Assembly (NCBI GenBank): GCA_002706765.1
Contig: PAJV01000078.1
Coordinates: forward strand, 124,001 to 188,000
Origin: Gimesia sp.
GTDB taxonomy: Bacteria; Planctomycetota; Planctomycetia; Planctomycetales; Planctomycetaceae
Direction of reading: 5' to 3'
DNA: 64,000 nucleotides
Below, piece by piece: positions 1-64,000 of the stretch. The translations under genes and the position numbers were made by a program. Under the pieces are notes generated by a model. That model saw only the letters and a program-made list of their open reading frames with translations. It ran no database searches and had not been told where the DNA came from. Positions within the stretch are counted from its first letter, which is position 1; each line of letters opens with the position of its first letter.

Positions 1-30
1 GGTTGCCACTCTGAGTTCGTAGGACCGACT

Positions 31-58
31 GCGGCCTGTTGACCGATCAACGGGCCGC
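31..58 (+). terminator. Hairpin ahead of sucD
   Basis: An 11-bp stem with one G:U pair and a 6-nt loop (gcggcc... pairing with ...ggccgc). No good T-run follows, so it could be a factor-independent terminator of the gene upstream (sucC would be expected) or only a structured spacer. No coding sequence is recognisable in bases 1-137. Confidence 0.4.
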
Positions 59-137
59 GATCATTTGACGTGGTTGTTTTGTAAAAAGCGATCTTTGCCT
101 TCATTCAAACACATATTTCCCGCAAGGGTGACAGATT

Positions 138-1016
138 ATGAGTATTTTAGTTACTGAAAAGACGCGCGTCATTTGCCAGGGGATCACTGGTAAGTCGGGG
201 CTGTTTCACAGCCAGCAGTGCCGCGAATATGGAACTCCCCTGCTGGGCGGAGTGACTCCCGGAAAAGGGGGAACCGAGGTCGATGGTTTTCCTGTTTTCA
301 ATACGGTGGAAGAAGCTGTTGAGAAAACCGGTGCCAACACCAGCCTGATCTTCGTGCCGCCCCCGTTCTGTGGCGAAGCGATCATGGAAGCCGCGGATGC
401 CGGCATAGAACTGATCATCGCGATCACCGAAGGCGTACCCGTGTTCGACATGGTGCGAGTGATGGATTATCTGAAAGGTAAAAACAGCCGCCTGATCGGC
501 CCGAACTGTCCTGGTGTGATTACACCGGGGATTGCCAAGATCGGGATCATGCCTGGTTATATTCATACGCCAGGTACCGTGGGGCTGATCAGCAAGAGTG
601 GAACTCTGACTTATGAAGCAGCCTGGCAGCTGGGTAATATCGGTCTGGGACAGAGCACGGCAGTGGGCATTGGTGGTGACCCGATTATCGGAACGACCTT
701 TATCGATCTGCTGGAGCTGTTCGAAAACGATCCGGCTACGGAATCGATCATGCTGATTGGTGAAATTGGTGGAACGGCGGAAATCGAAGCAGCCGAATAC
801 ATCAAGGAACATGTCACCAAGCCAGTAGCTGGTTTCATTGCCGGCAAGACTGCCCCTCCCGGAAAACGGATGGGTCACGCTGGCGCGATCATCAGTGGTG
901 GAAGCGGAACCGCGGATGAAAAGATTGCTGCTCTGGAAGCAGCCGGCGTTGTCGTGGCGGAAAGTCCCGCTGACATGGGTACGGCGATGAAGCGAGCGAT
1001 TGAAGCAGCAAAATAA
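138..1016 (+). CDS. sucD: Succinyl-CoA synthetase (ADP/GDP-forming), alpha subunit
   Basis: 292 aa, full length for the family. The N-terminal CoA-binding Rossmann domain begins with the nucleotide-binding motif around GITGKSG (residues 15-21). The C-terminal ligase domain carries the phosphohistidine loop MGHAGAII, with the catalytic histidine at about residue 247, followed by the GGSGTADEK segment. The enzyme works in the TCA cycle, interconverting succinyl-CoA and succinate with nucleotide phosphorylation, and needs the beta subunit SucC. The beta gene probably lies just left of the window, as sucCD is the usual order. A strong bidirectional terminator separates the gene from ndk. Confidence 0.97.
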
Positions 1017-1043
1017 GCTGCTTTCAGCTGAGAGTCAAAACAG

Positions 1044-1079
1044 AAAAAGGCCATCCTTAAATTCAGGATGGCCTTTTTT
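1044..1079. terminator. Bidirectional intrinsic terminator between sucD and ndk
   Basis: Near-perfect hairpin: aaaaaggccatcct pairs with aggatggccttttt across a 7-nt loop. It has an A-run on the left and a T-run on the right, so it can stop transcription from both convergent genes. Confidence 0.9.
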
Positions 1080-1107
1080 ATGGCTTCAAATATGTGGAGC
1101 GTCGAGA

Positions 1108-1575
1108 TTATTTCTCGTCGTCTGCACAGACCCAGTCACCCAGGGCAGTGCCGTATTCGATGAGTTCTTCAGACTTGAAGTAGATTTTGATTTCGCGGGT
1201 TGCAGCATCGGGGCCGTCGCTGCCATGCACCAGGTTCATCTGGCGACTGATACCGTAATCGCCGCGGATGGTTCCCGGGGCGGACTCACGACCATTGGTG
1301 GAACCCATCATGGAGCGGACAACGGAGATTGCTTCGGGGCCTTCGGCGACAATCGCGACGACGGGGCCGGCGGTGATGAATTCTTCCAACAGCGGGTAGA
1401 ATGGTTTTTCCACATGCTCTGCGTAATGCTCTGCTGCTAATTCTTTGGTGACCTGCAGCAGTTTGAGGCCGACGATTTTCAGACCCTTATTTTCGAAGCG
1501 GGTCAGAATTGTTCCTGCCAGGCGACGCTGAATTGCATCGGGTTTAATCAGAATCAGAGTTCGTTCGAGAGCCAT
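1108..1575 (-). CDS. ndk: Nucleoside diphosphate kinase
   Basis: 155 aa, the usual length. It starts with the family signature ERTLILIKPDA. The active-site motif NLVHGSD carries the phosphorylated histidine at about residue 117, preceded by the MMGSTN and GTIRGDY substrate-binding segments. It transfers the gamma phosphate from ATP to NDPs to balance nucleotide pools in the cytosol. It is convergent with sucD and shares the terminator at 1044-1079. The C-terminus (VCADDEK) is slightly longer than in the E. coli enzyme. Confidence 0.97.
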   Translation of the reverse strand: MALERTLILIKPDAIQRRLAGTILTRFENKGLKIVGLKLLQVTKELAAEHYAEHVEKPFYPLLEEFITAGPVVAIVAEGPEAISVVRSMMGSTNGRESAPGTIRGDYGISRQMNLVHGSDGPDAATREIKIYFKSEELIEYGTALGDWVCADDEK

Positions 1576-1793
1576 GTGGGTTTCTTTCTATCTTGTCAGT
1601 TGTCTGTAAAAAGGAGCGGGATCAGATTATGTTCCTGCCTGTCTGTGTATTTGTGGATTGATGTTGTCTCAAAATTTGTATCTGCAGGGGCTGGTGAGTC
1701 TCGATTGAACGGATCTTCTACGCCTGATGGAAGTGAATTGAAATGAAATTCAGCAATCATTTCAACCCTGATTCCGATGAATCATACGAGGGA

Positions 1794-2972
1794 TCAGGAA
1801 GAAACACGTTCCTGACTGATGCTTTCAAAAAACTGCTGGAACAGATAATGGCTGTCGTGCGGGCCAGCAGAGGCTTCGGGGTGATATTGCACGCTGAAAG
1901 CCGGGTGTGTTTTGTGGCGTAACCCGGCGACGGTGTTGTCATTCATATTGATATGAGTGATTTCCACATCATCGGGTTTTGATTCCGGATCGATGGCAAA
2001 GCCGTGGTTCTGCGAAGTGATTTCGACCTGACCGGTGGCGTAATTGATTACCGGCTGGTTGGCACCACGGTGACCGAATTTCAGCTTGAAGGTTTTGCAT
2101 CCACAGGCCAGACCCAGCAGTTGATGACCGAGGCAGATGCCGAAGATCGGGACCTGGCCGAGCAGTTCGCGGATGGTATCGATGGCATAAGTCAGCGGTT
2201 CCGGATCTCCCGGGCCATTCGAAAGAAAGACGCCATCGGGATTGAGTTCCATGACTTCCGCTGCGGTGCAGTTGCCGGGAAGCACGGTGACTTTACATCC
2301 CAGTTGTTTCAGGTGACGGGGAATATTCCACTTCATGCCATAATCGATGGCGATGATGTGGTAAGCACACTCGGCAGCCAGATCCTCTTCGGAAAGCGTC
2401 GCGATATTTTTACCCGAGAAGGAATGTGTGGAACTGCTGTGGGCCAGGGGATGCAGTGCTTCATTCCATTCGGATGCTGCTTTGGGAATGACTTTGCTGA
2501 CCAGGTCCTGTCCGACGAGTTGCGGGCTGCTTTGAGCTTTGCTGACGAGAGATTCATCGTCGAGATCTGTTGTGGAAAGCACACCGGTCATGGCTCCGCT
2601 GGTACGGATTCTTCGAACCAGGGCGCGGGTATCGATGCCCTGCAGTCCGATGACGCCGGCAGCTTTGAGATATTCATCCAGGGTCTGAGTTGAACGGTAA
2701 TTGCTGGGGATTTCGCAGAGTTCACGAACGATGAAACCCTGTAAGGCGATGCCCCCGGATTCTACATCTTCCGGGACGATCCCGTAATTACCGATCTGCG
2801 GATAGGTCATGGTGACGATCTGGCCGCAATAGGAGGGGTCTGTCAGGATTTCCTGGTAGCCGGTCATGCTCGTGTTGAACACAACTTCACCGTGGACTTC
2901 GCCGTCCGCTCCAAAGGCCGTCCCTGTGAATACACTACCATCGGCAAGGGCTAATTTCGCTGTTTTCTGCAT
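1794..2972 (-). CDS. carA: Carbamoyl-phosphate synthase small subunit
   Basis: 392 aa, full length. The N-terminal CPSase small-chain domain (ADGSVFTGTAFGA ... FNTSMTGYQEILTDPSY) is followed by a class I glutamine amidotransferase domain from about residue 205. The nucleophile is C280 in FGICLGHQ, with H364 and E366 in HPEAS completing the triad. It hydrolyses glutamine and passes ammonia to CarB for arginine and pyrimidine synthesis. carB is not in the window, so the two subunits are not adjacent here. The start was chosen because MQKTAKLALADGS matches the family N-terminus. Confidence 0.97.
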   Translation of the reverse strand: MQKTAKLALADGSVFTGTAFGADGEVHGEVVFNTSMTGYQEILTDPSYCGQIVTMTYPQIGNYGIVPEDVESGGIALQGFIVRELCEIPSNYRSTQTLDEYLKAAGVIGLQGIDTRALVRRIRTSGAMTGVLSTTDLDDESLVSKAQSSPQLVGQDLVSKVIPKAASEWNEALHPLAHSSSTHSFSGKNIATLSEEDLAAECAYHIIAIDYGMKWNIPRHLKQLGCKVTVLPGNCTAAEVMELNPDGVFLSNGPGDPEPLTYAIDTIRELLGQVPIFGICLGHQLLGLACGCKTFKLKFGHRGANQPVINYATGQVEITSQNHGFAIDPESKPDDVEITHINMNDNTVAGLRHKTHPAFSVQYHPEASAGPHDSHYLFQQFFESISQERVSS

Positions 2973-3042
2973 TGTTTTTACTGATCTCGAGACCTGGAAG
3001 AAATCTGGTTAAATCTGTTATGTTCTATCAAAGATAGGCGCA

Positions 3043-3078
3043 AATAAAAAGAGACCGACTGTATCAGGTCGGCCTCTT
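3043..3078 (-). terminator. Intrinsic terminator downstream of the ArsR-type regulator
   Basis: On the minus strand a hairpin (gaggccgac / gtcggtctc, one mismatch, 8-nt loop) is followed by ctttttattt. It lies about 125 bp past the stop of the regulator and just upstream of carA, so it probably keeps carA transcription separate. Confidence 0.7.
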
Positions 3079-3203
3079 CGGTGGATTTTTCAGAATTGCG
3101 GCTGTCCAGCCCGTGTCCAGGTTTACGACAGCGTCTCTCAGGCCATCAGGCCGAGTATTAGTGTTCGAGAGATGCTAAGGTAAAATGTGACTCGTTCTGG
3201 AAA

Positions 3204-3599
3204 TCAGCTTACATTTTGTGTCAGTGTGAAATGGTCGATCCGAATGATATTTTCATCGGGATCATTAAAGCTGTTGAATAGTTCTCCCATAATGGAATGG
3301 AAGTGTTCACGGCAGATGGAATAGAAATTGTGCTTGCCATCTCGTCGTGCTTCGATCAGTCCAGCATCTCGCAGCAGTGCAAGATGATGGCTGACAGCAG
3401 GTTGACTCTGATTGAGCCGTTCGCATAATGCAGTTACGAATAATTCTTCTTCCTGAGCCAGGTAAAGCATAATTCGCAGTCGTGTCTCGTCAGACAGCAA
3501 CTTAAAGACCTTGACCAGATTCTTCTCAAGATGATCTGGAAGAGTGGGGAATCGCTGTGTCGTTCCTTCTTGGGGCGGATCCACAAGGTTTGTGGCCAT
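3204..3599 (-). CDS. ArsR-family winged-helix transcription regulator
   Basis: 131 aa. A winged-helix domain spans about residues 25-105. The recognition helix region reads LNQSQPAVSHHLALLRDAGLI and the wing ARRDGKHNFYSI. The cysteine pair typical of the ArsR/SmtB metal site (ELCVC) is absent; the segment reads ELFVTALC, so metal sensing by that site is unlikely. The start is set at MATNLVDPP because AAAGGA lies about 10 nt upstream; a 34-residue upstream extension in frame looks untranslated. The target genes are not evident from the neighbourhood. Confidence 0.85.
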   Translation of the reverse strand: MATNLVDPPQEGTTQRFPTLPDHLEKNLVKVFKLLSDETRLRIMLYLAQEEELFVTALCERLNQSQPAVSHHLALLRDAGLIEARRDGKHNFYSICREHFHSIMGELFNSFNDPDENIIRIDHFTLTQNVS

Positions 3600-4043
3600 A
3601 TTACTAGTTTCCTTTTTTAAATTCATGCAAAAAAGCTCATTTTCAACCGTCGTTCTTTTCAACGACCGGCCTGTGGGGCATAATCTGTTCGTTCCGCTCA
3701 CAAGTCAAGTGGGGGGAATGAATCTCAAAAAAACAAGCAGCCAACCGCTGGCCATACCAACTATACAACATTGTGGCCCTAAATCGCCTGTAATACATGG
3801 CGCGCAGATCTAAGCTGAATTACTTACTCAACTACTTGTATTATTTGCCAGACAGGCGAAAGATGTGATATGAGGAAGTCGCTTCGCGGTCCTGTCGACT
3901 GCGAAGAACGCTCCCTTAATTCGATGGCAATTATGGTAGTGCTCTCCCCGATCGTCAACTAGTATTTATCCAGTTTATCTAATTATTCGCGAAAAAGCAT
4001 GCGATTCGTCTGCTTAAGTGTTTTTTAAATATGGAGTTATGTC
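3600..4043. other. Intergenic region between ArsR-type regulator and SDR gene
   Basis: About 440 bp with no convincing gene. It must hold the divergent promoters for the regulator and the SDR gene. I see no strong palindrome. A short plus-strand frame here (ending at 3813) lacks composition or homology support. Confidence 0.5.
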
Positions 4044-4814
4044 GTGTCTGTATCTTCGTTCTGTAATCTCACGGGCAAGAAAGCTCTGGTCACCGGTTCT
4101 TCAAGTGGGATTGGAAAAGCAATCGCAATCGAGCTGGCAGAAGCAGGTGCGGATGTGCTGATTCATTATCGGAAATCAGCAGAGGCGGCTGAAGCGGTTG
4201 CCAGCGAGATACAGAAACTGGGTCGACATTCGGAAACATTATCTGCTGATCTGGCCTGTCTGGAAAGCTATGAATCTTTTATTGAGCAGGCTTTTCAGAT
4301 CTGGGGCCAGCTGGACATTTGGGTAAACAATGCAGGCGTCGATTTATTGACCGGCAGTGAAGCGAAGCTCGACTATGATCAGAAACTGGAAAAGCTGCTC
4401 GACGTGGATGTTCGGGGAACCGTTTTATTATCTCGAGAAGCCGGTCAGCGCATGCAGCAGCAGGGGAGCGGGTGCATTCTGAATATTGGCTGGGATCAGT
4501 CAGACCGGGGCATGGAAGGCGCCAGTGGTGAATTATTTTCCACCAGCAAGAATGCCATCATGGGCTTCAGTCGATCTCTGGCAGTATCGCTGGCCCCCCA
4601 GGTGCGAGTGAACTGTATTGCACCCGGCTGGATTCTCACAGCCTGGGGTGAAGCCGCCAGCGAAGTCTGGCAGGAACGTGTCAAACGAGAAACCCCCATG
4701 CAGTGTTGGGGAACGCCGGAAGATATCGCGAAAATGGCCCGCTATTTGTGTAGTGATGAAGCGGCTTATATCACCGGCCAGGTGATCAACGTCAACGGGG
4801 GGGCCGTGCGTTAG
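4044..4814 (+). CDS. SDR-family protein with catalytic Tyr replaced by Phe
   Basis: 256 aa, classical SDR length. The cofactor motif TGSSSGIG (about residues 17-24) and NNAG (95-98) are intact. At the active site, where YxxxK is expected, the sequence reads F165-S-T-S-K169, so the proton-donating tyrosine is missing. The segment before it (NIGWDQSDRG) also lacks the usual ISS serine context. The C-terminal NVNGG motif is present. It binds a dinucleotide by family rule, but normal dehydrogenase chemistry is doubtful. It could be a non-catalytic or altered-chemistry SDR. It stands alone on its strand. Confidence 0.85.
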   Translation: MSVSSFCNLTGKKALVTGSSSGIGKAIAIELAEAGADVLIHYRKSAEAAEAVASEIQKLGRHSETLSADLACLESYESFIEQAFQIWGQLDIWVNNAGVDLLTGSEAKLDYDQKLEKLLDVDVRGTVLLSREAGQRMQQQGSGCILNIGWDQSDRGMEGASGELFSTSKNAIMGFSRSLAVSLAPQVRVNCIAPGWILTAWGEAASEVWQERVKRETPMQCWGTPEDIAKMARYLCSDEAAYITGQVINVNGGAVR

Positions 4815-4977
4815 ATCGCATTTCAATCTGACGAACGATGCGATCCTGCTTCCGGCAGCAGAGAGGCAATCAGGTTTCGGAATTCCTGTATTGTCATCAG
4901 GTCTGCCAGGTCGTTGGGGCATTCCTTGAGGTGGTGATATAAACTCAAGGGGTGCTCAAGGCCGTTTCCATCGCTGG

Positions 4978-5889
4978 TTACTGTTTCGGCTCGATATAAC
5001 CCAGCGAAGTCAGAAACTGATCCAGCTTTTTAATTGTGGAGTGGTAGTTGTCTTCGCTGTTTTTGCGGAGATTAAAGAAGCCATGACCTTCCCCCTCGTA
5101 AGCGACCAGCTCACAGCGATTGTCATTTTGTTTCATTTTTTCTGTGAAGCGTTCGACATTTTCGAACAGCACGGTTTTGTCAGCCGTTCCATGAAAAATG
5201 ATGGTAGGCGGCGTCCCTTTATTAATAAAATGGATCGGCGAAATTTCCCTGCAGCGTTTTCCCAGCTGCGAGGGGCCGCCTTTCCAGCCTGTTTCCGTAG
5301 TATCGACGACCGGATTGAAAAGGACCATCGCATTGGGGACAGAAGAGATCTTTTTGTTTTCAGCAGGCTCTTCAAATCCGATGACGGTGCCCGTGCAGGC
5401 GGCGACATGTCCACCGGCGGAACCGCCTCCGGCTGCAATTCGTTGAGGATCCACTCCCAGCTCGCTGGCATGTTCACGAATCCAGCGGACCGCGGATTTC
5501 CCATCAGCCACACATTCAAAAGGCGTGGTATCGTGTTTGGATTTAATGCGATATTCAGCAGTGCAGGCGACCATGCCTTTCGAAGCCAGGTGTTTGCAGT
5601 GTGGTTCAAACTGGCCGGGATTACCATTCTTCCAGCCGCCACCAAAAAAGAAAACGATGGCAGGACGGGTGTCGCTGGCTTTCCAGTCGGCGGGTTTGTA
5701 GATATTCAGATGCAGATCACCCTGGTCCGTTTTTTTATAAACTTTGTATTCCGCGCCCGGCAAGGGTTTCCAGGCGTTCTTTTTTGCTGATGGTTTTTTA
5801 TCCGCGGCGGATAATGATGTCAGGGGTGACAGACTGGAAACAGTTGCCAGAAGAATCAGGATGAATGCTTTTGGAATGAGGAAGTTCAT
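4978..5889 (-). CDS. Secreted alpha/beta-hydrolase esterase (BD-FAE/lipase-like)
   Basis: 303 aa. A signal peptide occupies about residues 1-29 (hydrophobic core FILILLATVSSLSPL, cleavage near LSAAD). The oxyanion segment reads FFGGGWKNG. The nucleophile elbow is GGGSAGGH with S157, the acid is D237 in HGTADK and the base is H269 in GEGHGFF, so the triad is complete. This fits the carboxylesterase / feruloyl-esterase-like group that deacylates plant or algal polysaccharides. It is divergent from the SASA-type esterase at 6011, which suggests a shared role in removing acyl groups from glycans. Confidence 0.88.
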   Translation of the reverse strand: MNFLIPKAFILILLATVSSLSPLTSLSAADKKPSAKKNAWKPLPGAEYKVYKKTDQGDLHLNIYKPADWKASDTRPAIVFFFGGGWKNGNPGQFEPHCKHLASKGMVACTAEYRIKSKHDTTPFECVADGKSAVRWIREHASELGVDPQRIAAGGGSAGGHVAACTGTVIGFEEPAENKKISSVPNAMVLFNPVVDTTETGWKGGPSQLGKRCREISPIHFINKGTPPTIIFHGTADKTVLFENVERFTEKMKQNDNRCELVAYEGEGHGFFNLRKNSEDNYHSTIKKLDQFLTSLGYIEPKQ

Positions 5890-6010
5890 GGCGCGACGCT
5901 TCTTTCATGAAAAACAGAAACCGTATACTTGAGTTGGAATTATGTCTGACTCTATAGTAAAAGAAATGCTGATGAATTTGTCTCTTCTTTTTGTGTGGGA
6001 ATCCTGAAAA

Positions 6011-6808
6011 ATGAAAATTAAATGGTTGTTGAATCTGACGCTGTGTCTGGGAATGTCTGCTGTATTATCGCCAATGCTGGCTGCTGACAAAACAGTTGAA
6101 CTGCCGGAGAAAGAAAAGTTTCATATCTATCTGCTGATCGGGCAGTCCAATATGGCGGGGCGGGGAAAAGTCGACCCTGCCACAAACAAAGCGCATCCCC
6201 GGGTGTTGAAACTCGACAAAGCCGGGAACTGGGTGCCTGCGACCGACCCGTTGCATTTCGATAAACCGAAAATCGCAGGAGTGGGACCGGGCTCCGGTTT
6301 TGGGCCCGTGATCGCAGAGGCATCTCCTGAAGTGACCATTGGATTGATTCCCGCTGCGGTCGGAGGAACCCCGCTCAGTCGCTGGGTCAAGGGGGGCGAT
6401 CTTTATGAGCGTGCGGTCAAGCTGGCAAAAGAGAACCAGAAAAAAGGTGTAATCAAAGGCGCCATCTGGCATCAGGGAGAAGGCGATTCTTCAAAACCAG
6501 AACTGTATAACAGCTATCAGAAACGATTGGCCGGGATGATCGCGGATCTGCGAACTGATCTGGGAGAGCCTGAAATGCCTTTCGTGATGGGAGAGCTGGG
6601 AGAATTCTTCACGCGCGAGGGGGCACCGACCGTCAATCAGGCATTACATGGGATCACAAAAGAAGTCCCTGCGACGGCTGTGGCTTCATCGAAAGGATTA
6701 CCTGCGAAAAGTGACCAGGTGCATTTCAATGCAGACTCTGAACGGGAGTTTGGAAAACGTTATGCTGCGCAGATGCTGAAGTTACAAAAACAAGCATCAG
6801 AGAAATAG
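6011..6808 (+). CDS. Secreted SASA-family carbohydrate esterase
   Basis: 265 aa. An N-terminal signal peptide (about residues 1-25) precedes the SGNH-like SASA domain. The nucleophile motif is GQSNMAG (S46). A conserved HQGEGD lies at about 154-159, and the DQVHF motif near residue 238 supplies the catalytic Asp/His. Family members remove O-acetyl groups from sialic acids or xylan; the substrate cannot be told here. It is divergent from the esterase at 4978-5889, with about 120 bp between the two starts. Confidence 0.88.
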   Translation: MKIKWLLNLTLCLGMSAVLSPMLAADKTVELPEKEKFHIYLLIGQSNMAGRGKVDPATNKAHPRVLKLDKAGNWVPATDPLHFDKPKIAGVGPGSGFGPVIAEASPEVTIGLIPAAVGGTPLSRWVKGGDLYERAVKLAKENQKKGVIKGAIWHQGEGDSSKPELYNSYQKRLAGMIADLRTDLGEPEMPFVMGELGEFFTREGAPTVNQALHGITKEVPATAVASSKGLPAKSDQVHFNADSEREFGKRYAAQMLKLQKQASEK

Positions 6809-6825
6809 ATGTTTATAAATTGTTC

Positions 6826-6860
6826 TCAGGTGACCCTGAATGGAATTCGGGGTCACCTGA
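6826..6860 (+). terminator. Long hairpin downstream of the SASA-type esterase
   Basis: A 15-bp stem with one G:U pair (tcaggtgaccctgaa with ttcggggtcacctga) and a 5-nt loop starts 18 nt after the stop codon. There is no T-run, so termination may be weak. It may instead be an extragenic palindromic repeat, as the adjacent DNA also contains repeats. Confidence 0.5.
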
Positions 6861-6884
6861 ATATTGCAGGCGTGCATGAGCATG

Positions 6885-6925
6885 GGATGGTACCGGATGC
6901 AATCCGGTACGAGCGCAGCGAGCAG
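6885..6925 (+). repeat. Dispersed intergenic repeat, copy 1
   Basis: A 41-bp unit that matches 14070-14110 (opposite strand) at 35 of 41 positions, with the last 21 bases identical (core cggtacgagcgcagcgagca). It contains a 9-bp palindromic arm pair (gtaccggat / atccggtac). It lies in a 289-bp gene-free gap (6809-7097) that also holds ggattgcatccg near 7060. Confidence 0.7.
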
Positions 6926-7097
6926 GAGGTCCCAGCTACAGCGATTGGTACAAGGCAATGCCGCCCGCCTCTTCAGTTCAGAAAATGAGGATCGTTCTCT
7001 CACCAGGCATTACCAACACTGCCACCTCCTGTTGTCTCCGACAACCCCGGATTGCATCCGAGGTCACCCGAAATTTATTGATCATCCTGATTAAGAA

Positions 7098-8573
7098 TCA
7101 GGCCAGGATTTCCTGAACGGGGCTGTGATCTTCTACGCCCGTCAGTCTCTGGTCGAGTCCCTGGAATTTATAGGTGAGTTTTTTGTGATCGATGCCCAGG
7201 CACTTGAGAATCGTGGCGTTGAACTCATGAATGTGAACGGGGTTTTCGGTGATGTTGTAGCTGAAATCATCGGTTGTGCCATGCACGATTCCTTTTTTGA
7301 TTCCGCCGCCCGCCATCCAGATACTGAAGCAGCGCGGATGATGATCGCGCCCGTAATTTTCGCGTGTCAGTTTTCCCTGGCAGTAAACAGTGCGCCCGAA
7401 TTCACCGCCCCAGACAACGAGTGTATCATCGAGCATGCCCCGCTGTTTCAGATCTTTGACCAGAGCGGCAGCGGGCTGGTCAATGTCTTTGCACTGCTTA
7501 GGCAGGTCACCGGCGATGTTGGCGTGCTGGTCCCAGCCTCGGTGGAAGATCTGAGAGAAACGGACCCCTCGTTCCGCCATGCGGCGTGCGAGCAGGCAGT
7601 GATAGGCGAACGTTCCCGGCTTGTGAACTTCAGGGCCGTACATGTCGAGGGTGGCTTTGGTCTCTTTGGAGATGTCGGTCAGTTCCGGTACCGAGGTCTG
7701 CATGCGGAAGGCCATTTCATACTGCGAAATCCGGGTCTGAATTTCCGGATCGCCGATCTGGTCGAATTCGTTCTGATTCATCTCTGCCAGAGTATCGAGC
7801 ATCCGCCTGCGCAGCTTGGAAGGGACACCTGGAGGGTTGGAGAGAAACAGCACGGGATCACCTTTGGATCTTAATGAGACCCCGGCATATTTACTGGCGA
7901 GGAAGCCGCTGCCCCAGAGTCGATTGTAAAGTGCCTGTGCCTGTTGACGTCCGGACCAGGTGGAAGTCAGTACGACGAAGGAAGGCAGGTTTTCATTCAT
8001 GGAACCCAGGCCATAGCTCAACCAGGAACCCAGGCTGGCGCGACCGGGCAACTGATTGCCGGTGCAGATGTAGGTGATGGCGGGATCATGATTGATGGCT
8101 TCCGTCCAGAGTGAACGGACGATGGAAATATCTTTCACGATACCTGCGGTATGCGGCAGCAGTTCGCTGACCCAGGCACCATCGCCGCCGTTATCGTATT
8201 TCTGAAACTTGAATTTGGAGGGAGCAAGCGGAAATCGGGACTGCCCTGACGTCATGGTCGTCAGTCGCTGACCTTTACGGACTTCTTCCGGCAGATCTTT
8301 ATCGAAGAGTTCATCCAGTTTGGGTTTGTAGTCGAGTGTATCAAGCTGGGAGGGAGAGCCCGCCATGAACAGGTAGATCGCCTGTTTGGCTTTGGGAGCA
8401 AAATGGGGAACCCCCGGCAGTCCGCCGGTTGCTTTCATTTCCGGAGTCGCTGCCTGCAGGGGCAGCCGTCCCGATTCCAGCGAAGCGAGGGCAGCAGTAC
8501 CCAGGCCTAAACCGCCGGTTTTGAAAAAGTGACGGCGTGTAATTTGTGAGAGTCGTTCCTGAATGGGATTCAT
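7098..8573 (-). CDS. DUF1501 protein, Tat-exported
   Basis: 491 aa. The N-terminus has a twin-arginine signal ([14 protein letters not shown], residues 12-25). The body is the DUF1501 sulfatase-like fold typical of planctomycetes, with [18 protein letters not shown]-type N-terminal and GEFGRT and DHHP C-terminal segments. The biochemical activity is unproven; the alkaline-phosphatase-like fold suggests a hydrolase. It lies 80 bp downstream of the PSD1 protein on the same strand. These two families form a conserved operon, probably a secreted or periplasmic degradation system. Confidence 0.92.
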
Positions 8574-8653
8574 GACTTTACCTTTAGTTCTGTTTCGTTC
8601 TCAACCGGATTATGTAATTGTCAGATACTCAACTCAGATTTCGTTTTGAAACC

Positions 8654-11600
8654 TCAGTTCTTCGTGAGTACTTCATCCAGGTTCAGGATGAGGTTGGCGA
8701 TCATGGTCCAGGCTGCCAGTTCCTGGGGATTCAGTTTGGGATCCGGTTTGGATTCTCCAACGGCAATCAGTTTACTGGCGGCTTCGGGATCACCCTGGTA
8801 ATGGGCTTGCATATCCTGGAAGGTATTCTGCATCAGTGTCAGGTCTTCGGCTGATACGGGTTTGCCGGTAGCCAGCAGGTAGGCAAACTTAATCCGTTCG
8901 TCGGGTGTCTTACCCCCTTCTTTGATCATTCGCTCACCCAGCGCGCGGGCCGCTTCCACGTATTGAGGATCATTCAATAACAGGAGTGCCTGCAGGGGAG
9001 TATTAGTTCGCTCCCGACGCATGGTACAGGCTTCACGGCTGGGCGCATCGAATGTCGACATTTCGGGCGGAGGCGAAGTTCGTTTCCAGAATGTGTAGAG
9101 CCCGCGACGGAAGACTTTTTCCGGGCCGGTATCCTGCTTGAAGCGGACCGTGTTCGATCCGGAGTAACCGACGGCAAACCAGAGTCCGTCTGGCTGCGGT
9201 GGTTTGACGCTGGGGCCACCGACTTTGGGAACCAGTAATCCACTGACAGCCAATGCCTGATCGCGGAGCGTTTCCGCATCCAGGCGGAAGCGAGGGCCGC
9301 GCGCCAGCAGGCGGTTCTTCGGATCTATTTTATTAAGCTCGGGCGTTACATTTGAACTTTGTTGATACGTGGCTGACATGACCAGTTGCTTCATGAAGCG
9401 TTTGACATCCCACTGGTGTTCCTGGAAATCGACTGCCAGCCAGTCGAGCAGTTCCGGATGACTGGGCGGTGCGCCCTGGTTGCCGAAATCTTCGCTGGTT
9501 TCAACGATCCCGGTTCCAAACAGTTGTTGCCAGAAGCGGTTCACAGCGACACGTGATGTCAGCGGATGACTGGGAGCGACCAGCCATCTGGCAAGCCCCA
9601 GTCGATTCACAGGCCATTCGGCTGCCATCGCGGGGAACTGAGATGGCGTTTTTCTATCGACCTTGTCGCCCTTCTGGTCGTATTGACCTCGTTTCAGATC
9701 ATAGGCCTCTTTGATATTATTTCGTTCGCGGAAAACGAGTGTCGTGGGCAGGGATTGAATCAGCTTCTCCTCCTGTGCTTTCACCTGGACTTTTTTCGCC
9801 AGGAGTTTACGGTATTCGGAGTCGAACTGGTTCAGATAATACTGTCTGAGTAGTTCCGTCTGTTGTGGAGTGCGTTTGTCGGCGGCCAGTTTCAGGAGGG
9901 GATCGACCTGATTGTCGAAGTACACCTGATTGACTTCGGTTTCTGTCAACTCATGATCATAGATACGAAATTCATCGATTACACCATTGGTAAGGTGGGT
10001 ATTCGTTGCCGAGTGTCCGAGTGTCAGAGTGGCAGAATTCAAGGGGGTTGTATTCTTGAACGAGTCAGAGGAGATCGTCAGCTCTGACTGTTTGCCATCG
10101 ACGTAGATGGCAACGCCATGCGCTTTCGCGGAACCATCGTACGTCACACAAACATGATGCCACTGGTTAGCTGTGATTTCATTATTGGCTGTCTTGACTT
10201 CGACGGCATAGCCGGGCCAGCGGTCGATTAATCTGACGCCGAGGTTCTGGTTGGTGATCTGCAGGTCATATCCGCGTTCACGTGAATTCGGATTGACGCT
10301 GGAGACAATCGGCCCTGAAGTTTTCCCGTTCGTTTTAACCCAGATGGCAAAGCTGAAGGGCGTGCCTTTCGCAAACTGTCCGGTTTTTCCCAGATCCAGG
10401 TAGCTGCCGGGCGCGAACTGGAACCCGTTATCAAATTTACCAGCGACCCATTTGGGGGCTCCTTTGACGGGGGCTTTGTTCTTTTCGTTTTTCAGATCAG
10501 CGGCGGTGGCTTCTGTTTTTTCATTGAGCGGATACACCGCCAGTAATCCCCCCGGTTGCGGAATGGAGAGATCCGGGTTGCTGCCGGTTTTCAGAATCTG
10601 CTGTTTCCACTGCAGCCAGGACTGGAACGCCGGTTCGTTGGTTTTCGTCCTGTTTTCTCCCTGCTGTTCGATGGCAGCGATCTGGGTTTTAAATGCTTCC
10701 AGCTGTCTGGATTGTGCTGCATCGGGAACCCTGACAGAGGGAGGAGAATCTTTGATATTCCCATCCATGGCCGGGCCGTCCAGGTTATTGAAGAAGGCGA
10801 ACATCTGGTAGAACTCAGTCTTCGTGAAGGGATCAAATTTATGATCGTGGCAGACGGCGCATCCGAGTGTCAGCCCCATAAAGGCCTGTCCGGTCGTTTC
10901 GACGCGGTCGATGACATTCCGTACGTAAACCTCTTCAGCGATCGAGCCGCCTTCGTTGGTCGTCACGTGGCAGCGATTGAAGCCGGTAGCAATCTGCTGC
11001 TCCAGGGTGGGGTTGGGCAGCAGATCGCCAGCCAGCTGTTCAATGATAAACTGATCGTAGTGCATATTGGTGTTGAAGGCATTGATGACCCAGTCGCGGT
11101 AAGGCCACATTTCCCGGTAATTATCCAGGTGTAATCCATGTGTATCGCCGTAACGGGCAATATCCAGCCAGTAGCGGGACATGTGCTCGCCGTAATGAGG
11201 AGATTTCAGCAGGCGATCGACGACCGTTTCGTAGGCTTGGGGTGATTTGTCATTCACAAAAGCTTCGACTTCAGCGGGAGTGGGGGGCAGCCCGGTCAGA
11301 TCGAGTGTGACCCGTCTGATCAGATCACGACGATCTGCTTGCGGCGAGGCCTGCAGGCCTTCCTGTTCCAGTCGGGCCAGTATGAACTGGTCGATGGGAT
11401 TTTTTACCCGGTCCGTCTGTTTGACCGCGGGAGGCGCAGGTTTGACGGGAGTCACGAAAGACCAGTGATCCTGCCATTCCGCTCCCTGTTCAATCCAGCG
11501 TGTGAGCAGTGTGATTTCTTCCTCTGTCAGTTTTTTGCCACTCTCGGCGGGTGGCATCTGAAGGTCTTCATCAGCGGTAGTAATGCGGGAGATCAACTCA

Positions 11601-11863
11601 CTCTCTTTGACTTTGCCGGGGACGATTGCTTTATGTCCGCCCAGATCGGCGAAGGCACCTTCTTCTGTATCAAACCTCAGGTCGGCAGCCCGTTTTTTGA
11701 CATCCGGTCCATGACACTGAAAACAGTTTTCAGACAGGATCGAACGAATTTTGATGGGAGAGACTTTTTCCGAATTCTGCGCGCGGGCGACTGGCAGTGA
11801 GCAGCAGAATACAGTCAGAAACAGAGCAGGGACGAGGCGCTTGCTCAAACACAGAAGAAGCAT
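8654..11863 (-). CDS. PSD1-type protein: cytochrome c (PSCyt1), DUF1549, LamG, DUF1553
   Basis: 1069 aa with a signal peptide. Domains in order: planctomycete cytochrome c with the CFQCHG haem site near residue 48; DUF1549 (about 160-370) including CHDHKFDPF; a concanavalin-like LamG domain (about 480-650); and DUF1553 (about 760-1010). The inserted LamG suggests carbohydrate binding. The start at 11863 is preferred because AAGGTG lies 6 nt upstream; the longer frame begins only with TTG at 11893. It forms an operon with the DUF1501 gene downstream. The likely role is periplasmic redox-linked polymer degradation (inference). Confidence 0.92.
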
Positions 11864-12528
11864 GACGTTCACCTTCTGGATGAAAATTTTCAAGTCAATC
11901 TTCGGCAGCCTGGAAGAGTGGCGCCTGCGATTTACTTGTCAATGAATCTCTGGTGATACCTGTCCGACCGACAATCCATATCAGTTTGCAACGGTGGTAG
12001 CTGAGCCACGCGGTTCAGCAGGTGGGATGGCACTTGTTTCAGAAACAGGGGAGCAAAGCTGTCGTTTCTGAATTCAGGTTCATTCCGTTATTCTAATCAC
12101 AGCGAAAACCCTTTGCAAGACGTCGATTGAGTGATTTTGACGTATCTCCCTGTGTAAGCGTTAGTTCGGTCAGATTTGAATTCAACGGTTGAATGAATGA
12201 CAGGCAATCACAGCAGCTGGAATTCGGGTCTGTCATTCAGCAACGGCTTGCGTTCTGTGAATGATACGCGTAACAGAAGTGGTTTGTTGGCTTGAACTTT
12301 CTTATTGACTCCTGAAAACGTTAATCGAGGGAGCTTTAAGGAGAAATGAATTTGCAGATCTCTATTTTATCGCGTATTTTCAAGAACAGAGAACCTGTCC
12401 GGTTTGGGGGTGTCCACTGAGAACGAATAATATTAATGTGAAAACGAGTTTTATTTTGAGTCGGTGACTCATTAAAAACAGAGAGGGGCAATGTCTCGTG
12501 TCCCGTATTGAGGGTGGAGGAAAGAGAA
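11864..12528. other. Intergenic region upstream of rtcB and the PSD1 operon
   Basis: About 665 bp without a convincing gene. It holds divergent promoters. An inverted repeat gaatgacag (12195-12203) / ctgtcattc (12240-12248) flanks a 36-nt spacer and could be regulatory. A short palindrome tgtttcagaaaca lies near 12040. A minus-strand frame at 12380-12724 overlaps rtcB and is rejected. Confidence 0.45.
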
Positions 12529-13932
12529 ATGAATTCTCGACAGTTACTGAAAATAGGAGTGCCTGAATATTGCCTGAAAACTGCAATGACGGCGATTCAG
12601 ATGAAAGTCGCCGAGGAAAAAGCGAACGGCAAAGTGCGCGGCAAAGAACTGAAAGAACTCGTTCAGAAGGTGGTGGAACATCCTGAAGAGTATCTGGAAG
12701 ATCCCGCATTTCGTCAGCTGGCACTGGAACTCGTAGACGATAACAGCGCAGAAACGATTGAACCGATTACTTACCAGATCTGGGGTAAAGACGGCATCGA
12801 TGAAGGTGCGTTCTCGCAGATGGATCTGGCATGTCACGTTCCTTCTGCATGGGGGGCTGCGTTGATGCCGGATGCGCATATCGGGTATGGATTGCCCATC
12901 GGTGGAGTACTGGCCCTGGAAGATGCAGTGATTCCTTACGCCGTCGGTGTGGACATCGCCTGCCGTATGAAATTGTCGGTGCTGGATATTTCTGTGGATC
13001 AACTGAATCAGAAACATCATCAGTTTGTGGATGCTCTGAATCGCGGCACCGTGTTTGGTGTGGGACAGGCGCATGAAAAACGTCAGCGGCATGCCGTGAT
13101 GGATGAGGACTGGTCTGTGTCCAAAATCACGCGCCAGAACAAAGACAAAGCGTGGAAGCAACTGGGGTCTTCGGGTTCGGGAAATCATTTTGTGGAATTT
13201 GGTGTGTTGACCATTGCGCACGATGATCAGGAACTCGGGCTGGATGCCGGTGAGTATGTGGCACTGTTGAGCCATAGCGGAAGCCGGGGAACCGGTGCGT
13301 CGGTTTGCAGTACTTATTCAGGAATTGCCCAGGCGCGTCTGCGGAAACGACATCACCACCTGGGGCGACTGGCATGGCTGGAGATGGATTCCGAAGCAGG
13401 TCAGGAATACTGGGCGGCGATGAATCTGATGGGTGAGTATGCGGCAGCGAATCATGCGGTGATTCATCAGAACGTGTCAGAAATTCTGGGCAGTAAAGTG
13501 ATTTCCGGCGTGGAAAACCATCACAACTTTGCCTGGAAGGAAAAGCATGATGGAAAAGAGGTTTACGTGCATCGTAAGGGGGCCACTCCGGCGGCAGCAG
13601 GTGAACTGGGTGTGATCCCCGGTTCCATGGCTGATCCGGCATTCGTGGTACGCGGAAAAGGAAATCCGGCATCTTTGAATTCTGCTTCGCATGGAGCAGG
13701 TCGTTGCATGTCGCGAAATAAAGCAAAAGATAAGTATCGCTGGAATGCAGTGAAAAATGATCTGGCAAAACGCGGAATCACCGTGATTTCAGCGGGCGCT
13801 GATGAAGTGCCCGGCGTGTACAAAAACATTAATGAAGTCATGGCGGAGCAGCAGGACCTGGTTGAGATCGTCGCACGCTTTAATCCGAAAGTGGTGAAGA
13901 TGTGCGGTGATGGAAGCCGGGCTGAAGACTGA
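12529..13932 (+). CDS. rtcB: RtcB-family RNA ligase
   Basis: 467 aa. RtcB joins RNA 2',3'-cyclic phosphate or 3'-phosphate ends to 5'-OH ends using GTP and Mn. Motifs seen: DAHIGYGLPIGG, GVDIACRM with the metal-binding Cys, HSGSRGTG, GSMADPAFVVRG, and SASHGAGR with the guanylated histidine, followed by GADEVPGVYKNI. The start at 12529 has GGAGG 8 nt upstream; an earlier in-frame start at 12508 lies before this site. No archease or RtcR gene is adjacent, so it is a standalone ligase here. It ends at a strong terminator. Confidence 0.93.
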   Translation: MNSRQLLKIGVPEYCLKTAMTAIQMKVAEEKANGKVRGKELKELVQKVVEHPEEYLEDPAFRQLALELVDDNSAETIEPITYQIWGKDGIDEGAFSQMDLACHVPSAWGAALMPDAHIGYGLPIGGVLALEDAVIPYAVGVDIACRMKLSVLDISVDQLNQKHHQFVDALNRGTVFGVGQAHEKRQRHAVMDEDWSVSKITRQNKDKAWKQLGSSGSGNHFVEFGVLTIAHDDQELGLDAGEYVALLSHSGSRGTGASVCSTYSGIAQARLRKRHHHLGRLAWLEMDSEAGQEYWAAMNLMGEYAAANHAVIHQNVSEILGSKVISGVENHHNFAWKEKHDGKEVYVHRKGATPAAAGELGVIPGSMADPAFVVRGKGNPASLNSASHGAGRCMSRNKAKDKYRWNAVKNDLAKRGITVISAGADEVPGVYKNINEVMAEQQDLVEIVARFNPKVVKMCGDGSRAED

Positions 13933-13950
13933 CTTGTGAGTGTGAGAATC

Positions 13951-13991
13951 AACAGGCAGGTTGGAAAACGTTTCTGACCTGCCTGTTTTTT
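13951..13991 (+). terminator. Intrinsic terminator of rtcB
   Basis: A perfect 11-bp stem (aacaggcaggt / acctgcctgtt) with a 15-nt loop runs directly into a T-tract, 19 nt after the rtcB stop. Confidence 0.9.
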
Positions 13992-14069
13992 ATTCAGAGA
14001 AATAATATCTGTACCACTACCTGACGAGGTTTGCTGGAGCTGAGCTTGTGAGCTTTCACTATCAGTTTA

Positions 14070-14110
14070 CTGCTCGCTGCGCTCGTACCGAATTACAATC
14101 ACTACCATCC
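14070..14110 (-). repeat. Dispersed intergenic repeat, copy 2
   Basis: Read on the minus strand this matches the unit at 6885-6925 at 35 of 41 positions, including a 21-bp identical core. It lies between rtcB and the 3' end of the glycosidase gene. Confidence 0.7.
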
Positions 14111-14125
14111 CCGAGGAAAACGGAA

Positions 14126-16561
14126 TCACTTTTTCAAACGATGGGGGGGCACCGCTTTGACTTTGCCGGCGCTCAATTTGAAATCGGGGATGATATCGGA
14201 GATAGTCTGCGGATTCAGACTGAAGACGGTGAAACCGCCTGCGTTCAGTTTTCGCGTCATATCTACCTGGCCGAGAATGCGGTCACTGCTGAGTGTCGTT
14301 CTGGAAGAGATCGCGCCAATGCCTGGATAAACGGGAATAGTGCCGGCAAGGTGTTTCTGCTGATCTTCGATCCAGATGCGAAACTGGGTGTCGTTATCGG
14401 TATAATCCATGGGGCAGATGAAGTCGAGGTATCCGTTTTTGGCCCAGAGCGGCCAGTCCTGCGCGACCCATTCCCGGCACTCAGGATATTCGCGGAAGAC
14501 GGCGGCTGAGATTTTGATGCCCGGTCGAATTTTTCGGGCCTCCCGTTGAACCGTCTCTACGAGTCGGGTGATCTGCGCGGCGCGCCAGTCGCGGTACTGG
14601 CTCTTCAATGTGCCGTTATAGCAGTCAGCGGGCCAGTTCTGGACTTTGATGCCCGTATCAGCTTCAAATTTCTGGCGGCTGTAGTCGCTGTAGTCGTGAC
14701 GATCATTGGGGTAGCGGATGTAGTCAAAGTGAATGCCGTCCACAGGGTATTTGCGAACGACTTCCAGCATGCTGTCGACTTCCAGTTGAAAGTTTTCCGG
14801 ATGAGCCGGGTTGAGCCAGTCGGAAGGTTCGCCAGTCACACTGACCTGCGTACGACCCGCGTCCCGCATTTTTTTGACAAACGCTTCCGGGGCTGTCGAG
14901 AGGTTGTGATTGACTTTCCAGACATGGACTTCCAGGCCGTGTTGACGGGCAGCTTTCAGGCATTGGTCAATCTGGTCACCATACTTTTCGTAGGTGGTAC
15001 TGCGAGGCAGGACGTCGCTCGGATAATGGGCCAGGCCCCCCCAGAGCATGTTGGGGATGATCATATTAAACCCGGCATCGGACAGTTCTTTACACGCACG
15101 GTTCCAGTCGCCGGGGTAAGGACCAGTGGGAGAATGATCCCAGATGGCGCGGGCTTCCCGGGGAGGACTGCCGCGGGTGAGCAGATAAATCTTGACCCGT
15201 TTTTCGCGACACGTTCGTGCCAGGGGAATGGATTGAAATGCCTGATTTTCTTTCAGCATTTGTCGGGCCTGGTCGAGGGTGGTGGTGGTGCGATCCAGAT
15301 CGCGGGCCGCCAGTTCGCTGCTTTTGGCAGGAGTGACAGTAGTCACAATGTGCTGTCGAAGCTCGGCAAAGGTCTTGAAGGGGCCCACCTGGCCGGCCTG
15401 GGCAATCGTCGCTGCAGCGATGGAATCCCAGAGTGCAGGCTGGAAGTGTCCCATGAGGGCAGTCAACAGGGCCTGTTTCTGCAGCGGATCATCGCCCAGA
15501 ATGAGATGGCTGAAATAGGCACCGCGATCACTCACAATGAGAGCCGGTTTGCCCGTCGGTTTCCCGGCTTCGTCATACCATTGTCCCACCACACGCGCCC
15601 CATGCCCTGAGGGAGTGGCGGTCACCAGGTTCCAGGAAGCCTGCTTGACTTCGGCAGGCAGACCCTGGATTTGGGGATCTTTCAGGTGAATCGAAGACAG
15701 GCCGCCAGGAGTTGCCGGTTTAAAGTAACTCCCTTTTTTGATTCCCAGGTTCTTTTCCAGTGCGGGGGGAATATGGAAATTCAGAAAGATTTTGCCTCCT
15801 GATTCCATAAACTGATTGAGGGTGCTGCAGGCTTTCGCAGACAGGTCCGGATTGAAAGGCAGGATGGCGACAGAACGTTTTCCCAGTGAAGCCGTGGAAA
15901 GTTCGGATTCACTGATACGGTCGCAGTTGATTCCGGATGTCTGCAGGAAGCCTTCGATGCGATCGGCGGCGGCTGTGGTGTTGGTGTCTTTCTGCTGCTG
16001 ACTCGGATCGGGGACGATGATCACAATTTCATTCGTAATCGCTTTCAGATCCCGTATCTGAAAGTGAGTGTTCGGTTCCGTATCCGTTTCCCGCCAGACG
16101 ACCAGGCGGATGGTGTCAATTTTATTCCAGCCCGCCGGTTTATCCTCGGAACGGAAGTCGCTTTTCAGAAATTGGAGTGTCTGCCAGTTGTTTCCTTTGG
16201 CGCTGCTGGCAGCCGAGTACCAGCCCGAACCACTTTTGAAGTAGAGGCTGACCTGGTGATTGCTGTCGGGCGACTCCGGTTTCACATCGACCGAGAATAC
16301 GCCCGGTGTGGTCAGATCGAGTTTCACCTGCCTGTCAATGCCGGCCCGTGGGATTTCTCGGTTCGAAGCGAAGGGTGCAGAGAGCAGCAGAACGTTCTGG
16401 TCATTCGATTTCTGCATCGCAAGCGGAAGGGTTCCCTTCAGTTCCTGCCAGTTTTTTCTGACCTCGGTCGATGACGAATAATTGAATTCATCGAGAACCT
16501 GAACAGTCCCAGTGGTGAATCCGAGAGTGAGTACCAGGAGGCAGGGGAGTGTCTGGAACAT
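14126..16561 (-). CDS. Secreted GHL10-type glycoside hydrolase-like protein
   Basis: 811 aa with a signal peptide (about 1-20). The N-terminal 180 residues form a beta-rich, probably carbohydrate-binding region. A middle segment (about 190-400) resembles a glutamine-amidotransferase-like domain, as is common next to this hydrolase. The C-terminal half is a GHL10 (DUF187) TIM barrel, with MLWGGLAHYPSD and the hallmark GIHFDYIRYP near residue 610 supplying the likely acidic residue. The substrate is unknown; family members act on extracellular glycans. It is followed by intergenic repeat copy 2. Confidence 0.82.
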   Translation of the reverse strand: MFQTLPCLLVLTLGFTTGTVQVLDEFNYSSSTEVRKNWQELKGTLPLAMQKSNDQNVLLLSAPFASNREIPRAGIDRQVKLDLTTPGVFSVDVKPESPDSNHQVSLYFKSGSGWYSAASSAKGNNWQTLQFLKSDFRSEDKPAGWNKIDTIRLVVWRETDTEPNTHFQIRDLKAITNEIVIIVPDPSQQQKDTNTTAAADRIEGFLQTSGINCDRISESELSTASLGKRSVAILPFNPDLSAKACSTLNQFMESGGKIFLNFHIPPALEKNLGIKKGSYFKPATPGGLSSIHLKDPQIQGLPAEVKQASWNLVTATPSGHGARVVGQWYDEAGKPTGKPALIVSDRGAYFSHLILGDDPLQKQALLTALMGHFQPALWDSIAAATIAQAGQVGPFKTFAELRQHIVTTVTPAKSSELAARDLDRTTTTLDQARQMLKENQAFQSIPLARTCREKRVKIYLLTRGSPPREARAIWDHSPTGPYPGDWNRACKELSDAGFNMIIPNMLWGGLAHYPSDVLPRSTTYEKYGDQIDQCLKAARQHGLEVHVWKVNHNLSTAPEAFVKKMRDAGRTQVSVTGEPSDWLNPAHPENFQLEVDSMLEVVRKYPVDGIHFDYIRYPNDRHDYSDYSRQKFEADTGIKVQNWPADCYNGTLKSQYRDWRAAQITRLVETVQREARKIRPGIKISAAVFREYPECREWVAQDWPLWAKNGYLDFICPMDYTDNDTQFRIWIEDQQKHLAGTIPVYPGIGAISSRTTLSSDRILGQVDMTRKLNAGGFTVFSLNPQTISDIIPDFKLSAGKVKAVPPHRLKK

Positions 16562-16757
16562 GTGAGAAGCCTGTTGACAAAGTATTAATTGCTTGACTTT
16601 ATATTGAAACTATAGTTTTATCGGGTCACGTATTCAGAGGCAAGGTGACTTCCAGATCGGCCTGTGGTTACATTGTGAATAGAGTTCTGTTGTTGTAATT
16701 CAATGTGTGCTATCAATTCAGGCAATTCTCGCTGACAAAAATATATTGGGAACATCT

Positions 16758-17486
16758 ATGTTTTATGGATACGATTTTCACATCTTCTGGGGAGCACGAG
16801 AAGAAAATCCGGCAGAGATTGCCCAGCGGCTGGCTAAGATGATGAGGAAACTGAAACGAATCTCTCCTCTGTTGGCAGCATGGTCGACGGATGCAATGGA
16901 TCTGGATGGGCATCGGATTTCCACCTCTGTCAAGGCGCTGGAACCATTTATCGCCAAAGGTGTCTACAGGCGTGATGATAATCGAAAGGTTATAGCTGAC
17001 TTAGGATACAGTACGTCTTTGTGTAACGCATTTGATGATGGCAGTTTTGTATCTATGAGAGTTGACGCTGGTTGCTGGTCAGAGTTCTCCCACAACAGTT
17101 TTCGTATGAATTTTCCGGTGATCACAGATGTGATTAAACCCCTGATGTCGGTCGATCGGATACTACTGATCTTTCGGATTCTCATTGAATGCTGGGAACC
17201 CGAATCTGGGCACTTCGACAGTTCTTACCTAGCCAAGGACCTGGACTGGCCCAAAATTCAATTTAATGAGACCGACTGCTACTGGGTTTCTTATTACGGC
17301 AGCAATGTCAGTGAATTACCTGAACTACCTGAAGAAGTGAATGTCATTCAGGAAAAAAAGAATGGACGGTTTCTGGTATTGATTGATGATTCTTTTGCTG
17401 AAACAGGGACTGGGGATGTGGAACTGGTTCGTCGCACTCGATCGATTCTGTCTGAGAATTATGATCAGAGTTCTGGGGAAGATTGA
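16758..17486 (+). CDS. Imm52-like immunity protein (orphan)
   Basis: 242 aa. The N-terminus FYGYDFHIFWGAREENPAEIAQRLAKM and the C-terminal pattern YWVSYYGS...LPELPEEV...GRFLVLIDDSF match my recollection of Imm52, an immunity family from polymorphic toxin systems (often paired with Tox-REase-5 nucleases). No toxin gene is adjacent, so it may be an orphan protecting against neighbours' toxins. The start at 16758 is preferred over GTG at 16707, as the family begins near this point, though the ribosome-binding site (ggga) is weak. The stop lies 11 bp before the ATG of the transporter gene. Confidence 0.65.
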   Translation: MFYGYDFHIFWGAREENPAEIAQRLAKMMRKLKRISPLLAAWSTDAMDLDGHRISTSVKALEPFIAKGVYRRDDNRKVIADLGYSTSLCNAFDDGSFVSMRVDAGCWSEFSHNSFRMNFPVITDVIKPLMSVDRILLIFRILIECWEPESGHFDSSYLAKDLDWPKIQFNETDCYWVSYYGSNVSELPELPEEVNVIQEKKNGRFLVLIDDSFAETGTGDVELVRRTRSILSENYDQSSGED

Positions 17487-17497
17487 AATCAGACACG

Positions 17498-19147
17498 ATG
17501 GCATTGAACCTGCCCGTCGACTATAGTGCGTGCATTCATGTTTGCGCTCCGGAATCCAGGGAAAGGTCGAGAGTCATCGAAAAGATCGTTGTTCTGTTTG
17601 CCGTGATTGGCCTGGGACAAATTCTCGGAAGGATCTCCCTCTGGGGTGTTTCGCTGGGGGCCTCTGGTGTAGTCTTTGTGGCGTTGCTGGCGGGGCATTT
17701 CGGGTTTCACGTTTCACCGGAAGTCGGCATGGTGGGGGTGGTCCTGTTTATCTACTGCCTGGGAATCGGCGCAGGCCCCAGCTTTCTGCAAATGTTTTTC
17801 AGTCGCGGCAAAACATTGATGCTGTTAACGGTAGTGATGATGGGCGTAACAGCAGCGGTCGCCTGGGGACTGGCGCGCATCTTTCAATTGAGTCCCGATC
17901 TGACCAGTGGCCTGTTCGCTGGTGCATTAACCAGCACTCCTGCCCTGGCGGCAGCCACGGAAAAGCTGCCTGCCGGCTCGGATGTAGCGGTTGGCTTTGG
18001 GATTGCTTATCCGTTTGGCGTGGTCGGCGTGATTCTGTTTATTCAACTGCTGCCCCGCTGGTTCCCTGAAATAAAGGCTGCTGCTGGAACTGCCGGCGGT
18101 GATCCACGCGGCGAGATCCTGCGCGAGCTGGTTCAGGTGACGAACGCTAATCTGAATGGAAAGCGATTAAGAGATGTTACGGTACTGGCCCGCATGAATT
18201 GCCAGGTATCCCGGATCATCAAGGATGGCCAGCTGCGACCAATTCCTGCCGATTTCCAGCTGGAAGTCGGACAGCAACTGTTGATCATCGGAAGGACAGG
18301 GCAGATCGAATCTGTGATTGAAATGCTGGGGGTGAAGAGTTCCGAGGCACAACTGGTTCTCGATGTCGAACGACAGCGGCGGTATATTGTCGTCACGTCA
18401 AAAGAACTGGTGGGGCGTACATTGAAAGACCTGCATCTGCTCTCACGTTTCGGAGTGACGATTGCCCGGATCACTCGGCAGGATATTGAATTTGTACCTG
18501 CGGCGAATGAAATGATCCATTTTGGTGATATTTTACGAGCGGTTGGTGAACCAGACAGCCTGGAAGCCTTTGCTGACTATGCCGGGCACCGGGCACGGAC
18601 CGCCGAGGAAACCGATCTGGTAATCCTGGCGGGAGGGCTGATTCTGGGGATGATTCTGGGACGGCTGAGTGTTTCCTTCGGCAGCTTCTCTTTTTCGCTG
18701 GGAATGGCGGGCGGCCCTTTACTGGTGGGTTTGATCCTGGGACATTTCGGTCAGTTCGGGCGATTGTCGACCCGCATGCCACGCGCGGGCAGGCTGTTGC
18801 TGGCTGAACTGGGACTGACGGTTTTTCTGGCACAGGCGGGCAGCCAGGCGGGGGACCAGTTTGTTTCTGTCGTGCAACAGAATGGCTGGACACTTTGTGT
18901 GGTGGCTCTGATTCTGGTGCTGGTTCCTTTGCTCACAGGACTGCTGGCAGCTCGTTACTGGTTAAAACTGGATCTGCTGGAAATTGCTGGTGGGATCTGT
19001 GGTGCCATGACATCAACACCGGGTCTGGGAGCAGTGACATCGGTCGTGGATTCCAGTGTCCCCGCTACCAGTTATGCGACCGTGTATCCCGTGGCACTGG
19101 TCCTGGTCACTCTACTGACGCCGATACTGATTTCGCTGATCTCCTGA
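17498..19147 (+). CDS. AspT/YidE-type transporter with two TrkA-C domains
   Basis: About 549 aa. Two blocks of roughly five transmembrane helices (about 25-185 and 370-549) flank a cytosolic pair of RCK/TrkA-C domains (about 200-360). The paired motifs ALTSTPALAAATE and AMTSTPGLGAVTS are the Asp-Al_Ex signature, repeated once in each half. Family members exchange aspartate and alanine or other small anions. The start is ambiguous: ATG at 17498 is preferred over an in-frame TTG at 17483 that overlaps the preceding gene. The closeness suggests cotranscription with the Imm52-like gene. Confidence 0.88.
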   Translation: MALNLPVDYSACIHVCAPESRERSRVIEKIVVLFAVIGLGQILGRISLWGVSLGASGVVFVALLAGHFGFHVSPEVGMVGVVLFIYCLGIGAGPSFLQMFFSRGKTLMLLTVVMMGVTAAVAWGLARIFQLSPDLTSGLFAGALTSTPALAAATEKLPAGSDVAVGFGIAYPFGVVGVILFIQLLPRWFPEIKAAAGTAGGDPRGEILRELVQVTNANLNGKRLRDVTVLARMNCQVSRIIKDGQLRPIPADFQLEVGQQLLIIGRTGQIESVIEMLGVKSSEAQLVLDVERQRRYIVVTSKELVGRTLKDLHLLSRFGVTIARITRQDIEFVPAANEMIHFGDILRAVGEPDSLEAFADYAGHRARTAEETDLVILAGGLILGMILGRLSVSFGSFSFSLGMAGGPLLVGLILGHFGQFGRLSTRMPRAGRLLLAELGLTVFLAQAGSQAGDQFVSVVQQNGWTLCVVALILVLVPLLTGLLAARYWLKLDLLEIAGGICGAMTSTPGLGAVTSVVDSSVPATSYATVYPVALVLVTLLTPILISLIS

Positions 19148-19164
19148 ATGACAGCGCAAAAAAA

Positions 19165-19198
19165 CAGGGGGCTGTGATAATCACTTCACAGCCCCCTG
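19165..19198 (-). terminator. Intrinsic terminator shared by convergent genes
   Basis: A perfect 13-bp stem (cagggggctgtga / tcacagccccctg) with an 8-nt loop. On the minus strand it is followed by a 7-base T-run, so it mainly ends the sialidase-like transcript. It may also stop the transporter transcript coming from the left. Confidence 0.88.
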
Positions 19199-19231
19199 TC
19201 ACAGGTGCAGGCCACACTCTTACGTGAAAAC

Positions 19232-20230
19232 TTATTTGTAGCTGACTTTGGCGAAGTAGATCGACGTTTTGCCTTCGTGGCTGGAGTAGTAGCTTACGTT
19301 TAACAGGCCATCATGCAGCACCATATTGGCGTAGCTGGTATCGCCGCCACTGGGGAGTTCCAGCAGTTCGGTGAGTGTGCCTTTTTTGACGTCAATCTGG
19401 CAGATGGATGTGTGAGCTTTGGGGGAGTAGAGCCGCACGGTAGCCAGGAACCGGCCATCGGGCAGCTGGAACAGATCGGGACCGCCAATGCGAACGCCGA
19501 GGTCTTTCCATTCCCAGTCGGTGTAGGGAGGGCGGGAGACACCCAGCAGTCCGGTATTCGCACCTTTGGCATCGCGACGCAACAGGCAGTAGCAGGTGTC
19601 ATCTTTGGTGAAGACCAGCGAACTTTCGTTGGTGTAGCCGGTATCAAACAGTTTATCGACGACAGTTTCGTAGTCTTTACCATCACTGCTTTTATACAGG
19701 CGGGTGAAGCGGGGGCCTTCCTTTCCTGTGTGATAGCCGATGCTGTAGACATCGCCGTTATGCCACTTCATACCCCAGAGCCAGACACTGGGATCGCCGA
19801 TTTTATGACCTTTCGACCAGTGTGTGCCATCGTCAGAGAACCAGTTCATCGACTGATGTTTGACGGGTCCAGGCTGGGGCAGCGCAGCAGCGCCACTGAG
19901 CATGAGCTGGCCTTCGGGAGTGACGCTGATCTTGGCGTCGCGGAGATCAGACGTATCGGAGGAGATACGCGCGACCGGTTTCCACGTTTTGCCATCTTTG
20001 GAAGAGAGGACCTGCAAAGATCCGTCGGGTGAGACATGTGCTTTACCCGTGCGGAAGACGCAGAACCATTGATCTTTAAAGCGGGTCAGACCGGTAAATG
20101 CGTTGTGCGGATCCTGGTCCCAGATCTTCTGGACGCTTTCCAGTTTCAGTTGAACTGGTTCGTCTGCATGGAGCAGTGTTGCAGGCAGCAGCAACAGGCA
20201 GGCTGCAAAAAGTGGCGAGGCTGATTTCAT
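19232..20230 (-). CDS. Secreted sialidase-like beta-propeller protein
   Basis: 332 aa. A signal peptide (about 1-22, ending LLHADE) precedes a beta-propeller with Asp-box-like repeats (SKDGKTWKP, SDDGTHWSKG, SSDGKDYET), as in exo-alpha-sialidase-fold proteins. The exact arginine triad of true sialidases was not confirmed, so the substrate is uncertain. It is the last gene of the minus-strand set GntR regulator - M14 peptidase - this gene, 29 bp after the M14 gene. Confidence 0.8.
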   Translation of the reverse strand: MKSASPLFAACLLLLPATLLHADEPVQLKLESVQKIWDQDPHNAFTGLTRFKDQWFCVFRTGKAHVSPDGSLQVLSSKDGKTWKPVARISSDTSDLRDAKISVTPEGQLMLSGAAALPQPGPVKHQSMNWFSDDGTHWSKGHKIGDPSVWLWGMKWHNGDVYSIGYHTGKEGPRFTRLYKSSDGKDYETVVDKLFDTGYTNESSLVFTKDDTCYCLLRRDAKGANTGLLGVSRPPYTDWEWKDLGVRIGGPDLFQLPDGRFLATVRLYSPKAHTSICQIDVKKGTLTELLELPSGGDTSYANMVLHDGLLNVSYYSSHEGKTSIYFAKVSYK

Positions 20231-20259
20231 GGCAGGTTCCTTTGTAAAGATTCAATTTG

Positions 20260-21930
20260 TTATTTTGTGTCTTGAATACGTTCCATGACTGACTGAGGCG
20301 GCTTCCAGCCATACGTTCTGGTTTCTCTGGGGTGATAGAGACAGGTGATAAGATACAGATCACTGGCTTTTGATTTTTCCGGCGGTACATTGATCTGCAC
20401 GTGAGTAAATCCGTCGCCATACCAGGCGAGATAGCCATCGGTGGCGCATTTCTTCAGCAGGTGTCCGTTAAGTCTGATGTCTACCAGATCCGGGTCACGA
20501 TAGGGGATACGCAGCTGAAATGAGATGCCTTGCTCGATTGGCTGTTCTGTGTCAGAAGCGGATTGACCTTGACTGACGGCGAACTTGATTTCAGGGCCTG
20601 CTTCAATAATGGTCTTTAATGCTTCGTGATCGACAGTGGGAATGTTTTTCATATTCTCCAGAAACTCGGTGATATCAGCAGAGAGCAGTGCGGCTGCTTT
20701 GTTCGAAGTCGCGACGAAGTAGGTTTCTCTGCCTGCGGTTTGCGGATAGAGGATGGCTTGCGAGAAACGAGGTTGCAATTTCCAGAGTTCGCTGCGGCTC
20801 TGGCGTCGTGCCTGCGGTGTGGTTCCCCAGGCAGTGACGAAGTGGCCAATATAACCCTGAACCCGGTTCACGGGATACCCTGTGAAATATTCGCCTTTCC
20901 ATCTCTCGTTACCGATCTTCATCAGAGCCTGCAGGCGTGCCAGCCCGCTCTGTTCCCAGCCGACTTCCAATGCCAACACCATGGTGTGATAACGGGCATA
21001 GCCGTAATGCGCTGTATAGAAGTTGGGGCGACCGAGCCAGAGTCTGTTTGACATGGCTGTGAGTGAGGATCCCCACAAGAGCCGCTGGGCATCGGCTTCA
21101 AATCGGTCGTAACCGAAGCCTGCTTTGATGCCTGCGTTGTTAATCGTGTCCGTAATGCGCCAGTCCCAGGGGCGGAGCGACATATTCGAATAGGCGGAGC
21201 CAGTGACTTCAAACATCGTCTGACCACGATAGCGTTCGCGGGTTCCCAGCTGATCGGGCGCGTATTCCTGCAGACCTGTTCCATGCACGTCGACATGCAC
21301 ATCGGGGCGAAACTGATCGATCACGGACAGGACCGCCATGACTTCAGGGGCTTTATCAGGAAGTTTAAATTCGAACGTTTTCAAATCCCAGTTCACGGTA
21401 CCCCCACCTGTGTAGGGATCGATTTTCAGTGAATTACCAAAGCGATCGGTTTCAAAATAAGCGTATGGATTGATGATGGGGATGATCAGCAGCAGTTGGT
21501 TCTCGCGGGTTTTGACGGCTTCCGGATCGTCACTGAGAGCCCATTCGATGAAGTGCAGGACGGCTGTCGTGCCACTGCGCTCGGGGCCGCCATGCAGGGC
21601 GGTCACCAGGCAGACCTGTTTCAATTTGTCATCTTTTTTCGGATCGGTGATTTTCAGCATCGGCAGCGGGATGCCTTCGAGAGTAACGCCGATACGATTT
21701 ACCTGAACCCGGTCGGGACAGGTTTCTTCCCAGTATTTTAAGGTCTCGGTGTATTCTTTGAGCGTCAGTCGATGCAGTTTTTTCTGCCAGGGTTGAGGCA
21801 GACGGGCCAGTTTCTGTTTGAGGTCTGATTGTTCTTCGGCCTGTAATGCAGGCGCGATCAGAAATGCGCAGGTGAAGATCCATAAACAGGAAATGATTCG
21901 GAGTTCCGACAGTCGATTTCTGTGAGTCAT
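20260..21930 (-). CDS. Secreted M14-family zinc carboxypeptidase-like protein
   Basis: About 556 aa with an N-terminal signal/TM segment (IISCLWIFTCAFLIAPALQA). Zinc ligands are visible as HGGPE (HxxE) and, later, DVHGTG; the general-base glutamate is likely the one in LALEVGWEQ. The C-terminal region is beta-rich. M14 enzymes remove C-terminal residues or cleave peptidoglycan-type or conjugated amino acids. The start at 21930 was chosen because AGGA precedes it, while the longer frame starts with TTG at 21975. It lies 41 bp downstream of the GntR-type regulator and is probably cotranscribed. Confidence 0.85.
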   Translation of the reverse strand: MTHRNRLSELRIISCLWIFTCAFLIAPALQAEEQSDLKQKLARLPQPWQKKLHRLTLKEYTETLKYWEETCPDRVQVNRIGVTLEGIPLPMLKITDPKKDDKLKQVCLVTALHGGPERSGTTAVLHFIEWALSDDPEAVKTRENQLLLIIPIINPYAYFETDRFGNSLKIDPYTGGGTVNWDLKTFEFKLPDKAPEVMAVLSVIDQFRPDVHVDVHGTGLQEYAPDQLGTRERYRGQTMFEVTGSAYSNMSLRPWDWRITDTINNAGIKAGFGYDRFEADAQRLLWGSSLTAMSNRLWLGRPNFYTAHYGYARYHTMVLALEVGWEQSGLARLQALMKIGNERWKGEYFTGYPVNRVQGYIGHFVTAWGTTPQARRQSRSELWKLQPRFSQAILYPQTAGRETYFVATSNKAAALLSADITEFLENMKNIPTVDHEALKTIIEAGPEIKFAVSQGQSASDTEQPIEQGISFQLRIPYRDPDLVDIRLNGHLLKKCATDGYLAWYGDGFTHVQINVPPEKSKASDLYLITCLYHPRETRTYGWKPPQSVMERIQDTK

Positions 21931-21971
21931 GTTTTTTGTCCTGTCGTGCGTAAATGACCGGTTGCAGCAGC

Positions 21972-23144
21972 TCAAGCAGTGGGGGCGGGGGGCGGCCCCA
22001 GGGTTTGTCCCTTGCTGGTATTAATAGGCATGGGGAAGACTTCCGCAGAATCCAGGGGCAGCGTGCCCTGTTTCATCTGCGTGAGCAGTTCTGCTGCTTT
22101 CTGGCCAATAGCGATTTCGTCCACAGTAATTGAGGAGAGACGGCTCTGGATTGCGCCGTTGCGGACGGTGCCTCCGAAGCCCAGCAGCGAAATATCCTCG
22201 GGAACCCGCTTTCCCAGTTTCCCCAGCAGCAGGTAGATCAGTTCAGCCAGGGAATCGAAGGTCGCAAAAATGGCGGTGGGAGGCTGTTCGCGCTGGAACA
22301 TGGTTTCCAGTGTCTGCAGCAGGTCCTGTTCGTAATCAATGGGATGAAGCTGGGAACTCGGGCCATGGAAAATAAATGGCTCCGGGCAGGGTAACGCTTG
22401 TGACGCAATCGCTTCGCGCAGACCTGCTTCGTATTCGATCGAAGCACTGGCGCGATGCGGCGAAAACAGGGCCAGTGAACGATGTCCCTGTTCCAGCAGC
22501 GTCGTTCCAGCCAGTCTGCCCACATCACGGAAAGGAATGGAGAGCAAGGGGGCCTGCACGCCTTCCACTTCGCGATGGCAGAAAACAACAGGAATGCCAT
22601 GCTGCTGGAGTTGACGGATCTGGTACGCCGGGGTCGCTGGAACTGTGGCGGGGACCAGCGCGACTCCCGCAACATGTTTATCAATCAGCTGCAGAATCGT
22701 ATTCCCCTGGGCGTCAACTTTGTTCTCGGTACAGCAGACAAGAACCTGGTGCTGGGTTAACGAGGCAGCCTGTTCAAAGCTGCGTTGCAGGGAAGGGTAA
22801 TAGCCTGTACGCGTTTCGGGAAGAACAAAGGCAAAAATATCCAGTGGTTTGGAAACCGGGAGTGGAGGCCTGGTGCTGACAAAAGAACCTTTGCCATGGA
22901 TCCGATTCACCCAGCCCTGTTCTTCCAGCAGTTGCATTGCGTTGCGCACAGTAGTCCGGGCCAACTGGTGTGTTTCGCAGAGCTGATGTTCGGAAGGCAG
23001 GGCTTCACCGGGACGAATCTCCCCCGTCGTGATCTGCTGGATGAGCTGTTCAACGAGCACCATATATTTGGGACGCTGTTTTCCAGCGGAATGCGAACCG
23101 GTGGGCGTTGTGTTCTGGATTGTCTCTGGAGCACGTGCTGCCAT
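21972..23144 (-). CDS. GntR-type DNA-binding / LacI-type sensor hybrid regulator
   Basis: 390 aa. The N-terminal winged helix of GntR type (about 25-95) reads GEIRPGEALPSEHQL...ARTTVRNAMQLLEEQGWV and GKGSFV. The rest is a periplasmic-binding-protein-like sugar sensor (Peripla_BP_3/AraR type), with IFATFDSLAELIYLLL and GFGGTVRNG. This architecture, like AraR, points to sugar-responsive control. A perfect palindrome lies in the divergent promoter region at 23196-23220. It likely controls its own operon and the plus-strand glycosidase set. Confidence 0.9.
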   Translation of the reverse strand: MAARAPETIQNTTPTGSHSAGKQRPKYMVLVEQLIQQITTGEIRPGEALPSEHQLCETHQLARTTVRNAMQLLEEQGWVNRIHGKGSFVSTRPPLPVSKPLDIFAFVLPETRTGYYPSLQRSFEQAASLTQHQVLVCCTENKVDAQGNTILQLIDKHVAGVALVPATVPATPAYQIRQLQQHGIPVVFCHREVEGVQAPLLSIPFRDVGRLAGTTLLEQGHRSLALFSPHRASASIEYEAGLREAIASQALPCPEPFIFHGPSSQLHPIDYEQDLLQTLETMFQREQPPTAIFATFDSLAELIYLLLGKLGKRVPEDISLLGFGGTVRNGAIQSRLSSITVDEIAIGQKAAELLTQMKQGTLPLDSAEVFPMPINTSKGQTLGPPPAPTA

Positions 23145-23195
23145 GGTTTCGTTTTTTAATTCGATTCAGGGTTGAAATTGGATGCGGATGTGGTT

Positions 23196-23220
23196 ACTTG
23201 TATTTAAATAAGATACAAGT
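23196..23220. promoter_or_regulatory. Candidate operator of the GntR/LacI hybrid regulator
   Basis: Inverted repeat acttgtat - 9 nt - atacaagt, perfect over 8 bp per arm, lying 52 bp upstream of the regulator start and 117 bp upstream of the divergent glycosidase. AraR-type operators have a comparable shape (family knowledge); the assignment is an inference from position. Confidence 0.65.
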
Positions 23221-23336
23221 TGTTTGTGTGATGTCAACTGTGAATATAGATGTAATGGTGAAAATCAGGTCGGTCGCTCCGTGTGATCAATGGTAAACAG
23301 GTACAACATGTCTTAACTGGCAGTAAGGGGATTCAG

Positions 23337-24821
23337 ATGAAGCAATTGATGGTAATGCTGTTGGTAGTCCTGGGTTTTCTGGATCTTTCACAGATCCGGT
23401 CTGGTGAAGAGAAGCAGGCAGAAAAGCCACTCGAAATTGGCGATCGCCGCGAACTTTTTGTGGATGATTATCTGATTGGGAGTCTGAAAGGTGCGGAGCT
23501 TCGACTGCATCATCCCGTTGATGAAGGGCCTGTGTTGAAGTTTGATCAACCCTGGGAGGGGCTGTTTTGTGGATACTGTACGATCATCAAGGACGGTGAT
23601 GTGTATCGGGCCTACTATCGAGGACGACCCAGTGCCGGCGCTGATGGTGATGTGGGTGAGGTCTATTGCTATGCAGAATCCAAAGATGGCGTGAACTGGA
23701 CCAAGCCGGAGTTTACGCAGTATGAGAAGCAGGGACATAAGAAGAACAATATCATTCTGGCTGACGCGGCGCCGATGACGCACAACTTCTCTCCGTTTCT
23801 GGATACCCGCCCGGATGTCCCGGCAGCTGAAAAGTACAAGGCGCTGGGGGGAACGATGAAGAGTGGTCTGGTCGCTTTTACTTCTCCCGATGGGATTCAC
23901 TGGAAACAGCATCCCGCCGGAACCGTGATTCCCACAAAGCTGGTGCCTTATCCGTATATGTTTGACTCACAGAATGTTGCTTTCTGGTCTCCTGTTGAGA
24001 GCAAGTATCTCAGTTATTTTCGGGTATTCAAAGATAAAATTCGTCGCATCGCCCGCAGCGAGAGTGATGATTTCATTCACTGGTCCGCGCCGGTATTGAT
24101 GGAGTATACAACCCTCGACGGCGAGGCTCCGATTGAGCATCTTTATACGAACCAGACACATCCTTATTTCCGTGCTCCTCATATTTATCTGGCGATCGCC
24201 GCCCGGTTCATGCCGGGACGCCAGGTGCTGACCGATGAGCAGGCGAAAGAAATTGGTGTGCATCCCCGTTATTTCAAGGATACCTCGGATGCGATTCTGA
24301 TGACGACACGCGGCGACGATACCTATCAGAGAACGTTTCTGAGTGGTTATATCACCGGAGGCATCGGTGCCCAGAACTGGGTTTCACGGACGAATTACCC
24401 TGCATTAAATGTGGTGCAGACAGGCCCCGCGGAAATGTCGGTGTATGTGAATCAGGATTATGCCCAGCCGACGGCACATCTGCGGCGGTACTCGTTACGT
24501 CTGGACGGGTTTGCTTCATTGCATGCCGACTATGCGGGGGGCGAGATGGTTACTAAACCGCTGGTATTTGATGGATCAGAGCTGTCGCTTAACTTTTCCA
24601 CTTCCGCTGCCGGGGGGATCAAAGTTGAAATTCAGGATGAACAGGGACAGCCGCTTCCCGGGTTCACGCTGGCTGACTGTCGTGAGCAGATCGGCAACGA
24701 AGTGGACCGGGTTGTCTCCTGGAAGCAGGGGAGCGATTTGAAATCGCTGAGTGGCAAGCCGGTGCGTCTGAAGTTTGTGATGAAAGACGCGGATCTGTAT
24801 TCGCTGCAGTTTCAGAAATGA
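23337..24821 (+). CDS. Secreted glycoside hydrolase-like (five-bladed propeller) protein
   Basis: 494 aa. A signal peptide (about 1-22, MKQLMVMLLVVLGFLDLS) precedes a propeller fold resembling the GH32/GH43-type fold (DRRELFVDDYLIG, TIIKDGDVYRAYYRG, ESKDGVNWTKPEF). The catalytic acids were not assigned with certainty. The start is supported by AAGGGG 6 nt upstream of 23337; an earlier frame from 23283 includes leader-like sequence. It heads a plus-strand set with the Gfo/Idh/MocA and SDR genes, divergent from the regulator. Confidence 0.78.
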   Translation: MKQLMVMLLVVLGFLDLSQIRSGEEKQAEKPLEIGDRRELFVDDYLIGSLKGAELRLHHPVDEGPVLKFDQPWEGLFCGYCTIIKDGDVYRAYYRGRPSAGADGDVGEVYCYAESKDGVNWTKPEFTQYEKQGHKKNNIILADAAPMTHNFSPFLDTRPDVPAAEKYKALGGTMKSGLVAFTSPDGIHWKQHPAGTVIPTKLVPYPYMFDSQNVAFWSPVESKYLSYFRVFKDKIRRIARSESDDFIHWSAPVLMEYTTLDGEAPIEHLYTNQTHPYFRAPHIYLAIAARFMPGRQVLTDEQAKEIGVHPRYFKDTSDAILMTTRGDDTYQRTFLSGYITGGIGAQNWVSRTNYPALNVVQTGPAEMSVYVNQDYAQPTAHLRRYSLRLDGFASLHADYAGGEMVTKPLVFDGSELSLNFSTSAAGGIKVEIQDEQGQPLPGFTLADCREQIGNEVDRVVSWKQGSDLKSLSGKPVRLKFVMKDADLYSLQFQK

Positions 24822-24845
24822 GTGAAAAGTTCGGTACATGAAGAT

Positions 24846-24894
24846 AACTCCGGAGGAGCTGAGAAAATGAACTCAGTCTTTTCCGGAGTTTTTT
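24846..24894 (+). terminator. Intrinsic terminator after the glycosidase-like gene
   Basis: The 9-bp arms aactccgga and tccggagtt flank a 27-nt loop and are followed by TTTT. It lies 25 nt past the stop and may give partial termination before the dehydrogenase gene. Confidence 0.75.
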
Positions 24895-25014
24895 GATGGC
24901 CTCTTCTTGCTGATTCGCAGCGTCGCTTTAAGATGAGTATTTGAGTTTCAGGTAACCCGGGATCAAATTGAATATCATTTGCATGCCAACCAATTGTTGA
25001 GAGAGCAGACAGCG

Positions 25015-26034
25015 ATGACGGAACAAAAACGATTACTGGTTGTGGGCGTTGGTTCAATTGGTGAGCGGCACTTACGTTGTTTCCAGTCGACAGGTCGAGT
25101 CGAGGTTTCGATCTGTGAATTGAATGACGGGTTGCGATCAAAGATTGCGGATCAGTACGGAGTCGAGCGACAGTATGCGGATCTGGAAACCGCGCTGTCG
25201 GAGCCGCACGATTGTGCGGTCATTGCCACGCCTGCCCATGTGCATATTGCCAATTCGATTCAGGCAGTCCAGGCGGGGCTGGATCTGTTTATTGAGAAGC
25301 CGTTAAGCACGAGTGTCGAAGGGATTGGAGAACTCCAGACGCTGCTGCAGGAAAATGATCGTAAGGCGGCAGTTGCGTATGTGTATCGTGCACATCCCGC
25401 TCTGGCAGCGATGAAGTCGGCACTGGACTCCGGTAAATTTGGCAAGCCGGTTCAACTGGTGGTCGTTTCAGGACAGAATTTTCCCACGTATCGCCCGGCT
25501 TACCGGGATATTTATTATAAGTCACATGCCACCGGCGGGGGGGCGGTTCAGGATGCTTTGACGCATTCGATGAATGCCGGCGAATACCTGGTGGGCTCCG
25601 TGGATGCACTTGTGGCAGACTTCTCACATCAGGTGCTGGAAGGGGTTGATGTCGAAGACACCGTACACGTCATCACCCGGCAGGGTAATGTGCTGGGCAG
25701 TTTCAGTCTGAATCAGCATCAGCCTGCGAATGAATCGATGATTACTGTCATCTGTGAGCGGGGTATGCTGCGATTTGAATATCAGAAAAGCTGGTATCGC
25801 TGGGTTACTGAACCGGACGGGGAATGGCAGGTCGGTTTCCAGGAAACACTGGAACGAGATACGTTATTTCAACGACAGGCGAGTGCTTTTCTGGACTATC
25901 TGGATGATACAAGTCCGCCTTTATGCCCGCTCTCAGCGGGGCTGCAGACGCTGGCGGTGAATCTGTCGATTCTGGATTCGGTGAAAAAACGAACCTGGAT
26001 AGAACCGGCTCAATTTCTTTCTTCCTTAACCTGA
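25015..26034 (+). CDS. Gfo/Idh/MocA-family oxidoreductase
   Basis: 339 aa. The N-terminal Rossmann fold is marked by GVGSIGERHLRC (residues 9-20) and the catalytic-lysine motif EKPLS (about 98-102); a C-terminal alpha/beta substrate domain follows. Family members oxidise or reduce sugars, inositols and sugar acids with NAD(P). The start at 25015 (MTEQKRLLVVG) fits the family; the 12-residue upstream extension is dropped. It is 20 bp from the SDR gene, so the two are probably cotranscribed in the sugar-related cluster. Confidence 0.9.
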   Translation: MTEQKRLLVVGVGSIGERHLRCFQSTGRVEVSICELNDGLRSKIADQYGVERQYADLETALSEPHDCAVIATPAHVHIANSIQAVQAGLDLFIEKPLSTSVEGIGELQTLLQENDRKAAVAYVYRAHPALAAMKSALDSGKFGKPVQLVVVSGQNFPTYRPAYRDIYYKSHATGGGAVQDALTHSMNAGEYLVGSVDALVADFSHQVLEGVDVEDTVHVITRQGNVLGSFSLNQHQPANESMITVICERGMLRFEYQKSWYRWVTEPDGEWQVGFQETLERDTLFQRQASAFLDYLDDTSPPLCPLSAGLQTLAVNLSILDSVKKRTWIEPAQFLSSLT

Positions 26035-26054
26035 TCTGATTTTTTGAGAGTGCA

Positions 26055-26858
26055 ATGAATTCTACACCCGAACCGACGATCCAACAGTTATTTGACCTGA
26101 GTGGCAAGACCGTGCTGATTTCCGGTGCCAGCGGTTACCTGGGAAGCGCGATGGCCCGGGGACTGGCCGAAGCGGGTGCACGACTGGTAATCAGCAGCCG
26201 CAATGCAGAACGGGCACAACAGGCGGCCAGTGAACTGCCCGACCCGCAGCAGGTGGGACATCTGGGAGTCGAACTGGATCACATGGACGAAGCGTCTCTC
26301 GAACGGGGCTTTGAGTCGGCCTGCGAGGCAGCCGGTCAGATTGACGTACTGGTAAATAATGGCAACGATCCGGTGGGTGAAGACTGGCGGACGGTCACAG
26401 CTGAAGCTTTTACGCGTCATCTGCAGAATGCAACCGGTTTTTTTCTACTGGCTCGCAAGTTGAGAGATCATGTTGTGTCGCGACAGGCGCAGGGCAATGT
26501 GATCATGATTGGCTCGATGTATGGTGTTGTGGGCTCTTATCCGGCTGCATACGAGGGCATCTGTAATGCCAGCCCGGTTGCTTATCACACGATGAAGGGG
26601 GGCGTGATTCATCAGACCCGGCATCTGGCCGTCTACTGGGCGAAAGACGGAGTGCGAGTGAACTGTCTGAGTCCCGGTCCATTTCCTTCCGAGGCAGCAC
26701 CGGAGGGACTGGCAGAACGATTGAATGCGCACAGCCCCATGGGACGCATGGGAAAGCCGTCTGAATTGAAGGGGGCAATCGTCTTTCTTGCCAGTGATGC
26801 CAGCAGTTACATCACAGGGCAAAATCTGCTGGTCGATGGTGGCTGGACGGCCTGGTAG
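26055..26858 (+). CDS. SDR-family oxidoreductase
   Basis: 267 aa. The cofactor motif reads SGASGYLG, NNG replaces the usual NNAG, and the active site YHTMK (YxxxK) with an upstream MIGSM serine is intact. It ends with a typical LLVDGGW. It likely acts on a sugar or sugar acid with the Gfo/Idh/MocA enzyme 20 bp upstream (inference from context), as in gluconate or related pathways. In contrast to the SDR at 4044-4814, all catalytic residues are present. Confidence 0.9.
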   Translation: MNSTPEPTIQQLFDLSGKTVLISGASGYLGSAMARGLAEAGARLVISSRNAERAQQAASELPDPQQVGHLGVELDHMDEASLERGFESACEAAGQIDVLVNNGNDPVGEDWRTVTAEAFTRHLQNATGFFLLARKLRDHVVSRQAQGNVIMIGSMYGVVGSYPAAYEGICNASPVAYHTMKGGVIHQTRHLAVYWAKDGVRVNCLSPGPFPSEAAPEGLAERLNAHSPMGRMGKPSELKGAIVFLASDASSYITGQNLLVDGGWTAW

Positions 26859-26978
26859 CATACCGGACAAGATGACGGTCTCGAAATGCCCCGCTGTTTT
26901 GCTAGAATAAACGATTGCTGACTGCAGCAGGGACTGCGGAGATACGTTTGATACTGGTACAACACTGCTGGAATTGCC

Positions 26979-28616
26979 ATGGATGCAGGGATAACTGATT
27001 CAATTGGTGGCCTGGGCCTGTTTCTGCTGGGCATGGTGATTCTGACCAGTGGCCTGAAAGATCTGGCAGGCGGCACAATTCGACGGATGATTGCCCGATT
27101 CACCAAAAGCATTCCGACCGGGATCGCGACGGGGGTCATCGTCACTGCTATTCTGCAGTCTTCAAGTGCCACGACCGTCACAGCCGTCGGATTTGCCGGG
27201 GCAGGGCTGCTCACATTAACCGAGTCGCTGGGGATTGTATTCGGTGCGAATCTGGGGACAACCGTCACCGGATGGATCGTGGTTCTGTTTGGTTTCAAAC
27301 TGAAACTGGGGCAGATTGCCTTTCCGCTGGTACTGGTGGGGGTGCTGCTCAATCTGTTTGGTAAGAAACGAATCGGCCTGATCGGATTCACCATCGCCGG
27401 ATTCAGCCTGATTTTTGTGGGGCTCGATATTCTGCAGGAAGGGATGTCCGGCCTGGCGGAGATGGTCAGCCCGGAATCATTTCCGCAGGACTCCTGGTGG
27501 GGCAGGCTGCTGTTGCTGCTGATGGGAGTAGGCATTGTGCTGGTCACACAGTCTTCCAGTGCGGGTGTCGTGATGGCGCTCACCGCGCTGCATTCAGGAG
27601 CTATTTCCCTGGCCCAGGCGGGTGCGCTGGTGATCGGCTTTGGTATCGGTACCACCTTTACTGCGCTGCTCGCCTCACTGGGGAAATCGGTGGCCGCGCG
27701 ACGCACCGGGCTGGCGCATGTATTCTACAGCCTGGTGACTGCGACTCTGGCCTACTTTCTGTTGCCTGTCTATGTCTGGTTCTGGGAAGAGTATGCCGGC
27801 CCCGCCAGTGGCATCTCATCCGATATTGCGCTGGTGACGTTTCATACGTTGTTCAATCTTCTGGGACTGATGCTCATAGTCCCGTTTACGAAACCATTTT
27901 CCGCGTTGATTATTCGCCTCATCCCGGAAGCCGTTAATGATCAGACAGAAAGACTGGATGAATCTTTGCTTTCCAATCCTAACGTTGCCATCGAAGCGGC
28001 ACGTTCGACACTGGTTGACGTGTTTCAATGTATTCTGCAACTGATGCATAAGCTGTTCACATCCGAAGTGGCGCGGGAAGAACTGGATGAAGAATTTGCT
28101 CAGTACCATGATACGCTGGAAACCACCTCCCATTACCTGCGACAGATCAATGTGACCGGTTCGGATCAACCGACGGTCCATTCTTCGCAGGAAGTGGTAT
28201 TGGCGCTGGATCATCTGCAGCGTTTAATGCGGCGGTGCGATGAAATGGAACGACTGAGTTCAGCCAATGAGAACCAGACTCTGAGCAGGTTTGTGGATGA
28301 GCTGAACGAAAAGATTCAGCATCTGGAGCAGACCTTAAATAATGGTTTTTCAGAGAGTGATGAAGGAGCATTGCAGGACTTCTGGGAGAATTGGGATAGT
28401 CAGCAGAAAGAGACACGTCGAGAATTTACCCAGTCAGCGACTACTGCCGATGGTCAATTCGATAACCTGCTGCAGCAACTGGATGCCTTTCGCTGGCTGA
28501 CGCGCATCAGCTATCATCTCTGGCGTATCGTGCATCATCTGCAAGGCGCCCGGCTTATTTCCAACGGTAAACAGGAACAAGCCCCCGCTGCACCCAGGGA
28601 GACAGAAGAGGCTTGA
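26979..28616 (+). CDS. Na+/phosphate cotransporter with C-terminal PhoU-like region
   Basis: 545 aa. The N-terminal 310 residues carry the NptA/PNaS duplicated core, with the two QSSSA motifs (AILQSSSATTVT and VTQSSSAGVV) that line the transport path, and about nine TM helices. The C-terminal 220 residues are helical and PhoU-like (LVDVFQCILQLMHKLF...), probably regulating transport. It takes up phosphate with sodium, consistent with a marine or brackish lifestyle. It stands alone after the SDR gene. Confidence 0.9.
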   Translation: MDAGITDSIGGLGLFLLGMVILTSGLKDLAGGTIRRMIARFTKSIPTGIATGVIVTAILQSSSATTVTAVGFAGAGLLTLTESLGIVFGANLGTTVTGWIVVLFGFKLKLGQIAFPLVLVGVLLNLFGKKRIGLIGFTIAGFSLIFVGLDILQEGMSGLAEMVSPESFPQDSWWGRLLLLLMGVGIVLVTQSSSAGVVMALTALHSGAISLAQAGALVIGFGIGTTFTALLASLGKSVAARRTGLAHVFYSLVTATLAYFLLPVYVWFWEEYAGPASGISSDIALVTFHTLFNLLGLMLIVPFTKPFSALIIRLIPEAVNDQTERLDESLLSNPNVAIEAARSTLVDVFQCILQLMHKLFTSEVAREELDEEFAQYHDTLETTSHYLRQINVTGSDQPTVHSSQEVVLALDHLQRLMRRCDEMERLSSANENQTLSRFVDELNEKIQHLEQTLNNGFSESDEGALQDFWENWDSQQKETRREFTQSATTADGQFDNLLQQLDAFRWLTRISYHLWRIVHHLQGARLISNGKQEQAPAAPRETEEA

Positions 28617-28634
28617 TTTGAATGAGAAACGGTT

Positions 28635-29093
28635 TTATTTTTTGTCTTCCAGTTCGAAGGTAAAATCATTTTCCTGATCTGGTTTGACATTCGCAGTGAG
28701 TCCCGATTTTTGCGCGTTTCCATATACTGTGGGGATCAGCGATGTTTCCTTGATGACCACATCTGCTTCATCCAGATTGGCTCCCTCTGCAGGGCCTTCG
28801 GTCCGAATGCAGGTAATCGCCACACGATGTTCCCCTGCGATCGCGCCGTCGCCTTCTTCGAAAGTGCGCAACTGAAAATGACCGTCTTTATCAGTACGTC
28901 CGACGGCCGCCTGTGTCTGAGCACCGTTGGACTGGAAGACGATGGTTGCCCCCTCAAGTGGTGACCCGTTGAACTTTACCGTACCAGAGGCGGGGTAAGT
29001 GGGAGGACGCTGTTTTGTCCATTTGTCTTCTGCCGATCCGGAACAGGCCGGGCAGAGAATTATTAAGAGTAATAAAATCAGTGAGCGACGCAT
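28635..29093 (-). CDS. Lipoprotein with carboxypeptidase-regulatory-like (transthyretin-like) domain
   Basis: 152 aa. The signal peptide ends in a lipobox LCPAC-SG with the lipidated cysteine at about residue 17. The mature part is a beta-sandwich resembling carboxypeptidase regulatory domains (ASGTVKFNGSPLEGATIVF ... TDKDGHFQLRTF ... GEHRVAI). Many such small lipoproteins follow DUF1559 genes in planctomycetes; here it is the next gene on the same strand, 155 bp downstream. A role in surface or envelope structure is inferred only. Confidence 0.85.
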   Translation of the reverse strand: MRRSLILLLLIILCPACSGSAEDKWTKQRPPTYPASGTVKFNGSPLEGATIVFQSNGAQTQAAVGRTDKDGHFQLRTFEEGDGAIAGEHRVAITCIRTEGPAEGANLDEADVVIKETSLIPTVYGNAQKSGLTANVKPDQENDFTFELEDKK

Positions 29094-29248
29094 GTGAGCA
29101 GCTTTCTTTTAAACAGAAAAAATGAATGTGAATGGAACTCTTGAAGGTGGAGTTCCATTCACAGAGGAGAATGATGCAAATGGAAAGCATGATCAGGCGG
29201 CTCGAATCGGGCCGCACCGAAGTCACAGGCTTTCACTTTGAAGGTAAC

Positions 29249-30271
29249 TTAAAACTCACCCAGTGTTTCTCCCCCATTTTTTGATCCCAGTGCTCCCCAG
29301 ATGCCGTAAGGGCTGTTACCGGAGGCAACTTGAGAGGCGCTGATATCCCCTGTGTCGATATTCTCGCTGATAAAGCGGACGGCACCGTCGCCCATCAATA
29401 GATGGACTCCCCCCTCATGTCGACTGGATGGGGGCTGGATCCCTTGTGTCGTCTGGCCATTACAGACAGGCGAGTTTGGTGGCAGGATGGTATTGAAATT
29501 AATATAACCTGATCGACCATCGGTCCAGCGTGTTCCCAGAGAACGGTTTCGGTCGAGTAGCCCTGTGGTAAACGCCCCATTGACGAAGCTGGCAAGGCAT
29601 GCGGAAGGATTACTGGAGTTCGTGGTGGAATTGGTTCCTACACCATTGGCGGGTGTCAGTGCCCCTGATCCGGGAGGGCGAATACATTCTGAAACCATCG
29701 CAGTATTACTGGTTCCATCAATAATATCCCGAATACGGACACTGGACTGGAACCCAAAAACGCCCCGCAGGTTTCCTGGGGAAACGGATTGGAAGTTACT
29801 GTATTGATCGCCGATGGAGAACAGGTAGTTATGCTGCCCTAAATCGGTGATATCATTTGTGTTGACATCAGAGGGGCAGTTGATGATCGGCAGTTTGGTT
29901 TTATAGGCCGGAAATCCGGTATTCCAGACATAAGATGTGGAACCCAGGTTGCCGGTGATCTGTTCAAACAGCGGTGCCTGGTCAATGTAAGGCAGCAGTG
30001 GGATATAAGCGCTGAATCGTGAGTCGAGTCCGCAGGTGGTGCAGGTACTTTCGTAAGGTCCGATGCGACTGGCGGGAAAGGTGCCGTGCGTAGAATGATA
30101 ATTGTGAAGCGCCAGTCCGATCTGTTTCAGACTGTTTTTACATGTGCTGCGACGGGCGGCTTCGCGTGCCTGTTGAACGGCGGGAAGCAGGAGTGCAATT
30201 AAGATGGCGATAATGGCGATTACGACTAACAGTTCAATCAGTGTAAAGCCTCGTCTGGACTTGAATATCAT
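29249..30271 (-). CDS. DUF1559 prepilin-like protein
   Basis: About 340 aa. It has a class III prepilin start: a short basic leader, then [21 protein letters not shown] with the FTLIE processing site and a hydrophobic helix. The DUF1559 globular part follows, ending with the [20 protein letters not shown] motif. These proteins form large families in planctomycetes and are thought to be pseudopilins of a type II secretion-like system. The start at 30271 has AGGA 8 nt upstream. It lies in the sigma - FecR/LamG - DUF1559 set. Confidence 0.9.
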
Positions 30272-30340
30272 TATGAAATCCTGATTTGAAAAAAGAGATA
30301 AAAATGAGTCTTGAGAACCGTTCATAAGACTCTAAAAATG

Positions 30341-31957
30341 CTATTTAGAATTGGAATTCTGTTGCCTCTGATAACGCGCGGGGATTCCATTAATGAAGCG
30401 GACATCAGAGATATCACCTCCCCAGTGTCGCGAGATATCTGTCAGGGTGGATCCACCAATGGCCAGCACTCCCCCTGGGGTTAAGGGGGTGATATCTGCG
30501 ATGTCTGTAAGTGTCTGCTGCAGGTCAGGTCTGGAACTGAATTCCGGTGTTCTCGTAAATGAGACAATACTGTCATGCGGAGCCGCGGTGTTCGCATCGT
30601 AGGTGAATACGATGTGGTACCAGCGGTCCTGTTCCCAGGGGACAGTTTTTTTGGTTTGAAATGAAACATACCTGTTGTCTGAATCCAGGAAGCCAAACCC
30701 CAATGTGCCGGAATGATCGTCTGTAAACAGATTGAATTGTGAAGTAGAGTGCAGTTTCGTATTTCGATAATGAAACAGTGTGTCAGAATCCCCCTGCTGT
30801 TTGATGTTGGGGTTGCGGGCCCAGAGTTCGATTGTGAACCGCCGCATATCGAACAGGGCTGCCTCCTGTTCTGAGAGTGTGCGGAACAGTTTATGGTATT
30901 GTGTTTCAAACGGGCCGGCTGCCGAAGTAATGTTTTGGGGTGCGGGGCAGCCCGTAAAGGGAGACTGTCCCTGCTTATTCAGAATATTCAGATGCAGAAG
31001 ATTGTCTCCTGAGTCCTGGGCCGTTTGTGAAGTTTCCCGCTCATTCAGTTTCCAGTGGGCAATCAGCCGTGGCTGATCTGGTACAATGTTTTGAACAAAC
31101 AGTTCCGGCGTCGAAATAATACGCGTCATCTTTCTGGAATCAGCCTGGACGCGGACCGCGGTGTTTTCCGTCAGATCGCGGGTGATGGTTGTTTCGCGAG
31201 ATGAATTCACCAGATCGAACCGGACAAGCCCCTGCAAAACATGCACTTCTGTTTCGCGAGTGGGGGTCACGATCAGTCCAAAAGATGTTCCCAGATCCAC
31301 TACGCGGGAGGTGGGGGTATCGACTGTCAGTCCCTGCGATTGGGGCGGAACATGGGCAAACAGATTGCCTTCGTCAAGCATGAACTGATCTGCTTGCACC
31401 AGTGTCAGGTGTGAAACTCCCTTGAGAATCACTTTCGCGCCTGTGATGGTTTCCAGTTCGATGATTCCCGCGTTGAGATGGATTTGATCGCCGACATGCA
31501 ATATGTCGTCTGGCTGCCAGGCTGGTTTTCCTTCTGACCAGATCGTGTTTTTTGTATTAATGATCCGGGCCAGAAACCGGGGATTCTCTTTCTGCCAGAG
31601 TGAAGACGTCAAGAGATACACGGCTGCGAAAATACAAACTGAAAATGCAAGGATCGCGGATAAGGCTTTTCGGCGATCCGGGGCAGACGGTTTTGTTTCC
31701 AGGAATTCAGGGATGGTTTTCAGCTCGCCGGAAGGCAATGGTTCATAATCGGTAGAACGCCCCAGTGGTCCTGGATCGACGATGCCCTCCCACTCCAGAT
31801 TCGCACACATACCGGAATACTGGATAAAGAAGTCTCTGGCGGAATCGGATTGCAGGACCAGTTTCTCCAGACGACCGGCCTGTCGGGAAGAGAGGTTTCC
31901 ATACTGGTATTCCCAGCAGAGTTGCATCAGTTCTTCCTGTTCCTCAGGAGTTAACAT
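30341..31957 (-). CDS. FecR-like membrane protein with LamG domain (probable anti-sigma factor)
   Basis: 538 aa. A short cytosolic N-terminus (about 1-90, TPEEQEELMQLCWEYQYG) could bind sigma. One TM helix follows (about 92-115, LSAILAFSVCIFAAVYLL), then a FecR domain (about 145-260) and a C-terminal LamG/concanavalin-like domain (about 320-520). Its start overlaps the sigma stop by one base (TGATG), so translation is coupled. The architecture suggests that a polymer or glycan sensed outside frees the sigma factor (inference). Confidence 0.88.
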   Translation of the reverse strand: MLTPEEQEELMQLCWEYQYGNLSSRQAGRLEKLVLQSDSARDFFIQYSGMCANLEWEGIVDPGPLGRSTDYEPLPSGELKTIPEFLETKPSAPDRRKALSAILAFSVCIFAAVYLLTSSLWQKENPRFLARIINTKNTIWSEGKPAWQPDDILHVGDQIHLNAGIIELETITGAKVILKGVSHLTLVQADQFMLDEGNLFAHVPPQSQGLTVDTPTSRVVDLGTSFGLIVTPTRETEVHVLQGLVRFDLVNSSRETTITRDLTENTAVRVQADSRKMTRIISTPELFVQNIVPDQPRLIAHWKLNERETSQTAQDSGDNLLHLNILNKQGQSPFTGCPAPQNITSAAGPFETQYHKLFRTLSEQEAALFDMRRFTIELWARNPNIKQQGDSDTLFHYRNTKLHSTSQFNLFTDDHSGTLGFGFLDSDNRYVSFQTKKTVPWEQDRWYHIVFTYDANTAAPHDSIVSFTRTPEFSSRPDLQQTLTDIADITPLTPGGVLAIGGSTLTDISRHWGGDISDVRFINGIPARYQRQQNSNSK

Positions 31958-32487
31958 CAGAAAAGGTCTCCTGAATGAAGGCGTCTTTGAATACAGCTGA
32001 AAAGGAGATCGTGGGCGCGTTTCAGAGTTTTGTAGATCGCGTTGGGAGTCCGTTTCAATTCCTGGGCGACGGTATTCGGGCTGGCATCCGGTTCATAGAT
32101 TTTTTCGAGAACTTCTTTCTGTCTTTGTGACAGCAGTTCGAAGCAGACGGACAGGGCAGCCTGTTGCTGATCCAGTTCGTCAACGGTCACCATCGCGCTT
32201 TCAGCAACCCGAGTGTAGAATTCATTGCTGAAAATATTGCGTTCGAGATTCTGGCGTCTTCGGTAATTGAGAACCTCAAAGCGCACGATCTGACAACTCC
32301 AGGCCCAGAAGTTCGATCCGGTCTCGAAGGTATCAAATTTGGACCAGAGCACGGTGCACGTATTCTGGTAGATCTCCTCGGCATCCGTTCGATTGTCTAC
32401 CAGCGATCTGATAAATCGGTAGATTCTCTGACTGTGCCGCGAGAACAGTATAATAAATTCAGTTGTCCGGTCGGTCGCTACCGCCAT
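31957..32487 (-). CDS. ECF-type RNA polymerase sigma factor, planctomycete family
   Basis: 176 aa. Region 2 reads FIRSLVDNRTDAEEIYQNTCTVLWSKFDTFETGSNFWAWSCQIVRFEVLNYRR in pieces and region 4 reads LSQRQKEVLEKIYEPDASPNTVAQELKRTPNAIYKTLKRAHDLL. It belongs with the Rhodopirellula/Verrucomicrobium-type ECF sigmas. It is directly coupled to a FecR/LamG partner and precedes the DUF1559 gene. The promoter it recognises is unknown. Confidence 0.92.
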   Translation of the reverse strand: MAVATDRTTEFIILFSRHSQRIYRFIRSLVDNRTDAEEIYQNTCTVLWSKFDTFETGSNFWAWSCQIVRFEVLNYRRRQNLERNIFSNEFYTRVAESAMVTVDELDQQQAALSVCFELLSQRQKEVLEKIYEPDASPNTVAQELKRTPNAIYKTLKRAHDLLFSCIQRRLHSGDLF

Positions 32488-32711
32488 TTTCAGTACCTCT
32501 CACTGAGTCGCGATGAGAGTCGTCTTTACAAACCCAACCCTTATTGAATACAGCGTGAATGTGCTAAAATTAGCCTCGGAAAATTGAGGAAAACTGTAAG
32601 TCCGTTTATATGATGAGGTTTCAGCTCAAGTTTTTGCGGGGATGGTGATAGAATACAGAATCATTTAACGAAGCTGGTGGGGGTGGTTATGTATAGAAGT
32701 CTGGTGACCGA

Positions 32712-33161
32712 ATGACACAATTCATTGAAATCTCTTTTCTGTCAGAAAATTATGATCAGGCCTGTCAATTACGAAACGAGATTTTACGACAGCCTTTAGG
32801 TCTGGATTTAAGGGAAGAAGATCTTTCTGCTGAAGCAGATTATTTTCATTTTGGGATTTTGGAGGGAAGTCGAGTGATCGCCTGTGGGCTGGCGATACCG
32901 GTTTCGGCGGTGAAAGCGAAAATCCGCCAGATGGCTGTGGCTGGGGCTTTTCAAAATCAGGGTATCGGGAAAAAACTGTTATACAACATCGAAGCCAGTC
33001 TTCAGCAGCGGGGTTTTGAATTGCTGGAGCTGGATGCGCGTGCTACTGCGGTGGGCTTTTATCAAAAACTGGGTTATGAGAAAGTGGGAGAGGAATTTCA
33101 ATCGGTTTCGATTCCCCATCAGCGGATGAGAAAATCGCTTAAAAAGTCATTGCAGGAATGA
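32712..33161 (+). CDS. GNAT-family N-acetyltransferase
   Basis: 149 aa. The acetyl-CoA pyrophosphate loop is QNQGIGKKLL (about 93-102), preceded by IRQMAVAG and followed by LDARATAVGFYQKLGYEKVGEEF. The family acetylates amines of small molecules or proteins; the substrate is unknown. It is a lone gene between divergent sigma and convergent DUF1501 genes. Confidence 0.9.
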   Translation: MTQFIEISFLSENYDQACQLRNEILRQPLGLDLREEDLSAEADYFHFGILEGSRVIACGLAIPVSAVKAKIRQMAVAGAFQNQGIGKKLLYNIEASLQQRGFELLELDARATAVGFYQKLGYEKVGEEFQSVSIPHQRMRKSLKKSLQE

Positions 33162-33177
33162 TCAGCGAAAACTTAAA

Positions 33178-34599
33178 TTATCCGAGTAATTCATTAATCA
33201 CGGCACCTCCTGTCTGACTGAGGACTTTAAAGCGACCTTCGTGGAAATAGGTGAGCTGGTTATCATCCAGGCCCATGATATGTTCCAGGGTTACATGCAG
33301 GTTTTTGATCGGGTTAACGACTTCGACGGCGTGATCCCCGATTTCGTCGGTGGCTCCAATCCGATGACCGGCTTTGACGCCACCACCGGCCATCCACAGG
33401 ACCATGCCTTTTGCATTGTGATCTCGTCCGGCGGCCTGTCTGCCGCTGCGGATGCCATTATCGGGTGATCGACCGAATTCTCCCGTCCAGACGACAAGCG
33501 TGTCTTCCAGCAGTCCACGGGCTTTCAAGTCCTTAAGCAGAGCCGCGATGGGTCTGTCGACAGCCTGGATGCGTGCTTTATGAGAACGTTCCAGAAAGTC
33601 ATGTGAGTCCCAGCCCGCGGCATAGATCTGTACGAAGCGGACTCCTTCTTCGACCAGCTTTCGCGCCAGCAGGCAACGGCGACCGAAACTGTCGGTTTCG
33701 GGTTGTCCCAGCCCGTACATTTCCTGAGTCTGCCTGGTTTCCTGGTCGAGATTGATAATGTCGGGGACCTGGGCCTGCATGCGAAATGCCAGTTCATACG
33801 ATTCCATCCGGGCCGCCAGGACCTGTTCATGCGGATGACGCTGCATGTCTGCCTGGTTCAACTGCGACAGCAGATCCAGGTTTTTGCGTTGTGTCTCACG
33901 GGTGACATGCGCGGGGGGATTCAAATCCAGAATGGGAGAGCCCTGGGAGCGTAATGCCGTACCCTGAAAGTAAGCGGGTAAAAATCCATTCGACCAGTTG
34001 GCAGAGCCACCCTGCGGATAAGCAACTTCCGGGAGCACGATGAATGCGGGCAGATTCTGATTTTCGGTTCCCAGTCCATAAGTCATCCAGGAACCAATGG
34101 CCGGGTCACCGCCGAACCGGTTGCCGGTATTCATATGATAGCAGGCGGTGGGGTGGTTGATCGATTCTGCCTGCAGGCCATGATACACACAGAGATCGTC
34201 AGCGACATCGGAGAGATGAGAGAAATGTTCGCAGAGTGAAATTCCTGATTCGCCGGCCTGCTTGTGTTTGAAGGGACTTTTGATGTAGTAGCGTTTTCCG
34301 CTGGCCATTGCAGAAACCTGATTGTCTTCACGGAGGAATTCTTTGAGGTGCAGCTTTTCCAAAGCGGGCTTCGGGTCGAAGGTATCCAGATGACTGGGTC
34401 CCCCTTCCATGAACAGGAAGATACATGCTTTGGCCCGGGCTTTGATGTGGGGATCACGTGGTTCGAGCGGTTTTTCCAGTTTGAGATGCGCGGGCTGCGG
34501 TGTAGATTTTTCTTCAGCCTGAAGGAGCGCATTGAGGGCGACCGTGCCCAGGCTGGCACTCATCCCGTATAAAAAGTCGCGACGTTGTAATCGATGCAT
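33178..34599 (-). CDS. DUF1501 protein, Tat-exported (second copy)
   Basis: 473 aa. The Tat signal is LQRRDFLYGMSASLG. The body resembles the protein at 7098-8573, with FLFMEGGPSHLDTFDPKP, TGEFGRSPD and a GRDHNAKGM metal-like motif. It starts 8 bp after the stop of the PSD1 gene, so the pair is one transcription unit. The exact activity is unknown; a fold similar to arylsulfatase/phosphatase is assumed for the family. Confidence 0.92.
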   Translation of the reverse strand: MHRLQRRDFLYGMSASLGTVALNALLQAEEKSTPQPAHLKLEKPLEPRDPHIKARAKACIFLFMEGGPSHLDTFDPKPALEKLHLKEFLREDNQVSAMASGKRYYIKSPFKHKQAGESGISLCEHFSHLSDVADDLCVYHGLQAESINHPTACYHMNTGNRFGGDPAIGSWMTYGLGTENQNLPAFIVLPEVAYPQGGSANWSNGFLPAYFQGTALRSQGSPILDLNPPAHVTRETQRKNLDLLSQLNQADMQRHPHEQVLAARMESYELAFRMQAQVPDIINLDQETRQTQEMYGLGQPETDSFGRRCLLARKLVEEGVRFVQIYAAGWDSHDFLERSHKARIQAVDRPIAALLKDLKARGLLEDTLVVWTGEFGRSPDNGIRSGRQAAGRDHNAKGMVLWMAGGGVKAGHRIGATDEIGDHAVEVVNPIKNLHVTLEHIMGLDDNQLTYFHEGRFKVLSQTGGAVINELLG

Positions 34600-34606
34600 G
34601 GGCAGT

Positions 34607-37420
34607 TTATCGCAGATAAATAAATTCGTTGGAGTTCATCAGGACAAGGCACAGCTCCGCCAGGGCACGGGTGGCTGCATCCACGTCCCAGGGTTTGAGA
34701 TCCTGTACGTAATTTTCTGAGAGATCAAGTTTTTCGGTCCAGCTGAACGATTCGCCTGTCAATTCTTCAATCATTTCCCGTTTCACTTCACGAGGCAGAG
34801 GGATTTTCTGAGGTGGATGCTGTTCGTGATAAGACTGCATCTGTTGGACATGTTTTAATGCCAGTTGCAGTTCGGATGATTCGGGCTTGCGTAACACGAC
34901 CTGCAGAAAGGCGTTCTGTACAGCGTCTTCCTGCGTCTTTGTATTCTGAATGATGTCGTGTGCGAGGGCCAGGGCACGGTCATGAGTGAATTGTCCATTG
35001 AACAGGGCAAACGCCTGCGGAGTGACTGTCGTCTCATCACGGCGTTCGCACGAGGATTCACTGCCCGGTCGATTGAAGACTTCCAGCATCGGGTCTGACA
35101 GTGTGCGATAGCGAAAGGCATACAGCGTGCGGCGGTTCCGTTGTCGGGGCAGGGGCATCGGCTGATAAGCGGGAGCCACAGAACCCATGATATGGCGTGG
35201 TTGCAGTGCGACTTCCCAGTTGATTTCCGGGAAGACTCCAGGCCCTCCCATCTCAGGATTCAGTTCACCTGTCAACGCCAGCAGGGAATCGCGGAGCTGT
35301 TCTGCAGTCATTCTGCGTGTGGGGAAATGAGAGAGAAGTCGATTACGGGGGTCGACTGTCTGAACCCGCTCTGCATCGACAGGCTGACTGCTTTGCTGAT
35401 AAGTCTCCGAAGTCATGATCAGCTGGTGCAGTTGTTTGATCGACCAGCCATGATCCATGAACCAGGTAGCGAGCCAGTCCAGCAGTTCCGGGTGGGAGGG
35501 CTGATCTCCTTTCTGCCCGAAGTTGTTGGGAGTAGCCACCAGTCCGGTTCCAAAATGCAACTGCCAGATGCGGTTCACAATTACCCGGGCGGTCAGGGTG
35601 TTGTTCGAGCTGGCAATCCAGCGGGCCAAAGCCAGTCGTCTGCCTTCAGAGGTCTGTGGGATGGTATTCCAGGCATTCGGTTCTCTGGAACTGTTGGAGC
35701 CGGCCACCGCACTGAGAACTCCCGGCGTCACCTTTTCTGTGGGAGCAGTGATCGCGCCTCCGGCAAGGATGAACGTCTGTTGGATTTCGCCCTGTTTTTG
35801 TTTCGCACCAGGGATGAGGTTGACCGTTTTCGTAGAGCGGTAATTGTTGGGGGGACCATTGTAAACACTGAAAGCATATGGTTCATACCGTTTAAGTTCC
35901 CGCTCGAAATAGTCGATGCGTTTGTTATTGATTTTCAGCAGGCTTTTTTCGAACTCAGATAAACCAAACCATCTGAGTGGTGGCCGCTTATCGGCAGCAA
36001 CCTGTTTGAGGTTTTGATAACCGTTTTCTTTGAGCCAGGCGGCGATCGCTGCGTCTGTTTTCTCTTTAAATTGCTGTTGTTGTGCCCGGGTTTCTGCAAG
36101 GAGTCGTTCGGTGCGTTCTTTCATGTCGGCAAAACCGGAAATGTTTTCGTAAGGCTGATATTCCACTTTGCGGTCTGCGAATTGAACCGGAGCAAAGACT
36201 GCCTGGATGCGGTAGTAATCACGAGTGGGGACCGGATCAAACTTGTGATCGTGGCATTTGGCACAACGAAAACTATGTGCCAGAAAACTGACGCCCGTGC
36301 TTTGCGTGATATCATCCAGAAAGAGCTGACGGGTTACCGCGGCGACACTCATTCCCGTGTGTTCCCACGGGCCGCTGCGAAGGTAGCCCGTGGCAATCAG
36401 CAGTTCGGGATCGTCGGGGTCCAGTTCATCGCCCGCCAGTTGTTCGATGATGAATCGATCATAGGGTTTGTCGGCATTAAAACTGCGCACCAGATAATCG
36501 CGATACCGCCAGGCATTGGGGCGTTCATAATCATTGGCAAACCCGCTGGTGTCAGCATAGCGGACAACGTCAATCCACATCTGAGCCATCTGCTCGCCAT
36601 AATGGGGGCTCTCCATCATCTTTTTAATTAACAGTGACCAGCTGTCTTGATGCTGGGAATTTTCAAATTCATGGATCTGCTTCAAGGTGGGAGGCAGCCC
36701 GGTCAGATCATAGGTAGCGCGTCGAATGAGTGTTTTTTTCTCTGCTGCAGGGGAAGCGATGAGTTGTTTCTGCTTAAGTTTCTGCTGAATGAATGCGTCG
36801 ATCGGATTTCGTTGGGAATTCAGTTTTTTACCGAGTGCCGCCCAGGGAACCGGAGGACGTTGGATGGGCTGATAGGCCCAGATGTCAGCAGGTTCGTAGG
36901 TGCGGTTGGTCCAGGTCGGACTCTGTCCGCCTGAGGTGGACATCACGATGGAGGACTGCTGGCTGGAATTGTTCGTGCTCGATGGGAGGAGTTCCCTGTC
37001 TGTCCAGACGGCACCTGTTGAGATCCACTGTTGCAAGTCAGCGATTTCCGCTGCATTCAGCCGATTGCGTTCCTGGGGCGGCATCTGAATATTTTCATCT
37101 TTCCAGGTGACCGCTTTCCAGAAGGGACTCTCTTCGGGTTTGCCGATAATCACTGCCGGTTCGCCTGACTCGCCCCCCCTGATGAGGGAGTCCCGCGTCA
37201 GCATGTTGTAGTCCCCCTTGATATCGTCGGGTGTACTGCCATGGCAGCCCAGGCACTTCTGTTCCAGCAGGGGACGAATCTTCTGAAGGTAGAAAATTTT
37301 TTGTGCCGTCAGCGGGGTCTCTTCTGCTGAAGCAACTTCGATCAATGGCAGACTCAGCAGCAGCGCGAAACAGAGGCCACTGCAAAATGTCTGCGCAAGA
37401 CGAGCAGAAGAAACGTACAT
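34607..37420 (-). CDS. PSD1-type protein: PSCyt1, DUF1549, DUF1553 (second copy)
   Basis: About 937 aa with a signal peptide (FCSGLCFALLLSLPLIEVASA). The PSCyt1 haem site is CLGCHG; DUF1549 spans about 205-415 (with [11 protein letters not shown]) and DUF1553 about 610-860 (TARVIVNRIWQLHFGTGL). Unlike the copy at 8654 it has no LamG insert. The start at 37420 (MYVSSARLAQTF) is preferred, as the longer frame adds 37 residues before the signal peptide. It is cotranscribed with the DUF1501 gene. Confidence 0.91.
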   Translation of the reverse strand: MYVSSARLAQTFCSGLCFALLLSLPLIEVASAEETPLTAQKIFYLQKIRPLLEQKCLGCHGSTPDDIKGDYNMLTRDSLIRGGESGEPAVIIGKPEESPFWKAVTWKDENIQMPPQERNRLNAAEIADLQQWISTGAVWTDRELLPSSTNNSSQQSSIVMSTSGGQSPTWTNRTYEPADIWAYQPIQRPPVPWAALGKKLNSQRNPIDAFIQQKLKQKQLIASPAAEKKTLIRRATYDLTGLPPTLKQIHEFENSQHQDSWSLLIKKMMESPHYGEQMAQMWIDVVRYADTSGFANDYERPNAWRYRDYLVRSFNADKPYDRFIIEQLAGDELDPDDPELLIATGYLRSGPWEHTGMSVAAVTRQLFLDDITQSTGVSFLAHSFRCAKCHDHKFDPVPTRDYYRIQAVFAPVQFADRKVEYQPYENISGFADMKERTERLLAETRAQQQQFKEKTDAAIAAWLKENGYQNLKQVAADKRPPLRWFGLSEFEKSLLKINNKRIDYFERELKRYEPYAFSVYNGPPNNYRSTKTVNLIPGAKQKQGEIQQTFILAGGAITAPTEKVTPGVLSAVAGSNSSREPNAWNTIPQTSEGRRLALARWIASSNNTLTARVIVNRIWQLHFGTGLVATPNNFGQKGDQPSHPELLDWLATWFMDHGWSIKQLHQLIMTSETYQQSSQPVDAERVQTVDPRNRLLSHFPTRRMTAEQLRDSLLALTGELNPEMGGPGVFPEINWEVALQPRHIMGSVAPAYQPMPLPRQRNRRTLYAFRYRTLSDPMLEVFNRPGSESSCERRDETTVTPQAFALFNGQFTHDRALALAHDIIQNTKTQEDAVQNAFLQVVLRKPESSELQLALKHVQQMQSYHEQHPPQKIPLPREVKREMIEELTGESFSWTEKLDLSENYVQDLKPWDVDAATRALAELCLVLMNSNEFIYLR

Positions 37421-37687
37421 AGAGAAATCTCTCAATGTCAGGTAAAAAGATCGGGATGATATGCTTGAAGTCTTCTCTATAAAGGTACTGGGCGGGACAT
37501 GAGAAATCAATTTCATTTCAAACTGATTCAAAGCCTGGACACAAACTTACACTGATCTTTCTCTTAACAAAGTTATGTATTTGGGTGGGAAGGCGAACAG
37601 TCTTGCGATACGATTGACCTTAATCGACTGCTGCACTGCGGCGGTGACTATTCTGCATTGATGTCCCATTTTGAGAAAAGGCAAATC

Positions 37688-38548
37688 ATGAGTATTCGAT
37701 ATAAGATCATTGGCTGGGGGTTGTGTTTGTGCGCAGTATGTTCCCTGGTCGGTCAAAACGAAGTTCTGGCTCAGAAAGAAACGAAGCCGGACAAACCGAA
37801 GACGTTACCAGAACCTCTGCCCAAAGAGGGGAGTATTACCGATGGTGCGATCGTAAAAATTCCACCAGAAGATGCCTTACATCCGGGGTATACCTCTTTG
37901 TTTAACGGCGAAGACTTTACCGGCTGGAAAGTCCCGGAAGGTGACAACGGTCACTGGAAAGTCGTGGAAGGAGTGATCGACTATGATGCACAGAGCGAAG
38001 CCAAAGGGGATAAGAATCTCTGGACTGAGAAAGAGTATGGCGACTTCATTTTAAGCATGGAATGGCGCATCAAAGAAACCACGGGACTGTATAAGGTGCC
38101 CATTGTTTTAGCCGATGGTTCAGAATTAAAAGATGCCAAAGGCAATGTCATTACAATCGAGCTTCCGAATGCCGATTCGGGAATCTATCTGCGAGGCACT
38201 CCGAAAGCGCAAGTCAATATCTGGTGCTGGCCCATTGGTTCGGGGGAAGTTTATTCATACCGCCGCAATCAGTCGGTTTCTCCTGAAGTTCGAGCAGGTG
38301 TGACTCCCAAGATTAATGCCGACAAACCAGTGGGGGAATGGAATAAGTTCATTATTATCATGGTCAAGGACCGGCTGACCGTTATTTTGAATAATGAAAT
38401 GGTCCTGGAAAATGCCCAGCTGCCAGACGTTCCGGAAAAAGGGCCGATTGCTTTTCAGCATCATGGTGGAAAATTGAAGGATGGAACTTTCAGTCCTGCC
38501 AGCAGCCTGATGCAGTTCCGCAATATTTATATTAAAGAACTTGATTAA
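37688..38548 (+). CDS. DUF1080 (3-keto-disaccharide hydrolase-like) protein
   Basis: 286 aa. A signal peptide is followed by a jelly-roll DUF1080 domain: FNGEDFTGWKVPEGDNGHWKVVEG, YGDFILSMEWRIKE, NADSGIYLRG, GEWNKFIII and IAFQHHGG. Family members are implicated in sugar conversion and binding, some being 3-keto-glycoside hydrolases. The start at 37688 has AAAGG 7 nt upstream; a 10-residue extension is dropped. It is followed by a terminator hairpin. Confidence 0.88.
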   Translation: MSIRYKIIGWGLCLCAVCSLVGQNEVLAQKETKPDKPKTLPEPLPKEGSITDGAIVKIPPEDALHPGYTSLFNGEDFTGWKVPEGDNGHWKVVEGVIDYDAQSEAKGDKNLWTEKEYGDFILSMEWRIKETTGLYKVPIVLADGSELKDAKGNVITIELPNADSGIYLRGTPKAQVNIWCWPIGSGEVYSYRRNQSVSPEVRAGVTPKINADKPVGEWNKFIIIMVKDRLTVILNNEMVLENAQLPDVPEKGPIAFQHHGGKLKDGTFSPASSLMQFRNIYIKELD

Positions 38549-38586
38549 CTGCCGATTGATTCTGCTGAATTGATCCCTTACGATTG

Positions 38587-38632
38587 AACCCGTCTCCTGG
38601 CACGTGAGTGTATCCAGCAGGCGGGTTTTTCT
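38587..38632 (+). terminator. Intrinsic terminator after the DUF1080 gene
   Basis: A 14-bp stem with two mismatches (aacccgtctcctgg / ccagcaggcgggtt) is followed by a T-run. Confidence 0.8.
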
Positions 38633-38658
38633 TTTGAAGATTCACAGGTGAAGCAACG

Positions 38659-41600
38659 ATGATGCAGAATTTTCGGGTTTGCTGGTGGTGTCTGGTCTGG
38701 TGTCTGCTGACGCCTGCATTCGTACTAGCCCAGAAATCGGATAATCCGTTTCGAGAATTCATTCGCCCGACGGAACCGCTCACCCCACAGAACGAACAGA
38801 AGTCATTTACTCTGCCACCCGGATTTGAAATTCAGTTGTTCGCAGCCGAGCCTCAAATTCAGAAACCTTTGAATATGGCCTTTGACATTAAAGGTCGACT
38901 CTGGCTTACGGAATCTTCCGAATATCCTTATCCCGTCAAAGCGGGAGAGCAGGGGAAGGATGCGATCAAGATCCTGGAAGATACAGACGGTGATGGCCGT
39001 GCTGATAAAGTGATCACGTTTGTCGAAGGTCTGAATATTCCGATCGGCCTGTATCCTTATCGAAATGGAGTCATCGCTTTCAGTATTCCGGATATCAGTT
39101 ATTACGAAGATACGGACGGAGATGGCCGCGCGGACAAAGTGACAAAGTTGTTCGGCCCGATGGGCTTTGAACGTGATACGCATGGCATGAATAACTCGTT
39201 TCGTCGCGGCTTTGACGGCTGGTTGTATGCCAACCACGGCTTTAACAACCAGACCCACGTGAGTGGCAGCGATGGTCATGTAGTCGAGATGCAGTCTGGG
39301 AATACCTACCGGATGCGGCTGGATGGTTCGCGGGTTGAACATTTCACGCACGGACAGGTAAATCCGTTTGGCTCTACCTTTGATGAAAAAGGAAATCTGT
39401 TTACAGCAGACTGCCACTCGAAACCGATCTACCAGATTCTACGAGGCGGATACTATCCGAGTTTCGGCAAACCCCACGACGGGTTGGGATTTGTGAAGCC
39501 CATGATGGATCATCTGCATGGTTCCACCGCGATTGCCGGTGTGGAAATCATTTCTGCAGATCAATTTCCCCCGGAGTATCAAGGTGATTTCTTCAGCGGA
39601 AACGTCATGACGAGCCGCGTGAACCGGAATTCTCCCGTGTATCATGGGTCTACGATCATCGCACAGGAAGAACCTGATTTTCTGATCTCGACTGATCCCT
39701 GGTTTCGCCCGGTAGATATTCGACAGGGCCCCGATGGTGCCCTGTATGTAGCTGACTTCTATAACAAGATTATTGGGCATTATGAAGTTCCCCTCGATCA
39801 TCCGGGGCGGGATCGCTATCGGGGACGCATCTGGCGAATTGTCTGCAAAGACAAAGATCATTCTCCGGTGGACTATTCTCAAATGACCGTGGGACAGTTA
39901 ATCGCTGCGCTTGGTACTTCTAATCTGACGACACGGATGCTGATCACGGATTATCTTTCAGATCAGTCAGAACTGGATGTGATAGAGCCACTACAGAAAG
40001 CAGTGTCCGAAGCGAAGCAGCCAGCAATCGTCGTGCATGCGCTGTGGGCGCTGTTTCGTCGGGATGCGTTGACTGACAGCTTGCTGGGAGAAGCTTTGGC
40101 GAGTCCTGCGGAACTGGTGCGGATTCATGCTGCGAAAATTCTGGCGGAACAAAAATCATGGAGTCCTGCCCATCGTCGACAGATGACAAATGCGTTGCAG
40201 GATCCAGATGCGTTCGTGCAGCGTGCTGCCGCAGAAGCGCTGGGACTGCACCCCGCTCTCGAGAATATCCCGGCTCTGCTCGCTTTACTTAAAGAGATCC
40301 CGGCGGAAGATCATCATCTGGAATATGTCGTAAGACGGGCGTTGATGTTACAACTTCGGGATTCTGAAATCTTAAAACAACTGGACTGGAAAACATTGAA
40401 CTCAAAACAGCGCAGCGAACTGGCATCACTGACGTTGGCGGTACACACCGAACAGGCGGCCCTGTATCTGATTTGGTACCTGCAGACGGAAAACGTAAAC
40501 GAGGAAAAACTGCCGGAATACTTCAGGCATATGGTGCGTTATCTGCCCGCAGAGCAGCTGTCCGAGGTCATTCAGCTGGCTCGAACACAACTGGCTGAGA
40601 ATATCGATCTGCAGGTGGAAATTATCAAGGCGGTGTGGCAGGGATATCAGCAGAAAGGGCTGCGCATCGATTCTGCCCTTTCAGACTGGGCCACCCAACT
40701 GACTCAAAAATTACTGCTGGAGCAGAAGGTCCAGTCCGTTCAGTGGGTTAATTATCCGCTGGGTGCAGAGCAGAGTGATAATCCCTGGACATTACAGCAG
40801 CGAGCTTCTGCTGATGGGAACAGGTCAGCGCCCTTTTTCTGCAGTTTACCTGCGGGAGAACGGGCAACCGGGCGACTGATATCACAGCCTTTTTCCATTC
40901 CACCCGAATTGAGTTTTTATCTGGCAGGTCATACCGGTTTTCCGAAGCAGCCTGATAATGGATTCAATTATGTGCAGTTGCGCAGCCTGAATGATCAACG
41001 TGTCCTTAAACGGGTATCTGCGCCACGAAATGATCTGGCGCAACTGGTCCGCTGGGATTTGAAGGAGTTTGCAGGGACTGAAGGATACCTGGAAGTAGTT
41101 GACAGTGACACCGGCAATGCCTATGCCTGGCTGGCCATCGGACGATTTCAACCTGAAGTGGTCTCCATTCCCCGCGAAAGTCTGCAGCAGCAGATCAATC
41201 GCTGGTCCGCAGCCGCCAGTCTGGTGGAGCAGTTTAAAATTCGCTCGGCCCGTGAAAAGATGGTCGCTCTGTTGAGTCAATCCAGGCTTGATCCGAAATT
41301 GAAAAATGAACTGGCTTCCGCCCTGATATCTCTGGATGGAACAGATGCGTTTCGACCTCTGTTTCCGCTGCCAGTTTCACGGAATCCTGCAGCGGGCAGT
41401 TTTCAACAGGCTGTGATAGAGGCCGTGATTGAACAAAAGCAGGACCGGGTGGATGACTTGATGAAACAGGCTTTCAAGTTGTATCCCTCCCGTCTGCAGT
41501 CTGCCCTGGCAGCCGAAGTAGCTCAGCAGCCCAACGGCATGGAACGACTGATCGCATATGCGGGACAGGGGATCGCCTCGCCACATCTCCTGGCAGAACC

Positions 41601-42177
41601 TGCGATTCGCAATCAGATTCAACAATCCTCTGATATGCAACTCAAACATCGCGCGGAACAGTTGCTCAAGGCATTGCCTCCCCGTGAAAAACAGATACAG
41701 GAAAATATCGCTCAACATCTGCAGTCGCATGCATCCTTTGAATTGTCTGTTGAAAATGGAAAAGCGGTCTTTGAGAAAAACTGTGCCGTCTGTCATCAAC
41801 TGGCAGGCAAGGGGGCCCTGGTCGGCCCTCAACTGGATGGCATCGGGAACCGGGGGCTAGAACGCCTGCTGGAAGATGTACTGGATCCGAATCGTGCCGT
41901 CGATATCAATTTTCGTACGACGACTGTTATCACGGATGCCGGGCGCATCTTTTCCGGACTGAAGAAGCGAGAAGAAGGAGCAGTGCTGGTGTTTGTCGAT
42001 ACGAAAGGAAAAGAATTCACGATCGCGAAAAATGAAATTGACGAGCAGCAGCAGTCGCCGCTCTCACTCATGCCTGCAAATCTGCTGGAAATTCTTTCGC
42101 CGCAACAGTTGCACGATCTGTTAGCGTTCCTGCTGCAAAGTACTAACAAAGAAACGACAGCCAATTCGCTTCCATAA
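38659..42177 (+). CDS. PVC-type haem-binding CxxCH protein with propeller and HEAT-like repeats
   Basis: 1172 aa. A signal peptide is followed by a six-bladed propeller of the membrane-bound dehydrogenase type (about 55-395: DTDGDGRADKV occurs twice, GQVNPFGSTFDEKGNLF, RQGPDGALYVADFYN). Alpha-helical HEAT-like repeats (about 410-640) follow, then a C-terminal cytochrome c with CAVCH at about residue 1042 and the sequence GPQLDGIGNRGLERLLEDVLDPNRAVD. This PVC-specific family is thought to oxidise sugars in the periplasm and pass electrons on. The CehA-type protein starts 17 bp downstream, suggesting an operon. Confidence 0.92.
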   Translation: MMQNFRVCWWCLVWCLLTPAFVLAQKSDNPFREFIRPTEPLTPQNEQKSFTLPPGFEIQLFAAEPQIQKPLNMAFDIKGRLWLTESSEYPYPVKAGEQGKDAIKILEDTDGDGRADKVITFVEGLNIPIGLYPYRNGVIAFSIPDISYYEDTDGDGRADKVTKLFGPMGFERDTHGMNNSFRRGFDGWLYANHGFNNQTHVSGSDGHVVEMQSGNTYRMRLDGSRVEHFTHGQVNPFGSTFDEKGNLFTADCHSKPIYQILRGGYYPSFGKPHDGLGFVKPMMDHLHGSTAIAGVEIISADQFPPEYQGDFFSGNVMTSRVNRNSPVYHGSTIIAQEEPDFLISTDPWFRPVDIRQGPDGALYVADFYNKIIGHYEVPLDHPGRDRYRGRIWRIVCKDKDHSPVDYSQMTVGQLIAALGTSNLTTRMLITDYLSDQSELDVIEPLQKAVSEAKQPAIVVHALWALFRRDALTDSLLGEALASPAELVRIHAAKILAEQKSWSPAHRRQMTNALQDPDAFVQRAAAEALGLHPALENIPALLALLKEIPAEDHHLEYVVRRALMLQLRDSEILKQLDWKTLNSKQRSELASLTLAVHTEQAALYLIWYLQTENVNEEKLPEYFRHMVRYLPAEQLSEVIQLARTQLAENIDLQVEIIKAVWQGYQQKGLRIDSALSDWATQLTQKLLLEQKVQSVQWVNYPLGAEQSDNPWTLQQRASADGNRSAPFFCSLPAGERATGRLISQPFSIPPELSFYLAGHTGFPKQPDNGFNYVQLRSLNDQRVLKRVSAPRNDLAQLVRWDLKEFAGTEGYLEVVDSDTGNAYAWLAIGRFQPEVVSIPRESLQQQINRWSAAASLVEQFKIRSAREKMVALLSQSRLDPKLKNELASALISLDGTDAFRPLFPLPVSRNPAAGSFQQAVIEAVIEQKQDRVDDLMKQAFKLYPSRLQSALAAEVAQQPNGMERLIAYAGQGIASPHLLAEPAIRNQIQQSSDMQLKHRAEQLLKALPPREKQIQENIAQHLQSHASFELSVENGKAVFEKNCAVCHQLAGKGALVGPQLDGIGNRGLERLLEDVLDPNRAVDINFRTTTVITDAGRIFSGLKKREEGAVLVFVDTKGKEFTIAKNEIDEQQQSPLSLMPANLLEILSPQQLHDLLAFLLQSTNKETTANSLP

Positions 42178-42193
42178 TCATTTAAACGAATCC

Positions 42194-44293
42194 ATGGTGC
42201 TCTCAAGAAAAACGCTCGTCATGCCGACCTCCCATTTTCTGACTTTGTTGTTTTGTCTGTTGATCACTTCGACAGTGCTGGCTGCAGAACCGCTCATCAT
42301 TACTGAGCAACTGTTGCACCTGCGTCCGTCAGGGGACCGTGAATGGACTACGTTTCCAGAAAAACCGCAGGCTGACGAATTGAATATTCGATTTGAAGCA
42401 GAAGCCAATCCCGGGGAAACGGCTCTGTTGTTACGTCAGCAGGATGTCAAACAGACATGGAATGTTGAACTGAATGGTAAGGTCCTGGGAAAGCTGGTCC
42501 GGCATGAACAGGATCAGCAGTTATTGTTACCTGTTCCGCCGAAGTCACTGAAAACAGGCATTAATCAGCTGCGAATATTCCAGTCTGGGAAGCGTGATCC
42601 TGATGACATCCAGGTGGGTGAGATTGTACTTCTGACTGAACCAGCTTCGAAGTTTCTGGCGGAAACGCAGTTGTCGATCGAAGTAACTGACAAAGAAACG
42701 AAGCAGGGAATTCCCTGCCGTATCACCATTGTGAATGCGGAGGGGGCACTGGTTGTGACCGCTGCTGAATCGAATGCACGTCAGGCGGTGAGGACAGGGG
42801 TGATTTATACCCGCGACGGCAAAACTCAATTCCCGTTGCCGGCAGGTGAATATACTGTGTATGCCGGACGTGGATTCGAATACGGCGTCGATCAGCATCG
42901 ACTGATCCTGAAAAAGGGAGATCAAAAGAAGCTTGATCTTAAGATAGGCCGGGAAGTGGATACGTCGGGCTATGTGAGCTGTGATACGCACATTCATACC
43001 TTGACCCATTCCGGGCACGGCGACTGTTCGATGGAAGAACGCATGCTGACTTTGGCAGGAGAGCAGATCGAATTTCCCATTGCCACCGATCACAACCAGC
43101 AGATTGACTATGAACCCCTGGCTCAAAAATTGAACGTACGCAGCTATTTTACGCCGGTGATCGGAAATGAAGTTACGACGAAGTGGGGGCACTTCAATGT
43201 GTTTCCTGTCCAGTCGCAAGGTCCCGTTCCCGACTTTAAACTTTCCTCGTGGAACGAGATCTTTGAAAGCATTTATGAAACACCGCATGTGAAAGCGGTG
43301 ATTTTAAATCATGCCCGGGATCTTCATTCCAAATACCGTCCATTAGATCCTGTAAATCATCTGAGTCTGACGGGAGAGAACCTGGATGACTGGCGGCTGC
43401 AGGCGAATGCGATGGAACTTATAAATTCGGGAGCCACTCAGACGGATGTGCTGCAGTTGTATCGTGACTGGTTCGGCATGTTGAACCGCGGCCGGTTGCT
43501 GACGCCCGTGGGGTGCAGCGACTCGCATGATGTCAGTCGATATATCGTTGGTCAGTCCCGCACTTATATCCAGGCAGAAGATCGGGAGCCGGGTAAGATT
43601 GATATCGGTCAGGCTGTTCAAAGCTTCGTGAATGGTAAGGTTCTCCTGTCTTACGGCCTGTTGACCCAGATGAAAGTGAATTCCCGCTATGGTCCAGGAG
43701 AGCTGGTACCATCAGCCAAAGCATGGAATGTGAGCCTGACGGTCTCGGGGCCCTCATGGGTGAAGGCAGAACAGATTCAACTGTATGCGAACGGACAATT
43801 GATTCGGAGCGAGCAGATCAAGTCCGCGAAACGGGGAGGCGTGAAGTGGCAGGAGACCTGGAAACTGAATCTACCCTCGCACGATTGTTTTCTGGTGGCA
43901 ATTGCGACAGGTCCCGGCGTGACTGCGCCATACTGGCAGTTCGCAAAACCATATCAACCCGATTCCCCCGAATTTGAATCGCAGGTCGTGGGCTCGACGG
44001 GCGCGGTCTGGATCGATGTGGACGGCGATGGCAACAGAACAACTGCTTACGATTATGCAGAGCGACTGGTGAAACAGCATCAGGCAGATCTGGAGGCACT
44101 GTTCAAACAACTGGAAGATTACGACCAGGCAGTCATCCTGCAGGCCGCCAGTCTGTTGAGAAAGAGAGGAATAGAGCCCTTCGATCCGAAACTGACGAAA
44201 GCGCTGCGAAACGCATCCAAAACTGTGCAACTGGGATTTGCCCTGTATGGCGAAGCCTGGCGTGCCAGCCAGATCGCCCGCAGTACGAATTAG
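42194..44293 (+). CDS. CehA/McbA-family PHP-type metallohydrolase
   Basis: 699 aa with an N-terminal hydrophobic signal (FLTLLFCLLITSTVLA). The PHP-type metal site reads CDTHIHT near residue 265 and ATDHNQ near 300, followed by GVEVTT-like IGNEVTTKWGHFN and GCSDSH (about 437). CehA/McbA enzymes hydrolyse carbaryl-like esters; here the natural substrate is unknown. The start is uncertain: ATG at 42194 is kept, though 42221 (MPTSHFL) gives a shorter signal. It overlaps the convergent sialidase-like gene by four bases. Confidence 0.87.
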   Translation: MVLSRKTLVMPTSHFLTLLFCLLITSTVLAAEPLIITEQLLHLRPSGDREWTTFPEKPQADELNIRFEAEANPGETALLLRQQDVKQTWNVELNGKVLGKLVRHEQDQQLLLPVPPKSLKTGINQLRIFQSGKRDPDDIQVGEIVLLTEPASKFLAETQLSIEVTDKETKQGIPCRITIVNAEGALVVTAAESNARQAVRTGVIYTRDGKTQFPLPAGEYTVYAGRGFEYGVDQHRLILKKGDQKKLDLKIGREVDTSGYVSCDTHIHTLTHSGHGDCSMEERMLTLAGEQIEFPIATDHNQQIDYEPLAQKLNVRSYFTPVIGNEVTTKWGHFNVFPVQSQGPVPDFKLSSWNEIFESIYETPHVKAVILNHARDLHSKYRPLDPVNHLSLTGENLDDWRLQANAMELINSGATQTDVLQLYRDWFGMLNRGRLLTPVGCSDSHDVSRYIVGQSRTYIQAEDREPGKIDIGQAVQSFVNGKVLLSYGLLTQMKVNSRYGPGELVPSAKAWNVSLTVSGPSWVKAEQIQLYANGQLIRSEQIKSAKRGGVKWQETWKLNLPSHDCFLVAIATGPGVTAPYWQFAKPYQPDSPEFESQVVGSTGAVWIDVDGDGNRTTAYDYAERLVKQHQADLEALFKQLEDYDQAVILQAASLLRKRGIEPFDPKLTKALRNASKTVQLGFALYGEAWRASQIARSTN

Positions 44294-45396
44294 CGTCCGG
44301 TTGTCTGCAATGCGCTGAGAGGCGTGCGCACAAAGAACACGCCGGGGCCGCCCGTCTGGTTGGGATCCAGATCGTAGAACAGTGTGCCCAGCGTCTTTTC
44401 ATCAATCTGCACGGTGCGCGGCCAGCCTCGACCTTTAATCGGTCGGCCCGGATTATAAATGATCACGGCGTGATGGTGGTCCCAGGTCTGACCTGCGTCA
44501 TGCGAGAGTTTCAGTTCGTAGGCCCATTCATCATCACGGCCTACGCCATACAGGATTGAAGTGAGTACGACAGGACCCTGCTTCAAAGCAGTCAGATCAT
44601 AACCGGCGACACCAAAGTAGGGGAGTGACTGCAGAGGCTGCCAGGTTTGTCCCTGATCGGATGAACGCAGGCCATTCACCATGTTGCCCGGTTTTCCGGA
44701 AGGCACAGGGGCATGGCTTTGGGGGGCTCCGCTGATCAGAGCCCCCTGCTGTGTGCGAACGAGGGGCACCATGCCGTGATTGCGACCATCGCCGAAAGGA
44801 GTGATCCTGTGTTTGCTGCGATCATAAATCACCGTGCGATCGTAAAAAGGACAGACCCAGTGATCGGCATCGAGTTCCAGGATGGGATGTCGCAGGCAGG
44901 TATAATTCGTGCAATCGTCCAGGGGAATTTCGGTGACAGGAGACCAGGTGACGCCATGATCTTTTGATGTGCAGAATTGAGGCACCCGCCACCGCCGCGC
45001 TCCCTCAATCCGATAGCAGGACCAGTGCAAAACGATTTCGCCACTTTTGAGTGTGGTCAGTGAGCCTGGATAAATGGAACACTCTTTAATTGTGGGAATC
45101 GGCTGACTGGCCGACCAGTTCAGGCCGCCATCGGTGGAGCGGGCAAGCAGCAGTTCCTTTCCACCCCCGCCATTTTCATTATAGACCGCCAGCAGGTCAC
45201 CATTTGCAGCGCGACAGAGGGCAGGATGAATGTGTCCGCCAGTCACGGATCCCACTCGAATTGGTGTACCCGGTGTGGTGGGAGAATTTTCCGCTTTGAT
45301 CGGGGAATTGACCGTTCCCAAAATCAGGCAGAGACAGCAAACTGTCAGCAGTCGTATCGGACAGTGAGAGCGGGTAGCGCGAGACAGGGGGCACAT
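44290..45396 (-). CDS. Secreted sialidase-fold (exo-alpha-sialidase-like) protein
   Basis: About 368 aa with a signal peptide (IRLLTVCCLCLILGTVNS). It has Asp-box repeats, STDGGLNWSAS, SKDHGVTWSP, SSDQGQTWQPL and SHDAGQTWDHH, forming a sialidase-type propeller (BNR repeats). RxxH-like catalytic arginines were not verified. The start at 45396 is chosen because the longer frame starts with TTG at 45489. It is convergent with the CehA-type gene. Confidence 0.82.
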   Translation of the reverse strand: MCPLSRATRSHCPIRLLTVCCLCLILGTVNSPIKAENSPTTPGTPIRVGSVTGGHIHPALCRAANGDLLAVYNENGGGGKELLLARSTDGGLNWSASQPIPTIKECSIYPGSLTTLKSGEIVLHWSCYRIEGARRWRVPQFCTSKDHGVTWSPVTEIPLDDCTNYTCLRHPILELDADHWVCPFYDRTVIYDRSKHRITPFGDGRNHGMVPLVRTQQGALISGAPQSHAPVPSGKPGNMVNGLRSSDQGQTWQPLQSLPYFGVAGYDLTALKQGPVVLTSILYGVGRDDEWAYELKLSHDAGQTWDHHHAVIIYNPGRPIKGRGWPRTVQIDEKTLGTLFYDLDPNQTGGPGVFFVRTPLSALQTTGR

Positions 45397-45547
45397 GATG
45401 GAAGCGGGCCTCGATTTGTGACAGGGAAAAAACCCGGGAAACTGGATGTCGCTACGATCCTGTTTACCTTGTCCTGTGTCTGACTTCAACAGACGGGCAA
45501 AATTGACGGAAAGTTAATCAGGAATGCCGCTTTCAAGTCGTGTTGCT

Positions 45548-45576
45548 TTGACAGTCCCCAGAAGGTCCAGTAAGCT
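45548..45576 (+). promoter_or_regulatory. Possible sigma-70 promoter of the tRNA
   Basis: TTGACA, 17-nt spacer, TAAGCT, about 95 bp upstream of the tRNA. The -10 box is weak, so this is tentative. Confidence 0.35.
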
Positions 45577-45669
45577 ATCAGCCTTGCATTTCTTTGAAAG
45601 ATATCGGAGTCCACTGATCCGTTGCTGTTGTCAGGACGATCGTGGTAAAGAACAATCTGAAAACAACTT

Positions 45670-45743
45670 GGGGCCGTAGCTCAATCGGTTAGAGCAGCAA
45701 ACTCATAATTTGTTGGTTACAGGTTCGAGTCCTGTCGGCCCTA
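45670..45743 (+). tRNA. tRNA-Met (CAT anticodon)
   Basis: 74 nt with full cloverleaf pairing: acceptor ggggccg/cggccct (one G:U), D arm gctc/gagc, anticodon stem gcaaa/tttgt (one G:U) with loop ctcataa, and T arm acagg/cctgt with ttcgagt. The CCA end is not encoded. Anticodon CAT can be elongator Met or lysidine-modified Ile; the body looks more like elongator Met. Its 3' end is the integration target of the element to the right. Confidence 0.9.
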
Positions 45744-46972
45744 CTCTTTTGTACAGTATCCTCTCGTATAGGCTCGCAAGTCTCGGATTCGCAATGAGAT
45801 GAATCATCGTTTCTATTTTCCATTTGCGAGCCTATACCAGCCCGATCAGACGAGTACTGCACCGCATTCTGCACCGCTTTTTCAAAGTCCGATTCTCTCA
45901 CTTGCAGATAGCTTTGCATGGCTACTTGAGGCGAATTTCCAAGCCAGGCAACAACCGTCTGGATAGGAAATTGTTCAATCAATTCGGTCTCTCGACTGGA
46001 TCGCAAATTCTGGAACGGTTTAGGCCAGGGTACGAGACCAGCCCGCTTAATGATTTTGTGAAACGTCGTCCGCAAGTTCTCGCTTCTGATACGATGTCGG
46101 GTAATCACATGCTCTGTCCGGTTTTCTGCAGGCTCAAAAAAACACTTTTCAAGATACGGTCTGAGTTCCGGGAAGATCGGCACGATACGTCCCTCTTTGC
46201 CAGCGTATCGCTCTGTTTTAGGACTGGTGACGTAGAACCGGTTTCGATGCCAGTTGATGTCTTCCCAACGCAGAGAAAACGTTTCAGAAGGGGTTCTCAA
46301 TCCACCGTAACGGGCCAGGGCAATGATCAGCTGCCATTCAGCATCGGGACAAGCATCAATAACTTTTTCGGTATCGTCAATAGAAAGGAAATAGTGTCGC
46401 TCTCTTGTAGGGACCAGCGCGGATGGCAAACAGTTGAACGGATTCTTGAAAAGCAATTCCTTATCAATCGCGTAATTGAACATCGTCTTTGAGATGCCTG
46501 ACAGCTTCCGTATGGAGTTTTCAGCCAATCCCCTACCAATCAGGTAGGCACGCCATTCCTTAGCCTCACCCGCATTCAGGGACTTCAGAGGCTTGTCTTT
46601 CCCGAAGTGGTCAATCAGATGTTTTTTGACTACTTTGTATTTTGCCACCGTACGCGGTTTCACGTCACCCGTTCGAAGCTTGATGAAATCGTCAATCAGC
46701 TTGCCCAGGAGGACGACTTCGCGCTGCTCAATCAATCCGACTCGGGCCAACCGGTCTCGCAAAGTATCATCAATCGTTGTCAGCCAGCGGGATGTAACAT
46801 CGTCCAAGGCATGACCGGACATTTTCGAAGAAACCAGGCATTCAACACGGACTTTGGTTGCTTCAGCCGTTTTCATCGTGGCTTTACCGAGACGGATAGA
46901 GCGCCGTTTTTTATCTGAACCAACAAACTGTATTTTTTTACGTCCGTTCGGTTCTTTGGTTATGCTTGCCAT
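45689..46972 (-). CDS. Tyrosine-type site-specific integrase
   Basis: 427 aa. An N-terminal arm and SAM-like domain (about 75-175) precede a catalytic domain with the first Arg in GGLRTPSE (about 221), the second in QNLRSSR (about 321) and the nucleophile in QSYLQV (about 354). The usual histidines of HxxR and LGH are Asn here (QNLR, WLGNS), as is common in planctomycete integrases. The last 19 residues (ADRTRTCNQQIMSLLL end) are the antisense of the tRNA, and the stop lies in its D loop. It is adjacent to attL, so it drives integration and excision of this element. Confidence 0.92.
   Translation of the reverse strand: MASITKEPNGRKKIQFVGSDKKRRSIRLGKATMKTAEATKVRVECLVSSKMSGHALDDVTSRWLTTIDDTLRDRLARVGLIEQREVVLLGKLIDDFIKLRTGDVKPRTVAKYKVVKKHLIDHFGKDKPLKSLNAGEAKEWRAYLIGRGLAENSIRKLSGISKTMFNYAIDKELLFKNPFNCLPSALVPTRERHYFLSIDDTEKVIDACPDAEWQLIIALARYGGLRTPSETFSLRWEDINWHRNRFYVTSPKTERYAGKEGRIVPIFPELRPYLEKCFFEPAENRTEHVITRHRIRSENLRTTFHKIIKRAGLVPWPKPFQNLRSSRETELIEQFPIQTVVAWLGNSPQVAMQSYLQVRESDFEKAVQNAVQYSSDRAGIGSQMENRNDDSSHCESETCEPIREDTVQKSRADRTRTCNQQIMSLLL
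45727..45743 (+). repeat. attL: 17-bp direct repeat in the tRNA 3' end
   Basis: gagtcctgtcggcccta is identical to 60091-60107 and forms the T-arm/acceptor end of the tRNA. This is the standard layout for tyrosine-integrase elements in tRNA genes. Confidence 0.88.
45766..45837. repeat. 14-bp inverted repeat near attL
   Basis: gtataggctcgcaa (45766-45779) and its perfect complement ttgcgagcctatac (45824-45837) flank a 44-nt spacer, inside the integrase 3' coding end. They could be arm-type integrase or excisionase sites. Confidence 0.6.
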
Positions 46973-47156
46973 ATGTCGCGTTGCTTTCGTATTTAGCTGT
47001 TTTTATCGAATGGTAGGACGTATCCATCGTCTGAGAATCAATCGCGTTACATTCCATTCAGTGCGATTGTCGAAGGTGTTGTGATTTCCTCTTACTTTTG
47101 CTCTTCAATCATTTAAACTATGTTGATTAGAAATTTTCCTGTCCGAGGTTGTTCGT

Positions 47157-47423
47157 ATGTCTGAAAAAAAGAGATGGAAAGTTCTTCATTTTCTGGGCTA
47201 TGCCATTCCTATTTTATTATTGGTATATGTTTTGAGCATTGGCCCTATGTGTGCCGTTATATACGACTCAAATGGAGAGCCCATTTATCCTGAACAGGAA
47301 AAAATGCTAACACGGTTTTACTCTCCATTGAGATGGGTGGTGGAAAATAATGATATTATTGAGCATGTTATAATTACATATATAGAAATTTGTTCTGGTA
47401 GGGATATCGAATACGATGATTGA
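47157..47423 (+). CDS. Small membrane protein, unrecognised
   Basis: 88 aa. A single TM helix (about 9-33: VLHFLGYAIPILLLVYVLSIGP) is followed by an acidic tail ending DIEYDD. GAGG lies 8 nt before the start. It is transcribed opposite to the integrase and is AT-richer than the host genes around the island. Function unknown; a cargo or accessory protein of the element. Confidence 0.55.
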   Translation: MSEKKRWKVLHFLGYAIPILLLVYVLSIGPMCAVIYDSNGEPIYPEQEKMLTRFYSPLRWVVENNDIIEHVIITYIEICSGRDIEYDD

Positions 47424-47460
47424 AAGCCCTATTTTATTAGGGAAAGTAAAGTCTTAAAAA

Positions 47461-47490
47461 TCTCCCGCCTGACCAGTGCCAGACGGGAGA
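47461..47490 (-). terminator. Intrinsic terminator of the gene at 47504
   Basis: The arms tctcccg and cgggaga are separated by 16 nt, and the minus strand continues into a T-run (atttttaag). It sits 14 bp past the stop codon. Confidence 0.75.
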
Positions 47491-47503
47491 AACCAAAACA
47501 TTA

Positions 47504-48598
47504 CTACCGTTTAGCGATTACGGCTTCTGGCTCGCTGTGTTTACGCGATTGATTCCAGGCAGAAATCAGGTTCAACGCTTCACATCTGCTCAACCGAAAC
47601 CGCAAAAGCGTGCCATCCGTGAGAACGACATTGTATTCGTTCCCATCGTTATCGGCTTCACTGAACCCATTCAGAGCAATACGCTGACTTATATCAATGG
47701 CAGATTCCATCAGAAATAAATCAGCCTTACGTCTTGCATCCTCACTGCTGCTTGCATTCTGAACATGCAACATCACATCTTCGCTAATTGTCGGATTCGT
47801 AGCGAAGTGATGCCCCAACTGAATCTCAAAGAGTTCTGTTTCGTCCTCTCCAGAATCAACCAACTGGGTTTCCATCCCTGCTGGTTTATTTAAAGGTGAC
47901 ACTGTGTCACCCTTTTGTTCGAAGGCCTGTGTGGCTGGATCAGCTTTGCTTTCCCCAGCCTGGGTTTCCTCTTGGATCGGCCACGGTTCCAGATCAGCAG
48001 GACAGATGGAACGGGCGATATAAGCCCGCTTCCGGACTTCTCCGGGCTCGCAGTGATCAAGCCGAGAATTCAAATCACCGACAATCTGCTTGCACTGATC
48101 GCGGGAACCATCGATCCTGATAAATGCGGGGGGCAAATCATATTCGTTTTCAGGCTTCCAGGGAGTCGGCAAAGCCACACTGAGATTGGCATACTTACTG
48201 CCCACACGAACGCGAATGTACCAGTGAGAGACAAAGCCGTCCTTGCTGTTTGCGATGCGCTCCCGATTAAGAATCGCAGCAATCTCAGCAGCTGTTTTGG
48301 CTTTCTTATACATCGTTGTGTGCGGCGGAGCTGATCGCCAGCAATCAGCTTGCCAGTCTTCAGGAACGTTGACCAGGTAAACCGGCCAGTCATGACGCGG
48401 GGCATCGACGCGCAGCACTTCGTCGGGCGCTGGTGTGCCGATGGTGGGGGCTTCAACCGGTTTCAGGGCTTCCCAGTTGGCTGCTTTGTGTGCCAGCTGA
48501 TCAACTGCCGTCGAATGACCTTTGGGGGAATTGAAGCCGCTTCCAGAGACGTTGTTGGAAGCACAGACGCACGCAGGGTTCGTGAATGTGGTATTCAT
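47504..48598 (-). CDS. Unrecognised protein of the element
   Basis: 364 aa from ATG at 48598 (GTG at 48607 is in frame but overlaps the ribosome-binding site AAAGGTGG). No known domain is recognised. The region about 75-200 is the best structured (HDWPVYLVNVPEDWQADCWRSAPPHTTMYKKAK...), with an Arg/Trp-rich pattern, and the middle (about 205-260) looks low-complexity. Its 5' leader has strong secondary structure (48613-48726). It may be an element-specific regulatory or replication-associated protein; this is not supported further. Confidence 0.7.
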   Translation of the reverse strand: MNTTFTNPACVCASNNVSGSGFNSPKGHSTAVDQLAHKAANWEALKPVEAPTIGTPAPDEVLRVDAPRHDWPVYLVNVPEDWQADCWRSAPPHTTMYKKAKTAAEIAAILNRERIANSKDGFVSHWYIRVRVGSKYANLSVALPTPWKPENEYDLPPAFIRIDGSRDQCKQIVGDLNSRLDHCEPGEVRKRAYIARSICPADLEPWPIQEETQAGESKADPATQAFEQKGDTVSPLNKPAGMETQLVDSGEDETELFEIQLGHHFATNPTISEDVMLHVQNASSSEDARRKADLFLMESAIDISQRIALNGFSEADNDGNEYNVVLTDGTLLRFRLSRCEALNLISAWNQSRKHSEPEAVIAKR

Positions 48599-48612
48599 CC
48601 TAACCACCTTTC

Positions 48613-48726
48613 TTTTGCGCAGCGCGCAAAAAAGAACCCGCGTCCATACGTGCTGTTCTCAGGCGGTACTGAAACCGCCTTGGAGGCCTTACGGCTACTC
48701 CACACCGCGCATGGACGGGGATTCTT
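48613..48726 (-). promoter_or_regulatory. Structured leader upstream of the gene at 47504
   Basis: It contains ttttgcgc/gcgcaaaa (loop of 3) next to the ribosome-binding site. A branched fold follows: an outer interrupted stem (48632-48647 with 48711-48726, about 15 bp), an inner hairpin aggcggt/accgcct (48661-48680) and a second one tggag-gcc/ggc-ctcca (48681-48702). A riboregulator is possible; the strand is taken from the gene downstream. Confidence 0.5.
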
Positions 48727-48929
48727 GTTTTCAGTATTTTTTTGAGAGATTATTTCAGTATGCCTTTCAGCTTTGAGACCTGCATTTTGGTAAAGGTATA
48801 TACCATTTGTCAATACGTTCCAAACTTTTATTGAAAGCAATTCAGTAATTGACGTTGGTATATCGACCTCTGTAGAGTGAATTTAGTTTCAAACAGCATC
48901 AGTATCACAACAAAGTCGGGCCTTTAATC

Positions 48930-49817
48930 ATGACCAAAAAAGCAGCATCTCGGAACCAGAAAAAAGAAGATCAGGCCGAAACGATAGAAGTTGAACCGCA
49001 AGAGGAACAAGAGAATCCAATCGTATGCGGATTAGTCATGCCCATCTCTGAAATTGATGGTTGCAGTGCAGAACATTGGGTAGAGGTTAGGGACATCATT
49101 GAAGAAGCTTTGGCTGCCATCGATATAAAGACCAGCTTGGTGAGCGATGGTGATGAAGTTGGGATCATTCAAGAAAGAATTGTCCAAAATTTATATGACA
49201 GACCAATCGTGGTTTGTGATGTAAGCTGTAAGAACCCGAATGTAATGTTTGAATTGGGACTCCGGCTGGCTTTCGACATGCCAACGATTATCCTCAAAGA
49301 TGACATGACCAATTATACTTTTGATATCAATATTGTTGAACACCTTGGTTATCCCAGAGATTTGAATTACTGGTCGATACAGAAGTTTAAAAAACTATTG
49401 GCAAAAAAAGTTAAAGCGACATTACAGAAGAAAGATGAAGATGATGAATATTCACCATTCTTGAAAGCTTTCAACAAAAAGCGAGTGGCTGACATAGAAA
49501 CGAAAGATGTAACTTCTGTTGAATTTATCATGGATGAGCTTAAAGACCTAAGTTACAAATTAGATCAACTCAATCGTGTATATTACCCAAGGAAAATTCT
49601 TAATTTTGGAAAATTAGGAGAAGAAGAGCCAGTATCGCTAGCAGACAAAGTGATAGAGGTTGAGATTGCGAACACTATTGTTAAAACAACTGTAGGCAAG
49701 ATATACAAATTAATGCGAGATACTAACTTCAATTTGATAAGAGGTGATGATGATATTTATCACATTGACTTAATCGATAAATCAATCGACAATTCAAAAA
49801 TTATTAATATGCTGTAG
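48930..49817 (+). CDS. NDT-like / TIR-like putative nucleotide hydrolase, candidate defence protein
   Basis: 295 aa. A charged N-terminal stretch (1-30) precedes an NDT-like Rossmann domain (about 31-165), with GLVMPIS, then D97 in VVCDVSCKNPNVMFELG and E108 in FELG. In nucleoside deoxyribosyltransferases and TIR-like NADases the equivalent Asp/Glu drive nucleoside or NAD cleavage (family knowledge). The tail has a short coiled coil (about 200-222) and a unique C-terminal domain. It is convergent with the TIR gene at 49868, suggesting related cargo. Confidence 0.6.
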   Translation: MTKKAASRNQKKEDQAETIEVEPQEEQENPIVCGLVMPISEIDGCSAEHWVEVRDIIEEALAAIDIKTSLVSDGDEVGIIQERIVQNLYDRPIVVCDVSCKNPNVMFELGLRLAFDMPTIILKDDMTNYTFDINIVEHLGYPRDLNYWSIQKFKKLLAKKVKATLQKKDEDDEYSPFLKAFNKKRVADIETKDVTSVEFIMDELKDLSYKLDQLNRVYYPRKILNFGKLGEEEPVSLADKVIEVEIANTIVKTTVGKIYKLMRDTNFNLIRGDDDIYHIDLIDKSIDNSKIINML

Positions 49818-49867
49818 TTCTTTCTCAATATATGCTCTTATCATGCGACAGCGTATTAAAATGATGG

Positions 49868-51052
49868 TCACAGTTTCGATTTTGGTTCCGGCTCACGCCC
49901 GGTGTTGTTCGTCTGTAAGGCCTTCACTACCCGCTTCAGCTGCTGTTCGAACTTCGCATTGTCAGACTCCCATCCCGTGAAATCCGGGGCCATGCGTTCG
50001 ACAACCTGATTCTTGTTCGGATGGTTCCAGCCAGAAAAAAGGTATCCGTCCAGGTTCAACGGAATCAGAGACAGTACCTCATGCTCTCTGTCTTTGAACA
50101 ACTGCTTTTCCTTGGCAAAAGCGTGTTTGAGTTCGTCGTTTACCCAGCCGCTCGTGAGGGAATGCTCGGACGCGCACAGCAGAACTTTGTCCCAGACTCG
50201 GATACCGTGATCAATCCGATCATAGATGTTGTCTCCAGGAAGAATTTGGTGTTCGTCAAGCCAGCAGCGAATCCCTTTTCCTTGCAACGCATCGTGTAGA
50301 CGGCGCGCGAACAATTTATCTTCATGGCTGTAACTGATAAAGCAGGAATAAAAATCGATTGCAGAACCCGAAAAATGGTCGGTGATGTACAATATAAAAT
50401 CATCTGAAAGCCCACAGCCCCGAAGGAATACTTCAGGGATTTTCCCGCTAGAGCTTTCTATAGTTTGAAAATCGATTGAGCTAGGACCCTCATGCTGAAT
50501 CTTTTCAAGTCCTTGCGCTTCTGACAAATCTACATTGTGCCAAGTGGTATGATATAGGTTTGTATTCTCCAAATTAGCATTCTTTAGTGAAGCATTTAGA
50601 AAAAATGAATGTGCTAAGTTTGAGTTACTTAGATCTGCATTCACAAGCTCAGAAAATCGCAATAAAGCAGCAAAAAAACTACTTTCAGTCAATTTGGCAT
50701 TTTGAAAGTTAGTGCCGAGCAAGTTCGCACTACCAAAGTGAGTTTTGTTTATGATGGTATTACGTAAATTGGCATGGCTCAAATCTGCATTTTGAAAATT
50801 TGAACATTTAACAGCTGCACCTTCTAAATCTGACCATCTCATTTGAGTGTTGCAAAGAGAAGAATTGCTCAAATTGATGTTTTTAAAATCCACTTTTTCT
50901 AAATTTGCACCATCCAAGTTGATACCAGTAAGGTCAATCCCAGTTAGTTTCACATTTGATAAGTCTGGAGAGATATCTGGATTTGTTCTTCGCCATTTGT
51001 TGAATGCATCTGCACCTTGCTTTATTATCTCAACATGATCAGGGTTTGCCAC
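49868..51052 (-). CDS. Pentapeptide-repeat/TIR-domain protein, candidate defence effector
   Basis: 394 aa. The N-terminal half (about 30-180) is a pentapeptide-repeat helix (A(N/D)LxxxNF-type units: GANLEKVDF, NADLSHANL, NANLENTNL). The C-terminal TIR domain (about 232-390) starts DFYSCFISYSHEDK. The catalytic glutamate of NAD-cleaving TIRs is E307 in GWVNDELKHAF. The start is GTG with AGGAG upstream. Bacterial TIR proteins often hydrolyse NAD+ upon phage infection; sensing by the pentapeptide-repeat part is an inference. It lies downstream of a ParB-related block. Confidence 0.85.
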   Translation of the reverse strand: MANPDHVEIIKQGADAFNKWRRTNPDISPDLSNVKLTGIDLTGINLDGANLEKVDFKNINLSNSSLCNTQMRWSDLEGAAVKCSNFQNADLSHANLRNTIINKTHFGSANLLGTNFQNAKLTESSFFAALLRFSELVNADLSNSNLAHSFFLNASLKNANLENTNLYHTTWHNVDLSEAQGLEKIQHEGPSSIDFQTIESSSGKIPEVFLRGCGLSDDFILYITDHFSGSAIDFYSCFISYSHEDKLFARRLHDALQGKGIRCWLDEHQILPGDNIYDRIDHGIRVWDKVLLCASEHSLTSGWVNDELKHAFAKEKQLFKDREHEVLSLIPLNLDGYLFSGWNHPNKNQVVERMAPDFTGWESDNAKFEQQLKRVVKALQTNNTGREPEPKSKL

Positions 51053-51126
51053 GCCTTTTCTCCTGTGGTGGTAGATTGTTTAGATTGCACTTTGGATATT
51101 ATGATTACCAGAATCCAACGGGTCAA

Positions 51127-51372
51127 TCACCCTCTCGCCTTAGACGTCACCCGCAACCGCACGTATGGTTTCGGCGACTGCCGGCCCGTTGCATGCCAGC
51201 CAGCAAACTCGTATTCCCTGCCGTTCTCAATAGTGAAGGACCCCACAAAGTCGGGCTGGTTCGCGTTTTCCTTATACCGCTTGCGAAACATCACTCCCTG
51301 GTTTTTTTGTTCCGATACTTTTTCGCCATCGTCCGTGATTCCGTTCTGAGGTCTTTTCGCAATCCATGCCAA
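51127..51372 (-). CDS. Small unrecognised basic protein
   Basis: 81 aa, basic and aromatic (KNQGVMFRKRYKEN...PDFVGSFTIENGREYEFAGW...YVRLRV). The sequence resembles short OB-fold or DUF736-like proteins of plasmids in feel only; no motif is certain. It lies 75 bp upstream of the pentapeptide-TIR gene on the same strand and may be cotranscribed with it. Confidence 0.55.
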   Translation of the reverse strand: MAWIAKRPQNGITDDGEKVSEQKNQGVMFRKRYKENANQPDFVGSFTIENGREYEFAGWHATGRQSPKPYVRLRVTSKARG

Positions 51373-51539
51373 GGGACAGCTTCGATTTCTGCTTAACAGT
51401 TTGATTCACCGTTCACCGTCTGAGATGTATTCAGCGCTGTTTCTGGATCGTGGATACCCAGGTGGGGGTTAACTTCCTGACAGTGATAACTCCCCAGCAG
51501 CCCCCACTGGGTAGCCCGTCTATGCTGTTTTCTTCCCCT

Positions 51540-51890
51540 CTCTGCCGTGTTGAGTCATCCTGAATCTTTCAATACGGGGAGATAAAAACAATGACTTGCA
51601 GTTGAGAGTGACCACGCCCTATGGCGCGTACCCGGAGATAAGACCTTAATAGTATGAGGTCCGCTCAAAAGGTTTTCGCCTCGATCCGGGTAGGTCTTTA
51701 CTCCATTATTCCACGCCCACTCAGGGGCGCCGCTTCTAACTGACGCACAGAGACGCCAGGGACGTCACTCCCTGACCGATTCGCCAGCCTCCATCGGTCA
51801 CTACCGGGTACTTCGTTCGCAGTGCTGGTTAGGCACATCGAGGCTATTTCAACTCACTGCCAATCGGGGCTGTATGCCGCTGGTTGAAAA
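51540..51890. ncRNA. Candidate structured non-coding RNA block
   Basis: A gene-free stretch (51373-51973) with rich pairing potential. Arms acccgga (51630-51636) and tccgggt (51685-51691) interleave with aagacct (51640-51646) and aggtctt (51692-51698), giving a 7+7 bp pseudoknot. Other hairpins include caggga/tccctg and accgat/atcggt near 51750-51810. Either strand may be the RNA. Known classes were not matched. Confidence 0.45.
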
Positions 51891-51897
51891 CTTACGG

Positions 51898-51946
51898 CAG
51901 ATACAAGCCTCGATCTCTCATAATGCGGGATCGAGGCTTGTATCTG
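51898..51946. repeat. 18-bp perfect inverted repeat
   Basis: cagatacaagcctcgatc (51898-51915) and its exact complement (51929-51946) have a 13-nt loop. It lies 28 bp past the stop of the ParB-like gene and could be its terminator, although no T-run follows. It may also be a protein-binding or recombination site. Confidence 0.6.
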
Positions 51947-51973
51947 ATGCTGTGTGTGGCAGGTCTCCCCGGT

Positions 51974-52429
51974 TTACGGGTCGTACTCCCACTGGTACGG
52001 CGAAAACTTGAACGGCTCGTATTCGGTCAGACCAACGGCAACGGCTTCCCGTCGTCCCGCAACCAACTCACGTTCCCGGAGCCGCTCCTGTTTGATGGAT
52101 TCCAGAACCTGGGCTTCATGGAGTTTCACTTCGGTTGACCGATCACGGTGTCTGTTGCACTCAATCAGGGCTTCCTGAATCGACCATTCGTCGTCCAGGT
52201 CCATACGCACAATCACATGGTCTTCAATGATGCCTACTTCCCGGGCTGCCTGGTAGCGACGGTGACCGTCAACGATGATCAGGTCTTGTGTAACCTGAAT
52301 CGGACAGATAATCCCGTGTTGTCTCACAGATGCAATGAATCTACGGTCGAGGTCGTACCCATATAGGGTAATACTCAGAGGATGGCTAGTCAGCTTGTCC
52401 AGGCGAACGTGATTGAGAATGTAATTCAT
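51974..52429 (-). CDS. ParB-like nuclease-domain protein (short)
   Basis: 151 aa from M at 52429 (an upstream in-frame M gives an unlikely hydrophobic leader). The ParB-N fold is marked by HVRLDKLTSHP, QHGIICPIQVTQDLIIVDGHRRYQAAREVG, with the DGHRR motif typical of the CTP-binding ParB domain. It is shorter than chromosomal ParB and lacks an obvious helix-turn-helix or dimer domain, so it may be a solo or truncated ParB. It lies downstream of the ParB/TopoVI-A fusion on the same strand. Confidence 0.75.
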   Translation of the reverse strand: MNYILNHVRLDKLTSHPLSITLYGYDLDRRFIASVRQHGIICPIQVTQDLIIVDGHRRYQAAREVGIIEDHVIVRMDLDDEWSIQEALIECNRHRDRSTEVKLHEAQVLESIKQERLRERELVAGRREAVAVGLTEYEPFKFSPYQWEYDP

Positions 52430-52697
52430 AAAACCCCTGCTGATTTGTTCGATGAATGTGAAAACGAGGACGCCGATTGTGAACCCCCTCAGAAACCAAC
52501 CGGCGTCACTCGTTTCACTGATACTGATAGGCATGAAAACTGGCTATATGCAGCCCAGGTATCGGGCTAATATTGGTCATTCGCAGTGTTCGAAAAAAGA
52601 AGGAAAGACACACACAAAACGCGACAGTTCACTATGGTGTCAGGCTTTGCAAATCGGGAAAAAGGACCCCGTTAAAATAGGTAAGATAGTGTCGGGG

Positions 52698-54089
52698 CTA
52701 ACACGCCAGGAAATTCCTGTCCGCAATGGTGGATTGCACAACTTTTCTTAGTGCCATGATTTTGCTGGCGTCTTCCTTTTCCTGTGCCAGCTCGCGATTG
52801 AACAGATCGGTATCAATCACGTTGTCGATGGCATCAGTCAGTACGTCGATCAACTGACTGGGCTGCAGGGCTTCCACTTCGAAAACATCGTCTCCATACT
52901 TTGAGACAAACTTTTCATATTGAGACGATCCCCGCTTCGCCTTCATGTCTGGACTTGGCACCAGGTCAAACTGTTCAACGTGATCTGCAGTCAGGGCAAC
53001 CTTGATAGGATGGATGTTCTCCACGTCGAATTCATCACGCATCGAACGGGCAAAACTTTGAGCAATCTCCTCCCCGTCTGGGTCAAAGTCACTGACGATC
53101 AGAACGACCAGTCGATTCTTCCCACTCCGCAGATACCGTTGCCGCATCCCCTCACGAGGGGAAACGCTGCAGTACCCTCTCCCTGTCACTGTGGGGATGC
53201 AATACCGTTCAGCCACTCGATTTACAATAGATTGAATGGTGTTCTTCTCAGCAAGAATTTCGATATGGTCAGGCTGTGACTGCATCAGGTCGCGCCAGTA
53301 CCCGCACAGCAACCGATCCAGCTGATCTGCAACGAAGTCCTGAGGGCCGTTGTAGGTCTGCCAGCAGGAGACTGGACGGGTAGAATCAGCAATCGCTTCC
53401 ATCGAAATAGAACCATCCAACCTGGCACGTGTGGTGAGGTCGATCAGGTTTTTGTAGCTGGATGCGTCATTCTTATAAACGGAATTCGGCTTGCTGGCAT
53501 GCTTCAACGGTGGGTCATTTAATAGGGCATAATGAATCTGGCGAACGCTCAACGGCAGATGTTCGCGCCTTTCATGAATCACCTTCTGCACAGCATCCAG
53601 GAATAGCCGCTTGGCACGTGTGATGCGGGAACGTGTCTTTTGCCCCAGTATTTTGAACGGTTCTAAAATATCATTCGTTTTTTCCCGTTCTTCGATCAGA
53701 GACTGATAAGCGGTTTCGGGGTTCTGCCTGGCAATCTCCTCGCGAACCTCTTCATCAAACGTTTTCTTGCGTTGGATGTTGTGTTCTGCCAGACGGGCCG
53801 TAAACGCTTCGATGTCGTCCTCCCGTCGAATATCCGACATGATAGCCGGAATCTCTGTCAGGCCAGCCAAACGCGCCGCACAGTGTCGCCTGTGTCCTGA
53901 TTCAATGAAACCATCAGCAGTATAGATGATTGGAGTCAGAACGCCCTGATTTAAAATGGAACGGGCAAGTTTGATGATGGCGGGATCTTTGGGGTTTGCA
54001 GGATGGTATATCCTGTCATTTTCTGGACTCGGCTTAACGGAGTCGATGCTAATGAAATGGCACTTTTCTGATTTTGGGTCATGATCCAA
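52698..54089 (-). CDS. ParB domain fused to Spo11/topoisomerase VI-A-like domain
   Basis: 463 aa. ParB-N spans about 10-110 (FIESGHRRHCAARLAG, with helix-turn-helix-like region to 140). From about 150 the sequence fits a Spo11/TopoVI-A-type protein: SVRQIHY with candidate catalytic tyrosine Y187, then a Toprim domain with E281 (ILAEKNTI), TGRGYCS and D334-F-D-P-D-G. The start is TTG at 54089; an inverted repeat atgatc/gatcat (54081-54099) spans it. The likely role is DNA cleavage or strand passage targeted by ParB for replication or maintenance of the element (inference). Mini-A-type proteins from mobile elements are the closest known idea. Confidence 0.8.
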   Translation of the reverse strand: MDHDPKSEKCHFISIDSVKPSPENDRIYHPANPKDPAIIKLARSILNQGVLTPIIYTADGFIESGHRRHCAARLAGLTEIPAIMSDIRREDDIEAFTARLAEHNIQRKKTFDEEVREEIARQNPETAYQSLIEEREKTNDILEPFKILGQKTRSRITRAKRLFLDAVQKVIHERREHLPLSVRQIHYALLNDPPLKHASKPNSVYKNDASSYKNLIDLTTRARLDGSISMEAIADSTRPVSCWQTYNGPQDFVADQLDRLLCGYWRDLMQSQPDHIEILAEKNTIQSIVNRVAERYCIPTVTGRGYCSVSPREGMRQRYLRSGKNRLVVLIVSDFDPDGEEIAQSFARSMRDEFDVENIHPIKVALTADHVEQFDLVPSPDMKAKRGSSQYEKFVSKYGDDVFEVEALQPSQLIDVLTDAIDNVIDTDLFNRELAQEKEDASKIMALRKVVQSTIADRNFLAC

Positions 54090-54152
54090 AATTGATCATC
54101 CTTGATAATAGAGGGTTTCAGTAGAAGCGGGAACTTTGCCAACCAGCCCCGA

Positions 54153-54357
54153 TGCCGACCACTGAGTCAACAACCACAATAGTCTCAGTGGTCGGCAGAG
54201 GATTAAAAAAGCAGATGGTTGATTGACCACCGACGCCGACGACTGGGGGGAGAACCTGAAATCCCCAGTCGTCGGCCAGCCTCACAGTTTGAATGTTGAT
54301 GTTTCAATAACAGGGATCGGCTGGCAATCTGGAGTGGCATGCTCCTCAGCCGATCCC
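54153..54357. repeat. Three long-stem hairpins upstream of the ParB fusion
   Basis: Hairpin 1: gccgaccactgag (54154-54166) with 54184-54196, 13-14 bp, loop 17. Hairpin 2: gccgacgactgggg (54235-54248) with 54263-54276, 14 bp, loop 14. Hairpin 3: gggatcggctg (54313-54323) with 54347-54357, 11 bp. Hairpins 1 and 2 are related; their differences at stem positions 7 and 12 are compensatory, which indicates selection for pairing. Possible cleavage, centromere or regulatory RNA sites. Confidence 0.7.
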
Positions 54358-54371
54358 CGGAAACGCGGTTT

Positions 54372-54926
54372 CTATGTGGCCAGGCACTGCTTTCTCAGTC
54401 TGTCCATTCCGGCAACCAATGCAGCCCGATCCCCCCCTTTTAGATAGTCGGTCTGCCGATAATTCCCCTCCATGTGAATCAATTTCAGAGCCTCTGGGTG
54501 GCATCGGTAGATGTTATTGACTTGGTTGACGTGTCCCGGATGTAACTCCTCTTCGACGTAACCGAGTTTTGTCAGTTCTTCGCGAATCCTCAATCGCCAT
54601 GTGTCCAGCTCGTCAACGATACCTCGATATCTTGCCTTATGGTCTGCAGCATGAAGACTGGAAAATTCTTTCACCTTGTCGCAAAGTTCAATAGCCTTGC
54701 CGTACAAATCGAAACGGTAAGTGTTGCTGGCTGGACCTTCAAAGAGGTCCTTTGACGAAATCGACTCGATGTTCCCAGACTCAACCCGAGCCCTGGCAGC
54801 TTCGTGAGTGTCAACTTTTTTATTGTGAGAGGCAATCTCTTTCACCAGTGGTGCCAACGCTTTTTTTGTTTCGTCTGAATAAAAGTCGCGTTCGGCTGGA
54901 ACATGGATCTTAAGACTCTGGCTCAT
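54372..54926 (-). CDS. Unrecognised protein of the element
   Basis: 184 aa, helix-rich and charged (e.g. LKIHVPAERDFYSDETKKALAPLVKEIASHNKKVDTHEA in parts, KYRGIVDELDTWRLRIREELTKLG). No domain is recognised. The start is preceded by GGGGAA. It is directly upstream of the hairpin array and the ParB fusion, so it may be part of that maintenance module. Confidence 0.7.
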   Translation of the reverse strand: MSQSLKIHVPAERDFYSDETKKALAPLVKEIASHNKKVDTHEAARARVESGNIESISSKDLFEGPASNTYRFDLYGKAIELCDKVKEFSSLHAADHKARYRGIVDELDTWRLRIREELTKLGYVEEELHPGHVNQVNNIYRCHPEALKLIHMEGNYRQTDYLKGGDRAALVAGMDRLRKQCLAT

Positions 54927-54977
54927 TTATGGTTCCCCAAATGTGGATTTTGAAAAGTAAAATGCCGACAGTTCACA

Positions 54978-55193
54978 CTACACGATGCGAATCAGGTCTT
55001 GGAACGTCAGCTTGCCTTCTGCTTTTAACGAGGCAATCCTGGCTTTGTAATCCGCATAGGATTCTTTAGGCTTACTGCTCAGCCTGATCAGATCACTAAA
55101 TTTTTTTGGCTTTGGCTGCTGCCTCTGGTTATATTCAGCAACAACCTCCTGCCTGATTTTTGCCTTGTCCGCTTCGCTCAATTGATGACTCAT
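54978..55193 (-). CDS. Small charged protein, unrecognised
   Basis: 71 aa from MSHQLSEADKAKIRQEVV; a longer frame starting at 55316 overlaps the gene upstream and is rejected. Lys/Arg-rich with a helical N-terminus; ends FQDLIRIV. GGGGG precedes the start. Function unknown. Confidence 0.6.
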   Translation of the reverse strand: MSHQLSEADKAKIRQEVVAEYNQRQQPKPKKFSDLIRLSSKPKESYADYKARIASLKAEGKLTFQDLIRIV

Positions 55194-55225
55194 GCATCCC
55201 CCGTATAAAAATCGTCCGTGAAAAA

Positions 55226-55257
55226 GGCCACTGGCCCCCTGATTAGAGGGCCGTGGC
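55226..55257 (-). terminator. Intrinsic terminator of the small helix-turn-helix gene
   Basis: On the minus strand gccac-ggccc pairs with gggcc-a-gtggc (one bulge) and is followed by ctttttc. It overlaps the last codons of the gene at 55243. Confidence 0.7.
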
Positions 55258-55455
55258 TGTCTCCTGCTCTGTAGCTTGCTTGTCCAGGAACGCCAGGAAA
55301 TCAGAACCTCGGACATACTTGCGGCGTCCGATGGTAATGGTTTTCAGCCCCTTCTTCACAGCGTTCTGGAACGCACAGTGTTGAAGGCCTGCCAGCGACT
55401 TGAATTGGTCCAGGGTATACACCCCGCCAGACTGAATTGAACTTGGATCTGCGAT
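55243..55455 (-). CDS. Small excisionase-like DNA-binding protein, possible ATC start
   Basis: About 70 aa, too short for routine ORF calling. The translated core VYTLDQFKSLAGLQHCAFQN followed by KKGLKTITIGRRKYVRGSDFLAFL has the pattern of helix-turn-helix excisionase-like regulators (order: helix, helix, basic wing). AGGAG lies 7 nt before an ATC at 55455, while the first conventional codon in frame is GTG at 55422 with a poor ribosome-binding site. An ATC start is thus possible but unproven. Confidence 0.55.
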   Translation of the reverse strand: MADPSSIQSGGVYTLDQFKSLAGLQHCAFQNAVKKGLKTITIGRRKYVRGSDFLAFLDKQATEQETATAL

Positions 55456-55586
55456 TGCTCGACTCCTTTCGTATGTGTTAAACGTATCATTCGTTTTCGA
55501 ATGGTTTTCTCTTTGATGTATCCGAAGGTATCACACTTTTAAAAAACTGATAGATTGGAAATCCGGGATTCGGATTTCCTGTTTTG

Positions 55587-55850
55587 TCAGATCACATATT
55601 CGTAGTAAACATCGATTCGACGTTGACCACAGTTGCGGCAACTTGTCCGTTTTCGGCTGACAAAGTTGTAAGGGTAACCGTCTGGGGCAATCCCTGAAGA
55701 CGCGCGTGTCTTCACATTGTTGTATCCAGTTCGTTCTGAGGATTTACACTTGGAACATTGTGGCAGTACAAAATCCACAATGGGGAGTTGTTCGGTTTTA
55801 CTTCCTTTGGGGCGCCCTGCTTTGGGCTTGGATAACGCAGCAGTTGTCAT
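55587..55850 (-). CDS. Small AT-hook / zinc-ribbon protein
   Basis: 87 aa from ATG 55850 (GGAGG 7 nt upstream). An AT-hook-like N-terminus KAGRPKGSK (about 10-18) is followed by a CxxC...CxxC zinc-ribbon (QCSKCKS and SCRNCGQ). It probably binds DNA. It lies between two small helix-turn-helix genes, suggesting a regulatory cassette. Confidence 0.7.
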   Translation of the reverse strand: MTTAALSKPKAGRPKGSKTEQLPIVDFVLPQCSKCKSSERTGYNNVKTRASSGIAPDGYPYNFVSRKRTSCRNCGQRRIDVYYEYVI

Positions 55851-55927
55851 AAGATTGCCTCCATATGCAATAGAATGAAACGTAACCAGGCGGAACAATC
55901 CCCCGGTTAATCAGAAATAGCGATTCA

Positions 55928-56155
55928 CTAGATACCAGCTGGACTGGTTATCAGCGGCGTTGATTGTGAATCAATGAAGCGGTCAATTTCTTTTCGTGCA
56001 TAGCGAACGGCAGCACCAAGCTTGACACAACGGATTTTACCCTCTTCTCGCATCTTCCAGAGGGTACGCTCGCAACACCCAAGCAGGCGAGCAGCTTCTT
56101 TGCTGTCAACAAGGACAGGGGGCTCCTGTGCAGAATGAGCCGAATTTTCGATCAT
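55928..56155 (-). CDS. Excisionase/MerR-like helix-turn-helix protein
   Basis: 75 aa. The pattern SKEAARLLGCCERTLWKMREEGKIRCVKLGAAVRYARKEIDRFI is the classic excisionase/AlpA-type winged helix (split here: residues about 18-61). AGGAGG lies 5 nt before the ATG. It likely controls integrase direction or early genes of this element. Confidence 0.85.
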   Translation of the reverse strand: MIENSAHSAQEPPVLVDSKEAARLLGCCERTLWKMREEGKIRCVKLGAAVRYARKEIDRFIDSQSTPLITSPAGI

Positions 56156-56294
56156 CCATTCCTCCTGAATTCAGTTGGCTTTCTGGTCTGTTGTGGTCTC
56201 AACAGATCAACCACATGCAAACCAAAATACCACAGATCTTTCAGGAGCAAATAGTAATCTTCCCTTTTTCCATAGTCTGAAAAGGGATATGCCA

Positions 56295-56334
56295 GTTACG
56301 GTAAGTTGCGGTGTGTTACAGTAAGTTGAGGTCA
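56295..56334 (+). repeat. Two 20-bp tandem repeats
   Basis: gttacggtaagttgcggtgt and gttacagtaagttgaggtca match at 16 of 20 positions; a third partial copy starts at 56335. The unit resembles iterons. It overlaps the 3' end of the gene at 56332. Confidence 0.5.
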
Positions 56335-57180
56335 GTTAGCTTGTGTCTTTTGTCTGTACTGGCTGAGTCTTGATCGGTATTCTTCAATCTGAGAGTGGTG
56401 ATGTTTTGGAAAATATAACTCGTATTTTCTATCACTAAGCTTAATTGCCCAGAGGCTGCGTTTCGTGATCATGTCTTTGAATTTGCCTGGCTTACTTGAG
56501 ATTCCAGTGATCGCATAAACTAACTCTGTTCTGTTGCCCTCAAGCGGTTTTGGCTTTCCGCCATTATTGAGCCTGTATTCTTCTGGAAGCTCTTCAGTAG
56601 CATCATGAAATAAAGTCCTGCGTTCACTGATGCTTTCAATCTCTTCTATGACTGCCTGGTGAGCCCCATTAGAAACACCAGTTTCGTCAAACGAATCATT
56701 AACCTGGAAAAGCCTGAGCCTCTCTGACTGGATATGTGTTGCCAGTTCTTCAAAATCGAACCCAGACTCTGATGTATAATCTACATCGAGATATCTTAGT
56801 AACAACATCATTCCCGCATGATGCCCGCTTGTGGCTATCAGCTTAGATGGACGTTCAATTCCATAGACAACAACATCAGACAGATTAGCGAAGAGGTGGA
56901 GTGAGTCTTCTATCGTTTGTGTTACCCAGCTGGTGTTTTTTTCAATGATCTCACGGAATGCCCTTGCGTCACTGATCTCATTCGAGAGTTCATCGGTTCT
57001 CTCAATAAGCTCATTACCACAATCACGACCTTCTTTTATTGCAAGTTGAACTACTTCCACATTTTCGAGTTGCTCAGCTTCCATGCTTTTCAGCTTGCTC
57101 ACAGTCCATGACAAACGGACCATATCACCCAGCGTCATTGATGCATCGCGCAGCTTCCAGTCCTGGCACGGTTCATTCAT
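56332..57180 (-). CDS. Unrecognised element protein
   Basis: 282 aa. GGGAGG lies 5 nt upstream of the ATG. N-terminal part helical (about 30-75 KLKSMEAEQLENVEVVQLA...), a small hydrophobic stretch near 130, then charged. No domain is recognised. It is transcribed away from 57220-57274, a cloverleaf-like structured element that may act as its leader. Confidence 0.65.
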   Translation of the reverse strand: MNEPCQDWKLRDASMTLGDMVRLSWTVSKLKSMEAEQLENVEVVQLAIKEGRDCGNELIERTDELSNEISDARAFREIIEKNTSWVTQTIEDSLHLFANLSDVVVYGIERPSKLIATSGHHAGMMLLLRYLDVDYTSESGFDFEELATHIQSERLRLFQVNDSFDETGVSNGAHQAVIEEIESISERRTLFHDATEELPEEYRLNNGGKPKPLEGNRTELVYAITGISSKPGKFKDMITKRSLWAIKLSDRKYELYFPKHHHSQIEEYRSRLSQYRQKTQAN

Positions 57181-57219
57181 CTTTGCCTCCCTGTGGCAAT
57201 ATCCCCTGACGAAAACATT

Positions 57220-57274
57220 AATGCGGCGGGCCGGTTCAGGGGAACCAGCTTTCGGGAGCTACCCTAGCCGCATT
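57220..57274 (-). promoter_or_regulatory. Cloverleaf-like branched element upstream of the gene at 56332
   Basis: Outer stem aatgcggc/gccgcatt (8 bp). Inside are ggttc/gaacc and agct/agct hairpins. It sits 40 nt ahead of the start codon. Either RNA leader or DNA cruciform; not matched to a known riboswitch. Confidence 0.5.
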
Positions 57275-57695
57275 GATATGTGAGAATCTATATTATCTAT
57301 TTCTGGGTTTGAATTGAAGTTGTAATTCTGGCTAAGAGGCAATTTTAAATTTCAAACTCTCAGTGCATGGCTAACTCGGAATCACATAAAACTGGGAAGC
57401 CTGAATTGCTCAGCTAAATAATTTAATCGTTTAAAATCACGTTGACGTGCGATTGATGTGTGTATATACTACACATGATGTCGCCCCGAAGCCATAGGGG
57501 TGTGACATAATTACCACGACGAGAGAACTCCACATAACCCTCTGGATAAAGGCATTTTACTAAAACATTACTAAACAATCAGTTTTGGATGATAGAAGGG
57601 AATGCATTTATTCCTTGTCCTTTCTATGAGGGTTAACGATGGAAAGAACCCAATGCTGTGCGTGGCGTAACATCTTTTTTAGGAGTTGAACGATT
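57275..57695. other. AT-rich intergenic region of the element
   Basis: About 420 bp without a gene, holding divergent promoters. A hairpin-type repeat tgtcgcccc (57479-57487) with ggggtgtgaca (57497-57507), one bulge region, may be a binding site. I see no iterons. Confidence 0.45.
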
Positions 57696-57785
57696 ATGAT
57701 TTTACAGTTTGTTCTATGCGTAACTGCTTCGACTCGTAAGGAGTTGTTAAGTTATGCATCAGGGTGGAAATTCTCAGCAGGATAG
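57696..57785 (+). CDS. Possible 29-aa leader peptide
   Basis: AGGAG precedes ATG by about 9 nt. The 29-residue product (starts MILQFVLCVTASTRKELL) ends past the start of the next gene at 57754. Overlap suggests translational coupling. Could be spurious. Confidence 0.35.
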   Translation: MILQFVLCVTASTRKELLSYASGWKFSAG

Positions 57786-58080
57786 GCTTAGTGGAGACGG
57801 ACCGGACTTTGAAAAGTGGGAAGACTCCGATTTTACATTACACGATTCAAATAAATCGTCAGCTTATTTCAGGACTTTGCACAAGTTTTTGGAGTTAATA
57901 AAAAGCTCCGACTGTGTGATGGAGCTCTTAGGAGTGGTTGCGCTTGCCGCTGTGGCAATGAAAACGGAGCTGGAATGGGTTGGAATTGCATCTGTGATTT
58001 GCATTCCCGTTCTGATTTGTTTTAGTGCACTGCTTAAATTTCTAACAGAGGCCAACAATGGCAGAAAAGATACCGGATAA
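57754..58080 (+). CDS. Small membrane protein, two TM helices
   Basis: 108 aa. An acidic N-terminal half is followed by two TM helices (about 55-72 and 77-97: CVMELLGVVALAAVAMKTE, WVGIASVICIPVLICFSALLKF). AAGGAG precedes the ATG. It overlaps the ribbon-helix-helix gene by 23 bp, so the two are coupled. Function unknown. Confidence 0.65.
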   Translation: MHQGGNSQQDRLSGDGPDFEKWEDSDFTLHDSNKSSAYFRTLHKFLELIKSSDCVMELLGVVALAAVAMKTELEWVGIASVICIPVLICFSALLKFLTEANNGRKDTG

Positions 58081-58300
58081 GGTACGGATCAATCTGGAGC
58101 TTCCAGGTAAATTAAAAGAGAGAATTGATCACGTCAAAGAATTATCAGAAGCCGAAAGTGTATCTGAAGTTCTTCGCTGGTCATTGGCTGTTTATGAATA
58201 TCTGTGGTCAGAGAAAAGCAAGTCTTCCGAGATCGTCATTCGAAAGAAGAATGGCAAGGAAACTGTATTAGAACTATTGCCGATGGTCCTGCAGAAATAG
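58058..58300 (+). CDS. Ribbon-helix-helix (CopG-like) regulator
   Basis: 80 aa. Pattern KVRINLELPGKLKERIDHVKELSEAESVSEVLRWSL (about 8-43) gives the ribbon and two helices of MetJ/Arc-type repressors. It overlaps the upstream two-TM gene. Arrangement resembles small toxin-antitoxin-like operons, but no toxin family is recognised. Confidence 0.75.
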   Translation: MAEKIPDKVRINLELPGKLKERIDHVKELSEAESVSEVLRWSLAVYEYLWSEKSKSSEIVIRKKNGKETVLELLPMVLQK

Positions 58301-58346
58301 AAATCCGAATGATTTTTTATCAGCTGCTAAAATAAATTCCAAACAA

Positions 58347-58376
58347 AAAAGGCCACCTTGAAATTGGTGGCCTTTT
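58347..58376. terminator. Bidirectional intrinsic terminator
   Basis: Perfect 11-bp stem aaaaggccacc/ggtggcctttt with an 8-nt loop, between convergent genes at 58300 and 58397. Confidence 0.85.
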
Positions 58377-58396
58377 GAGGTTACTTGAACACGTAC

Positions 58397-58594
58397 TTAC
58401 TTTGATTCTTCCACTTCTGCCTTACTTGGTTTTTCTGTGGTAAGGCCTTGCTCTACCATCACTTCATGCATTGCCTGAAGCATTTCTTTTGGGAGTGGAT
58501 AGATCTGAAGTGAATCTTCATCTCTTATTTGCCGACCATCTGCAGCAACTTTAATATTTTTCCGCGTATAACTCGGGCGTCTTTTTTTATTCAT
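58397..58594 (-). CDS. Small unrecognised protein
   Basis: 65 aa, basic N-terminus (MNKKRRPSYTRKN) and acidic C-terminus. AGGAGG strongly supports the start. It follows the GAF-like gene by 23 bp, likely same transcript. Confidence 0.6.
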   Translation of the reverse strand: MNKKRRPSYTRKNIKVAADGRQIRDEDSLQIYPLPKEMLQAMHEVMVEQGLTTEKPSKAEVEESK

Positions 58595-58617
58595 AATAAG
58601 TCGCCTCCTATTCTATG

Positions 58618-59373
58618 TTAGCTACGATTTATCGTAGTATCTTGATTAAAAAATCTTAACATCCCAACGGCAGAGTGGTAAAGGACTTTCCAACGAAAGC
58701 TGTATTCATTACCAAAATATCCCGACAGACAACTATCACAATATATTATTGCTACACAATTGGTGTCATCCCCCAAATAAAGTGCAGCCCAAGATTGCCG
58801 ATCTTTTCTTAGTTCACGAATCTGCTCAATACTGAAATTGTATTTAACTTTCATATAGTCTACGAACTTACGATTTCGAGGGAGACTGTCGACTGTCAAA
58901 GCTTTATTTTCATATGCCTTGCCAATAATACCTCGGGACACACAAACTCGAGTACCCTTTTTACCTGTCTCCGTAGTTCCTACATACTCCGTTCTTTGTT
59001 GTAAATGTCCAGTCCCATCAGGTACATAGACACAAATTCTCAATTGAGGATCACCAGAGTGTTGCTTGTTCCGATAACCTGAAAGCTGAGAGTACAGAAT
59101 GTGAAGCATTGCATTTAACGATTCTTCTCCATCATCGTGATATTCATTCTTAAAATCTATGACTATTCGAATGAGACTGCAGATGCAAAAAGCTATTGTC
59201 AGACCAAAAAGGATCTCTATTAATAGTTGGTCCTCTACTCTTGAATTTTTAAATCGGTAAAAGCCAAGCACGATAGCGGCAATACCAGAAATTATGGTAG
59301 CCAGTGAATCCCAGAAAAGCCTTTTTTTTAAAAATAGAAATCGTCCATTTTTAAGTGGTTTTGGCTTCTTCAT
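58618..59373 (-). CDS. Two-TM, GAF-like-domain membrane protein
   Basis: 251 aa. A basic N-terminus (FLKKRLF) and two TM helices (about 20-42 and 50-70) precede a cytosolic domain (about 105-240) with GAF-like pattern: LRICVYVPDGTGHLQQRTEY, SRGIIGKAYENKALTVDSL, SWAALYLGD...VAIIYCDSC. It may sense a small ligand at the membrane; role in the element is unknown. Likely operon with the small gene at 58397. Confidence 0.65.
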   Translation of the reverse strand: MKKPKPLKNGRFLFLKKRLFWDSLATIISGIAAIVLGFYRFKNSRVEDQLLIEILFGLTIAFCICSLIRIVIDFKNEYHDDGEESLNAMLHILYSQLSGYRNKQHSGDPQLRICVYVPDGTGHLQQRTEYVGTTETGKKGTRVCVSRGIIGKAYENKALTVDSLPRNRKFVDYMKVKYNFSIEQIRELRKDRQSWAALYLGDDTNCVAIIYCDSCLSGYFGNEYSFRWKVLYHSAVGMLRFFNQDTTINRS

Positions 59374-59702
59374 TTCTTATCGAACACACTAGCCATTTCA
59401 CAAAGATTTTATAATTCTTCATGAATAACCGCATTCGCCCTACATTCTATTATACTCAGTTCGGAGCATCAGATGGGTGATAAAATACTAGGAATGCAAA
59501 TATACATATATCCATACATCTCGTAAACGGTTGGATTAAGCAAATCTTTAAAGAACTATCAATTATAACGGCAATTAGCTGCCGAAAGGTTAATAGAGTT
59601 CTACTCTTATGAGAATACAATAATTTATTTAGAGTCATATTCAATGACATGGCGGTATGATAAATGGTATTTACAAAAGCACTTAGGGGCTTGAATCCCC
59701 GA
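59374..59702. other. AT-rich gene-poor stretch
   Basis: 329 bp. A 64-residue minus frame here (59456-59650) lacks a good ribosome-binding site and is not accepted. Nothing else recognised. Confidence 0.4.
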
Positions 59703-59939
59703 TCACTCCCGCTGAAACTTCAGCAGTTCACCCCGCTGGGCTGCCTCGATTCTCCGGGCAGCAATCTCGCAGTATTCCTCGGACGCTCCAAACCCGATAG
59801 CTCCCCAGCTTTCTAAGACCGATGCAACCAGCGTCGTTTCCGATCCACAGAACGGATCGAAGGCCAGCCCGCCAGCAGGAACGCACTGTACCAGGCGTTG
59901 CAACAACGGCGTTGGTTTGCCGGTCATGTGGTGCTTGTC
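59703..59939 (-). pseudogene. C-terminal remnant of an N4/N6-type DNA methyltransferase
   Basis: The 78-residue frame (from a stop at 59945) reads KHHMTGKPTPLLQRLVQCVP then LAFDPFCGSETTLVASVL, matching the C-terminal SAM-binding part of N4/N6 methyltransferases (GKPxxLL and DPFCGSGTT, here GSETT). The whole N-terminal half, including the DPPY catalytic motif, is missing. Probably debris of an older island. Confidence 0.75.
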
Positions 59940-59975
59940 AGTCTATTTCACGCCGATTGAGTAGTAACTGGGAAC

Positions 59976-60040
59976 GGTACCCGGTCTATCAGTTTCGGCA
60001 CAGAGTTTCCAGCTGCACCGCATTCTGCACCGCTTCGCTT
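59976..60040 (-). pseudogene. Fragment of another integrase 3' end
   Basis: The 23 bp at 60013-60035 equal 45857-45879 inside the active integrase and encode the same EAVQNAVQ-type segment on the minus strand; a double stop (TGATAG) follows at about 59976. It looks like the tail of a related integrase left by an earlier insertion at the same tRNA site. Confidence 0.65.
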
Positions 60041-60090
60041 TTCGGAATATCGTATCTAACCTTTCTCAAAGTGGTTAAGCAAAACCTACT

Positions 60091-60107
60091 GAGTCCTGTC
60101 GGCCCTA
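60091..60107 (+). repeat. attR: 17-bp direct repeat
   Basis: Same 17 bp as 45727-45743, not part of a tRNA here. It marks the right end of the 14.4-kb element. Confidence 0.88.
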
Positions 60108-60482
60108 TTTTTCTTCTGGTTGCCTGCCTTTTTTATCTCTTCTTAAGTTCTGAATTGTGATTTTGATATCGCTTGTCAGTCTGCTCTGCGTGATCTCTCT
60201 GTTTGTCAGCCTGGGTTAATCCGTAGATTCGGATTGATTCTGCAATTCGTTAAAAACGGACCTTGGTTTTTCCCTCCTTTTGGGCAGATGCGTTTGGCAT
60301 TCGGTGTACGCAACGTAAGTTTCAGAGACGAACACGAAGCTTGGAATAAGCTGCTGCCAGACAGATGAATCTGCAGGGTTGATTCTCTGGTGATCTATTC
60401 AACCGACAGGCCCGGTTCCTCAGCTATGTGATGCGCTGACAGCATTCTGTGATTTGAATTTATTTACAGAGAAGACCCCGCC
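60108..60482. other. Intergenic region upstream of first CelD-like gene
   Basis: 375 bp, no gene. Contains the upstream motif at 60305-60325 (TGTACGCAA..TAAGTTTCAG), repeated in front of the second paralogue. Confidence 0.5.
60305..60325 (+). promoter_or_regulatory. Conserved upstream motif, copy 1
   Basis: 21 bp matching 61861-61881 at 19 positions, 158 bp upstream of its CelD-like gene. Conservation beyond the coding region suggests a shared control site or recent duplication. Confidence 0.45.
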
Positions 60483-61655
60483 ATGTCTGATGTGATTGAA
60501 CTGCATGATATCGAAGCTTTGAATGATTTTCAGAGTGACTGGACCCGACTGCTTGCCATAACGCCGGGGGGGACGTTTTTCCGGTCTCGGGAATGGCTGC
60601 AGGTTTACTGGAAACATTTTGCTGCAGATCAGAAATTACGCGTGCTGATTGTGCGTGAAAATGGTGAAGTCACGGGGATCGTGCCTCTCTGCTGGAAAAA
60701 GATCAAATCCAAATTTGGCTCCTGTCGGATCTTAACGTTTCCTTTCGATGACTGGGGGAGCTTTTATGGTCCCGTTTCGCCTGACCAGGAATCCACGTTG
60801 CGAGCTGCTTTTCATTACCTTCTGAATTCTCCCCGTGACTGGGATCTGATCGATCTGCGGTGTGTGGAAACAGACGGCTTTGATGGTGGGGCGACCGAAC
60901 GGGCGTTCCAGGCGGAGAAGATGGAATTTGAAAAGTTCGTGTGGGAACAGGCAATGTACGTGGATCTCAGTCAGTCCTGGGAAGAGTACCTGGCAGCCCG
61001 ACCTCGTAAAGCCCGTCAGACCTATACGCGGGCAGAGCGAAACCTGCAGGCCCAGGGTGAGATTGAACATCTGCGGTATCGGCCGCGTGGCGAAGCGTTT
61101 GGTGAGAGTGATCCCCGCTGGGACCTGTATGAAATGTGCGAACACATTGCCGCGAAAAGCTGGCAGGGCTCTTCTACGACGGGAACCACAATTACACACG
61201 CGAATGTGAATCAGTTTTTTCGCGATACCTACGAAAGCGCCATACGAGCCGGTGCGTTCGATTTGAACCTGATCTTTCTTTCCGGTGAGCCGGCCGCGTT
61301 CAGTTATAACTTCGTCCAGAACGGACTGATCAACGGCTTGCGGATGGGTTATAATCCTGAAGTCTCTGACCAGGGGCTGGGACGATTGCTGGTGGGACGG
61401 ATTCTGCATGACAGTATGGATCGGGGAGATCTGCTTCTGGATGTCGGGACAGGTGCCGTTGATGCCAAGAAGTACTGGTATACTTCGGTCGTAAACAGCT
61501 ATCGCTATGTGTATTACTCGCCCTTGTCCCCTATCGGAAATGTTTTACGCCTGAGTCATCAGGTGGCGTCCTGGTTCCGGGATCGATTTGCCGGCACTGA
61601 ACCAGGTCAGCAGCAGGATTTGCAGGACCAGAAGGTGCCAGCGAAACAACACTGA
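60483..61655 (+). CDS. CelD/FemAB-like GNAT-fold acetyltransferase, paralogue 1
   Basis: 390 aa. The BioF2-like acetyltransferase domain (PF13480 type) covers the middle and C-terminal regions: LRVLIVRENGEVTGIVPL, RKARQTYTRAERNL, SGEPAAFSYNFV and LLVGRILHDSMDRGDLLLDVGTG. Such proteins act in exopolysaccharide or peptidoglycan modification. It is identical in length to the next gene and shares its start MSDVIEL. Confidence 0.85.
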   Translation: MSDVIELHDIEALNDFQSDWTRLLAITPGGTFFRSREWLQVYWKHFAADQKLRVLIVRENGEVTGIVPLCWKKIKSKFGSCRILTFPFDDWGSFYGPVSPDQESTLRAAFHYLLNSPRDWDLIDLRCVETDGFDGGATERAFQAEKMEFEKFVWEQAMYVDLSQSWEEYLAARPRKARQTYTRAERNLQAQGEIEHLRYRPRGEAFGESDPRWDLYEMCEHIAAKSWQGSSTTGTTITHANVNQFFRDTYESAIRAGAFDLNLIFLSGEPAAFSYNFVQNGLINGLRMGYNPEVSDQGLGRLLVGRILHDSMDRGDLLLDVGTGAVDAKKYWYTSVVNSYRYVYYSPLSPIGNVLRLSHQVASWFRDRFAGTEPGQQQDLQDQKVPAKQH

Positions 61656-62008
61656 GTTTCTAATCGAAAAAACTGAATGAGATTGCGCTACGGGAACGAC
61701 ATCGCAGCTCGATTGACTGGTTCCAGTTTTGAAATCAGGCACCCGAGTGTGCTCTCTGGGTAGAGAATTTTATTTTCGCTATAACCGTTATAACGCAATA
61801 TCGCCAAATGGTTTTAGCGTGCAAATAAAATTCCTTGAGGTGAATCACCGCGATCCCCGCTGTACGCAAGCTAAGTTTCAGCAACTTATGGAAATCAGGC
61901 TGCGATAAGGATATGAAACTCGAAGATCATTTCCGGCTTTGTTGCGGTTGTCTGGTTTTCATTTCCTTTTGATCGTGAATTGAACGGCGTAGCGGGAACG
62001 AAAAACAG
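61656..62008. other. Intergenic region between the paralogues
   Basis: 353 bp with no gene. It contains the motif copy at 61861-61881 and an imperfect palindrome ataaccgttataacg near 61783. Confidence 0.5.
61861..61881 (+). promoter_or_regulatory. Conserved upstream motif, copy 2
   Basis: See the copy at 60305-60325; 128 bp upstream of the second CelD-like gene. Confidence 0.45.
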
Positions 62009-63181
62009 ATGTCAGACGTGATTGAGCTGAACAGGATAGAAGCTGTTGCCGACTATCGAGAAGACTGGCTGCGGTTACTCAGCGTCACGCCGGGAGGGAC
62101 ATTTTTTCGATCACTGGAATGGTTGCAGGTTTACTGGAAACATTTTGCCGCAGACCAGAAATTAAGAGTGCTGATTATTCGTGACGGGGAAGAGGTAACA
62201 GGGATTGTTCCGCTCTGTGTACGTCGCATTAAATCAAAGTTTGGCCTCTGCCGTATTTTAACATTTCCATTTGATGACTGGGGCAGTTTCTATGGTCCCG
62301 TGTCGGCCCATCAGAAAACGACGTTACGCATAGCGTTGAATTATATTCAGCAGTCCCGCCGTGACTGGGATCTGATCGACCTGCGGTGCGTTGATCGAGT
62401 CGGCTTTGATCGAGGTGCCACCGAACAGGCATTACTGGAGCAAGGACTTTCCTACGAGACGCTGTTATGGAGTCAGACAGCCTGTGTGAATCTGCAGCAG
62501 AACTGGGAGCAATATCTGGACTCCCGGTCGACCAGGGCCCGTAAGACATACCAGTGTTCCGAAAAACGGGTGCAGCAGGAAGGGAAAGTGGAATATCTTC
62601 GATATCGGCCTGCTGGTGCGGCAAAGGGTGAGAGTGATCCACGCTGGGACTTATACGATGAGTGTGAAGAGATTGCCCGACAGAGCTGGCAGGGGAGATC
62701 CAAAACGGGCACGACACTTTCGCATACGAGCGTCGCACCATTTTTCCGTGACGCCCATGAACTGGCCGCTCAGGCTGGTGCCGTCGATCTGAATCTGCTG
62801 TATGTTTCAGGACGTCCTGCCGCTTTCAATTATAATTATATCTATGATGGTCTGGTTTACGCCCTGCGGATGGGCTTCGATCCCCATATTTCCATCAAAG
62901 GAGCAGGCTGTGTTCTGATGGGGCGGATGGTCAAAGACTGTATGCAGCGCGGCGACCGGATTCTGGATATCGGTCCGGGATCGCTTGAAGCAAAACAGAA
63001 CTGGTACACTTCAGTCGAAAACAGTTACCGGTATGTGCATTATTCCGCGACCTCCGTAACCGCCAAGCTGATGCAGCTCAGTCATCAGTTCGCTGACTGG
63101 TATCGCGACCGGTTTTCAAACGAGACCAGCCCAGACTGTCAGGCGCTCTGCCATGCAGAGTTACCGGCTGCTCAGCATTAG
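62009..63181 (+). CDS. CelD/FemAB-like GNAT-fold acetyltransferase, paralogue 2
   Basis: 390 aa, same architecture as 60483-61655 and strongly similar (GGTFFRS.EWLQVYWKHFAADQKLRVLI region). Most changes lie in the middle substrate region (residues about 130-190), which hints at different acceptors. Probably a tandem duplication after ancestral gene doubling. Confidence 0.85.
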   Translation: MSDVIELNRIEAVADYREDWLRLLSVTPGGTFFRSLEWLQVYWKHFAADQKLRVLIIRDGEEVTGIVPLCVRRIKSKFGLCRILTFPFDDWGSFYGPVSAHQKTTLRIALNYIQQSRRDWDLIDLRCVDRVGFDRGATEQALLEQGLSYETLLWSQTACVNLQQNWEQYLDSRSTRARKTYQCSEKRVQQEGKVEYLRYRPAGAAKGESDPRWDLYDECEEIARQSWQGRSKTGTTLSHTSVAPFFRDAHELAAQAGAVDLNLLYVSGRPAAFNYNYIYDGLVYALRMGFDPHISIKGAGCVLMGRMVKDCMQRGDRILDIGPGSLEAKQNWYTSVENSYRYVHYSATSVTAKLMQLSHQFADWYRDRFSNETSPDCQALCHAELPAAQH

Positions 63182-63414
63182 ACTCTGTCCAGTAAAATAT
63201 GACGCGATCTAGAGGCAAGATTATTTCAGCTGATTTATCTTTGTCTTAATCGAATGAAATCCCGTGTCTATTTCTTTATACTGCATAATAAATTGACAGT
63301 CGAAGAGCAGAGGCAACGCTGGAGCAATTACTATTGGTAAGCTAACTATCTGCGCTCCGTAAAAGCATCCTGAATTATTGTTTCGCTTTCATTGAGCTCA
63401 TTAAAGGAACCGAC

Positions 63415-63864
63415 ATGTTGACCTTCGAAGTCAAACCGCGGCATTCGATAGGGCCAGTTCACCTCGGGATGTCTCGTGAAGATGTTCGCTCCATCTTAGG
63501 CGAGCCCTCGTATGTTCAGAATGCTTATGAGAATTGGGGTATTCATTTTCCCGACAAAGACTGTTTTTTCAAAAATGCTTTTCAGGTTAGTTATAATCTT
63601 GAGTTGAGCGCAAATTTTATCGAAGTTTCAGCAGAATCAAATTATCTCGTTACCTTTGATAAAATCCCCGTTCATGATGCAGCGCCACACCATATAATCG
63701 CCGCTCTCAGTCAACACGACAAATATGATGAAACAGAAAAGGAATATCCTACGAATCTCTGGTTTCCCAAGCTGTATCTGAACCTTTATCGTAGTCATAG
63801 TGAGTTCGATAAATTTGAGACGATAGGGATTTGCACTCCAGAATTTGCAGTAGAGAAAAGATAA
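63415..63864 (+). CDS. Unrecognised small protein
   Basis: 149 aa. AAAGGA lies 6 nt before ATG. The N-terminal pattern GPVHLGMSREDVRSILGEP recurs in many small proteins, including immunity-like ones; no domain is firmly assigned. No hydrophobic signal. Function unknown. Confidence 0.7.
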   Translation: MLTFEVKPRHSIGPVHLGMSREDVRSILGEPSYVQNAYENWGIHFPDKDCFFKNAFQVSYNLELSANFIEVSAESNYLVTFDKIPVHDAAPHHIIAALSQHDKYDETEKEYPTNLWFPKLYLNLYRSHSEFDKFETIGICTPEFAVEKR

Positions 63865-63901
63865 TGGAAGTCACGCCGGCAAAAATGCCTGTGGCTGCTC
63901 C

Positions 63902-64000
63902 TTATTTTTCCTCGCTCTCTGCTTTCTTGAGTTTATCAGAGAATTTGCTGCGGAACTTTTCCAGTTTAGGGCGGATTACGTACTGGCAGTACTGGTTTTC
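63902..64000 (-). CDS. msrA: Peptide methionine sulfoxide reductase A, C-terminal part
   Basis: The last 32 residues are in the window (QYCQYVIRPKLEKFRSKFSD segment). They match the C-terminus of MsrA (YCxxVIxPKxxKFRKKF). MsrA reduces methionine-S-sulfoxide in proteins. The rest of the gene lies beyond the right edge. Confidence 0.7.
   Translation of the reverse strand, partial: ENQYCQYVIRPKLEKFRSKFSDKLKKAESEEK

Follow-up and report, generated by a model that had tools for sequence, protein, structure and literature searches.

Mini-A, a type IIB topoisomerase-like protein (Takahashi et al. 2020), is cited in passages of PMC7614492 and PMC8185306, and a review passage describes the Mini-A proteins as truncated homologues of Top6A. 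In a passage of a 2021 review, neither a Topo VIII nor a Mini-A of archaea is counted as characterised. Here, we analysed a gene that joins a Mini-A-like module to a ParB-type domain in a 64,000-nucleotide stretch of DNA from Gimesia sp., which, as a whole, is called the window in the following.

The encoded protein shares with Mini-A the invariant Tyr, Glu, DxD and PG motifs and the match to phrog_6247, it aligns with an archaeal-plasmid protein deposited as 'Topo Mini-A', and it is likewise carried by mobile elements or viruses, as indicated by attachment repeats, an integrase, a prophage-like region and viral contigs. In contrast to Mini-A, its module follows a ParB_N domain at the N-terminus, and the fusions form a separate clade. 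The original Mini-A paper reportedly contains a C-terminal subfamily motif. With Topo VI-A and Spo11, the fusion has an alignable Toprim part in common, for which the support is moderate. However, it differs from them by its ParB domain, and a topo VI-B partner, that is, a B-type (GHKL) protein, was not present among the 50 proteins that were scanned with Pfam, so classical strand passage is doubtful. With the N-terminal CTP-binding domain of ParB, Noc and KorB, it shares both fold and sequence, whereas the Mini-A module replaces their usual C-terminal parts. Phage ParB-methyltransferase fusions (phrog_498) also combine ParB_N with a DNA-acting enzyme on mobile elements, but that enzyme is a methyltransferase, whereas the window fusion contains a putative tyrosine DNA-cleaving module. 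No title or abstract beginning in the literature searched names the fusion, topoisomerase VI and Spo11 gave no hit when looked for within PMC5512222 and PMC12839542, and a mention in Takahashi et al. (2020) is possible.

A ParB_N domain is fused to a conserved Mini-A-like module

The fusion gene (52,698–54,089, minus strand) encodes 463 amino acids, and its only start codon is TTG. The ParB_N domain comprises residues 11–91 (53,817–54,059, minus strand) and was detected by Pfam above the gathering score (E 3.3e-8). The motifs of this region are SGHRRH (residues 64–69) and, just past the domain, HNIQR (103–107). The Mini-A module, which is Topo VI-A/Spo11-like, comprises residues ~156–463 (52,701–53,624, minus strand). 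It is composed of a winged-helix-like part with the presumed catalytic Tyr187 (codon at 53,529–53,531, minus strand) and a Toprim part with E281, D334 and D336. The topoisomerase models of Pfam did not match the protein; in PHROGs, residues 164–452 matched phrog_6247, annotated as 'DNA topoisomerase' (E 1.5e-38), and this family was matched by all 27 aligned fusion proteins.

A preliminary description, made from the sequence alone, had proposed a ParB domain joined to a Spo11/Topo VI-A-like domain at this gene, and the Pfam match, the PHROGs match and the conservation agree with it. The order of ParB-N, tyrosine motif and Toprim was read correctly, with the exception of TGRGY (302–306), which had been listed last and in fact lies between E281 and DFDPDG. 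A search for the same fusion in other islands, which had been suggested as well, revealed 31 further loci with ParB_N plus Mini-A. The architecture is thus well supported by sequence, profiles, a structure model and these 31 loci, and the occurrence of the same fusion in independent genomes rules out a chance or assembly join.

To describe residue conservation, the window protein was aligned with 26 of the 28 fusions from the contig scans, and the broken copies at L058 and L068 were omitted. R183, Y187, E281, K282, D334, D336, P337 and G339 were invariant in all 27 sequences, including Y187, E281 and D334, the three residues that had been named as key residues beforehand. Y187, E281, D334 and D336 were also invariant in a set of four sequences (the window, L031, L032 and L033) and in a set of 14 sequences that included stand-alone proteins. 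The most diverse set contained 22 sequences, namely five fusions, nine stand-alone proteins that the phylum search had returned and eight phage or plasmid proteins, one of which is the 'Topo Mini-A' of an archaeal plasmid; L007, L014 and L022 were omitted. The invariant columns of this set were R183, Y187, Y212, R223, D235, R238, E281, K282, G305, S308, D334, D336, P337, G339 and E404. Accordingly, the RxxxY motif of the winged-helix part (R183/Y187) is invariant also across phage and archaeal Mini-A proteins.

When the 22 Mini-A domains were compared with Pfam, TOP6A-Spo11_Toprim was matched by one (E 0.0092), DUF2399 by six (best E 1.6e-4) and DUF7281 by three (best E 0.0099). A Mini-A profile that was built from the 22 sequences and searched against the PDB sequences at E values up to 10 retrieved a single chain, the topo VI-A structure 1d3y (E 0.36), and the alignment paired TLREAYY and DGDPYG with the motifs of the Mini-A family. 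Using hhalign with ten bacterial topo VI-A proteins, the Toprim part was aligned with an E value of 7e-5 and a probability of 63%; the counterpart of E281 was the topo VI Glu, and that of DFDPDG was DGDPYG. AlphaFold2 models were generated for the whole fusion from 27 sequences (pLDDT 83.5) and for the Mini-A domain alone from 26 sequences (pLDDT 91.6). For residues 150–400, a 5Y-CAP or Toprim fold had been expected, and the strands and helices of the domain model indeed follow the Toprim order, beta-alpha-beta-alpha-beta-alpha-beta; E281 lies just after strand 1 and DFDPDG just after strand 3. The structural matches to topo VI-A were weak: in Foldseek, the whole model had ParB, KorB and Noc as its leading hits, with topo VI-A following at rank 28 (E 0.012), while the Mini-A domain retrieved topo VI-A at rank 1, with an E value of 0.043. 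By fold alone, the relation to topo VI-A is modest; together with the motifs and profiles, it is convincing.

The N-terminal part had its best fold relatives in ParB, Noc and KorB (Foldseek, E about 1e-4). R68, N104 and R107 are present in all 27 fusions, and Q106 is present in 26, whereas the Glu of the ParB motif GERR is replaced by His66 without exception, resulting in GHRR. Four of five aligned ParB chains contain GERR; the fifth, 7o0n, is the E93A mutant of Myxococcus ParB (GARR) and has Ala at the position equivalent to His66. This mutant is said to be impaired in CTP hydrolysis. Because of the replacement of Glu by His66, ParB-like CTP clamping cannot be assumed for the fusions, and any nucleotide use would be presumptive.

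Distribution and phylogeny of the fusion

In total, 32 fusion loci were found, four in genomes of the phylum, 24 in genome contigs and four in viral contigs. The four full-length fusions among 392 genomes of the phylum belong to the window's genome, two genomes of the same genus and one of the same class, and the other phylum matches, among those listed, were limited to one of the two parts, either Mini-A or ParB. A close-relative scan of genome and viral contigs with the single protein yielded no match, and the contig loci were obtained by scanning with the four-sequence alignment. In the genome contigs, 26 loci were confirmed, 24 of which matched both domains; three of these fusions are damaged (L058 is split between frames, L068 is broken and the end of L062 has diverged). 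In the viral contigs, 65 loci were confirmed, and four were fusions (L071–L074). The window fusion was covered to 80% by none of the 59 matched phage records and none of the 36 matched plasmid records, and with the G339 fusion as query, the same was true for 60 phage records. The contig titles mostly named Planctomycetota, with single cases of Verrucomicrobia, Akkermansia and Deltaproteobacteria; the latter labels may be wrong because all of them are metagenome bins. The fusion is conserved, and the loci found here, which mostly come from planctomycetes, comprise integrated elements, a prophage-like region and viral contigs.

A tree was calculated for 46 Mini-A domains, including 29 fusions (L058, L062 and L068 were omitted). 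The 29 fusions formed a single clade with a support of 100/100, and the stand-alone phylum proteins L005 and L006 were nearest to it (98/89). To judge from the sequences, this clade is in line with one fusion event. Within it, L064, L067, L073, L074 and L033 make up one clade in which, by eye, ParB_N is preceded by an additional helix-turn-helix-like segment. Two apparent decayed copies were also noticed, a Mini-A gene interrupted by four in-frame stops (L007, 1501–2460, in G122) and a short fusion-like remnant (L022, 1501–1650, in G087). Topo VI itself seems to be common in the phylum, as TP6A_N, a topo VI-A family, was matched in 188 of the 392 genomes, 187 of them above the cut-off; the window's own genome had no TP6A_N match.

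The fusion gene resides in an integrated element

The fusion gene is part of an element of about 14.4 kb that is integrated at a tRNA-Met gene (45,670–45,744, plus strand). The element is bounded by two identical attachment repeats of 17 bp, the left one inside the tRNA-Met gene (45,727–45,743) and the right one at 60,091–60,107. It encodes its own tyrosine integrase at the tRNA-Met gene (45,689–46,972, minus strand; Pfam Phage_integrase, 3.4e-11), an excisionase-like HTH_17 protein (55,928–56,155, minus strand; Pfam 1.6e-13) and a 184-aa backbone protein (54,372–54,926, minus strand), for which no family was found in Pfam or PADLOC and which has 72–79% identical copies in two sister elements. 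Directly downstream of the fusion, a separate ParB_N protein of 186 aa is encoded (51,974–52,534, minus strand; Pfam 1e-6), and a copy with 84% identity is present in the sister element E1. The pentapeptide-repeat/TIR gene (49,868–51,052, minus strand; Pfam TIR_2 3e-23 and Pentapeptide 3.8e-29, plus PADLOC matches) is, by its family matches, likely defence cargo of the element. The same is likely for a second protein (48,930–49,817) with a PADLOC TIR-effector match. At the right end, a short fragment was observed that corresponds to the C-terminus of an N6/N4 DNA methylase (59,703–59,927).

Genome G385 contains the 17-bp repeat three times at one tRNA-Met site (L039 11902, L032 5917 and L040 1656), bounding two tandem elements of about 14.0 and 15.2 kb. 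The first, E1, has the window-type backbone and a 97% identical integrase, and the second, E2, carries a fusion that is 55% identical to that of the window and lies beside three genes that, read by eye, resemble a type I restriction system. In G389, an integrase gene (Pfam 3.2e-7) lies beside a tRNA-Lys gene, a partial repeat of which follows ~31.7 kb further on; the fusion is located between the two and adjoins a Prim-Pol gene. In G339, the fusion is located in a prophage-like region (terminase-like genes by eye) together with a Prim-Pol/D5 gene and, close to the fusion, a gene for ParB_N plus N6_N4_Mtase (Pfam). A tyrosine-integrase-type gene, recognised by family match or blastp cluster, was present in the fetched stretch of 19 of the 32 loci.

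Wadjet JetD is a Topo VI-A-related nuclease, and by loose analogy the fusion might be an interference nuclease that cuts competing elements or phage DNA and uses its ParB part as a sensor. The defence-type TIR-pentapeptide gene of the element and the restriction-like genes beside the G385 relative would fit. However, no PADLOC family matched the Mini-A part, and only a methyltransferase model matched residues 30–113. In addition, the prophage-like region and viral contigs contain fusions as well, some of which adjoin replication genes. We regard an interference function as quite improbable.

A ParB-like protein occupies the slot of the fusion in sister elements

The window's element shares a backbone with two elements of G385, E1 and E3 (at L150). 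This backbone includes the 184-aa gene, a 95–103-aa gene, the TIR-pentapeptide gene and a 367-aa gene. E3 has a different integrase, which adjoins a tRNA-Thr gene. The slot downstream of the 184-aa gene contains the fusion in the window and a ParB-like protein (389–434 aa) in E1 (L039, 18813–19982; phrog_4715, E 1.8e-11), in which a helix-turn-helix is merely hinted at (Pfam E 0.087). The slot of E3 contains a relative with 86% identity, which lies in more than one frame (L150, 10746–11861). These sequences suggest that the element depends in some way on a ParB-type function in this slot, and the job that is common to the slot proteins may be DNA binding or regulation, not cleavage.

Two further explanations draw on this replacement. 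The fusion could mainly be a KorB-like regulator, with ParB_N controlling element genes and Mini-A acting as a structural or dimerisation platform. Replacement by a phrog_4715-type protein and the helix-turn-helix-like N-terminal segment of some fusions argue for it, but the catalytic residues are all invariant, both in the 27 fusions and in the 22 diverse Mini-A sequences, and a regulator of this type appears very improbable to us. Alternatively, the fusion could be a segregation or resolution factor, with ParB_N serving in partition or centromere binding and Mini-A unlinking or cutting dimers or catenanes after replication. This explanation, which we consider unlikely, would account for the N-terminal part being closest in fold to ParB, Noc and KorB, for the other ParB-family protein in the slots of E1 and E3 and for the further ParB_N gene directly downstream. 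It is at odds with the lack of a ParA/ParM-type gene among ten element genes scanned and of any visible ATPase partner for strand passage, and integrated elements need partition only when they are excised.

Many fusion loci have replication-type neighbours

A locus was scored positive when a nearby gene matched a primase, helicase or replication initiator in Pfam or PHROGs, or belonged to a blastp cluster with such a gene. This was the case for 17 of the 32 fusion loci, four of them on weak evidence, and the figure is descriptive. Family matches were found at 13 loci: Prim-Pol at L031, L033, L047, L051, L057, L059, L060 and L074, a primase zinc ribbon at L054, a zinc ribbon together with DnaB and an initiator-like gene at L066, an AAA_25/DnaB-like gene at L061, a polymerase/primase-like gene at L067 (PHROGs only), and DUF3987 alone at L053. 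DUF3987 is listed as 'unknown function' in Pfam and is, we assume, linked to primase-helicases. The weak cases were L045, L058 and L072, with Pfam scores below the cut-off, and L052, which was assigned by its blastp cluster alone, without a Pfam or PHROGs match. At 15 loci, no recognised replication gene was found nearby among neighbours that were profile-scanned in part (the window, E2 of G385, L046, L048, L049, L050, L055, L056, L062, L063, L064, L065, L068, L071 and L073); L046 and L048 lie at contig ends, and L062 and L068 are damaged. Thus, the window's own element did not reveal a primase, helicase or replication-like gene. At nine loci (L046, L047, L048, L053, L057, L059, L064, L066 and L071), the fusion stop overlaps the next start by four bases, which is operon-like. 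In regions with stand-alone Mini-A genes, phage polymerase, primase or helicase genes were nearby in five of eight cases, and no annotated replication gene was nearby in the other three.

Our preferred reading, which we put forward tentatively and with somewhat less than even confidence, is that the fusion performs ParB-positioned transient DNA cleavage that serves replication or maintenance of the element. The fusion would be an element-encoded DNA-cleaving enzyme of type IIB (Topo VI-A/Spo11-like, Mini-A) that is positioned by its own ParB-type domain. ParB_N, probably as a dimer, would grip or recognise element DNA near the replication region. Two Mini-A modules would then pair, and Tyr187, activated by Mg2+ at E281/D334/D336, would attack the backbone and make a transient 5'-phosphotyrosyl break, to be resealed or left open. 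The break might relax or open the DNA for the products of the primase/helicase genes that often adjoin, or, alternatively, might unlink copies once the element has been excised and replicated; the exact step is our conjecture.

The preferred reading is supported by the invariance of the catalytic residues in 27 of 27 fusions, by the replication-type neighbours of the fusions and of five of the eight stand-alone Mini-A genes, by the four-base overlaps, and by the attachment repeats, the element's own integrase and the slot swap with a ParB-family protein. It is weakened by the 15 of 32 loci without a recognised replication gene nearby, by the three stand-alone Mini-A regions of the same kind, by the lack of a B-type partner among the 50 proteins scanned, by His66, by the weak fold matches to topo VI-A and by the upstream hairpins, which are not shared across the family (see below). 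That the fusion serves the element's own DNA, be it in replication, segregation or resolution, is indicated only indirectly, by the neighbours at 17 of 32 loci and the slot swap in two elements. A bolder version would make the fusion a self-targeting, Spo11-like replication initiator: once the ParB part has found the origin, the Mini-A part would break the DNA at this site with a tyrosine linkage, and the break would pass to the primase-polymerase and helicase encoded nearby. We judge this version rather improbable; if true, it would be an initiator of integrative elements that is unrelated to the HUH, Rep or DnaA types.

Present at 32 loci and often adjoining primase and helicase genes, the ParB fusion is a testable clue that a DNA-gripping domain may direct the cleavage by Mini-A and that this cleavage may be tied to the upkeep of element DNA. 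The fusion may represent a new way for mobile elements to handle their own DNA, and the Spo11-type cleavage core could be studied in it as a compact bacterial model.

Hairpins upstream of the fusion gene

The intergenic region upstream of the fusion gene (54,093–54,371, minus strand) contains three hairpins with perfect stems of 14, 14 and 11 bp. The 279-base region folded far better than shuffled sequences, with z values of -5.7 as single-stranded DNA and -4.9 as RNA, and Rfam had no match to it up to E 1. The half-site GCCGACSACTGRG occurs in exactly four copies in the window, all of them in this region. In E1, which has no fusion at this position, the stems are kept by paired base changes, some of them imperfectly; one exact inverted half-site pair is present, and the second hairpin has diverged. 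As a feature of the fusion family, the hairpins were not retrieved, with z values below -3 at 5 of 30 fusion loci versus 6 of 100 control regions. The hairpins had been considered as the fusion's own target, and this idea was weakened by E1, which keeps the stems with a different slot protein, and further by the inconsistent structure at other fusion loci. For both reasons, we assign the hairpins to the backbone of the element, in which they may be an origin or a regulatory site.
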